The translations under genes and the position numbers were made by a program. This document shows positions 1-31,360 of a stretch of DNA of 31,360 nt, one piece after another; within the stretch, counting starts at the first letter, position 1, and the number at the start of each line of letters is the position of its first letter. Source of the DNA: a virus; the IMG/VR virus record IMGVR_UViG_3300035703_000313, positions 1-31,360 of that record; one strand, given 5' to 3'. The notes under the pieces are model-generated. The model worked only from the letters and a program-made list of their open reading frames with translations, was not told the origin of the DNA and did not search any database.

Positions 1-2
1 CG

Positions 3-164
3 ACTGAGGCCGCAGCAACCTGCATCGAGGCGATGGGCGAGATGATCCAGAACATGCTTAAAATCGCCGTGAAGGCCGAGGTCGAAGCAATCACCAAGTG
101 GCTCAAGGCGCACGGTATGCGGCAGGTCGCCATGATGCTTGAGAAGGGAGAACACCTGAAATGA
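3..164 (+). CDS. Hypothetical phage protein, C-terminal fragment
   Basis: An open frame runs in from the left edge and ends at TGA 162-164, giving the last 53 residues of a protein. The fragment is helical in character and Met/Ala/Glu/Lys-rich, ending in ...MLEKGEHLK. No motif is recognised. Its stop overlaps the next start in an ATGA junction, so it belongs to the same translationally coupled plus-strand operon as the next three genes. The true start lies outside the window. Confidence 0.6.
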   Translation, partial: TEAAATCIEAMGEMIQNMLKIAVKAEVEAITKWLKAHGMRQVAMMLEKGEHLK

Positions 165-373
165 GCGAGCGAGAGGTCTGCACCATTACGATTTGCTTAT
201 CGCACGACTACAACCGCGAGCTTGGGTTCGAGCTTGAAGACGCTGTGAAGGAAAGTTGGAACAAGATGATCCCTTGGTTCACACGCCGACACAACATCAC
301 CAACGGCACTATTGATCTTGAGGGCGGCGCAGTTCGCATCACTTGGCAATACGAAAGGTTTGATGAGGAATGA
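161..373 (+). CDS. Hypothetical phage protein (70 aa)
   Basis: This small acidic protein begins at an ATGA overlap with the preceding gene and ends at a second overlap with the gene at 370. It reads MSEREVCTITICLSHDYN... and has alternating strand-like and helix-like stretches, but no signal peptide or membrane segment. A GGGAG sequence at about 147-151 is a usable ribosome site. I recognise no family. The overlaps on both sides are the main support for it being real. Confidence 0.6.
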   Translation: MSEREVCTITICLSHDYNRELGFELEDAVKESWNKMIPWFTRRHNITNGTIDLEGGAVRITWQYERFDEE

Positions 374-504
374 CCGACGTAGCATCAATCCTCGCCTGCT
401 ACCGCAGCGGGCAGATCAGCGAAGCGGAGATGGTGGACATCTGCCGCGAGTGGCCCGAGGTCGAGGTCGCATTGAACGACACTAGCATTACAAAGGAGAA
501 GTGA
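370..504 (+). CDS. Hypothetical small phage protein (44 aa)
   Basis: The frame starts at ATG 370, inside the stop of the previous gene, and ends at TGA 502-504, one base before the next ATG. It reads MTDVASILACYRSGQ... and ends in ...NDTSITKEK. Residues 10-34 look like two short amphipathic helices (RSGQISEAEMVDICREWPEVE), similar to the small helical accessory proteins common in phage early operons. Function unknown. The tight spacing supports it as a coupled member of the operon. Confidence 0.55.
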   Translation: MTDVASILACYRSGQISEAEMVDICREWPEVEVALNDTSITKEK

Positions 505-505
505 A

Positions 506-688
506 ATGAAGAAGCTTATTATCGCAGCCTCTATGGCCCTGACTGCCACCTCTGCCGCAGCGCAGTACCAGATGACCCACTACCTCGTCGCGCAGTGGTA
601 TGAGAACGGCAACCAAATGTGCCGCTATGACAATGGCACCGTGCTGAACATGGGCTACCGCATCTGCCCTCTGAGCATCAAGGGCTGA
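506..688 (+). CDS. Small exported phage protein (60 aa)
   Basis: The protein opens with a clear Sec signal peptide: two lysines, a hydrophobic core and an AAAQ-type cleavage region near residue 20. That leaves a mature peptide of about 40 residues with two cysteines (in NQMCRYDN and YRICPL), which could form a disulphide in the periplasm. An AAGGAG ribosome site lies just upstream, inside the end of the previous gene. It is the last gene before the terminator at 705. Function unknown; a periplasmic or superinfection-related role is only a guess. Confidence 0.6.
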   Translation: MKKLIIAASMALTATSAAAQYQMTHYLVAQWYENGNQMCRYDNGTVLNMGYRICPLSIKG

Positions 689-704
689 AGCGACTGAATC
701 GGCG

Positions 705-731
705 AAGGCGGGCTAAGTCAGCTCGCCTTTT
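705..731 (+). terminator. Rho-independent terminator between convergent operons
   Basis: AAGGCGGGCT (705-714) pairs with AGCTCGCCTT (720-729) around a 5-nt loop, with one G-U pair, and a T tract follows. It sits 17 bases after the stop of the 506-688 gene and covers the stop of the convergent exonuclease gene. It therefore mainly stops rightward transcription. Confidence 0.7.
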
Positions 732-1482
732 CCAAATACTTTCTCGACCAGGCCCTACAAGCCTGGCACTGATACCGCTGGTAGATGGTGGCATGAGTGC
801 GAGCCAACCCGCGAGACTGCAAGCGACTTGATCCGCAAGCGCCGCACTTATCACGCTTGGTCAAAGCCAAATGCGGGTGGTTCTGGATATGCGGGCGTAG
901 GCGATTATAAACCCGCTCGGTCAGGCGAACGTCGCCCGCGCAATACTGCGCCATTTTGGCCTGGGCCTTTGGGCAGCCATTGAACACATCGATCCATAGC
1001 TTGAAGCCGTCGTGCTTCACCTTTTGACCGAGCCCCAGCTTCTGCGAGAGATAATCAAGCTTGCCTGATGGGTATCCCATTTTGCGGGCGGTCAAGAACA
1101 GGTCGATCTGTGTCGGCGGTGGCGGTGGATCCATGCCCAGCAACAGGAACTGCCCATTGATCTTGGGTATATCAAACTTGGCCCCGTTATACGTAACGAT
1201 AGCGTCAGCCTCGTTCAGCGCTTCATGGGTGGCCTGCATCATGCCTTCATAGCCATGCTCCCACTCGGAGTAGACCTTGACCGGCTGGCCCTTCCACTTC
1301 AGGCCGATGCAGTGAATCAGACGGCCACCTCGATCATCCGCGATCTGATTGGGGGTGATATGCTGGTCTCGCAACCCGAAGGTGTAGACCAGCATGAGGC
1401 TCGTCTCGATGTCCAGAAATAGGATTTTAGCATCTAGCACTGCGCGGCCCCTCGCCGTTTCAGTTGGGGCTGCATAGCACAA
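718..1482 (-). CDS. DnaQ/RNase H-like 3'-5' exonuclease with C-terminal zinc ribbon
   Basis: The N-terminal two thirds is a DEDD-type exonuclease domain. It shows motif I in KILFLDIETS, motif II in AIVTYNGAKFDIPKI, and a terminal Asp in QYCAGDVRLTERVY, as in YprB-like ribonuclease H folds. The last 45 residues contain CGACGSS and CQAC, a four-cysteine zinc ribbon. The enzyme is expected to remove nucleotides from DNA or RNA 3' ends. The first in-frame start is at 1482. A GTG at about codon 16 (reading VLDAKILF), preceded by GAGGGG, is an alternative. It is the last gene of the late operon, beyond the lysis genes, an unusual place for a replication or RNA-processing enzyme. Family placement is fairly sure; the substrate is unknown. 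Confidence 0.8.
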   Translation of the reverse strand: MCYAAPTETARGRAVLDAKILFLDIETSLMLVYTFGLRDQHITPNQIADDRGGRLIHCIGLKWKGQPVKVYSEWEHGYEGMMQATHEALNEADAIVTYNGAKFDIPKINGQFLLLGMDPPPPPTQIDLFLTARKMGYPSGKLDYLSQKLGLGQKVKHDGFKLWIDVFNGCPKAQAKMAQYCAGDVRLTERVYNRLRPHIQNHPHLALTKRDKCGACGSSRLQSRGLARTHATIYQRYQCQACRAWSRKYLEKAS

Positions 1483-1506
1483 ACAAACACTTGCTGGAAG
1501 AGGGCG

Positions 1507-2025
1507 CTATTTAGCCTCTAACCCAAGGATAAACTTGCGCCACTCTTCGGCTTTGATCGTGTTGTCTGTGCAGATGCGAACATCTTCCGGAAGGACGGTT
1601 ACGACTTCCGACAGTCGTTCTGCTCCATCCAACTCGGGCGCTCCACGCACGGTCTTACCGTTTCCGGTGCCTCGATCTTCGGGGTCACGATAACCGGGGC
1701 AGGCTTGGCCCCGCACCCCGCCAGAGCGAATGAAACGCTCAGTGCGATCACGAGTAGCTTCGCGCTTTTCATAAACTGCATTGTCAGTATCCTTTGAGAG
1801 TTGCCGCAGCGCGGCCTCTTCGCTGTCAAGTGCCTCTTGACGGGCTGCCTCAAGCGCCTCTGCCTCGGCCTTCCAGTAGGCTTCAGCCTTGGCATAGCCC
1901 TGGGCCTCCCTGTGGTGGCCGTAGAACAGCACAGCAGCGATGCAGGCTATCGCGGCCCATAACTGCCAAGGAATGCGCTTCAGGAGGCTTCTGAGGCCGA
2001 AAAATAGACGGGCTGCGGTGAACAT
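1507..2025 (-). CDS. Rz-like i-spanin, inner-membrane subunit
   Basis: This 172-residue protein has one N-terminal membrane helix (about residues 19-35, WQLWAAIACIAAVLFY). A long charged Ala/Glu/Lys/Arg-rich coiled coil follows (about 38-95), then a periplasmic tail. This is the i-spanin plan: it spans the periplasm and, with the outer-membrane o-spanin, fuses the two membranes at the end of lysis. An alternative-frame lipoprotein gene is nested inside it. ATG 2025 shares a base with the stop of the upstream small membrane protein (TGATG). An in-frame GTG just upstream at 2028 is less likely. Confidence 0.8.
   Translation of the reverse strand: MFTAARLFFGLRSLLKRIPWQLWAAIACIAAVLFYGHHREAQGYAKAEAYWKAEAEALEAARQEALDSEEAALRQLSKDTDNAVYEKREATRDRTERFIRSGGVRGQACPGYRDPEDRGTGNGKTVRGAPELDGAERLSEVVTVLPEDVRICTDNTIKAEEWRKFILGLEAK
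1599..1781 (-). CDS. Rz1-like o-spanin lipoprotein, nested inside the i-spanin gene
   Basis: A 60-residue lipoprotein is read in a different frame, wholly inside the i-spanin gene. It has a basic start, a hydrophobic stretch and the lipobox LAGC with the lipidated Cys at residue 23. A proline-rich mature part follows (KPAPVIVTPKIEAPE). ATG 1781 is chosen because AAAGGA lies 9 bases upstream; the ATG at 1772 is an alternative. The protein is expected to sit in the inner leaflet of the outer membrane and bind the i-spanin tail. The mature region has Cys 45 and Cys 57, which could form disulphides. Confidence 0.8.
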   Translation of the reverse strand: MQFMKSAKLLVIALSVSFALAGCGAKPAPVIVTPKIEAPETVRPCVERPSWMEQNDCRKS

Positions 2026-2177
2026 CACTTGCTATTCCAGAGATCAAACAGGCTGCGCACCTTTTCCTCGACCACGCCGAGCCGCACTTCCATCTTGGCG
2101 AGCACGATGACCAGCGTGACGAAGGCGAGGAGGATAGGCCAGATCGCCCCGATTATGGCGGCGATCTCACTCATCAT
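2025..2177 (-). CDS. Small membrane protein, candidate holin (50 aa)
   Basis: The frame begins MMSEIAAIIGAIWPILL, with ATG codons at 2177 and 2174, and ends at the TGATG junction with the i-spanin. One membrane helix (about residues 5-27) precedes an amphipathic, possibly coiled-coil tail (KMEVRLGVVEEKVRSLFDLW). A single-helix protein with a short coiled tail between endolysin and spanins fits a small holin or holin partner. The upstream gene ends inside its start (ATGATGAGTGA). No family is recognised, so the role is inferred from context and topology. Confidence 0.65.
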   Translation of the reverse strand: MMSEIAAIIGAIWPILLAFVTLVIVLAKMEVRLGVVEEKVRSLFDLWNSK

Positions 2178-2334
2178 CCTGCCCTTCCGGCACCATGACG
2201 CCGATCACCCCGGCGAGACCGGCGAGAATATCCCACGGCCACGGCAGGGCAGAGGCGACAGTAAACGCGCCGACGATGGCAACCCATGAGCTGCGCTCCT
2301 TGAGGCGCGCCTTGAGATACTTGAGAGCATTCAT
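2167..2334 (-). CDS. Small membrane protein, candidate holin (55 aa)
   Basis: It starts MNALKYLKARLKERSSW at ATG 2334, overlapping the endolysin stop as ATGA. A basic amphipathic N-terminus leads into two hydrophobic stretches (WVAIVGAFTVASALPW and WDILAGLAGVIGVMV) and an acidic EGQDDE tail. Two membrane passes with charged ends match class II-type holins, which let the cytoplasmic lysozyme escape. It overlaps the next small membrane gene, so the two may form a holin/antiholin pair. Placement is solid; which of the two makes the hole is not resolved. Confidence 0.65.
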   Translation of the reverse strand: MNALKYLKARLKERSSWVAIVGAFTVASALPWPWDILAGLAGVIGVMVPEGQDDE

Positions 2335-2969
2335 GATCCGCTCCGATACAATGCAGCTTCCGCCTCGCGGCGGCGGGTAAGACCGCGCAACACTTTGCCG
2401 CCAGCCTTGTTCCACATCAGGAACGCCTTGGCCGCAGCAGGGAAATCCCCGGCGTTGTGCTTGCGCAGGACAGTCGAACGGGCGAAGGCAGCGGGGCCGA
2501 TGTTGTAGGTCAGACAGACCATCGCATCAAACTGTGCTTGGCTGGCGGGGTTGCCGCCGAGACCATCAAGTACAGCCCTCTCGAACTGAACAAGATGCTG
2601 CTCGAACCGCGTGTCGCACTGCTCTTTCGTCCAGACCGTGCCTTTGCCGATCTTGCCGCCATTGAACGGGTCGTTGCCGGTGCTGCCCCAACCAATCGTC
2701 CAGACACCTGCGGGGCAAAGATAGGCTTCGACCTTGCCATCAGGGCGCACCTTGGCGCAGCCCTCGAACTGGTGCATGAGATCAATGCCAGCTTTGCCGG
2801 TCTTGCGGGCGGGGTGGGTAACGGGCGGCAAGACGACCTCCGGCTTGACGGGAATGTTGAGAGCCTTGTCCACCTCGGCCATGGGATCAGGCTTGGCAGG
2901 CTTGGGCTTGGGGCGAATGTCGATATTGCGCCCCACCTCTAACATCCGACTAAAGAGATGGCGCATCAT
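2331..2969 (-). CDS. Phage endolysin, glycoside hydrolase family 24 lysozyme
   Basis: This protein cleaves the N-acetylmuramic acid to N-acetylglucosamine bond of peptidoglycan. The N-terminal 55 residues are a Lys/Pro-rich linker with no membrane segment, so it is not a SAR endolysin and needs a holin. The catalytic domain runs from about residue 58 to 210. The usual E-x8-C/D-x5-T triad is recognisable as E69, C85 and T91 (in QFEG, YLCPAGVW and TIGWGS), but with about seven extra residues between E and C. A GLTRRREAE-type motif near the C-terminus is typical of the family. ATG 2969 overlaps the preceding stop. Confidence 0.88.
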   Translation of the reverse strand: MMRHLFSRMLEVGRNIDIRPKPKPAKPDPMAEVDKALNIPVKPEVVLPPVTHPARKTGKAGIDLMHQFEGCAKVRPDGKVEAYLCPAGVWTIGWGSTGNDPFNGGKIGKGTVWTKEQCDTRFEQHLVQFERAVLDGLGGNPASQAQFDAMVCLTYNIGPAAFARSTVLRKHNAGDFPAAAKAFLMWNKAGGKVLRGLTRRREAEAALYRSGS

Positions 2970-3226
2970 TTCGTCTTGTCCTCCTTGCCCTCCAGCCGCT
3001 TAAAGATCGTGCCGAGCGTGTTGTCCAGCTTGTCGAAGCCTTTCTCCATGTCGGACTTGAGGGCCTTCATGTCCTCGCGCCAATCGTCCTTGGTCACGTA
3101 GGTCTTGGGCATATCACGAACGTCGCTATCAAGACGCTCGATGGCCTTCGTCATAGTATTCAGCACCCAACCGCCGAAGAAGCCAGCGGCACCGAGAACG
3201 ATATTAAAGAGAAGCTGATAATCCAT
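2966..3226 (-). CDS. Membrane-anchored coiled-coil protein of the lysis cassette (86 aa)
   Basis: One N-terminal membrane helix (MDYQLLFNIVLGAAGFFGGWVL) precedes a charged, heptad-like region rich in Lys/Asp (about residues 27-86). The layout resembles XhlA-like haemolysin/holin-accessory proteins, which anchor at the inner membrane near the endolysin. It overlaps the endolysin start by four bases (ATGA), so the two are coupled. Function is inferred from layout and position only. Confidence 0.6.
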   Translation of the reverse strand: MDYQLLFNIVLGAAGFFGGWVLNTMTKAIERLDSDVRDMPKTYVTKDDWREDMKALKSDMEKGFDKLDNTLGTIFKRLEGKEDKTK

Positions 3227-3258
3227 GACGAAGGCTACCCAGTTCTAGCAGGAGACGA

Positions 3259-3585
3259 TTATGCCCAGGGCAGGGCGGGGGTCACGACCGGCGGGTTAGC
3301 AAGCGCCGCGAGCTGGTTCGCCACGTTCTCTTCATAAGCCGCAACCTGATCTTCGCCCAGAGCATCCTTCACCCAGCCGATCACCTGCGCTTCGGTGAGT
3401 TCGGCATAGGGAGTGTAGGGCGCTTCGGGGTCGAGCGTGAGTCCGGCAGTGCCGTAGACACCGGCGGCGTGTTCACCGTCAGTGCCGTTGAGCGTCCAGT
3501 GGCAGACGAAGACAACGTCGGTGTGGCCTTCGTATTCGGGGTAGCAGTCGAGCTGGGCGACAGTCCAATTGTAGGTAGTAGCCAT
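3259..3585 (-). CDS. Small phage protein downstream of the tail fibre (DUF7936-like)
   Basis: This 108-residue protein begins MATTYNWTVAQLDCYPEY and contains a pattern (TDVVFVCHWTLNGTDG ... LTEAQVIGWVKDALGED) that I recall from small proteins just downstream of tail-fibre genes in many phages. The N-terminal half is beta-rich, followed by two helices and a short Pro/Ala tail. It lies 3 bases after the fibre gene. A role as fibre cap, chaperone or minor virion component is possible but undemonstrated. Confidence 0.6.
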   Translation of the reverse strand: MATTYNWTVAQLDCYPEYEGHTDVVFVCHWTLNGTDGEHAAGVYGTAGLTLDPEAPYTPYAELTEAQVIGWVKDALGEDQVAAYEENVANQLAALANPPVVTPALPWA

Positions 3586-3588
3586 GAT

Positions 3589-5328
3589 TTAGTTTCCTTC
3601 AAACGTGATGGTGGATGCAGAGATTTCCAGTTCAGCCACGCGGGCGCGGAGGGATTGGATTTCCTTGACGAGCATAGGCACAAGCTTGCCGTAGTCCACG
3701 GCCATCATCTCGTCGCTATCAGGTGACCCGCCGACAGCTTCCGGCGCGACTTCGAACAGTTCCTGCGCAACGAGCCCATAACGCTGTTCACTATCGTCAA
3801 CGTTCCACTTAAAACTACGCACCTTGATCGCGTCGATTAGATCGCTGGCTTCTGGCGCATCGATGATGTCGTGCTTGAGGCGAGCGTCTGACGAGGTGTA
3901 GTAGGTGGTGGTGGTGCCATCTGTGCCGATATAACCGACGCGCCCGTTATCGTTGAAGAACGACATCTGGGAAGCAGCGCCCGTCCCCGCAATTTTAGTG
4001 GAAACGCCGCCAAGCGATTGAACCTTTAGGAACGATACGTTGTCAAACGTGCTGGAAGTCCCCACCAGCACGTTGCCGCTGCTGTTGATGCGCATCCGCT
4101 CGGCATCACTGCCGACACGGAAGATCATGTTAGATGTGCTGTCTTTCGCGTCGATGTATAGATTGTTATCCGTGAAGTAGGTCAGAGCCGCGCCAGCGGT
4201 AGTGGAGTTCCATGTGCCGGAAGCATTAGGCCACAGCACGCTGCCGCCGTTCTTGATGTTAAGCGCCGGGCCTCCTCCACCGTAACCGGAAGACAAGGAA
4301 GTTAGCCCGATCCCGACGTTGCCGCTGCTGTCGATGCGCATACGGGTGGCTGTGCCGTCATAAAACGACAAGCCAGAGTTGCTAACACCGACATCGCCTG
4401 CAACAAGCTGCCAAGTTTGACCGCCTGTTCCAGTATTCGAAATAACAACCCGTGCGCCAGCTTGGTCTGCTGAACGGGCATAAATCGCCGGTAGTGCCAA
4501 GCCTGTCGTGTCAGAAGTTAGTCGCCCATAACTACTAGGGGTGCTGGTCCCGATCCCGACGTTGCCGCTGCTGTCGATGCGGGCGCGTTCGGTGTCGCCC
4601 GATCCAAGTGCGAGGTAGCTATTACCGTTAACAAGGATCGCGTTGTCGGTTCCGCTCCGGCGGATATTGCCGATGTATGTGTCATCCGACTTGCGGAAAA
4701 CTTGAAAGTTAGTTCCGCTGGCGGACGCATTGCTGTCCACCATGTTCAAACCCTGCGGGTAGCTACCACCACTATTCCAGCGGATTGAGGTGAAATCGCT
4801 ACCAACGCCCGTGGCCGTGCCGATGAGGAAGCGACCTGCGCTATCAACCCGGAACCGCTCGACTGGCGAACCAATCCCTCCGCCTGTGGCGATGGCGATA
4901 GTGTTGGCAGCAGGAGCATAAATCTGCGCCCCACCAGTATTCCATTCAATAGTCGGAGCAGCGGCGGAAAGACGGATGTTCCCCGTAACATCAAGCCTGG
5001 TTCCAGGGGACACGTTGCCAATCCCAACGTTGCCGCTCGAACTCACATACATCCGACTGGCACCGTTGGTCGCAATGTAAAGGTCTTGCGCATCGTTGTA
5101 GATGGAGGAATTATTTCCACCAGTGGCGGATGAAATCAGCAAGTCGCCGCCGTTGCCGATCAGGACGTTACCCGCCTTATCGACCGCGAACCGCTCCGCC
5201 CCACCAACTTGCAGCGTCAACAGCCTGGACGCAGCCGCCGAGGCCGTGTCGGTCACATTCATCTTGATAGCGTTGAAGGTCGTGCCCCCAGCGCTCCAAG
5301 TGTCGGTCAGGTCATAGATAAAAGCCAT
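3589..5328 (-). CDS. Tail fibre with C-terminal S74 intramolecular chaperone
   Basis: This 579-residue fibre or receptor-binding protein ends in a self-cleaving chaperone. The N-terminus has the phrase FNAIKMNVTDTASAAASRLL, common to fibres of this class. The shaft is built of repeats centred on DSSGNVGIG (at least five copies), each a beta strand-turn of a trimeric stalk. From about residue 476 comes the S74 domain with the catalytic motif SDARLK (Ser 480, Lys 485) and GLVAQELFEVAPEAV. A coiled coil (LVKEIQSLRARVAELE) completes the trimerising chaperone. Cleavage is expected just before Ser 480. The repeated DNA makes this gene a likely site for recombination and host-range change. Confidence 0.88.
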   Translation of the reverse strand: MAFIYDLTDTWSAGGTTFNAIKMNVTDTASAAASRLLTLQVGGAERFAVDKAGNVLIGNGGDLLISSATGGNNSSIYNDAQDLYIATNGASRMYVSSSGNVGIGNVSPGTRLDVTGNIRLSAAAPTIEWNTGGAQIYAPAANTIAIATGGGIGSPVERFRVDSAGRFLIGTATGVGSDFTSIRWNSGGSYPQGLNMVDSNASASGTNFQVFRKSDDTYIGNIRRSGTDNAILVNGNSYLALGSGDTERARIDSSGNVGIGTSTPSSYGRLTSDTTGLALPAIYARSADQAGARVVISNTGTGGQTWQLVAGDVGVSNSGLSFYDGTATRMRIDSSGNVGIGLTSLSSGYGGGGPALNIKNGGSVLWPNASGTWNSTTAGAALTYFTDNNLYIDAKDSTSNMIFRVGSDAERMRINSSGNVLVGTSSTFDNVSFLKVQSLGGVSTKIAGTGAASQMSFFNDNGRVGYIGTDGTTTTYYTSSDARLKHDIIDAPEASDLIDAIKVRSFKWNVDDSEQRYGLVAQELFEVAPEAVGGSPDSDEMMAVDYGKLVPMLVKEIQSLRARVAELEISASTITFEGN

Positions 5329-5360
5329 ACGCCACCTTTACATGAGTTTGTTGGGGTTTT

Positions 5361-8072
5361 CTAGCTACCCGTGGCCGAAGCGGTTCCGCCAAAGCTAACG
5401 GTCTTCGAAGGAGAAGAACTGTCCCGCGCCGCAAACAACTGCACTTCGTAGTCAGTGTTGGCACTGAGCCCGGTGACTGTAGCACCAATACTAATTGAGC
5501 CAGCAGTGCGGAAGTAGCGATCAAGCTCGCTGTCGTAATCGACCACGCAAGGCGAAGTCTCGTCGGCCTGCGTGCCCGCGTCCACGAAGCTGCCGCCCAC
5601 GGTGCGGTAACGCCAGCGCCCAATCGCCCCGAAGGAGCCGTCAGGCGAGGCAGCAGCCGCCAAGATCGACAGCGGGGCCGAGAAGACGATCTGCCCACTC
5701 GATCCGGTTTTGACCGTCATCAGGTCGGAGATCGCCGTCAGCGTCGTGCCGGTCACACTGTTGAACGTGCTATCGTTCACGGTCGTGCCGCCTCCCGAAC
5801 CAGTGTTAGGCGGAGAGGCATCAATTCGGGTCAGCACAATGCGGCTAGTGATGTCGAAGCTGTCGCGCGCCGACTTCACAACGATCTCGCCAGTCGATGC
5901 AATCGTCACACCTGAGGGGATAGTAACCACCCCGTTGGTGACGGTGACAGTCCCGCCCGTCACGCCAGTCTGAGACACAATCGACCAAGTCGAAGTCGAG
6001 GAGACATCCGTGCTACCACGGAAACGCTTGAACTGGATGTTAGTCGGGAGTTGGCCTGCGTCCAGAGCCCCCTGATAGTTGGCCGTGAAGGTGGCCGCGC
6101 TGTCAGCAGGTTCGTGACGAGGTATCGTGGCGGACGTAATATCGGCCACATCATCAGACCAAGAGGTGCCGTTCCAGCGATACAGAATGCTGTCATCAGT
6201 ATCGAACCACAGATCGCCCACACCCTCTGCAACTGGCGCGGTAGCTGCGTAGAAGGTCGTTACCTTGCCATCAGCCGTTGCCTGCGCCCCAGCAGCGTCA
6301 GAAATGGCCTGCGCAATGGCATCGTCCTGCACTTCGATAAACGTGATGCCGTTGTGACGGTAAAGCTTGTTGCCATCGTTGGTGTCGATCCAGAAGTCGC
6401 CCAGCGAGCCGCCTGTAGGCATATTGTCCTGATAGAACGACTCGATCTTGCCGTCAGCAGTCGCCTGCGCACCAGCCGCATCCGCAAGGGCTTGCTGGGC
6501 GACCTCCAGGACGGCATCGTCGCCTTGCGTAATCATGTTCAGCAGCGGATCGTAAACAACCGGCGTGCGAGCCACGACAGGCGCAAGGTCGTCACGATCC
6601 CACTGGTAGATCAGCGGGCTTTCCTCTAGCAGCGCCAACGGCACGCGACCGTCAACGCGGACTTCCTTGGAGATCACGCGGAAGGGCTTTTCGTTGAAGC
6701 CAAGCGCCGAAAGCGTGATCGTGACGATGTCTCCGACCTCGCAGCCAAGCGCCTTTGCCGTGAACTCAGCCGATAGCTGCCCACGGAATTGGTGGCGCTG
6801 CAATACCTGCTTGGCGAGGCGCTGCGCCCGCCGCCCGTCCTCCACAAACGGCACATCAAACGTCATGACACGCTCAATGCCATCAGGAGAGGGCAGCGAC
6901 ACCTCCGGATATTCGGCCATCTGGTAGAGGCTCTGCGTCGAAGGATCGACGAACCTGCCGCGAATGATGTTGTGGCCCTGGGCGAGGCCACCACCGGTTT
7001 GATCCCAGGCAAACTCGCCCAAGAAGTCCCCATCCGTGAAGTCCAGCACCGGATCAGCGAGATCGTTCTTCAGCAGCGCAAGCGTCAACTTCCCGCCGCT
7101 ATCCCGCAGCGTCCCGTTCATGCAGGCGAGGAACGTATTGATCGCATCCATGCGACCATCTTCATCCGACACCGTGCCGCTGGTGCGGTAACGCTTCTGC
7201 GTGCCGCCAATCGCAAGCGTGATGTCCTCATCGCAAATGTTCGCCGCCGTGATGAACGATTCCATGTCGATCCGCTCAGGCGGCACACCAGCGCCGACCG
7301 ACAGCTTGCCATTGATCTTCCAGCCCAGCAGGAACCACAACAGTTGCAGGGCAGGATTGTCGTGATCGTCCGACCCCGCATATGCGCCCCAAGTCGCCTG
7401 ATCGTTGGCGCGGTGCGAGCCGCTGCCACCCGGAACGGTGCTATCGAGACGCGGATCGTAAAGCGGCGCACCTTCACCGATAATGGTAACACGCGACGGC
7501 AGGCCCTGCACCAGCGGGCTTTCGGTCTTCTTGGTGTTGCCAGTGCGTTTAATGCGGATGCGCACATACGCGCAGCCCGTCAGGCGGCAGGAGCTATCCC
7601 ACACCGTTCCGGCATTGATCGGGATCGCGTTGCCCGCCGTTCCTTCGGTGCGGGTCGTGACAGTTAGATAGCCGCTATATCTGCTAGTCACGCCGCCAAG
7701 GGCTGTCCAGGCCAGCTTCTCTTCGAAGTAGATTTCATCAATGCTGGCGACCTTATGAGCCGCCAATGCAATGATGTAGTCGATGAACTCCTGATCCGTC
7801 CCGCTGGCTTCGTGATAGCGCAGATCAAGCGGCATGGCGGTGGTGCCAAGAACCGCCTTGCGGCCCGTGTTAGGATCGAGCGAGACGTTCAGGCGCGAAA
7901 TCTGCGAACGGGGAATCCGTGGGGTGGGGGCGAGGGCAGAAGAGGCCAGTGTCAGCCCAACCGCGACCATCGCAGCGCCGACCTTCATCCCCAGAACATT
8001 TAAACCTGGCGGGAGAAAGAATGATCCGATGATCAAGCCTACGCCGATGACAGCCCTGATCGTCTTACCCAT
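5361..8072 (-). CDS. J-like tail tip/host-specificity protein
   Basis: A 903-residue protein in the lambda J position, after the NlpC-like gene. The N-terminus has two hydrophobic stretches (AVIGVGLIIGSFFLPPG and GAAMVAVGLTLASSAL). The central part resembles putative phage tail tip proteins, with CNITAA-type hub segments and a MTFDVPFVEDGRRAQRLAKQ section. The second half has two repeats of about 60 residues (SLGDFWIDTNDGNKLYRHNG and GVGDLWFDTDDSILYRWNG), then Ser/Thr/Gly-rich Ig- or fibronectin-like domains. It should form the central tip that contacts the receptor. ATG 8072 overlaps the stop of the NlpC-like gene; an in-frame start further upstream is less likely. Confidence 0.8.
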   Translation of the reverse strand: MGKTIRAVIGVGLIIGSFFLPPGLNVLGMKVGAAMVAVGLTLASSALAPTPRIPRSQISRLNVSLDPNTGRKAVLGTTAMPLDLRYHEASGTDQEFIDYIIALAAHKVASIDEIYFEEKLAWTALGGVTSRYSGYLTVTTRTEGTAGNAIPINAGTVWDSSCRLTGCAYVRIRIKRTGNTKKTESPLVQGLPSRVTIIGEGAPLYDPRLDSTVPGGSGSHRANDQATWGAYAGSDDHDNPALQLLWFLLGWKINGKLSVGAGVPPERIDMESFITAANICDEDITLAIGGTQKRYRTSGTVSDEDGRMDAINTFLACMNGTLRDSGGKLTLALLKNDLADPVLDFTDGDFLGEFAWDQTGGGLAQGHNIIRGRFVDPSTQSLYQMAEYPEVSLPSPDGIERVMTFDVPFVEDGRRAQRLAKQVLQRHQFRGQLSAEFTAKALGCEVGDIVTITLSALGFNEKPFRVISKEVRVDGRVPLALLEESPLIYQWDRDDLAPVVARTPVVYDPLLNMITQGDDAVLEVAQQALADAAGAQATADGKIESFYQDNMPTGGSLGDFWIDTNDGNKLYRHNGITFIEVQDDAIAQAISDAAGAQATADGKVTTFYAATAPVAEGVGDLWFDTDDSILYRWNGTSWSDDVADITSATIPRHEPADSAATFTANYQGALDAGQLPTNIQFKRFRGSTDVSSTSTWSIVSQTGVTGGTVTVTNGVVTIPSGVTIASTGEIVVKSARDSFDITSRIVLTRIDASPPNTGSGGGTTVNDSTFNSVTGTTLTAISDLMTVKTGSSGQIVFSAPLSILAAAASPDGSFGAIGRWRYRTVGGSFVDAGTQADETSPCVVDYDSELDRYFRTAGSISIGATVTGLSANTDYEVQLFAARDSSSPSKTVSFGGTASATGS

Positions 8073-8457
8073 GACCGACCCCCCAAGCCCTTTCCCACAG
8101 GCCACGCTTCACGCGCTCAAGGCCAACGTCCGACACGAACCAGGCATAGTCCCCTGCGACCACGCCCACGCAGTCATCCATTAGCACAAGATCGCCGCGC
8201 TGTGCGAAGCCAATCGGCACCTCAGGGAACTTCTCGTCCAGCACTTCTTCCAGCTTCTTACCACCAAGAGCGCGGGCAGAGCCAAGAGCCGTGTCGTACT
8301 TGCCCCGATACTCAGGCATGGGGTCAACACCAGTCAGCGCCTTAACAGCGCCCGCTGAGAAGGTGCAGCAATCGTCCACACCCCATTCGAAGGTGACGTT
8401 ACGCTTACTGGCGATGTATTCGCTCAGGCGCGTTTCCCAGTCGCTTACTCGGGTCAT
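8065..8457 (-). CDS. NlpC/P60-like tail tip protein (DUF6950-like), catalytic His not seen
   Basis: This 130-residue protein carries FEWGVDDCCTF near residues 23-33. That is the WGxxDC nucleophile motif of NlpC/P60-like phage proteins, which sit at the tail tip between the hub protein and the J-like protein. The later segment, where the catalytic His of the fold is expected, reads CVGVVAGDYAWF with no histidine. The only His is the penultimate residue. It may therefore be a structural descendant rather than an active peptidoglycan peptidase. It overlaps both neighbours (4 and 8 bases). Confidence 0.7.
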   Translation of the reverse strand: MTRVSDWETRLSEYIASKRNVTFEWGVDDCCTFSAGAVKALTGVDPMPEYRGKYDTALGSARALGGKKLEEVLDEKFPEVPIGFAQRGDLVLMDDCVGVVAGDYAWFVSDVGLERVKRGLWERAWGVGHG

Positions 8458-9167
8458 CTCTTGTCCACTCCGGGCCAGCCGTCATAGCCTCCGCCGCCAC
8501 CGCCGCCTCCACCGGCACCGCCGCTGATAACACCACCGACCAAGCCATTCGCAGCCGAAATTGTAGCCGCCGGGCTGTTATCACCTGAGTCGAATTGACT
8601 CTGCGCCAAATAGTTCTTGTTCGATGCGCCAGCCAATGTCACGATGTAGTTCTCAATCGATAAGGTAATGCGCTGCGCGCTCGGAGAGCCTGCAATCGTA
8701 ATGTCGTCCATGTAGCCAGTATAATATGGTATAATGGAGCCGATCTGGTTCTCGTTTTCATCGACTATGTAGAACCAAAGCCTAGCAGTTCGGCCTTGCC
8801 ACCGCCCTACATCCCCCAGAATGTTAAGCAGAGACGATCCTCTAATACGTATAAAGTCAGCGTCACGTTGCTCGATGATCGATTCGGCACGGTCCAAGAC
8901 ATACTCAGTCGCAGCCAAAATGCCATTCAGAGTAACGGAGACCGTGTCTGATCCGCTTTCGTTGTGTTTGACTGGACCGATCTCAATCAGGTTGTGGTCT
9001 ATGCTGACGTAGGTGCCATCCAATTCAGCATCACCAGTGCCTGAGATCACCTTATCATACAGCCCCGAAGTGGCCCGCAGAACATCGCCTTCAAAGTCGG
9101 CGTAGATTAACATACGCCATTGAAGTACCTGCGCCTCAAGTGCCGCCTGGGTAGTGGCATCCACCAT
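8454..9167 (-). CDS. Tail tip/hub protein (DUF2163 position)
   Basis: A 237-residue protein holding the slot of the DUF2163-type hub component found between distal tail protein and NlpC protein in GTA-like and lambda-like tail tips. It opens with an amphipathic helix (TTQAALEAQVLQWRMLIYADF), as this family does. A beta-rich body follows (IDHNLIEIGPVKHNESGSDTVSV; ITLSIENYIVTLAG). The C-terminus is a striking run of nine glycines after GGAG. Stop and start overlap by four bases at the 3' end and one base at the 5' end. Identity is mainly from position and fold style. Confidence 0.6.
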   Translation of the reverse strand: MVDATTQAALEAQVLQWRMLIYADFEGDVLRATSGLYDKVISGTGDAELDGTYVSIDHNLIEIGPVKHNESGSDTVSVTLNGILAATEYVLDRAESIIEQRDADFIRIRGSSLLNILGDVGRWQGRTARLWFYIVDENENQIGSIIPYYTGYMDDITIAGSPSAQRITLSIENYIVTLAGASNKNYLAQSQFDSGDNSPAATISAANGLVGGVISGGAGGGGGGGGGYDGWPGVDKR

Positions 9168-9757
9168 TAAAACGACTCTCTAAGCTCGAATGATAGCGAA
9201 TAGACATCGCCAACACCGACGCTCAGGGCTGGCTCCTCGACAAAGTACATCAGGGCATAAGGGTTCTTGTACTCCACAGGAGCATTGTCTGTGGGCGCTC
9301 TGCGGATCGGAGGTTCGAATGTCAGCGTAGCGATACCGGAGCCATCGCTGGTCACATTGGCGGTCAACTGGACTAGCTGGTCTTCGATGGTGACGTAGTC
9401 GCCAGCCGACAGAACGGTGGTCGAATTGGGCCATCCGTCCGAGATGATGCTGCGTCCGGTTTGGCTCCCGCCACGCACCAGCACCGTGTTGGTCAGTGCA
9501 GATTGCGCGGTCGGGTGTACGGGGATGCGGAAATCATTCACCATCCCGCGAGCCTGAGCGATGAACGAACGCCAGGGCTTAACGGAGGCCGTCCCGACAA
9601 TCGGGGGCAGCGACAGGCTACACTCCCACCAGCCGCGATTGGATGCGACGACCTGGCGCTCACCAGTCCACCCAGAAACATTGTTCTGAGCAGGCATCAC
9701 CAGCCGCCACTGCATCCCGGACGGCTTCGGGGTCGAAGGGAAGGTAATCGTAGCCAT
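9167..9757 (-). CDS. Distal tail-like protein
   Basis: A 196-residue, largely beta-stranded protein that follows the tape measure gene with a one-base overlap. It starts MATITFPSTPKPSGMQWRLV and ends with SVGVGDVYSLSFELRESF. It has the repetitive Trp- and Gly-containing strands of Dit-like proteins, which form the ring linking tail tube and tip. I cannot name the family. The order tape measure, this gene, hub, NlpC, J-like tip strongly suggests the distal tail or minor tail protein M role. Confidence 0.6.
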   Translation of the reverse strand: MATITFPSTPKPSGMQWRLVMPAQNNVSGWTGERQVVASNRGWWECSLSLPPIVGTASVKPWRSFIAQARGMVNDFRIPVHPTAQSALTNTVLVRGGSQTGRSIISDGWPNSTTVLSAGDYVTIEDQLVQLTANVTSDGSGIATLTFEPPIRRAPTDNAPVEYKNPYALMYFVEEPALSVGVGDVYSLSFELRESF

Positions 9758-11556
9758 TACATCACACCTGCCAATCGCGGACGCCGCAGAGTGCTGATCG
9801 TCCGCTGCTCTGCCGCAGCGACAATACTGGGAGCGGCCTCCAGGATGCCCTGCTGGACCTGACGGCGCACCGCCTCGGGATCGGTCGAACCGCGAGCGTC
9901 AACATTGATCGTAACGCCACCAGATTGCTGCGCATTGGGCGTGTTTTGGGTTGGGATAATCGTCCCAGACTTGCCTGGCACGAAAAGCTCCGGCCCCCGC
10001 TCACCGACAAGATACGGCTTATTTTGCCCGACCGATCCCCCCAGTGCCCTGGCAGGCAGACCCGTTGTAGGAACGCCAGTAACGCCCCCAAGCGTCTTGG
10101 TGAAAAACCCAACGATCTGCTGGACGACGAAAAGCCTGAACAGCTCCTCGATCACAGCATTAATGATGCCCTTCATTGCATCGCCGAAGCTTTGCGCTCC
10201 GGTGATCATGCCTTGGAAGCCGCGTGCGACGGCCATTCCTACGGCTTCAAAGGAGTTAACGATCTCAATATTCCTATCAATGATCTCTTGCAGAGCCTTG
10301 GGGGTTTTGACTTCTTGCAACATCTCCGGGAGGGCCATAACCTTTTCCCCGTCACGCAAAACCTTAATCATGCCTTCGGCAATCTTGGGGAAACTACCCT
10401 GAGCATTTTTGGCGCGCTCGATTTCTTGCCGATATTGAGCGGCACTGATCTTCCCGGCAAGAAATGCTTCTTTCGCCAAATCTAGGCGTTCATCCACGCG
10501 CCCGACCGATTCAAGGAACTTGTCCATTTCGGACTTCACTTCCCTGACTGATTTCGCAGTTTCTTTGGCTGGCTTTAAAAAGCCCTTGAGTGCGCCTGTG
10601 TCACCAGAAAGCGCCTTCAATGCCCTCTCATACTCTTTAATATTTTCGCCCTCCATGCCAAAGTTGGCTGCGGCGGCGGCGATCTCTGCAAACTGCTGAT
10701 CAGTTATTTTGCCCGCGTCATTAAGGGCGCGCAGGTTGTCCAAAGCCTTAGAAACGTCCCCTGAAAGGGCCCGCGCAGCCTCGGCAGCCGATACGGTCTG
10801 ACGCCTGATCGGGATTGCGATGGAGCCAGTCCGGTCGCCGGTAAGCCTTCGCTCTGTCCCGACATCAACAGTCCGGCTTGCGGCGGTCCTCAAGGCGGCC
10901 TGCGCTTCTTGCATCTTGATGCGGGCCTGCACCCGAGCGACTTCAAGCTGCGCTCTAGCAAGATTACCAGCCGCCGCAGTTTGATCAATCATCTTACCAG
11001 TGGTGAGGTCCAGCACGCCCCCAAGAATGCCTTGAGCCGTGGAGGTTGCATCACTAGCAAACTGAACCTTGGAGATATTGTCAGATGCCTTCTCAGCGGA
11101 TTGACCGCTATTAAAAAAGCCTTCCGCCAACTGGCCCAATACCATCACGGCCACCGTGACAGCCGCTCCCCACGGCCCCGCCAAGAAGGTGCCAACACGG
11201 CCAGCGGTCCCACCCATCATGGACATGGCATAGCCTAATTGGCCGATCTGCTGGTTAAACGCCTGCGTTATGCTCGCTCCGGTGCTGACACTGGTAGCGA
11301 AGTCGTTAATCTGCATCCCGACCTGCTGCATACCTTGGCGCTGGTTGCGCAGCGCCTTGGATTGAGCGTCCAGTACATTGGTGTTGCCGCGAATAGCGCC
11401 AGCCGCTTGATTGAAGCCCGCGCCCATGCCCTGCGTTGCAGAACGCAGTTTCTGCATTTCAGCGTCGAGTGCGCCGACACTCTTAATCAGTCGGGCGACA
11501 TCTGCCTGCCCCGTGACCTGTTGAGCAATGACAAAATCAAGAGTCTGCTGGGCCAC
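9757..11556 (-). CDS. Tail tape measure protein
   Basis: A 599-residue protein, mostly long helices, in the tape measure position after the tail chaperone genes. It starts at GTG 11556. The N-terminal coiled region (SVGALDAEMQKLRSATQGMG) is followed by a hydrophobic core (AGPWGAAVTVAVMVLGQLAEGFF), Ala/Lys-rich helices and a second hydrophobic stretch (VIEELFRLFVVQQIVGFF). Near the C-terminus is the tape-measure signature VGERGPELFVPGKSGTIIP. It sets tail length and passes into the cell envelope during DNA entry. At about 600 residues it predicts a fairly short tail, roughly 90 nm by the usual 1.5 Å per residue rule. Confidence 0.88.
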   Translation of the reverse strand: MAQQTLDFVIAQQVTGQADVARLIKSVGALDAEMQKLRSATQGMGAGFNQAAGAIRGNTNVLDAQSKALRNQRQGMQQVGMQINDFATSVSTGASITQAFNQQIGQLGYAMSMMGGTAGRVGTFLAGPWGAAVTVAVMVLGQLAEGFFNSGQSAEKASDNISKVQFASDATSTAQGILGGVLDLTTGKMIDQTAAAGNLARAQLEVARVQARIKMQEAQAALRTAASRTVDVGTERRLTGDRTGSIAIPIRRQTVSAAEAARALSGDVSKALDNLRALNDAGKITDQQFAEIAAAAANFGMEGENIKEYERALKALSGDTGALKGFLKPAKETAKSVREVKSEMDKFLESVGRVDERLDLAKEAFLAGKISAAQYRQEIERAKNAQGSFPKIAEGMIKVLRDGEKVMALPEMLQEVKTPKALQEIIDRNIEIVNSFEAVGMAVARGFQGMITGAQSFGDAMKGIINAVIEELFRLFVVQQIVGFFTKTLGGVTGVPTTGLPARALGGSVGQNKPYLVGERGPELFVPGKSGTIIPTQNTPNAQQSGGVTINVDARGSTDPEAVRRQVQQGILEAAPSIVAAAEQRTISTLRRPRLAGVM

Positions 11557-11622
11557 GGTGCAATGCCTTCTTTGAAATAGCGCCTTAGCGCGGTGGCACT
11601 ATAGTCGCTTTTGCAATAGCCC

Positions 11623-12122
11623 TCAAGGTTTGCTGCCTTTAGCCTTCTGGCGCTCGGCTTCTAGTTGGAAGTAAGCGACCCAAAGGTTGAACTCGTCTAC
11701 AGTGATCTCCTCGATCTCAGCGATGGTCTTACCCAAACGATCAGCCAAGGAGATCAGATTGTAGAGGAAGTGGTCGTCCTTTAGTCGTTTCCCGCCTGCT
11801 CAATGCCCTCCGAGGTTGAGAGCATTTCACTGGCGACACGCGAGATGATGTGAACCTCCTCGCGCATCAGGATAGGCTTATCCTCAAGCGTGAAGTGTTT
11901 TTTGCCGTCCACATCTTCAGCCTTCATCACGATCAGATCGACCATGCCTTCAAGGCCAGCGTTCGACAGGAAGTTGGGGTGCTTGCGCTGAATCTGGTTC
12001 AGTTCTCTGGCGATGAGTGGGCCGAAGTAGACAGCCAGCGGCTTGTCCTCTTCGCCCCACTCAGCAACCAGAATCGACTTACGGCGCTGAACGCGCTCCT
12101 TGATACGTTCCGCAATACTCAT
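11623..12122 (-). CDS. Tail assembly chaperone, -1 frameshift fusion (gpGT-like, 166 aa)
   Basis: After 112 codons of the 0-frame chaperone gene, slippage at GGGAAAC (11787-11793) puts ribosomes in the -1 frame. That adds 54 residues: RLKDDHFLYNLISLADRLGK..., ending ...QKAKGSKP at TGA 11623-11625. The C at 11787 is read twice. The extension is open, has no start of its own, and reads as a helical T-like domain. In lambda and most long-tailed phages such a G/GT pair chaperones the tape measure before tube assembly. Position directly before the tape measure gene fits exactly. The efficiency of slippage cannot be told from sequence. Confidence 0.75.
11781..12122 (-). CDS. Tail assembly chaperone, 0-frame product (gpG-like, 113 aa)
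   Basis: The unshifted product starts MSIAERIKERVQRRKSI and stops at TAA 11781-11783, four codons after the slippery heptamer begins. It is rich in helices (PLIARELNQIQRKHP; EEVHIISRVASEML) and sits between tail tube and tape measure genes, the standard place of tail chaperone G. Together with the frameshifted longer form it is expected to bind the tape measure protein during tail assembly; neither form is usually in the finished virion. Confidence 0.75.
   Translation of the reverse strand: MSIAERIKERVQRRKSILVAEWGEEDKPLAVYFGPLIARELNQIQRKHPNFLSNAGLEGMVDLIVMKAEDVDGKKHFTLEDKPILMREEVHIISRVASEMLSTSEGIEQAGND
11787..11793 (-). promoter_or_regulatory. Slippery heptamer GGGAAAC for -1 ribosomal frameshifting
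   Basis: On the minus strand the bases are G GGA AAC in 0-frame phase, an exact X XXY YYZ site and one base different from the lambda G/T site GGGAAAG. The 0-frame stop TAA follows one codon later. The -1 frame is open for 54 further codons. Confidence 0.8.
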
Positions 12123-12137
12123 ACTCAGATCCTATGA

Positions 12138-12530
12138 TTAGGCAGCAGTGCCGGTCGTCAGAGCGCCAGTTCCTTGCACGTTGATGGTCGATTCCACCAT
12201 ACCGTCGAATGAGCCAGTGATGGTCTTCGAGGTCACGATGGCCGTCCCCGACAGATAGGTGTCGCCAGTGGTCGAGCCTTCAGGGTAGAAGTTGATCGTC
12301 ACCTGCGAGCCGACCGTCAGCGCAACCTGGCCGTTGGTGTCAGTCTCATCCCAGAACACATCAATCGAGCCGCTGAAGCTCTTCAGGGTAGTCTTGTGGG
12401 TGCGATAGGTGTCGCCCATCGAGGTGTCTTCCACCGTGTCGGCAGTCTCTTCGATGGAGTAGGAACGGATTTCAGCAACCGCGTTCGCACCTACCTTGAC
12501 GGTGCCTTCGCTGCCAGTGTGAGTAGCCAT
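12138..12530 (-). CDS. Major tail tube protein
   Basis: This 130-residue protein starts MATHTGSEGTVKVGANAVAE, a typical opening of siphovirus tail tube proteins, and continues as a beta sandwich (SFSGSIDVFWDET; SQVTINFYPEG; FDGMVESTINVQGTG). It stacks as hexamers around the tape measure to form the tail tube. ATG 12530 overlaps the TGA of the upstream small gene by one base and is preferred to an in-frame TTG one codon earlier. Its place between tail terminator and chaperone genes agrees. Confidence 0.85.
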   Translation of the reverse strand: MATHTGSEGTVKVGANAVAEIRSYSIEETADTVEDTSMGDTYRTHKTTLKSFSGSIDVFWDETDTNGQVALTVGSQVTINFYPEGSTTGDTYLSGTAIVTSKTITGSFDGMVESTINVQGTGALTTGTAA

Positions 12531-12685
12531 CAATCAATCTCCGCTTGGGTCTGATCAGAACCCGTTTTCTTCACGGCCTTAGCCTTCGGCTCTTGCTGGC
12601 TCCAGCCCACACTCTCCAGATACCCCAAATCGGTCTCTGGTGCAAGTATAGTGGAACCATCCTTATAAAGAGGAACCATCTTCAT
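12530..12685 (-). CDS. Small protein between tail terminator and tail tube genes (51 aa)
   Basis: The frame starts MKMVPLYKDGSTILAPETDL at ATG 12685, overlapping the end of the tail terminator gene by four bases (ATGA), and ends at a TGATG junction with the tube gene. It has a short strand-like N-terminus and a Lys/Gln/Ala-rich, probably disordered tail. Small proteins of this kind are often found here in siphoviruses; no function is recognised. The couplings on both sides support expression. Confidence 0.65.
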   Translation of the reverse strand: MKMVPLYKDGSTILAPETDLGYLESVGWSQQEPKAKAVKKTGSDQTQAEID

Positions 12686-13125
12686 CGTGCAGTCTCCACA
12701 TCGCCAATGCTGGTCACATACTCAACCGTGTAAACCAGAGAGGCATTTCCAATTGAGCGTTCGCCCTCGACGTTGATGTCGATCTGGGTCTCACCCAGAA
12801 CACATGACTTGGCTAGGCCGTTCAATGTGAAGTCAGCAGCGATAGCTTCCTCCACCGATACGCAGATCGTATCAATCGAATCCGAGACTGCTGTGCTGGT
12901 GCCACGCACAAAGATCTGCACTGCCACATTGACCGTGCGGTTCAGCGTCCGCGATCCAATCGTGATCAGCGAGCTGCTCTCGTCCATCGTGTAGACGCAG
13001 ATCGCAGGCAGCTTGGCATCATCCAGCGCATACTTGCGCATCTTGTAGACGTTGTTGCCGACAGTCGGCAGGCCAGTCACAAGGGTCGCAACCCGATCTC
13101 TGATCTGTTGCCGAACGTGAGCCAT
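12682..13125 (-). CDS. Tail terminator/completion protein (gpU-like position)
   Basis: A 147-residue alpha/beta protein beginning MAHVRQQIRDRVATLVTGLPTVG. It fits the gpU-like tail terminator pattern: an N-terminal helix with a conserved TGLPTVGN stretch, then strands around KLPAICVYT and VNVAVQIFVRGT, and a helix. Such proteins cap the head-proximal end of the tube and stop its growth. It follows the head-tail joining protein by a one-base overlap and precedes the tube gene, as in lambda. Confidence 0.72.
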   Translation of the reverse strand: MAHVRQQIRDRVATLVTGLPTVGNNVYKMRKYALDDAKLPAICVYTMDESSSLITIGSRTLNRTVNVAVQIFVRGTSTAVSDSIDTICVSVEEAIAADFTLNGLAKSCVLGETQIDINVEGERSIGNASLVYTVEYVTSIGDVETAR

Positions 13126-13436
13126 TAGACCCTCTCCAGCAGAAGCGTCGAGACCCCCGTCCCGTCCGTGAGCGTTACGCGGATAATGTAGGAAACCCCG
13201 CCCACCACCAGGCTGTCGCCCTCGGCTACATTCGCCACATCGCTGGTGCGGCAGACGAATTGTGGTGCGGGGATGGTCACATCCAGCAAATCGGTCGCAT
13301 TGCGGCTGGCTTGCGGATTGTCGAAGATGCCGTTTACGGTAACGGCTTGACCACCTACAGGCGTGTAGGTGGCTGCGGTGCCGAAATCATCGACATCGAA
13401 AAAGATCGCAAGTTCAGTGGCGGTCTCAACGGCCAT
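13125..13436 (-). CDS. Head-tail joining protein (gpFII-like)
   Basis: The preferred start at ATG 13436 gives 103 residues, MAVETATELAIFFDVDDFGT. The FFDVDDFGTAATYTP stretch followed by strand-rich sequence (QAVTVNGIFDNP; DVTIPAPQFVCRTSDVANV; DSLVVGGVSYIIRVT) matches the FII/attachment family, which binds the connector and receives the tail. A GTG at 13454 would add six residues. It overlaps the upstream gene by 11 bases and touches the tail terminator gene by one. Confidence 0.78.
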   Translation of the reverse strand: MAVETATELAIFFDVDDFGTAATYTPVGGQAVTVNGIFDNPQASRNATDLLDVTIPAPQFVCRTSDVANVAEGDSLVVGGVSYIIRVTLTDGTGVSTLLLERV

Positions 13437-13635
13437 AAACGGTTTTCCGTCCACGGCGCGGAGTCTGCGTCACCACATCCTCAACAGCAGTCGTGCGGAT
13501 TTCTTCCTCATGATGCGGAGCGATCTTGCCCTGCGCCATCAGAACCTGAGCCTCATAATCAGGCAGCGAGAACACATCGCCGACAGCCTTGGGGCCGTTG
13601 CTGGTCACTACGCCGCGAACACACTTGTACTGCAT
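13426..13635 (-). CDS. Small head-tail region protein (69 aa)
   Basis: The start at ATG 13635 (MQYKCVRGVVT) is chosen because AAGGA lies at normal spacing; an ATG at 13641 is too close to it. The N-terminus reads like a small SH3-like barrel (MQYKCVRGVVTSNGPKAVGDVFSLPDYEAQVLMAQGK, in separate strands), followed by a Thr/Arg-rich tail. Comparable small proteins often lie between capsid and FII-like genes. Function unknown, perhaps a minor connector or capsid accessory. Confidence 0.6.
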   Translation of the reverse strand: MQYKCVRGVVTSNGPKAVGDVFSLPDYEAQVLMAQGKIAPHHEEEIRTTAVEDVVTQTPRRGRKTVYGR

Positions 13636-13654
13636 GATCATTCCTTAGTGAGAG

Positions 13655-13690
13655 TGATGGGAGGGGCCACCCAACTGACCCCTCCCACCA
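13655..13690 (-). other. Strong stem-loop just after the capsid gene
   Basis: On the minus-strand RNA a 12-bp stem (TGGTGGGAGGGG with CCCCTCCCATCA, one G-U) closes a 12-nt loop, beginning three bases beyond the capsid stop codon. No T tract follows, so it is not a standard terminator. It could block 3' exonucleases or pause transcription, favouring capsid mRNA over the genes downstream. Confidence 0.55.
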
Positions 13691-13693
13691 AAC

Positions 13694-14926
13694 TTACGCG
13701 CCGTCGTTGCCGTAGGCGAACGACACAGCGTGACGGACGCCAACATCGACGCTCTGGAGAGCCACGATGCGGACGGTGCCGGTGTTCGACGAGGTGTACG
13801 GATCGACAGTGATGTCGAGACCGCCCCACATGCCGATCAGCAGGTCGCTGAAGTTGCCGAAGTAGACGTTACCGGCAGTCGCCTGCTGCGAGACGATAAG
13901 CGGGTAGCCGTTGGCTTCACCACGCTCAAGCACGAACATGCCCGAACCAGCGTCCTTCGCCTTGGTCTTCAGACCGCCAGCGGTGGCAGCGTCGGTGATG
14001 TACGACAGGTTGCCCATGAGCGCGTTGTCAACAGCCACAGCCGTTTCCAGCGACACCATTTCGGCAAAGGTCGGAACCGCAGCCGCGAACGCCGTGACGG
14101 TGTTCACGCCCGAAGTGTTGAGGATGCCGGTCGGCTGGCCGCTCGAGCCCGAACCTTCCAGACCGCCCTTGTCGATGGCAATCGCCAGCGCCTGAGTCAG
14201 GTCATCACGCACCAGAGCCTCAATGTCCAGCGAGGACTGGAGGATCATCTGACGGGTCATGTCCGTGAAGGCACCAACGGTCTTCGGCGACATGCTGATC
14301 GCACCGAAGGTCGGTTCGCTTTCCGAAGAAGCGCCGCCCTGGGTGCTGATCCAGCCACCAGCCGAAGCAGTGGCCTTGGTCGGGATCGACACGTTGCCCT
14401 GAAGGCCGGTGAGCATACGCGCACCAGCAGCCATGACCGACGAAGCGTTACGCAGAACGTCCACGAACTCACCCGAAAGCAGGTCGGTGGCGACCAGTTC
14501 GTTGTCGTCGGTGGTGTTCAGGTCGCGCTTCCACGAACCGAGAATGTCGGTCGGGATCATGACGCCCTGAGCCGAACGGCCATAACGCTGTGCAGCAGCT
14601 TCCGAAGCAGCGAACTCGAAAGCAGCGGCTTCGCGCAGACGGCGGTCATTCGGATTGGCAAGAGCGGCGATGGCGCGAACGAGACGGAACTCCTTACGCT
14701 CCTTCCGGGTCAGGCCGATGTCGTTGTTCTCAAGCGGCTTGTCGTTGCCGATCACTTCGAGCAGTTCACCACGGAACTGTTCAATGCTCTTGCCCGACTT
14801 GATAGCAGCGTCGGCGAGGTCACGCTTGTTGTGACGCGCACCGAGATCGATGATGGCAGCGGCATTACGGGCAGCAGCTTCAGCAGCTTCGGCCCGAACC
14901 GCATCCAGATTCACTTCGTCAGCCAT
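13694..14926 (-). CDS. Major capsid protein from a possible internal start (410 aa)
   Basis: ATG 14926, in frame within the fusion gene, is preceded by AAGGAAG (14932-14938) at 5-nt spacing, a better ribosome site than most in the window. It falls exactly at the boundary between protease and capsid, giving MADEVNLDAVRAEAAEAAAR..., a normal delta-domain start, and a 410-residue product of ordinary HK97-fold length. I infer that capsid subunits are made mainly from this start and the full fusion in small amounts. Nothing in sequence proves use of the start. Confidence 0.5.
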   Translation of the reverse strand: MADEVNLDAVRAEAAEAAARNAAAIIDLGARHNKRDLADAAIKSGKSIEQFRGELLEVIGNDKPLENNDIGLTRKERKEFRLVRAIAALANPNDRRLREAAAFEFAASEAAAQRYGRSAQGVMIPTDILGSWKRDLNTTDDNELVATDLLSGEFVDVLRNASSVMAAGARMLTGLQGNVSIPTKATASAGGWISTQGGASSESEPTFGAISMSPKTVGAFTDMTRQMILQSSLDIEALVRDDLTQALAIAIDKGGLEGSGSSGQPTGILNTSGVNTVTAFAAAVPTFAEMVSLETAVAVDNALMGNLSYITDAATAGGLKTKAKDAGSGMFVLERGEANGYPLIVSQQATAGNVYFGNFSDLLIGMWGGLDITVDPYTSSNTGTVRIVALQSVDVGVRHAVSFAYGNDGA

Positions 14927-16423
14927 TTTGGCTTCCTTTCTGATGGATGGTTCAACGGTAGGTTTGGGTTCGAGAGCAGCCGCGCTACGGCCCACGCCGA
15001 CTGACGGGTCAGCGGGGATCGAAACGACGGATACTTCCAGAGGGGACCAAGACCGCACGCGGTAGACATCCCGCTGCTTGTCGTCTCGCTCCATTTTGTT
15101 GACGCGGTAGCCGACCGAAATATTCGACCGAATACCATCGACAACATCCTGAAAGACCTCCTGAGCAAGCGCAGAGCGACCGAACCGGACTTTGGCGCGG
15201 AGCTTGCGATCCTCTGAGAGGCTCACAGATTCGATAACGCCGATCTGACGTTCCATGTCATGATCGAGCAAAAGAGGGGCGCGACCCGAAGCCAGAAAGC
15301 CCAGGTCAATAGCGCCAGCTTCGTGGACAAGGATTTCCTTGCCAAAGGACCGCTCCACAGGAAGCTCAGACGACACAGCGATGTGCGCGGTGCGCTTTTC
15401 CTCATCGATGGTCTTGGGCTCCATCGCAAAGGCACGGCGGCCAATCTCGCCACTGCCCTTGCGGTCAGCCTCAAGCATAGGCTCCATATCGTCGCTGTAC
15501 TCTTCTTCTGCGTCTTCGGGCTCGACGGTTGCGAGTTCCGAAGTGTCAACTTCGACCTCAACCTTAACCTTCATGCGCTCTTCAAGAGACTCTGGCACAG
15601 TACGTTCCCCAGTGGCTTCTTCGAACTCAATAACATCAAAGTCTCGCTCACTCAACCACGCCCGCGCAGCAGCCACGCTGTAGAGTGCGCTATCGAAGCG
15701 AATAGATTGTAGCTCAGAAGGCCCATCGTCCATAAGACCAAAGATAAAATCAATACCATCGCCACCAGCGTCATTGTCGCGCCTAAAACCATCAAACCGA
15801 TCAGGGTCCGCAAGTCTTGCAGCATGTTCATTAGGATACGGTCGATAGTCATCATAGCTTCTAATCTCATTGATCTTCGTGAGAGTCGAGAAGCGGTGCC
15901 CGACCATCACATCAGTCTCTTCGCCATTGCGGTACAGGCGAATAAGGGCAGCGGGGTCGTCCTCGGTCGCATTCAAAGTGAAATCCGTGTCAGGCACTTC
16001 CAACTGCCCTTCACGAACGATGCGCTCGATCCGACCCCGCGCCCGCCCCCCAGACGAGTTCCACGACACGAAATCACCGATGCTCAACTCATCAGCCGCA
16101 GCCCGCTCGTTATCCATACCAGCCACCTTGTCACGGCTCCATGCGAACCCGGCGTCACCACCCCAGAGGGCGTGTGCAATCCTTCCGTTCGAGGGATAAC
16201 CATCTTCGCCAGGACGGAAGCCCACGGCCTGCTTGTCAACCTCATGGCGGCTAAAGAAGCTGAACATCCGCTTGACCGTCTCTTCCGACAGATTGCGTCC
16301 ATTCACAATGTCCCGCGCCCGGGCGATCCCAACCTCGGTGCCACCCCGACCAAGCTCCCGCCGCCAATCCAGACCGCGCTGGGCCTCTTCGACCATGCCT
16401 TCGGTGGGCTTATACTCCGCCAT
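13694..16423 (-). CDS. Prohead protease/HK97-type major capsid protein fusion (909 aa)
   Basis: One gene carries several units. Residues about 6-100 (KPTEGMVEEAQRGLDW ... ALWGGDAGFAWS) form a domain seen in phage head proteins. Residues about 116-190 (SIGDFVSWNSSGGRARGRIE ... GHRFSTLTKI) resemble the Hva1/TUDOR domain. A variable acidic stretch comes next. An S78-like HK97 prohead protease spans about 340-480, with His 388 in LLLDHDM and Ser 436 in SNISVGY. From residue 500 comes a delta/scaffold helix region and the HK97-fold capsid body (QGVMIPTDILG, SIPTKATASAGGW, GGLEGSGSSGQPTGIL). The protease should remove scaffold segments after shell assembly. ATG 16423 overlaps the portal gene by 14 bases. 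An internal ribosome site at residue 500 suggests separate capsid synthesis. Confidence 0.88.
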   Translation of the reverse strand: MAEYKPTEGMVEEAQRGLDWRRELGRGGTEVGIARARDIVNGRNLSEETVKRMFSFFSRHEVDKQAVGFRPGEDGYPSNGRIAHALWGGDAGFAWSRDKVAGMDNERAAADELSIGDFVSWNSSGGRARGRIERIVREGQLEVPDTDFTLNATEDDPAALIRLYRNGEETDVMVGHRFSTLTKINEIRSYDDYRPYPNEHAARLADPDRFDGFRRDNDAGGDGIDFIFGLMDDGPSELQSIRFDSALYSVAAARAWLSERDFDVIEFEEATGERTVPESLEERMKVKVEVEVDTSELATVEPEDAEEEYSDDMEPMLEADRKGSGEIGRRAFAMEPKTIDEEKRTAHIAVSSELPVERSFGKEILVHEAGAIDLGFLASGRAPLLLDHDMERQIGVIESVSLSEDRKLRAKVRFGRSALAQEVFQDVVDGIRSNISVGYRVNKMERDDKQRDVYRVRSWSPLEVSVVSIPADPSVGVGRSAAALEPKPTVEPSIRKEAKMADEVNLDAVRAEAAEAAARNAAAIIDLGARHNKRDLADAAIKSGKSIEQFRGELLEVIGNDKPLENNDIGLTRKERKEFRLVRAIAALANPNDRRLREAAAFEFAASEAAAQRYGRSAQGVMIPTDILGSWKRDLNTTDDNELVATDLLSGEFVDVLRNASSVMAAGARMLTGLQGNVSIPTKATASAGGWISTQGGASSESEPTFGAISMSPKTVGAFTDMTRQMILQSSLDIEALVRDDLTQALAIAIDKGGLEGSGSSGQPTGILNTSGVNTVTAFAAAVPTFAEMVSLETAVAVDNALMGNLSYITDAATAGGLKTKAKDAGSGMFVLERGEANGYPLIVSQQATAGNVYFGNFSDLLIGMWGGLDITVDPYTSSNTGTVRIVALQSVDVGVRHAVSFAYGNDGA
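14932..14938 (-). promoter_or_regulatory. Internal Shine-Dalgarno AAGGAAG before the capsid domain
   Basis: Minus-strand AAGGAAG is followed by CCAAA and ATG 14926. It lies inside the coding region, at the linker between protease and capsid parts. Its position decides the proposed second start. Confidence 0.55.
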
Positions 16424-17891
16424 CAGTCGGCTCCTCCGGCATTGGCTTCGCGGCCTCGTTCCCACCGAAGGGCTGGAAGGCCAGCTTCAGGCCCAGACTG
16501 TCAGCGAGTTCCTGATCGCGCTGAATCTGTGAGAAGGTCTCTTCGATGTCGCGGCCATACTGGTTCGACACATCTTGCATCGACATGATGCCATTGTGCA
16601 TGGCGGTAACCGCAGCATTGATTTCCTTCTGCGGATCGACCCACTGCCAGCCACGCGGACGGAACACACTCGCAGTGAAGAACTTGTCGAAGCGTGTGGC
16701 CGGGATCGGAACAACCCCGAACTCCATCGCGTTCATCAGCCAAGCTGAATAAGCAGGCAGCACGAAGTGTTCGAGCAGGAACTTCTGCATCCGCTTGTAA
16801 GCGTCCCGCTCTTCCAGCGCGCCCTGGCGGATCGAGCTATAGGAAGTCCCCTCCAGATCGTTCGAGAGCGAGGCGTAGGAAACTCCCAGACCCGAAGCCA
16901 GACCGCGCAGGATGCCCTTCTCAAAGTCGGCAAAGGCAGTCGCAGGATGGTTCATGTCGAACGGCTTGAAATCCACCCCAGCCGGTAGCTGGTGGAACAT
17001 GCCGGGTTCAGCATCGATGATCGGCACCCGACCATCGTAATCATCCGCCGGAACCTCATCCCCGCTGTCGCTAATGAAGAACCCCATCTTCGACGCAGCC
17101 ATGCGGCTGGCGACGAGTTCCGCCTCGCGGTGAGCGTTAAGCATCTTCAGCGGAGCGATGGCCGGTGCCATCCACGGCTCGCCACGAGTCTGACCGGCAC
17201 GTATCGGATCGAACACATGGATCATGCTCGAAGCAGGCACACGCTTGGTCACCGAACTGCGGATGCTCGACATGTCGTAATCGCCAGGGTGATTGGTCTT
17301 CACCCAGTATGCAACAGGCCGATTGAACTCATCGACCTCGACACCCATCCGAATGCGGTTGCCGTTCTGCGCAATCTCGTTCTTCTTCTCGTCGATCAAA
17401 TCCGCTTCGACCGGATGGAAGGCAATCCCGTGCGGGAAGCGCCGGTTGCGCACGATCTGAATGAATGCCTCGCCGTCACGGGCAGTGGCCTCGATCACAT
17501 ACTGCTGAAGATCGACCCACGACCGGCGACCGTCAGCGGTGCAGTTCCCCATCAGGTTAAACTGCGCCCAAGCGTTCTCGATGATGGTGTTGCCGACCAC
17601 ATCCATCGAGCCGTTGTCGTTGCGCGCCTTGACCTGCAAGGTCATGCCCTGGTCGCCGACGACGTTGGTCTTCAGCAGCGTCAAGTAACGCTTTACATAT
17701 ACATCGTTGCGGGCCAGCTCGCGCGAGCGGTTCCGCATCAGCACCAGATCGGTGCGAAGCTCGCTGTCGGCACTGCGGTTTGACGAAGTAAAGTCAGCAA
17801 ACAAGCGGCCAGTGTTGGCGGCTTGATAACTGCGCTTCTGCACACCCTTCCGCTCTACCGGCAAGCCGAAAATCTCGCGCCAGATGCTCAT
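16410..17891 (-). CDS. Portal protein, lambda family
   Basis: A 493-residue lambda gpB-like portal. Visible family features are the N-terminal helix region with NRSRELARNDVYVKRYLTLL, the segment VGDQGMTLQVKAR, the core DGEAFIQIVRNRRF and VEADLIDEKKNE. Further on are VIHVF-type IHVFDPIRAGQTRGEPWMAPAI and GLGVSYASLSNDLEGTSYSS. It forms the dodecameric ring at the packaging vertex and binds the terminase. ATG 17891 (MSIWREIFGLPVER) overlaps the connector stop as ATGA; a longer upstream reading is shadow sequence of that gene. It overlaps the protease-capsid gene by 14 bases. Confidence 0.92.
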   Translation of the reverse strand: MSIWREIFGLPVERKGVQKRSYQAANTGRLFADFTSSNRSADSELRTDLVLMRNRSRELARNDVYVKRYLTLLKTNVVGDQGMTLQVKARNDNGSMDVVGNTIIENAWAQFNLMGNCTADGRRSWVDLQQYVIEATARDGEAFIQIVRNRRFPHGIAFHPVEADLIDEKKNEIAQNGNRIRMGVEVDEFNRPVAYWVKTNHPGDYDMSSIRSSVTKRVPASSMIHVFDPIRAGQTRGEPWMAPAIAPLKMLNAHREAELVASRMAASKMGFFISDSGDEVPADDYDGRVPIIDAEPGMFHQLPAGVDFKPFDMNHPATAFADFEKGILRGLASGLGVSYASLSNDLEGTSYSSIRQGALEERDAYKRMQKFLLEHFVLPAYSAWLMNAMEFGVVPIPATRFDKFFTASVFRPRGWQWVDPQKEINAAVTAMHNGIMSMQDVSNQYGRDIEETFSQIQRDQELADSLGLKLAFQPFGGNEAAKPMPEEPTDGGV

Positions 17892-18478
17892 TGGAACCGA
17901 ACCTTTACGCTGGTGCTGCTCTGGCGACCGTTTCTGATGTCGCTGTCCCGCTTTTCCTTCTTGACCTCGCGGCGGTAGTAATTGCGCCACTCGATGAGAT
18001 CAGTGATCGACATCTTCGCCAGCGAACGGCCCTGGATGGAATAGGATGACACATCGCTGTCGGCGCGGCCCTGAAGGATGGTCTCAATCTTATCCAGCAT
18101 GATCTCCGCGTGACTGCGGGGATCGCTGCCGTTGACATCGAGATCGGGCATCGCAGTAAACGTGCCGGTATCGACGACGATCCGGTTGCCGGTTGATGTC
18201 TGCGTGACCTCAAGCTGCCAGTGATAGTAGCCCGGGACGAAGGATTCGGACTGCGCACTAGTCACAGTGAAAAGATAGTAGCTCGGATTGGATTCCGTGG
18301 CAGTGATCTGGATTTCGCTGGAACCACCGCCAGTGATCCGCGCCACATAGGTGGCCGAATAACTAGCGGTCGGGTAATCCTCGACCAGATCGCTCCTCTT
18401 CCACTGGATGAAATCGCCGACCGTGACGGTTAGCGGCTCCCTCTCAGGGGCATTAGAAGCGTCGAAGAGATTAGCCAT
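17888..18478 (-). CDS. gpW-like head-tail connector with N-terminal Ig-like part
   Basis: It lies between large terminase and portal, the place of lambda W. The C-terminal 60 residues (SIQGRSLAKMSITDLIEWRNYYRREVKKE, read in parts) match the helix-hairpin style of gpW-like joining proteins. The first 115 residues are strand-rich (TVTVGDFIQWKRSDL; YYLFTVTSAQSESF; YYHWQLEVTQTSTGNRIVV) and look like an immunoglobulin-type domain, making the 196-residue protein about three times the size of lambda gpW. It is coupled to the portal by ATGA. Confidence 0.7.
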   Translation of the reverse strand: MANLFDASNAPEREPLTVTVGDFIQWKRSDLVEDYPTASYSATYVARITGGGSSEIQITATESNPSYYLFTVTSAQSESFVPGYYHWQLEVTQTSTGNRIVVDTGTFTAMPDLDVNGSDPRSHAEIMLDKIETILQGRADSDVSSYSIQGRSLAKMSITDLIEWRNYYRREVKKEKRDSDIRNGRQSSTSVKVRFQ

Positions 18479-18481
18479 CCG

Positions 18482-20341
18482 TCACCGCCAATTATTCACG
18501 AACCCACCTTTTCGCCGCGCCGCCGCACGGGCGTTGACGAGCGGACTGGCTTCTTCCTTGGAAGCCGAGAAATCCTCACTCTTCTCTATATCAGAGAAAT
18601 ACCGTTTTGCAATGCTGTCCATGTTTACGTTCAGAATGGCAAGCGCAGCCATAGCATAAACGCGAACGTCCAGTGCCTCGTTTCTGGTGCGCGTTTTAAT
18701 CCAGCCGCGCTTAGGGTAGCCCTTGTGGTAGCGGATAACTTGCTTTTCGGCGGTCAACTGCCTGAAATGCTCTTCGTCCAGCCGATCATGGAAGTGGCAA
18801 TACCCGGGCCCTGCTTCATTCTGCCGCAAACGGGCATAAAACAGTTCCTTGGCCGTATCGACACCTACCGGATAGAGCGGAACCTTGCCGATGTTGTTCT
18901 TGCTGGGGCGACCGACAATCGGCTTGCCTTCCCCGCCAACGCCCTTGATGGCGAACACCCTGTGTCCTGCCCGCGTCTTTGCGTAATTGTAGACCGCCCG
19001 CGTATGGTGACCACCAGAGTCGATGCAGGTGGCCCTAATGATCATGGGCTTCCCAATCGGATGCTCGAATGTCTGAAGCAGCACATCATCCAACTGTTTC
19101 CACAATTGTGGTGACGAGGGATCGCCATGCAGAACCCGATAATCGACGCACCAGCTTTCCTCGCCAGCCCCCCAGCCGACTACCTCGATCTCAAGGCGGT
19201 CGTCCTGAACGTCTACGCCTGCCGTCAGAAGGGCGACCTCTTCCGGCACCCCGTCATAACTCTCACGCCGCTGGACAAGCTCCACATCGTCAACGCCCTC
19301 GCCCTGATCTTCCCACGTTTCACCGAGGAAGGTATTGACGAAAGTCTTCAGCCGCATGGGATCTTTCTTGGCCGCGAGGAACTCCTCGACAGCATCTGCC
19401 AGCACCACCCAGGGCGAGTAGAGCGCACTGAGGTGGAAGCCAGCCACCCCATTGAAGGGGCGGGTCGCCTGCCATTCGCCCTGTGAGATCGCCCGATTGC
19501 GCATCGCGTCTGACCAGCACGATCCGCAATGCTCGCACACGTAGTGCGGGCTCTTCGGATCAGACCATTGGACATTCGCCCATTTCAGTTCCTGCCGCTG
19601 CCCGCAATCAGGACATGGCACCATGAAGCGGCGCTTGTCTGATTCCTCATAGGCTGACTCGATCCTGCTCGCCCCCCGATTGGTCGGGGTCGAGACCTCG
19701 ATTATTTTACGATTCCAGAATGTAGCTGCGCGGCGCTTCGCGAGAGAAATAGGATCACCTTCCTCACCCGCGCTAGCAGGGTATCGGTCCACCTCGTCAC
19801 ACAGGACGACCCGGATCGGACGAGAAGCAAGGGAAGATGGACTGTTAGCCCCAACAAGAGACAGAGCGCCACCAGGAAATACCTTGTGCAGAGTCGTATT
19901 GTTCGCATCTTTCGCCTTACTGTCCTTTACCTTGTCACGCAGCACGGGAGTGGAGCGTAACAGACCTGCGGTAACGCGGTCTTTCGAGAACGCCTGCGCC
20001 ATGTCCACGGTCGGCTGCATCAGCAGGATCGGGGCAGGGTCGTGCGCCATATGGTAGCCGATGGTGTTCAGCAGGATTTCCGACTTGCCAAGCTGGGCCG
20101 CGCACATGACGACGACCTCCTTGACCGCCGGATCAGAACACGCATCCATGATCCCGCGCTGATATTCGGCACGGCTGGTGATCCAGCGCCCCGGCTCCGC
20201 CGAAGATTGACTGTCGAGCCGCCGTTCCAGATCGGCCCACTCAGCGACCGACAGCCGAGGCGGCGGTGTCAGGTGCTTCATCGCCTCGCCGAACCGAGCC
20301 AAGGCACCTTCGCGGATCGAGGGGTCGAGTGTCGGGGTCAT
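18482..20341 (-). CDS. Terminase large subunit, lambda gpA family
   Basis: A 619-residue packaging motor. The ATPase domain has a variant Walker A at about residues 81-88 (AAQLGKSE) and Walker B at 178-185 (VVLCDEVD). CPDC (243) and CEHC (269) probably bind zinc, as seen in gpA relatives. The nuclease domain begins with AGVDVQDDRLEIEVVGWG near 374, its aspartates being metal ligands, followed by ATCIDSGGHHTRAVYNYA. The protein cuts concatemers at cos and drives DNA into the prohead through the portal. The gpA family implies cos-type packaging. ATG 20341 overlaps the small subunit stop (ATGA). Confidence 0.93.
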   Translation of the reverse strand: MTPTLDPSIREGALARFGEAMKHLTPPPRLSVAEWADLERRLDSQSSAEPGRWITSRAEYQRGIMDACSDPAVKEVVVMCAAQLGKSEILLNTIGYHMAHDPAPILLMQPTVDMAQAFSKDRVTAGLLRSTPVLRDKVKDSKAKDANNTTLHKVFPGGALSLVGANSPSSLASRPIRVVLCDEVDRYPASAGEEGDPISLAKRRAATFWNRKIIEVSTPTNRGASRIESAYEESDKRRFMVPCPDCGQRQELKWANVQWSDPKSPHYVCEHCGSCWSDAMRNRAISQGEWQATRPFNGVAGFHLSALYSPWVVLADAVEEFLAAKKDPMRLKTFVNTFLGETWEDQGEGVDDVELVQRRESYDGVPEEVALLTAGVDVQDDRLEIEVVGWGAGEESWCVDYRVLHGDPSSPQLWKQLDDVLLQTFEHPIGKPMIIRATCIDSGGHHTRAVYNYAKTRAGHRVFAIKGVGGEGKPIVGRPSKNNIGKVPLYPVGVDTAKELFYARLRQNEAGPGYCHFHDRLDEEHFRQLTAEKQVIRYHKGYPKRGWIKTRTRNEALDVRVYAMAALAILNVNMDSIAKRYFSDIEKSEDFSASKEEASPLVNARAAARRKGGFVNNWR

Positions 20342-20775
20342 TTGCCGACTGCCTGCACCTTGCGGGGGCGACCACGCTTCTTCGGGGCAGGCTTGGCCTC
20401 GGTCGGCTCATCACTTTGTACGGCTCCTGTGCGTACAGGGTCGATCTGCGGCTGGTAGTTCGACAGTTCCGTCAATGCCTCGCGCAATTGCTGCTCCAGC
20501 AGGTCTTTGACGATGCCAACGTCCGTCTCATTCGCCAGCACTGGCGCGATCTTTGTCGGCAGGCCGAGGAACTTCGCCTTCGCCGCCTGAAGCACGGTCT
20601 CCCACGCAGAGACGACATCGTCCGTCAGGCACAGGGTGCCTCTGATGCGGGCAAGCTCCAATTCGGCGATCTCAGCGTCCGCATTCATCTTGCGAGTGCG
20701 GGCAGTGTCGTAATCTGAGCCGATTAGGATGCCGCCAGTGGTCGGCTTGCGGGGTGGTTTGGCTTGGCTAGTCAT
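20338..20775 (-). CDS. Terminase small subunit (Nu1-like position) with AT-hook-like tail
   Basis: A 145-residue protein directly upstream of the large terminase. The start MTSQAKPPRKPTTGG at ATG 20775 is preferred to one 13 codons earlier. Its central helices (NADAEIAELELARIRGTLCL; DDVVSAWETVLQAAKAKFLGLPTKIAPVLA) have the pattern of Nu1/DUF1441-like small terminases, which bind the packaging site and recruit the large subunit. I do not see a clear N-terminal helix-turn-helix. The C-terminus APKKRGRPRKVQ is an AT-hook-like RGRPRK motif, probably an extra DNA contact. It is the first gene of the late operon. Confidence 0.75.
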   Translation of the reverse strand: MTSQAKPPRKPTTGGILIGSDYDTARTRKMNADAEIAELELARIRGTLCLTDDVVSAWETVLQAAKAKFLGLPTKIAPVLANETDVGIVKDLLEQQLREALTELSNYQPQIDPVRTGAVQSDEPTEAKPAPKKRGRPRKVQAVGK

Positions 20776-21140
20776 AATGGAACCCGAAATAGCGATAAAA
20801 TCGCGGGATGGCAATTGGCCGAAAATCCCCCGTTCATGGCGCAGGATACCAACATTCGGCGTATGTCACCAAAAGATGGATCGCAGAATTGGTCACTCTG
20901 CAAAAAGTTCGGGGTCCGAATTACCCGCAGGGCAGGGCGCTCTGGAAGGACCCGTTCGGTAGTGGCCTTGCTGTCATGGTCCTAGGGCGGGCAGAAACGG
21001 GCCTAGGATTGACGCAATCGCATTGCCCTATACCTACCTACCCCGAATCAATCGACGCAAACCTCGCGCCTCTGATCGCGCCATATCGCTGGCAAGGCAA
21101 ACTCGCCCAATCTATGCGCGGGCTTGCGGATCGCGGGCAA
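20776..21140 (-). other. Gene-free region upstream of terS; candidate cos and late promoter
   Basis: These 365 bases separate the early terminator from the small terminase gene. Plus-strand readings across it lack a ribosome site and family resemblance, so I treat it as non-coding. Cos-type phages with gpA terminases usually carry their packaging site just before the small subunit gene. I see a 7-bp inverted repeat at 20980-21008 and an imperfect GGGTCC/GGACCC pair around 20912-20955, but no certain promoter and no recognisable cos core. Confidence 0.4.
20980..21008. repeat. Inverted repeat TCCTAGG ... CCTAGGA
   Basis: Two perfect 7-bp arms are separated by 15 bases, about 200 bp upstream of the small terminase start. 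The arms could be a binding site for the small terminase (cosB-like) or for a late-gene activator. The assignment is by position only. Confidence 0.5.
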
Positions 21141-21170
21141 AAGAAAAGCCCCGCCGGTTAGGGCGGGGCC
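21141..21170 (-). terminator. Rho-independent terminator of the early operon
   Basis: On the minus strand GGCCCCGCC (21170-21162) and GGCGGGGC (21155-21148) pair around the loop CTAACC, followed by TTTTCTTTT. It comes shortly after the 43-residue protein gene that ends at 21191 and insulates the late operon from early transcription. Confidence 0.85.
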
Positions 21171-21190
21171 TTCACGCTATCTTCTGGCAT

Positions 21191-21322
21191 TCACTCGATC
21201 ATGCCATCGACGATGCGGTTCGCTCGTTCGCATTGCGCGTCCGTCATGCTGCCGCAATCAGTTCGCGTTGCCCAAGCCGTGATCACCATTACAAACGCAA
21301 AGAACACTAATGCCTTTCCCAT
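21191..21322 (-). CDS. Small exported or membrane protein (43 aa)
   Basis: The frame reads MGKALVFFAFVMVITAWATR followed by a short polar part with two Cys (TDCGSMTDAQCERANRIVD). GGAGTAA just upstream is the ribosome site and contains the stop of the preceding gene. One N-terminal hydrophobic helix may be a signal peptide or an anchor, leaving about 25 residues in the periplasm with a possible disulphide. It is the last gene before the early terminator. Function unknown. Confidence 0.6.
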   Translation of the reverse strand: MGKALVFFAFVMVITAWATRTDCGSMTDAQCERANRIVDGMIE

Positions 21323-21326
21323 AATC

Positions 21327-21509
21327 TTACTCCCCAGCAACCTTGCGGCACTCACCCGCCCAATACTCGAAGTCGAAGCCCTGGCACACAGCCAGCGAGT
21401 GACCGTTCTTGTACATGCGATCAGCCATAGCCAGTAGTACTTCCAGCTCGTTAATGAGCCGCAGAGCCTGAGCGTGGCGCGGGCCTTCGGGGATGCAGTT
21501 ATCGTTCAT
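21327..21509 (-). CDS. Hypothetical phage protein (60 aa)
   Basis: A small helical protein (MNDNCIPEGPRHAQALRLIN...; EVLLAMADRMYKNG; ECRKVAGE). It starts at an ATGA overlap with the upstream gene and ends 5 bases before the next ATG. No transmembrane segment and no known motif. Support comes from coupling and from an ordinary codon pattern. Confidence 0.55.
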   Translation of the reverse strand: MNDNCIPEGPRHAQALRLINELEVLLAMADRMYKNGHSLAVCQGFDFEYWAGECRKVAGE

Positions 21510-22240
21510 CCGAAATGTTTCCTCATTTCTTTATTCATAATTCTATTAAAGTGCCTCGGAAGGCTGACCGCTACCTGAGCCTGTCCGATCTCGAAGTAGC
21601 GATACCGTTTCTTGTACTGAGGTGCATTGGTGAATGCAAGCATCATTATGCGGCTCTTGCCACGACGCTCGGCGATCCCAATCGCCTCACCGGCATCATT
21701 GCGGGCGATGAAGAACTCCCTCGTCTTGCGCTTACCCTTGAAGACTCGCGACGCGGTATCGATGGTCGCTAGATCGCTCAAGGCCTGCGTGTAGCGGGCT
21801 CCAGTGATGTTGCCGCTGTTGTTCTTCTCAAAGGCGCCGCCCATCACCGTGTACTTGCCACTAGGCAGGATGCCGAACTGCTGGAGCCTACGCTCGCTGC
21901 GCTTCAGCGGACGAGAGCCGCCGAACACATGCGGCTTGATGATGTCCTCTGGCGACTTACCGACAGGGAAGCTCTCGAAGTAAATCCCCGCCACTTCGGC
22001 ACCAGGTGCCATAAAGCCGGGCCTTGCCCGACCAGCCGCATACCGCTTGCGCAGCCCACGCTTGACGTACTGTGTCGGTCGGTCGAACGCACTGTCCATC
22101 TCCATGAGCTGCCGCTTGTGCAGATCATCGACGGTATCGTTCAGGCTGAAGATGGTGGTGCGGCGAATCGCGTCAGGCATTGACGCGAACTTCGCCAGCA
22201 CCTCATCGATATTCGGGGTCTCGACCCTAACTGCCAGCAT
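21506..22240 (-). CDS. Putative tail completion protein, minor tail protein Z-like
   Basis: A 244-residue basic protein with the phrase MEMDSAFDRPTQYVKRGLRK near residues 46-66. I associate such FDRPTxxxxxxL/G phrases with gpZ-like and related phage tail-completion proteins. It also has GGSRPLKRSERRLQQFGILP and a strand-rich end (FFIARNDAGEAIGIAERRG; YRYFEIGQAQVAVSLP). If the assignment holds, it would join tail and head. Oddly, it sits in the early operon, separated by a terminator from all other virion genes. It overlaps both neighbours. The family call is tentative. Confidence 0.45.
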   Translation of the reverse strand: MLAVRVETPNIDEVLAKFASMPDAIRRTTIFSLNDTVDDLHKRQLMEMDSAFDRPTQYVKRGLRKRYAAGRARPGFMAPGAEVAGIYFESFPVGKSPEDIIKPHVFGGSRPLKRSERRLQQFGILPSGKYTVMGGAFEKNNSGNITGARYTQALSDLATIDTASRVFKGKRKTREFFIARNDAGEAIGIAERRGKSRIMMLAFTNAPQYKKRYRYFEIGQAQVAVSLPRHFNRIMNKEMRKHFG

Positions 22241-22466
22241 CTTCCTCTACCCCTTCCCACTGACCGCACCACGCATGTGGGCTGACGACAGGATGGAAGA
22301 AGCGGGGGAACCCGCTCTCGGGATCGATGTGAGTAAACTGCGGCGGCTGCTGCTGGCAGAAGCCGTGCTTGCGCGACTTTGCTGCCTTGTAGAAATAGCA
22401 GTTTGCGCAGGCTTCATCCGCAGCCATGTCGTCCTGTTCGCCTATAAGATTTTCGACTAGGGGCAT
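22227..22466 (-). CDS. Cys-rich small protein, possible zinc binder (79 aa)
   Basis: The protein contains CANCYFYKAAKSRKHGFCQQ near the middle and HAWCGQW near the end, giving four cysteines plus histidines in a C-x2-C ... C ... C arrangement. This could bind one zinc ion. The preceding residues (MPLVENLIGEQDDMAADEA) include an alternative start at the second Met. It overlaps the next gene by 14 bases. Similar short Cys-rich proteins are frequent in phage early operons; function unknown. Confidence 0.6.
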   Translation of the reverse strand: MPLVENLIGEQDDMAADEACANCYFYKAAKSRKHGFCQQQPPQFTHIDPESGFPRFFHPVVSPHAWCGQWEGVEEDAGS

Positions 22467-22472
22467 TATAGG

Positions 22473-22706
22473 CTATCCTGCTCTTTCGGTAAACCCGCGC
22501 TCGACCTCGATAAGCTTGGTGAGGTAGTGCTGGCACTTCTCTAGGTCTTCGACACCGTTCTTGTCCTGATAGCGGGCGATGTAGCGAATGACATTTCCGC
22601 GCAGATAAGCCGCGAACTCCAGCGGGGTCATCCACGCTTCCATCGCGTCCCACGGCTGGATCGACCGCTTGCTGTAGTGGTCGCCTCCGACTTGGTAATC
22701 ACGCAT
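22473..22706 (-). CDS. DUF3310-family protein (putative nucleotide kinase-like)
   Basis: This 77-residue protein carries the DUF3310 core: VGGDHYSKRSIQPWDAMEAW, then AAYLRGNVIRYIARYQDKNG, then DLEKCQHYLTKLIE. Members include proteins related to T7 gp1.7, linked to nucleotide metabolism, though in most phages the role is not shown. ATG 22706 is chosen because GAGGAG lies 8 bases upstream, in the end of the previous gene; an in-frame start at 22721 would have no ribosome site. Confidence 0.85.
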   Translation of the reverse strand: MRDYQVGGDHYSKRSIQPWDAMEAWMTPLEFAAYLRGNVIRYIARYQDKNGVEDLEKCQHYLTKLIEVERGFTERAG

Positions 22707-22710
22707 TGCC

Positions 22711-22896
22711 TTACTCCTCAATCGGATCGATCTTGGGCAGCAGTTCCTTCAGGAACCAGTCCCGCACCGCGAACGCAGCGACCATGTACGGGCCATCGTC
22801 CTGCTGGCCTTCAGCGATCTGACGGATGAACTCCTGATTGCCGTGAACGCGGCCCACGGTTTCAGAGATCAGTTTACGAAGCTTGATGTCGTCCAT
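22711..22896 (-). CDS. Hypothetical phage protein (61 aa)
   Basis: An acidic helical protein beginning MDDIKLRKLISETVGRVHGN and ending LLPKIDPIEE. Its stop overlaps the ribosome site of the DUF3310 gene, which suggests coupling. No motif is recognised. Confidence 0.55.
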   Translation of the reverse strand: MDDIKLRKLISETVGRVHGNQEFIRQIAEGQQDDGPYMVAAFAVRDWFLKELLPKIDPIEE

Positions 22897-22907
22897 GTGA
22901 TTAGTCC

Positions 22908-23489
22908 TTATCGATCAAAAAACGGAATATCGGTAAGCTCGTCATCGAGCTTGTCCTTGACCTTGCGGCTGGTGGCGACTTCCACTTGCATCACCTCAGC
23001 GCCAGGGAAGATGTCCTTCGCAGCCGACAGGATCGGGAAGTTCTGGATCACCTCTGCGATCTCGTCGAGGCTCCACACCTGTGCAGCTCGACCGTGACGT
23101 TCGACCTGGGTCATGTCGGCCTTGTCTCGCACCAAGATCACCAGTGTGCCATCCTTGAGTTCGAACTCCCACTGACCAGCCGGTAGCGGCCCCCTGCCCG
23201 ATTCTGTGGCGATCTGCTCTAGCTTATCGTAAGCCCGCAGCATGGCCTCGCCCTGCACCCGCATCCGTTCGAGGTCGCGGGGAAGCGGGGAGCCGGTGCA
23301 TTCGAACGCAGCGAGGTCCCACGACGCCTTCTGGCGCTTGAACTTCTCCATCCATTCGAGCGGGACGAGATAGGGGAGCCGGTTGTGGCCCCAGCGCCGG
23401 TTCACTTCCTTAGCCCGGGTATCGACCAGTGTGATCATGTCAGCGGCCTGCGTGAGCAACTGATTGCGGGTTGGCGGGGGCGCACCCAT
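22908..23489 (-). CDS. Hypothetical phage protein (193 aa)
   Basis: A soluble protein with a helical N-terminal half (NQLLTQAADMITLVDTRAKE; LERMRVQGEAMLRAYDKLEQ). The second half is strand-rich (AGQWEFELKDGTLVILVRDK), then WSLDEIAEVIQNFPIL and a charged C-terminus ending DIPFFDR. The acidic-aromatic end resembles tips that dock on replication proteins, but this is only a resemblance. It starts at ATG 23489, sharing a base with the previous stop. It lies in the replication operon downstream of the origin. I do not recognise the family. Confidence 0.6.
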   Translation of the reverse strand: MGAPPPTRNQLLTQAADMITLVDTRAKEVNRRWGHNRLPYLVPLEWMEKFKRQKASWDLAAFECTGSPLPRDLERMRVQGEAMLRAYDKLEQIATESGRGPLPAGQWEFELKDGTLVILVRDKADMTQVERHGRAAQVWSLDEIAEVIQNFPILSAAKDIFPGAEVMQVEVATSRKVKDKLDDELTDIPFFDR

Positions 23490-23644
23490 TAGTAGCCGAT
23501 CCTGAGTTCGTCGGCCTGTGCTTGGTCGATCACGCCATCGCGCAACGCGAGTGTGATGAACTCGTTCCGCATGATGGGATCGGTTTGCTTACGGATGATG
23601 TCAACGAGAATGCCATCGATCAGACGGCCAATGCGATTTGCCAT
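23489..23644 (-). CDS. Hypothetical small phage protein (51 aa)
   Basis: The frame MANRIGRLIDGILVDIIRK... to ...AQADELRIGY starts at ATG 23644 behind AGGAG at good spacing and ends at a TAATG junction with the next gene. It is helical and mildly amphipathic. It is the first gene after the iteron region, so its transcription either reads through the origin or starts within it. Function unknown. Confidence 0.6.
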   Translation of the reverse strand: MANRIGRLIDGILVDIIRKQTDPIMRNEFITLALRDGVIDQAQADELRIGY

Positions 23645-23733
23645 ATCGGCTTACTCCTATTTGCTAGATCGATTCACTATTCGGTTTGCAGGGCTATCAT
23701 CCAATCGACCGCGCCACAACCCCGACGGGTGGG

Positions 23734-23767
23734 GTGGGCCCCCAGCCCACACCCCCTTTAGGGGGTG
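23734..23767. repeat. Two touching GC-rich hairpins beside the iterons
   Basis: GTGGGC and GCCCAC (23734-23750, loop CCCCA) and CACCCCC with GGGGGTG (23750-23767, loop TTTA) form adjacent stems that share one base. No T tract follows on either strand. In plasmids of the RSF1010 type, stem-loops near the iterons are primase start sites; a similar role is possible here. Confidence 0.5.
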
Positions 23768-23775
23768 GGAGTTAC

Positions 23776-23904
23776 ACCTCCGCAGACCTCCGCAAGTGTT
23801 TTCAATGGTTTGGAGGCGGACCTCCGCACCTCCGCAAGACACTTCCGCAACGGTAAAACAATGACTTATTGGCAGACCTCCGCAGATTTTTGCCGACCTC
23901 CGCA
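23776..23904. repeat. Iteron array, seven copies of ACCTCCGCA
   Basis: ACCTCCGCA occurs at 23776, 23786, 23820, 23828, 23876 and 23896, with a one-mismatch copy ACTTCCGCA at 23841. The spacing is irregular (8-35 bases), all copies are in the same orientation, and the wider consensus is about RMCCTCCGCAAR. Read on the minus strand the unit is TGCGGAGGT. The array lies in a 277-bp gene-free gap directly downstream of the primase-helicase gene. I infer initiator or helicase-loading sites of a replication origin. A regulatory role in the leftward transcript is the alternative. Confidence 0.7.
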
Positions 23905-23910
23905 AAGGAT

Positions 23911-23919
23911 TTATCCACA
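23911..23919. promoter_or_regulatory. Consensus DnaA box TTATCCACA
   Basis: The nine bases are an exact copy of the high-affinity DnaA box, seven bases beyond the last iteron and three bases from the stop of the primase-helicase gene. With the iterons it makes a host-DnaA-assisted origin likely. Confidence 0.65.
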
Positions 23920-23921
23920 GA

Positions 23922-25949
23922 TTAATTTGGCAACTCCAGTATACGAAGCCCTTTGACCTTGTTCCGGTGGTCGCACAGATCGACCTCCAGCATCTTGTTT
24001 TCGAGCCACGCGATCAGGAATTGCTCCATCGTTTTGGACCTGCATCCGACCGCCTTCGCCAGCACGCTGGGCGCGTACCGGCCAATGCTGCGAGTCTGGA
24101 TCGCCATCGACAGCGGCTTGCGCTCGCCCCACGCATCCGCGATCAGGCCGAAGGCTTTGATGATCTGTTCACGGCTCAGGGTCTCGCTTCCCTCGGACTG
24201 AACAGCGCCCTCCTTCAGGATCGGCACCAGAGTCGTCTGCTCTTCTTCCAGACCAGTCGCCCAGCGCATTGTCTCCATCTCCATGTAGATGGGTTCCGCC
24301 TCTTCAGCGTCCTTTTGCTTCTCGGTCTTCAGGACCACGATCTTCTCGGTCTTGCTGACGCGGATCGACGCATCACACGCCCCCAGCAGGACCGTGCTGC
24401 CACGCATCCCCTTATCCTTGTCCTTGCCGCTGTGGTGGACGCCCAGAACCGACGCCCCAGCATATCTGCGGATCGCGTCGCAGGCCTTGACGAATTGCCC
24501 CATCGCTTCCTGACCGTTTTCGTCGGCACCAGACAGCGCACGGCTGACGGTATCGATCACGATCAGGCCTATGTGGAAGCCTGCGCGCTGGACTGCGGTA
24601 TCAATCGTCCGAAGGAGCTTGTTGCGCTGGACCTCGTCCAGAATCTCGACCGCTACTGGCAGCAACAGGAATGGCGCTTCCACGCCCTCCATGTCGTGCT
24701 TCATCCTCCAGCCCTTAATGCGCTTGCCGAGACCTCTGACGCCTTCTCCTGCAATGTACAGCACGCCCGTCGGCCTGACGGCCCTTCCGTGCCATTCCAT
24801 GCCGTGCGCGAGCCTGAGCCCCATGTCGAGCGAGATGAAGCTCTTCCCCGCGCCTGGGTCGCCGTACACAATCGTCAACCCATCCTCGACCAGCATCTCA
24901 TGGATCAGCCAGGTCGGCGGCGGCATGGCCGCGATCTGATCGATGTCGAAGAGGTCGAAGACTTCCTCGGGATTGATCATCTCGGATGCGACGGGCTCTG
25001 GCGCTGCGTACTTCCTGCGTGCCCCAAGAAGGGCAACCTGCATCTCCCTGCGTGTCTCCTCGACTGTGTAACCAGCCAAGGTGATCTCATGGGCCAGCGC
25101 GAGAATCTCGGTGTCGGTACGGCCATTAGTCGCCAAACTGGCGACCAGCCGGATCATGTGATTGTGCCACTGATCACCGGCCTGGCAGGCAGCGATCATG
25201 GTGTTCACATCATTCGGACGCTGCACCATAGCCTGAAGGTTATTCCGTAATTCGGTGGGTTGAATTACGGAATCCACCTGCGCTGGCGGCATGGGCTGGG
25301 CCGGATACGCGCGGGCAAAGACCTCAGGCGCAACCGGACTGCGCTCGTCGGGGAAGTCCGTGCGGAAGCTGGTGACCTCGATGGCATAGCCCCGCTGCAT
25401 CTTCTTCTGGGCCGGATAGGCGACCGTCCCTGCCATCCGCATGACACGGCTAGGGTTGATCACACTGTCGCCATCCAGCCTGTCGGCCACGCCCCGCTGC
25501 CGCATCGTCCACTCGTCCAGATTGCGAACAGGCTCTTCCAGTTCCCAATAGAGGTGGGCGCGGCGGGTGGGGATCGTGCCGGTGGTGACCGTCATCGTCG
25601 GCGGGCAATCCACCATCTTGCTGCCCGCTGCGGCGAGAGCATCTGACCTGTCGAGATCGGCGAACTGCCAGAACGCGATTTCCACATCCGTGTCGGACGG
25701 GAAGCCCTTGGTCTGCGGCTTACGCGGGTTGACCCCAACATAGACGTTGTGACCATCCGCATTCATGGTGGCCGCGAACTGGGCGGCTTCCTCGACCTGC
25801 TTCGGGTTGTTGCCGAAGAGCGCGGTGTTGTTGAGCTTCGTCTCTTTGCCGTAGCGGATTTCGATCAGGCCCTGCGGATACTCTTCGCGTGCCTTTCCAA
25901 AGAGATGCTCAAGGAAGTTATGAATTATCGTAATGTCAGGACTAATCAT
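23922..25949 (-). CDS. Replication protein: AEP-type primase fused to RepA-like hexameric helicase
   Basis: This 675-residue protein has two enzymatic parts. Residues about 30-215 resemble the RepB/AEP primase fold, with an acidic motif FADLD (Asp 98, Asp 100), a basic-His motif RRAHLYW (His 132) and PSRVMRMAGTVAYP (166-179). Residues about 330-560 are a RecA-fold RepA/AAA_25 helicase with Walker A GDPGAGKS (363-370), Walker B LIVID (462-466), the LGVHHSGKDKDKG motif and RGS. A C-terminal winged-helix-like region follows. It should unwind and prime at the origin beside its 3' end. It begins at ATG 25949 after a GGTGGG-type site. Confidence 0.85.
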   Translation of the reverse strand: MISPDITIIHNFLEHLFGKAREEYPQGLIEIRYGKETKLNNTALFGNNPKQVEEAAQFAATMNADGHNVYVGVNPRKPQTKGFPSDTDVEIAFWQFADLDRSDALAAAGSKMVDCPPTMTVTTGTIPTRRAHLYWELEEPVRNLDEWTMRQRGVADRLDGDSVINPSRVMRMAGTVAYPAQKKMQRGYAIEVTSFRTDFPDERSPVAPEVFARAYPAQPMPPAQVDSVIQPTELRNNLQAMVQRPNDVNTMIAACQAGDQWHNHMIRLVASLATNGRTDTEILALAHEITLAGYTVEETRREMQVALLGARRKYAAPEPVASEMINPEEVFDLFDIDQIAAMPPPTWLIHEMLVEDGLTIVYGDPGAGKSFISLDMGLRLAHGMEWHGRAVRPTGVLYIAGEGVRGLGKRIKGWRMKHDMEGVEAPFLLLPVAVEILDEVQRNKLLRTIDTAVQRAGFHIGLIVIDTVSRALSGADENGQEAMGQFVKACDAIRRYAGASVLGVHHSGKDKDKGMRGSTVLLGACDASIRVSKTEKIVVLKTEKQKDAEEAEPIYMEMETMRWATGLEEEQTTLVPILKEGAVQSEGSETLSREQIIKAFGLIADAWGERKPLSMAIQTRSIGRYAPSVLAKAVGCRSKTMEQFLIAWLENKMLEVDLCDHRNKVKGLRILELPN

Positions 25950-25966
25950 AGGATTCCCACCTTGGG

Positions 25967-26000
25967 AAAAAGGGGCAGAGCGAAACGATCACTCTGCCCC
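25967..26000 (-). terminator. Rho-independent terminator between SSB-like and primase-helicase genes
   Basis: On the minus strand GGGGCAGAG (26000-25992) pairs with CTCTGCCCC (25980-25972) around an 11-nt loop, followed by TTTTT. It stands only 18 bases before the primase-helicase start, so expression of that gene needs read-through, antitermination or a local promoter. Confidence 0.8.
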
Positions 26001-26008
26001 GAGGTAAC

Positions 26009-26617
26009 TTAGAACTCAACTCCGCTCGGCGCGGTCGGGGGCGGCGTGTGAGCCGCTGGCGTATAGCTGGGTGCCGGAGCGGCGACCACAGGAGCAGCGG
26101 CAACAGCCGGAGCGACCAATTGAGCGGGGCGATCAGCCCACGCCACGATCTGAAGATCAGGACGGTAGGACGTTCCGTGCTTACCGGTGATCGGGCTGAC
26201 ACCCACGGACTTAACAACCGGAAGCTTACCAGCATTGGCACCCTTGTGGGCTTCCCACTGATCGTAGAGCGTGTTCATGGCCTCGATCACGACCCCAGCC
26301 GTGCTGCTGAACTCACGCAGACCGTTGAGGTTCTTGTCGCTGTAGAGGTTAAGCTGGAAGCCACGCTTGTAGCCCTCGCCCGGATTGGCGCTCATCTGGG
26401 TCAGGGACGGGTCCATGACCTTCGAGGGAGCTTGACCAGCAGCGAACAGGAACCAGCCGGTCTGGAGGTTCTCCATGTCGAAGATAGCGGTGAAGTCGGT
26501 GACTTCATACTCATCCCCGCCGCCGTCCGGCTTGGTGTAGAAGCGGCCAGCCTTGGCGTTATACTTGACGTAGGTGACGAAATCACCGCCACCGCCAGGT
26601 GCAGACATAAAGCCCAT
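26009..26617 (-). CDS. Putative single-stranded DNA-binding protein
   Basis: A 202-residue protein with a strand-rich N-terminal domain (FVTYVKYNAKAGRFYTK; YEVTDFTAIFDMENLQTGWF). A long disordered Ala/Pro-rich tail follows, ending SGVEF. This plan, an OB-like core followed by a flexible tail with an acidic-aromatic tip, is that of SSB proteins, and the neighbours are nuclease, resolvase and replicase. The fold itself is not certain from sequence. ATG 26617 is chosen because AAGGAG lies at proper distance; an ATG at 26623 is too close. The C-terminal stop is followed at once by a terminator. Confidence 0.55.
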   Translation of the reverse strand: MGFMSAPGGGGDFVTYVKYNAKAGRFYTKPDGGGDEYEVTDFTAIFDMENLQTGWFLFAAGQAPSKVMDPSLTQMSANPGEGYKRGFQLNLYSDKNLNGLREFSSTAGVVIEAMNTLYDQWEAHKGANAGKLPVVKSVGVSPITGKHGTSYRPDLQIVAWADRPAQLVAPAVAAAPVVAAPAPSYTPAAHTPPPTAPSGVEF

Positions 26618-26679
26618 AATCATTACTCCTTACTCATTACTCGTTCGCCGCTGAGAGCCAGCGGCCAGCCTACTTGGGA

Positions 26680-27453
26680 TTAGCCCCAAATCTCTTGTGC
26701 CACAGCCCGTGCGCTGGGCTCGTTCCAATAGAAACTCGACATATCAGGTGCCAGCGACCGCGTCAGGCGCTCGGCATCATCAGACAGACTCAGGAAGTTC
26801 TCGATGGACTGTGCCGCCCGAACGAAGCTGGCGAGGTGCTTGTCGGCATCCTCCAGCACATACACCGCGATCTTCTTGTTCGACAGATAGGCGAACCGCA
26901 TCTGCTGGTTGCTGCCGTGACGCAGGTAGAGCGCGCCCTGACGGGCATGAGCCTCGCTGATCTCGGACGGGACACGGCTGGTGGTCTTGAGGTCGAGGAT
27001 GATGCCGTGCTGCGGCCACCAGAAGTCGAGGAAGCCCAGAACCGGAACAGCGACACCAGGGATGTCAAGCTCCAGCCGGTGCTGCCTGTAGACGCCCTTC
27101 TCTGGGTCTGGGATCGACGGCACGCCATACTGCCGCAGTTCTGCCAGCCCAACCTCGACACTGCCTGCGATGGTCGCCCGTTCCTTGTCGATGTTCGGAT
27201 GGGCGCTTAGACGGGTGTTGCGGACGAAGCTCTCGTCGGCGATCTTCTGGCACTCTTCGACCGGCATTTGCGGATCGAACAACCCTGCCTCGATGCCCGC
27301 CTCGATAGCCGTACCACGGTGAGCCGCAGGGCCGACCGGAGTGCGCTTCTTCATCAGATAGGACGCACACCACATGGCGGGCTGTGCGATGAACAGGTTG
27401 ACGGATGATGCGGACAGATGCCCGATGCCGTGTTTCTCAAACGCGTTTGTCAT
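26680..27453 (-). CDS. PD-(D/E)XK nuclease, RecB/Cas4-like
   Basis: This 257-residue protein has the RecB-family nuclease pattern: RGTAIEAGIEAGL (motif with a general acidic helix), GFLDFWWP (the GxxD metal ligand), ILDLKTTSR (the D-x-K catalytic pair) and a QGALYLRHG helix. The N-terminal LSASSVNLFIAQPAMW resembles the start of single-domain AddB/Cas4-like phage exonucleases. It probably acts as the 5'-3' exonuclease of a recombination module with the SSB-like protein and RusA. It overlaps RusA by 17 bases. Confidence 0.85.
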   Translation of the reverse strand: MTNAFEKHGIGHLSASSVNLFIAQPAMWCASYLMKKRTPVGPAAHRGTAIEAGIEAGLFDPQMPVEECQKIADESFVRNTRLSAHPNIDKERATIAGSVEVGLAELRQYGVPSIPDPEKGVYRQHRLELDIPGVAVPVLGFLDFWWPQHGIILDLKTTSRVPSEISEAHARQGALYLRHGSNQQMRFAYLSNKKIAVYVLEDADKHLASFVRAAQSIENFLSLSDDAERLTRSLAPDMSSFYWNEPSARAVAQEIWG

Positions 27454-27868
27454 TGGCTGTTAGCTCCTCAATCATAACTTCTACTCTGGCGGTCTCGGCA
27501 TATCTCTTCGTGATCTTGGCGAAAGCGACTTGGCTGTCGTCCTTGAACGCGACCTCGTTAAGGGCATCGCCGACTGCCTTCAGGATATTGTCCCCATCCG
27601 GCTTGCCGGTGTGCCATACGGTGCCTGTCAGGGCCGCTTCCCGCTTGGCCTTTGACCATGACTTCGGGATCGGGAAGAACGCATTGACCAACATGTAGAC
27701 CGGCCCCTCGATCAGCGGGCGACCATTCATGGCCTGGTGCCCCGCCATCGCAACCAGACCTTCGTAGGCGACGGTCTTGGCTGGCGTGTATGCCCTGCCG
27801 TTCCCGAAGCGTGCGCGGCCTTTTCCTTGCGGCAGGCCTGGCACCACGAAAATCAATGCGTCTTTCAT
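27437..27868 (-). CDS. rusA: RusA-family Holliday junction resolvase
   Basis: The 143-residue protein contains the RusA hallmark KPDGDNILKAVGDALNEVAF followed by KDDSQV. These acidic residues coordinate the catalytic metal. The N-terminal PGLPQGKGRARFGNG and the helix SWSKAKREAAL agree with the family. It resolves four-way junctions before packaging. ATG 27868 lies 1 base after the preceding stop; its own end overlaps the nuclease gene. Confidence 0.92.
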   Translation of the reverse strand: MKDALIFVVPGLPQGKGRARFGNGRAYTPAKTVAYEGLVAMAGHQAMNGRPLIEGPVYMLVNAFFPIPKSWSKAKREAALTGTVWHTGKPDGDNILKAVGDALNEVAFKDDSQVAFAKITKRYAETARVEVMIEELTANDKRV

Positions 27869-27869
27869 T

Positions 27870-28277
27870 CTACCCCCATAGGCCAGTGCGGATCATCTCG
27901 TCCTTCCGATCAGGACGACGCTGAAGCTTGATCGCCTTCATAATCGCTACAACCTTCTGGCGGCTGCACTTGAGTTCCGCAGCGATCTGATGGGCCTCAA
28001 GCCCCCGTTCCATCATCTCGCGGATGCGCTCGTTTGATGGACGCTTCTCGGGGCGATTACCCCTCATCGACGCGTAGTCTGGGGCCGACTTGTTGGTGAA
28101 GTCAGGTGGAAGGCGAATGGGCTCCTCACGGGTGCCAGGGTTGCGTCCCTGGCGTGCCCAGAGGATCGCATCAAGCAGCATCTTGCTGCCGTTTTCCATG
28201 TGTTGACGATTAAGACGGTCAGACTCGCAGATCGAGTCATAGAAGTTACGCTTCATCTGAACCTTTTCGATGATCAT
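27870..28277 (-). CDS. Putative DNA-binding protein with helix-turn-helix (135 aa)
   Basis: The C-terminal half reads SNERIREMMERGLEAHQIAAELKCSRQKVVAIMKAIKLQRR. This is a helix-turn-helix of the type in which QIAAELKCS is the supporting helix and RQKVVAIMKAI the recognition helix. The N-terminal half (DRLNRQHMENGSKMLLDAILWA) is helical and polar. ATG 28277 has AGGA 8 bases upstream; a second ATG at 28256 with AAAAGG is also possible. It follows a large hairpin in the leader. It could regulate early genes or bind the origin; neither can be shown. Confidence 0.65.
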   Translation of the reverse strand: MIIEKVQMKRNFYDSICESDRLNRQHMENGSKMLLDAILWARQGRNPGTREEPIRLPPDFTNKSAPDYASMRGNRPEKRPSNERIREMMERGLEAHQIAAELKCSRQKVVAIMKAIKLQRRPDRKDEMIRTGLWG

Positions 28278-28302
28278 TAAACTTATCCTATTTTGAGTTG
28301 GT

Positions 28303-28339
28303 GGGGCGCGGCATAGAGAGGAGGGCTATACCGCGCCCC
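28303..28339 (-). promoter_or_regulatory. Long GC-rich hairpin between the regulator and the next early gene
   Basis: In the minus-strand RNA a 14-bp stem (GGGGCGCGGTATAG with CTATGCCGCGCCCC, one G-U) closes the loop CCCUCCUCU. No T tract follows, so it is not a classic terminator. The loop is complementary to a Shine-Dalgarno sequence. It could act as an antitermination or attenuation element, or as an mRNA processing or stability signal. Confidence 0.6.
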
Positions 28340-28362
28340 TGCGCACAAGTCAGATCGGGAGG

Positions 28363-28569
28363 TTATCCGACCGTGCTGCAATCTTGTTCGTATTCGGCCA
28401 TGAACCTGCGGATTTTGTCGTAGGTGTCAAGTGTCGGTCTGCGCCCCCTGACGAACTTGAACCAGAACGAAGGATCGCCAGTGGCGTCCTTGCTGAACTT
28501 GCTGCCGCTGATCGAGTGCCTTTTGCAGAACTCCACGATGTCGGCTTCCAGTTGCTTTGCTGTATCCAT
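28363..28569 (-). CDS. Small HTH regulator (Cro/repressor-like, 68 aa)
   Basis: A 68-residue protein whose residues 20-57 (ISGSKFSKDATGDPSFWFKF, then VRGRRPTLDTYDKIRRFM) follow the pattern of small alphaproteobacterial phage repressors. One helix is followed by a GDPSF turn, a recognition helix and an RRPTLDTYDKI helix. It is the first gene of the leftward early operon and is divergent from the plus-strand operon, with a palindrome in between, the classic layout of a Cro-like switch protein. No peptidase or dimerisation domain like that of CI is present. Confidence 0.72.
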   Translation of the reverse strand: MDTAKQLEADIVEFCKRHSISGSKFSKDATGDPSFWFKFVRGRRPTLDTYDKIRRFMAEYEQDCSTVG

Positions 28570-28594
28570 GCCCCCTACCTAATCCCGCCATCCA

Positions 28595-28608
28595 TTGCTT
28601 GCAAGCAA
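28595..28608. promoter_or_regulatory. Perfect 14-bp palindrome, probable operator
   Basis: TTGCTTGCAAGCAA is a perfect palindrome in the 104-bp gap between the divergent HTH gene and the plus-strand operon. It lies 8 bp from the -35 element of the rightward promoter. A dimeric HTH regulator binding here could control both directions. Confidence 0.7.
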
Positions 28609-28616
28609 AAAGTGGC

Positions 28617-28645
28617 TTGACGGTCTGCCCATCCACATTTATCCA
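28617..28645 (+). promoter_or_regulatory. Probable sigma70-type promoter of the rightward operon
   Basis: TTGACG (28617-28622) is separated by 17 bases from TATCCA (28640-28645). The -35 is strong and the -10 weak (three of six bases match). A transcript would begin just before the ribosome site of the gene at 28674. The leftward promoter on the opposite strand could not be identified with confidence. Confidence 0.5.
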
Positions 28646-28673
28646 ATGTGCATCCGCAATGGAGATTAGCACT

Positions 28674-28817
28674 ATGAAAATCGCAATCGCACAGATCATC
28701 GATCCCACCGCCCGAACTCGTCGCAGCAGCGATAGCGTGTGGCCCCTGCGCCGCGCTGACGGCCAGACCTATGCCGAAGTGCAGCCGCACTATCAGCGGA
28801 AGGAAGTGAAGCAGTGA
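28674..28817 (+). CDS. Small basic phage protein (47 aa)
   Basis: It reads MKIAIAQIIDPTARTRRSSD... and ends ...HYQRKEVKQ, with GGAGAT upstream of ATG 28674. It is basic with an Arg-rich middle. An in-frame ATG 15 bases earlier lacks a ribosome site. It is the first gene of the rightward operon and overlaps the next start (GTGA). Function unknown. Confidence 0.6.
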   Translation: MKIAIAQIIDPTARTRRSSDSVWPLRRADGQTYAEVQPHYQRKEVKQ

Positions 28818-28927
28818 GCCACGAACCCTTCGACCGGGCGGCCAGCATCGCTTGGGCCGTCATTCTCTGCCTGCTGGGCGCGTATCTGATCGCGCTGGGG
28901 GCTGTGATTTATGGATGGAGCAAGTGA
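28814..28927 (+). CDS. Single-pass membrane protein (37 aa)
   Basis: Starting at GTG 28814 within the stop of the previous gene, the protein is a short polar head (MSHEPFDRAA) and one long hydrophobic helix (IAWAVILCLLGAYLIALGAV), ending YGWSK. Its stop is followed one base later by the next ATG. Such peptides in phage operons often modify membrane proteins of the host. Nothing more specific can be seen. Confidence 0.6.
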   Translation: MSHEPFDRAASIAWAVILCLLGAYLIALGAVIYGWSK

Positions 28928-28928
28928 G

Positions 28929-29102
28929 ATGGAAGAAGCTTGGAAACGTTACGCGGCAGACTTCAATGCGATGACCGACGAGAACATCAAGGAAGAAACC
29001 GAGCGGTGCCGCCGGGAAGTTGACGAGGCCGAAGATTGGCTTGAGGCGGTTGCCTCGTGGGAGGCGGCAGGCAAGCCGCGCGAGGCGGTGGCCAATGGCT
29101 GA
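28929..29102 (+). CDS. Acidic helical phage protein (57 aa)
   Basis: MEEAWKRYAADFNAMTDENI followed by a Glu/Arg-rich stretch suggests one long amphipathic or coiled-coil helix. The start at 28929 is preferred because it directly follows the preceding stop. It overlaps the next gene by eight bases (AATGGCTGA). Function unknown. Confidence 0.6.
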   Translation: MEEAWKRYAADFNAMTDENIKEETERCRREVDEAEDWLEAVASWEAAGKPREAVANG

Positions 29103-29643
29103 CAACCGAGAAGAATTGCTGGCGCAACGCGCTGAGATCGACGCCAATCCGGCTGCGCTGGATGCGCAGCCGGATTGGATCTGTTCCGGTATTCCCGACG
29201 AGGCCGTCGAGGCTGGGATCGCTGCGTGGGACAAGGCTAAGCACGACCTCGAAAACTACACCAGCGGTGAAACCGCAGACTGGGACGAGGGCATGATCGT
29301 GTGCGCTATCTACAAGGCTATGGCCCCTCTCGCCCCTGCACCCCTGCCGACCATTGACCCCGCGCAGATCGCGGCTACGCTGACGAAGGCGCAGAGGGAA
29401 TGCGTCATGGTCTTGTCCGATGAATTTCAGAGGCCGCCACGTGGGCACGCATATTGGGCCGCGACCATGACGTATGGATACAAGCTAACCCAATTTCGCT
29501 ACGAAACTTGGGATAGCCGAAACCGCATTTACCGCCTGACCCCCTTAGGACAGCAAGTCCGCGCCCACCTCATGTCGGTTATTCGGAAACCAACCGACAT
29601 TGCGACGGATGATAACCGACTTTCGCAGGAGACCCCCGCATGA
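29095..29643 (+). CDS. Phage protein with possible winged-helix end (182 aa)
   Basis: The N-terminal half (MADNREELLAQRAEIDANPA ... AAWDKAKHDLENY) is a helical region rich in Ala/Asp. The C-terminal half, ITKAQ-like TLTKAQRECVMVLSDEF, then YKLTQFRYETW and NRIYRLTPLGQQVRAHL, has the helix-strand plan of a MarR-type winged helix, where YRLTPLG is a usual strand-turn of the wing. It might bind DNA or be only a structural match. It overlaps the small gene that follows (ATGA). Confidence 0.55.
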   Translation: MADNREELLAQRAEIDANPAALDAQPDWICSGIPDEAVEAGIAAWDKAKHDLENYTSGETADWDEGMIVCAIYKAMAPLAPAPLPTIDPAQIAATLTKAQRECVMVLSDEFQRPPRGHAYWAATMTYGYKLTQFRYETWDSRNRIYRLTPLGQQVRAHLMSVIRKPTDIATDDNRLSQETPA

Positions 29644-29690
29644 TCCCCGACCGCTACCTCGCCAAGTGGGCCGAGAGACAAGCTAACTAC
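29640..29690 (+). repeat. Direct repeat, first copy (second at 30296-30346)
   Basis: 51 bases starting ATGATCCCCGACCGCTACCT agree with 30296-30346 at 46 positions. The two copies flank the 29710 and 30009 genes. They could arise from duplication of a small gene followed by divergence, or mark recombination ends of a cassette. Confidence 0.7.
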
Positions 29691-29717
29691 ACAAGCAAGG
29701 AGAGGACCAATGACTGA
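29640..29717 (+). CDS. Truncated copy of a duplicated small gene (25 aa)
   Basis: The frame MIPDRYLAKWAERQANYTSK ends at TGA 29715-29717. Its first 17 residues match those of the 41-residue protein at 30296 at all but two positions, and the DNA is alike over 51 bases. After that it diverges and stops early. It overlaps neighbours on both sides in standard coupled fashion and may serve mostly to keep ribosomes moving. It is either a decayed paralogue or a minimal coupled peptide. Confidence 0.45.
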   Translation: MIPDRYLAKWAERQANYTSKERTND

Positions 29718-30012
29718 CAAGATTACAATCAACGGAGTTGAGTATGTCCCCGCTAACAGCAAGCCCGCTGGCAATCGTGCTGTGGTCGTGGTGGATCGCG
29801 GTTGGATTTTCGCTGGCGATGTGACCCGCGAAAACGGACGCATCCTGCTCACCAACGCCCTGCACGTGTTTAAGTGGGAGAGCGTTGGCTTTGCGGGGAT
29901 GATTGCAGACCCGAAGAAGGCGAAAGCAGACCTGCGCCCGATTTCAGACGTTGACATCCCTGCTGGGGCTGAAGTGTTCTGTGTCCCCGTCAAGGAGGGC
30001 TGGGGACTGTGA
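29710..30012 (+). CDS. Phage beta-rich protein, DUF6948-like (100 aa)
   Basis: MTDKITINGVEYVPANSK is followed by a strand-rich core (RAVVVVDRGWIFAGDVTREN; RILLTNALHVFKWESVGFAG), then DPKKAKADLRPISDVDIPAG and a final strand. I recall this VVVxxRGxxFxG...L..A..VxxW pattern in small phage proteins grouped as DUF6948, with unknown function. It starts within the stop of the truncated copy and overlaps the GY-repeat gene by four bases (GTGA). Confidence 0.6.
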   Translation: MTDKITINGVEYVPANSKPAGNRAVVVVDRGWIFAGDVTRENGRILLTNALHVFKWESVGFAGMIADPKKAKADLRPISDVDIPAGAEVFCVPVKEGWGL

Positions 30013-30299
30013 CGCCCCCCAACTTCATGCCAGTCGGCAACGGCTACGGCTGCGGCAACGGCTACGGCTACGGCTACGGCAACGGCAACGGCTACGGCTA
30101 CGGCTGCGGCAACGGCTACGGCTACGGCTACGGCTACGGCAACGGCTACGGCTGCGGCTACGGCTACGGCTACGGCGACGGCGACGGCTACGGCGACGGC
30201 TACGGCTACGGCGACGGCTACGGCTACGGCTACGGCAACGGCAACGGCTACGGCGACGGATCGGTCAGCAATAGCGACAAGATTAGGGGGCTGACATGA
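30009..30299 (+). CDS. Gly-Tyr/Asn/Asp/Cys dipeptide-repeat protein (96 aa)
   Basis: After a nine-residue head (MTPPNFMPV) the protein is 37 consecutive Gly-X pairs, then a short polar tail (GSVSNSDKIRGLT). X is Tyr 21 times, Asn 8, Asp 5 and Cys 3. Asn and Cys lie mainly in the first half and Asp only in the second. Tyr-Gly repeats of this kind suggest a disordered, self-associating or surface-coating peptide. The start is GTG 30009 in a GTGA overlap; the end overlaps the next ATG (ATGA), so it is translated as part of the operon. All frames are open across the repeat, but only this one joins the neighbouring genes. Function unknown. Confidence 0.65.
   Translation: MTPPNFMPVGNGYGCGNGYGYGYGNGNGYGYGCGNGYGYGYGYGNGYGCGYGYGYGDGDGYGDGYGYGDGYGYGYGNGNGYGDGSVSNSDKIRGLT
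30036..30257 (+). repeat. Hexanucleotide tandem repeat GGCNNC, 37 units
   Basis: The array has a fixed GGC codon alternating with TAC, AAC, GAC or TGC, a single base apart from TAC. Six-base periodicity keeps the reading frame when units are gained or lost. Slipped-strand change in length is likely. Confidence 0.9.
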
Positions 30300-30421
30300 T
30301 CCCCGACCGCTACCTAGCCGAGTGGGCCGAGAGGCAAGCGGACTACATGGCCGACTGCCGCCGCCGCGCATGGATGCGTGAGCATATGCCCGACCTGATT
30401 GATGAGGAGAACGACTGGTGA
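30296..30421 (+). CDS. Small phage protein, full copy of duplicated gene (41 aa)
   Basis: MIPDRYLAEWAERQADYMAD is followed by an Arg-rich segment (CRRRAWMREHMPDL) and an acidic end (IDEENDW). It starts in the stop of the GY-repeat gene and ends inside the next GTG. Its beginning is shared with the 25-residue frame at 29640. The protein looks like two short helices; function unknown. Confidence 0.6.
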   Translation: MIPDRYLAEWAERQADYMADCRRRAWMREHMPDLIDEENDW

Positions 30422-30627
30422 GCGATATAAGTCAACTTGGGCTTGCCCGCACCAACTATTGCACGGGCTGCAAAGCACGGCAGGACACCATCGAAGCCCA
30501 AGCGGCTGAGATCAAGCGGCTGCGGGAGGTGCTAGGACGCATTGCGGAAGAAACAGATCACGACTGCGAAACGATGTGGGTTACTGACATCGTCCGCGCC
30601 GCATTAGGAGAGACGAGTGGTGAGTGA
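30418..30627 (+). CDS. Small CxxC coiled-coil protein (69 aa)
   Basis: It starts at GTG 30418 in a GTGA overlap and has YCTGCKARQDTIEAQAAEIK. A CxxC pair is followed by a heptad-patterned helix (IEAQAAEIKRLREVLGRIAEE) and a second short helix. This zinc-knuckle-like or redox pair plus coiled coil is common in phage accessory proteins. The function is not known. Confidence 0.6.
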   Translation: MSDISQLGLARTNYCTGCKARQDTIEAQAAEIKRLREVLGRIAEETDHDCETMWVTDIVRAALGETSGE

Positions 30628-30733
30628 GGAACTAGTGAAGCAGGCGGTCTCCTACGCCATCGCTGAGACAAGGAAGATCGTAGCCGAGGAATACGAGGCA
30701 CAGGCGCAAGAAATCGAGGAGATGAGGAAATGA
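30620..30733 (+). CDS. Small helical phage protein (37 aa)
   Basis: From GTG 30620 the frame is MSEELVKQAVSYAIAETRK... to ...EIEEMRK, a single charged helix. AGGAGA precedes it by nine bases. It overlaps the previous gene by eight bases and the next by four (ATGA). A GTG one codon earlier is an alternative start. Function unknown. Confidence 0.5.
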   Translation: MSEELVKQAVSYAIAETRKIVAEEYEAQAQEIEEMRK

Positions 30734-31137
30734 CGGATATCGAGAAGAAGGCGCTGGCGCTGTTGAACGAGGTGTGGGCGGAGCGTGGGCGGACCGTACC
30801 GCTCGACCGTTTTTCGCGCGACAACTTCACCATCAGCGAAGCCCTCTGCCGCGCCATCGAGCGGCACGAAGCCTTCCGGCAGGAGGTGAGCGACGCGGTG
30901 GAGGCTTATAACGACCTGTGGCGCAAGCGTACGCCCGGACGCGACGAGTTTATGGGGCACTTTATCCGCTTCATCATCGCCAAGCCCGATCCGCTGGTTG
31001 AGATAATTGCTACCGCCCTGCTCGAAGGTTCGCCGTTCTATGAAGATGGAAGCCACAACTACATGGGTGAAGCAAAAGTAGTGGCTGCTGCCATTGAGAA
31101 GCGCGGCGGCAAGATCGTGTGGGGGGAGGCGCGCTGA
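30730..31137 (+). CDS. Hypothetical phage protein (135 aa)
   Basis: A soluble protein beginning MTDIEKKALALLNEVWAERG, with a helix-rich first part (ISEALCRAIERHEAFRQEVS). A central charged loop (WRKRTPGRDEF) precedes a segment FIRFIIAKPDPLVEIIATAL and a last helix (AKVVAAAIEKRGGK). GAGGAG-type sequence precedes the ATGA start. I do not recognise a family. About 120 bases without a convincing gene follow it. Confidence 0.6.
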   Translation: MTDIEKKALALLNEVWAERGRTVPLDRFSRDNFTISEALCRAIERHEAFRQEVSDAVEAYNDLWRKRTPGRDEFMGHFIRFIIAKPDPLVEIIATALLEGSPFYEDGSHNYMGEAKVVAAAIEKRGGKIVWGEAR

Positions 31138-31257
31138 GTTTGCGCGGGCGAAGCTGCTTTACCGGGGCGCTTCATCACCTCTGGCACCTCGCTGGCATAC
31201 CGAGGGCGCGACGTATGCCGCCACCCCGCGCCGACGCGCGATGAATAGGAGATGATG

Positions 31258-31360
31258 ATGGAAGCTGCGATGATCCTCATGTTCGCTGGCGGGCTAGCGG
31301 TAGGTGGGCTTGCTGGCCTGTTGCTTGGCCCCGCGAAGGAACGACTTGAAGCGGCCTATA
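31258..31360 (+). CDS. Membrane protein, N-terminal fragment
   Basis: ATG 31258 follows AGGAG (31247-31251) by six bases; two further ATGs at 31252 and 31255 lie too close to it. The visible 34 residues are MEAAMILMFAGGLAVGGLAG..., a Gly/Leu-rich membrane helix and then KERLEAAY. The gene runs past the right edge. Confidence 0.5.
   Translation, partial: MEAAMILMFAGGLAVGGLAGLLLGPAKERLEAAY

Follow-up and report, generated by a model that had tools for sequence, protein, structure and literature searches.

In phage head genes, nested starts have a precedent in lambda C/Nu3, where an in-frame start within the protease gene gives an abundant C-terminal product that shares its C terminus with the protease. 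Gifsy-2 is said, from the work of Effantin et al. in 2010, to carry a ClpP protease, a scaffold and a capsid protein in a single gene. The MD8-type genes also join a ClpP-type protease, a scaffold and a capsid protein, and the MD8 fusion is described as one gene product in the main text of PMC8508860, from which the terms 'internal' and 'start codon' are absent. For the RcC cluster, too, PMC8601537 mentions that capsid and protease are fused. Protease-capsid fusions as such are already known (NF045541; PMC8601537, PMC8508860). Searches of open-access literature found no description of a capsid start nested within such a fusion.

The window analysed in this study is the whole 31,360-base virus record, and its minus strand carries a lambda-like head module in the order terminase large subunit (GpA type), lambda-family portal, fusion gene, gpFII-type head-tail attachment protein, tail terminator and tail proteins. 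The fusion gene (Table 1) encodes an N-terminal extension, an S78-type prohead protease, a linker, a delta (scaffold-like) domain and an HK97-fold major capsid protein, and its full-length start lies within a 14-nt overlap with the end of the portal ORF. With lambda C/Nu3 this gene shares a nested in-frame start inside a protease gene, here with a conserved ribosome-binding site of its own. However, the nested product of lambda is the scaffold only and its capsid protein E comes from a separate gene, whereas the nested product of the window would be the capsid protein itself. The Gifsy-2/MD8 type is similar in having protease, scaffold and capsid in one frame and a linker Met with a Shine-Dalgarno (SD) sequence after the protease (9/9), but its protease is of the ClpP kind and that of the window is S78. 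HK97 has the same capsid fold and likewise an N-terminal scaffold-like domain, which in HK97 is removed by the protease, but there the gp4 protease and the gp5 capsid protein are encoded by two separate adjacent genes, according to PMC8508860.

The closest family is phrog_617. Residues 334-907 aligned with positions 16-623 of the 626 in that profile (509.9 bits, 2.5e-152), and on the strength of this match the window fusion is assigned to the phrog_617 family of S78 protease-capsid fusions. The fusions of ep3, VP882, phiHAP-1, RcCronus, R4C, S-CBS1/3 and the CRP-8xx phages have the same domain order as the window. Phage records of this family annotate the fusion as one product, mostly as 'major capsid protein' (VP882 has 'putative phage-related protein' and PPpW-3 'putative major capsid protein and peptidase U35'), and no nested product is annotated in the phrog_617 phage records examined. 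The NCBIfam model for prohead protease/capsid fusions, NF045541, aligned at profile positions 1-288 of 634 only and its cut-off was missed (160.9 vs 525 bits). Single-domain profiles agreed with the layout, with Peptidase_S78 matching residues 380-475 and Phage_capsid (PF05065) matching residues 644-906 (6.9e-39), and His388 and Ser436 of the protease were invariant in 59 aligned sequences. An AlphaFold2 model of the fusion was made from 59 sequences; its mean pLDDT of 72.9 and pTM of 0.41 mean that the individual domains are trustworthy and their arrangement is not. It places the protease at about residues 345-480, disorder at 481-506, a helical region at 506-631 and further disorder at 632-651, followed by the capsid fold. 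The best Foldseek match of the model was 8gta, the capsid of roseophage R4C, and HK97 heads were matched also. The 333-residue N-terminal extension, with its phrog_2859 region and Tudor-like domain, is found in some relatives and is absent from many shorter fusions; at least 150 residues precede the protease in 24 of 88 distinct sequences, a count from which truncated contigs were not excluded.

Table 1. Features of the fusion gene and its surroundings, in coordinates of the window.
Feature	Position	Strand	Basis or remark
Fusion ORF, 909 aa	13694-16423	minus	stop-free translation, profile matches, AlphaFold2 model
Full-length start	16423	minus	
SD of full-length start, GGAGGAG	16431-16437	minus	duplex energy -9.5
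N-terminal extension, residues 1-333	15425-16423	minus	phrog_2859 region 5-110, Hva1_TUDOR 116-167
Prohead protease domain, residues ~345-480	14984-15391	minus	profile and AlphaFold2 model
Disordered linker, residues 481-506, contains Met500	14906-14983	minus	pLDDT <50
Reduced synonymous variation, residues ~480-512	14888-14986	minus	
Strongest synonymous constraint, residues 480-491	14951-14986	minus	upstream of the internal SD
Internal SD, AAGGAAG	14932-14938	minus	
Spacer, CCAAA	14927-14931	minus	
Internal start codon, ATG (Met500)	14924-14926	minus	
Small RNA hairpin with covariation, around the internal ATG	14921-14933	minus	window clade only
Proposed nested gene, 410 aa, delta domain and capsid	13694-14926	minus	
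Delta (scaffold-like) domain, helical, residues ~506-631	14531-14908	minus	AlphaFold2; removal in maturation expected
Expected mature capsid protein, residues ~640-909	13697-14506	minus	alignment to 8gta chain A
Open frame of 424 codons, antisense to the capsid part	13730-15004	plus	

An earlier note on this DNA had proposed that AAGGAAG-CCAAA-ATG (14938-14924) lies at the domain junction and would yield a 410-aa capsid product from a strong internal start; it made no mention of the 333-residue N-terminal extension. The sequence was confirmed and is in frame. Its place at the junction was borne out as well, since Met500 falls in the disordered linker between protease and delta domain (pLDDT <50, with the next helix at 506-530). 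TIGR01554 matched residues 533-904 at model positions 40-382 of 385, and extending this match back to the first position of the model puts the expected beginning of a free-standing capsid protein of the HK97 type near residue 494. The word 'strong' is justified by the conservation described below but not by the SD, which is ordinary: of 562 ATGs on the coding strand, 14.2% have a duplex energy as good as its -5.6 or better, and in the same gene Met103 (-7.0), Met829 (-5.8) and the fusion's own start all surpass it. It is also no stronger than synonymous alternatives for the same amino acids (null mean -8.0). SD strength at this single site was therefore rejected as proof, the synonymous null itself being stronger. 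Taken in the window alone, the internal site is not beyond chance, and its significance rests on conservation and not on strength. Because the internal SD is weaker than the upstream one, the relative yield of the two starts is not predictable from the SDs alone.

Close relatives were collected by three scans of viral contigs, which gave 192 coding sequences, 88 of them distinct with the window included; a scan of genome contigs found no relative. Wherever both protease and capsid were present at these loci, they were fused. The internal ATG was present in all 88 distinct sequences and AGGA at a fixed spacing in 87, the remaining one having GGAGG. One of the search patterns of the first scan, KEAKMADE, spans the junction (the other two scans used patterns elsewhere), but it is absent from 78/88 distinct sequences and so pattern-driven selection cannot explain the conservation of the ATG. 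When the set was thinned at 97% identity, Met was found at residue 500 in 59/59 sequences, and residues 498, 499 and 501 were variable. Synonymous variation, expressed as observed over expected and corrected for amino acid and pair distance, reached its lowest value in the gene at residues 480-496 (0.39), and at residues 484-499 it was 0.51, a value as low as which was seen in 0/20000 column permutations. The dip at the start of the linker was seen in three of four disjoint groups, the ep3 group being the one without it. A further argument from K496 (57/57 AAG codons) was dropped, as other capsid Lys columns reach similar values.

The low synonymous variation runs about 20 codons upstream, farther than an SD needs, and is strongest at residues 480-491 (0.28). 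This is what would be expected if the capsid part were over-produced from its own mRNA, made from a promoter within the gene or by RNA processing ahead of 14926, and if the internal start served chiefly on this transcript. However, no sigma-70-like promoter was found on the minus strand between 13400 and 16600, and there was no Rfam match for a known RNA element; neither these nor a conserved stem accounts for the low variation at residues 480-491. A separate mRNA, which we regard as unlikely, would still make use of the same internal start.

Divergent fusions were sampled from twenty named phage stretches and four more scans. Together the viral contigs and the stretches first taken from the named phages gave 397 loci, many of them on the same contigs, of which 371 were scored as fused. 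The 26 unfused loci comprise 19 cut off at the 5' side, five without a protease match, one without a capsid match and one that is split or frameshifted (L291). In the last of these (3164-4820), a frameshift in the delta region or an assembly error breaks the gene, and the linker ATG persists in the upstream frame. At another locus, L198 (1486-4414, CRP-823), the fusion is annotated as two overlapping 'major capsid protein' ORFs, likely through a frameshift in the N-terminal extension. Four unfused loci (L250, L251, L385 and L392) have a capsid gene of their own; its start codon, ATG or GTG, precedes the delta region and follows a purine-rich leader.

Clustering of 392 sequences at 70% capsid identity gave 32 clusters, three of them from the clade of the window. 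An in-frame ATG lies within 60 codons after the protease in 32/32 clusters, so that the conservation in relatives on which the earlier note had made its reading depend holds for close and divergent fusions alike. This linker ATG has a good SD (duplex energy <=-5) in 24/32 clusters, a level reached by 19% of 591 background windows of the same 60-codon length and by 54% of 96 annotated starts. Clustering at 90% gave a linker ATG in 78/81 and an SD of <=-5 in 53/81, and the corresponding figures for all 392 sequences are 384 and 266. RNA at SD-bearing linker ATGs carries less structure than the average for the gene (-5.5 vs -11.5), with 24/25 below the median. Exceptions include the S-CBS cyanophage clade, which lacks an SD and yet keeps a start codon in 78/78 sequences (70 ATG and 8 GTG) with no other replacement; L328, L330 and L332 are members in which GTG stands in for the linker ATG without any SD. 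Synonymous variation in this clade is lowest exactly at and after the start codon (0.32-0.34). The L238 group, also without an SD, has a similar synonymous pattern, and M29 has a weak SD. Selection thus acts on the start generally, but the means of initiation may differ.

The ClpP-type genes allow the same comparison with an unrelated protease. Nine fusions, including Gifsy-2 and Fels-1, were chosen among 63 records so as to cover a range of identities; since MD8 and F10 are 99.5% identical, eight of the nine are distinct. All nine have a Met just behind the protease, and an SD of <=-6 precedes it in every case, against 5% of 221 other in-frame ATGs. Eight Met columns are conserved in all nine fusions, and the linker Met is the only one of them with an SD. 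The predicted nested product is 459-487 aa long, some stretches ending a few residues before the stop. We take this recurrence as independent support for a two-product logic.

Codon usage also changes along the fusion gene. In the window, C-ending codons make up 0.48-0.50 of two-fold codons before residue 500, 0.71 in the delta domain and 0.90 in the capsid part, where the share exceeds that of all 27 other ORFs examined. The 424-codon antisense frame is probably a by-product of this capsid codon bias. In 34 relatives the share is 0.54 for the protease and 0.785 for the capsid, with the capsid higher in 33/34, and the step persists at invariant residues only (0.54 vs 0.80) and is therefore not explained by conservation alone. 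Among 12 window ORFs tested, only the fusion gene has a significant change point; it lies at codon 530 and not exactly at 500, which counts against a link to the internal start. The step is weak in divergent fusions (22/31 clusters).

If all ribosomes made the full fusion, equal codon pressure on both halves would be expected, although codon bias may differ between domains for other reasons. Production of the full-length fusion only would mean that every procapsid subunit starts with a protease, that proteolysis alone gives the capsid protein, and that Met500 is a structural or cleavage-site residue. The better SD of the fusion's own start in the window fits this explanation, and so does the R4C virion, in which the capsid chain (8gta) corresponds to residues 362-629 of the fusion, itself 629 aa long and with a linker Met at position 189; the chain starts 173 residues past that Met, the intervening region having been removed, and a C-terminal fusion fragment of this kind is predicted with or without a nested start. 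For the same reason, since virions lose the delta domain, sequencing the N terminus of their capsid protein cannot distinguish between the models. However, Met500 lies in a linker predicted to be disordered, the synonymous sites around it are constrained, SDs recur ahead of linker ATGs in unrelated linkers and in ClpP-type fusions, and the S-CBS clade replaces ATG by GTG alone. Exclusive use of the full-length start thus appears improbable. It is very improbable that the ATG and SD are a disused relic of a recent fusion of a protease gene with a capsid gene, for although separate relatives exist and the nested product is as long as a free-standing capsid gene, 371/397 loci are fused with the remainder mostly truncated, fused clusters differ at below 70% capsid identity, which makes the fusion old, and an unused site would be expected to decay in so variable a linker, where the start codon and SD have been kept.

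In the clade of the window, moreover, a small RNA hairpin encloses the start codon. Bases -7 to -4 and +2 to +5 of the internal ATG are complementary, all four pairs are present in 53/59 relatives, and this pairing ranks first of 1350 offsets. Over 34 distinct rows, 94.1% of hairpin cells pair (72.9% when shuffled) and the covariation score is 0.609 (0.227 when shuffled and 0.119 for the best slid version); the numbers of pairs changed on both sides and of pair types showed no excess over shuffles in these rows. Part of this change is synonymous in both arms, as in GAA..ACT vs GAG..ACC. A tree from which the junction was left out requires at least 21 changes of haplotype, though recombination could move haplotypes as blocks and not all of these need be separate mutations. 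The sides of C-G at -5/+3 changed together in 9/9 independent pairs in most draws (p 0.004) and those at -6/+4 in 6/6 (p 0.03), and joint changes at these positions never went in opposite ways; T-A and A-T at -5/+3 missed 0.05 in the same test. Residues 498 and 501 co-vary (V-T, A-A, S-D, D-S), which looks driven by the RNA pairing. The predicted stability of the hairpin is only -2.4 to -4.5 kcal/mol. As a general feature of these fusions the hairpin was rejected, being found outside the window clade in 11/29 clusters compared with 38% of background codons. We suggest that within the clade the hairpin may tune or couple internal initiation; pairing around the ATG could also dampen it.

The anatomy of the gene and the selection on its internal start, both documented here, are best explained by two products, which the gene very probably encodes, with the nested product as the main capsid protein. 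We infer from them initiation at the internal ATG in vivo, a higher abundance of the nested product and joint assembly of the two, a model to which we give a probability of roughly 0.85. In this model few ribosomes would initiate at 16423 and give a low level of the full-length protease-delta-capsid fusion, and more would start de novo at 14926-14924 and make an abundant 410-aa delta-capsid protein. The shared capsid domain would allow both to co-assemble, so that in a few procapsid subunits a protease would sit at the N terminus, which faces inward. It would then cut off itself and all delta domains to leave a mature capsid protein of about 270 aa, a final step that agrees with the R4C virion chain.

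The odds are about even, in our estimate, that the scheme extends to protease-capsid fusions with S78 and ClpP proteases (including Gifsy-2) as a rule. The nested capsid start would then be maintained throughout and would work without an SD in the cyanophage clade, the hairpin of the window clade would set the capsid-to-protease ratio or couple it to translation of the fusion, and the rare fusion would be a self-encapsidating protease that enters the lattice as a capsid subunit. Two starts would explain how many shell subunits but few proteases come from one gene, and the two-product reading gives a simple and testable answer to the problem of the subunit ratio when protease, scaffold and capsid share a gene. 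The hairpin provides a handle on how the ratio of capsid to protease is set. The findings also suggest that many records with a single 600-900-aa 'major capsid protein' miss the real start of the capsid protein, which would affect virion mass spectrometry, work on capsid structure and assembly experiments.
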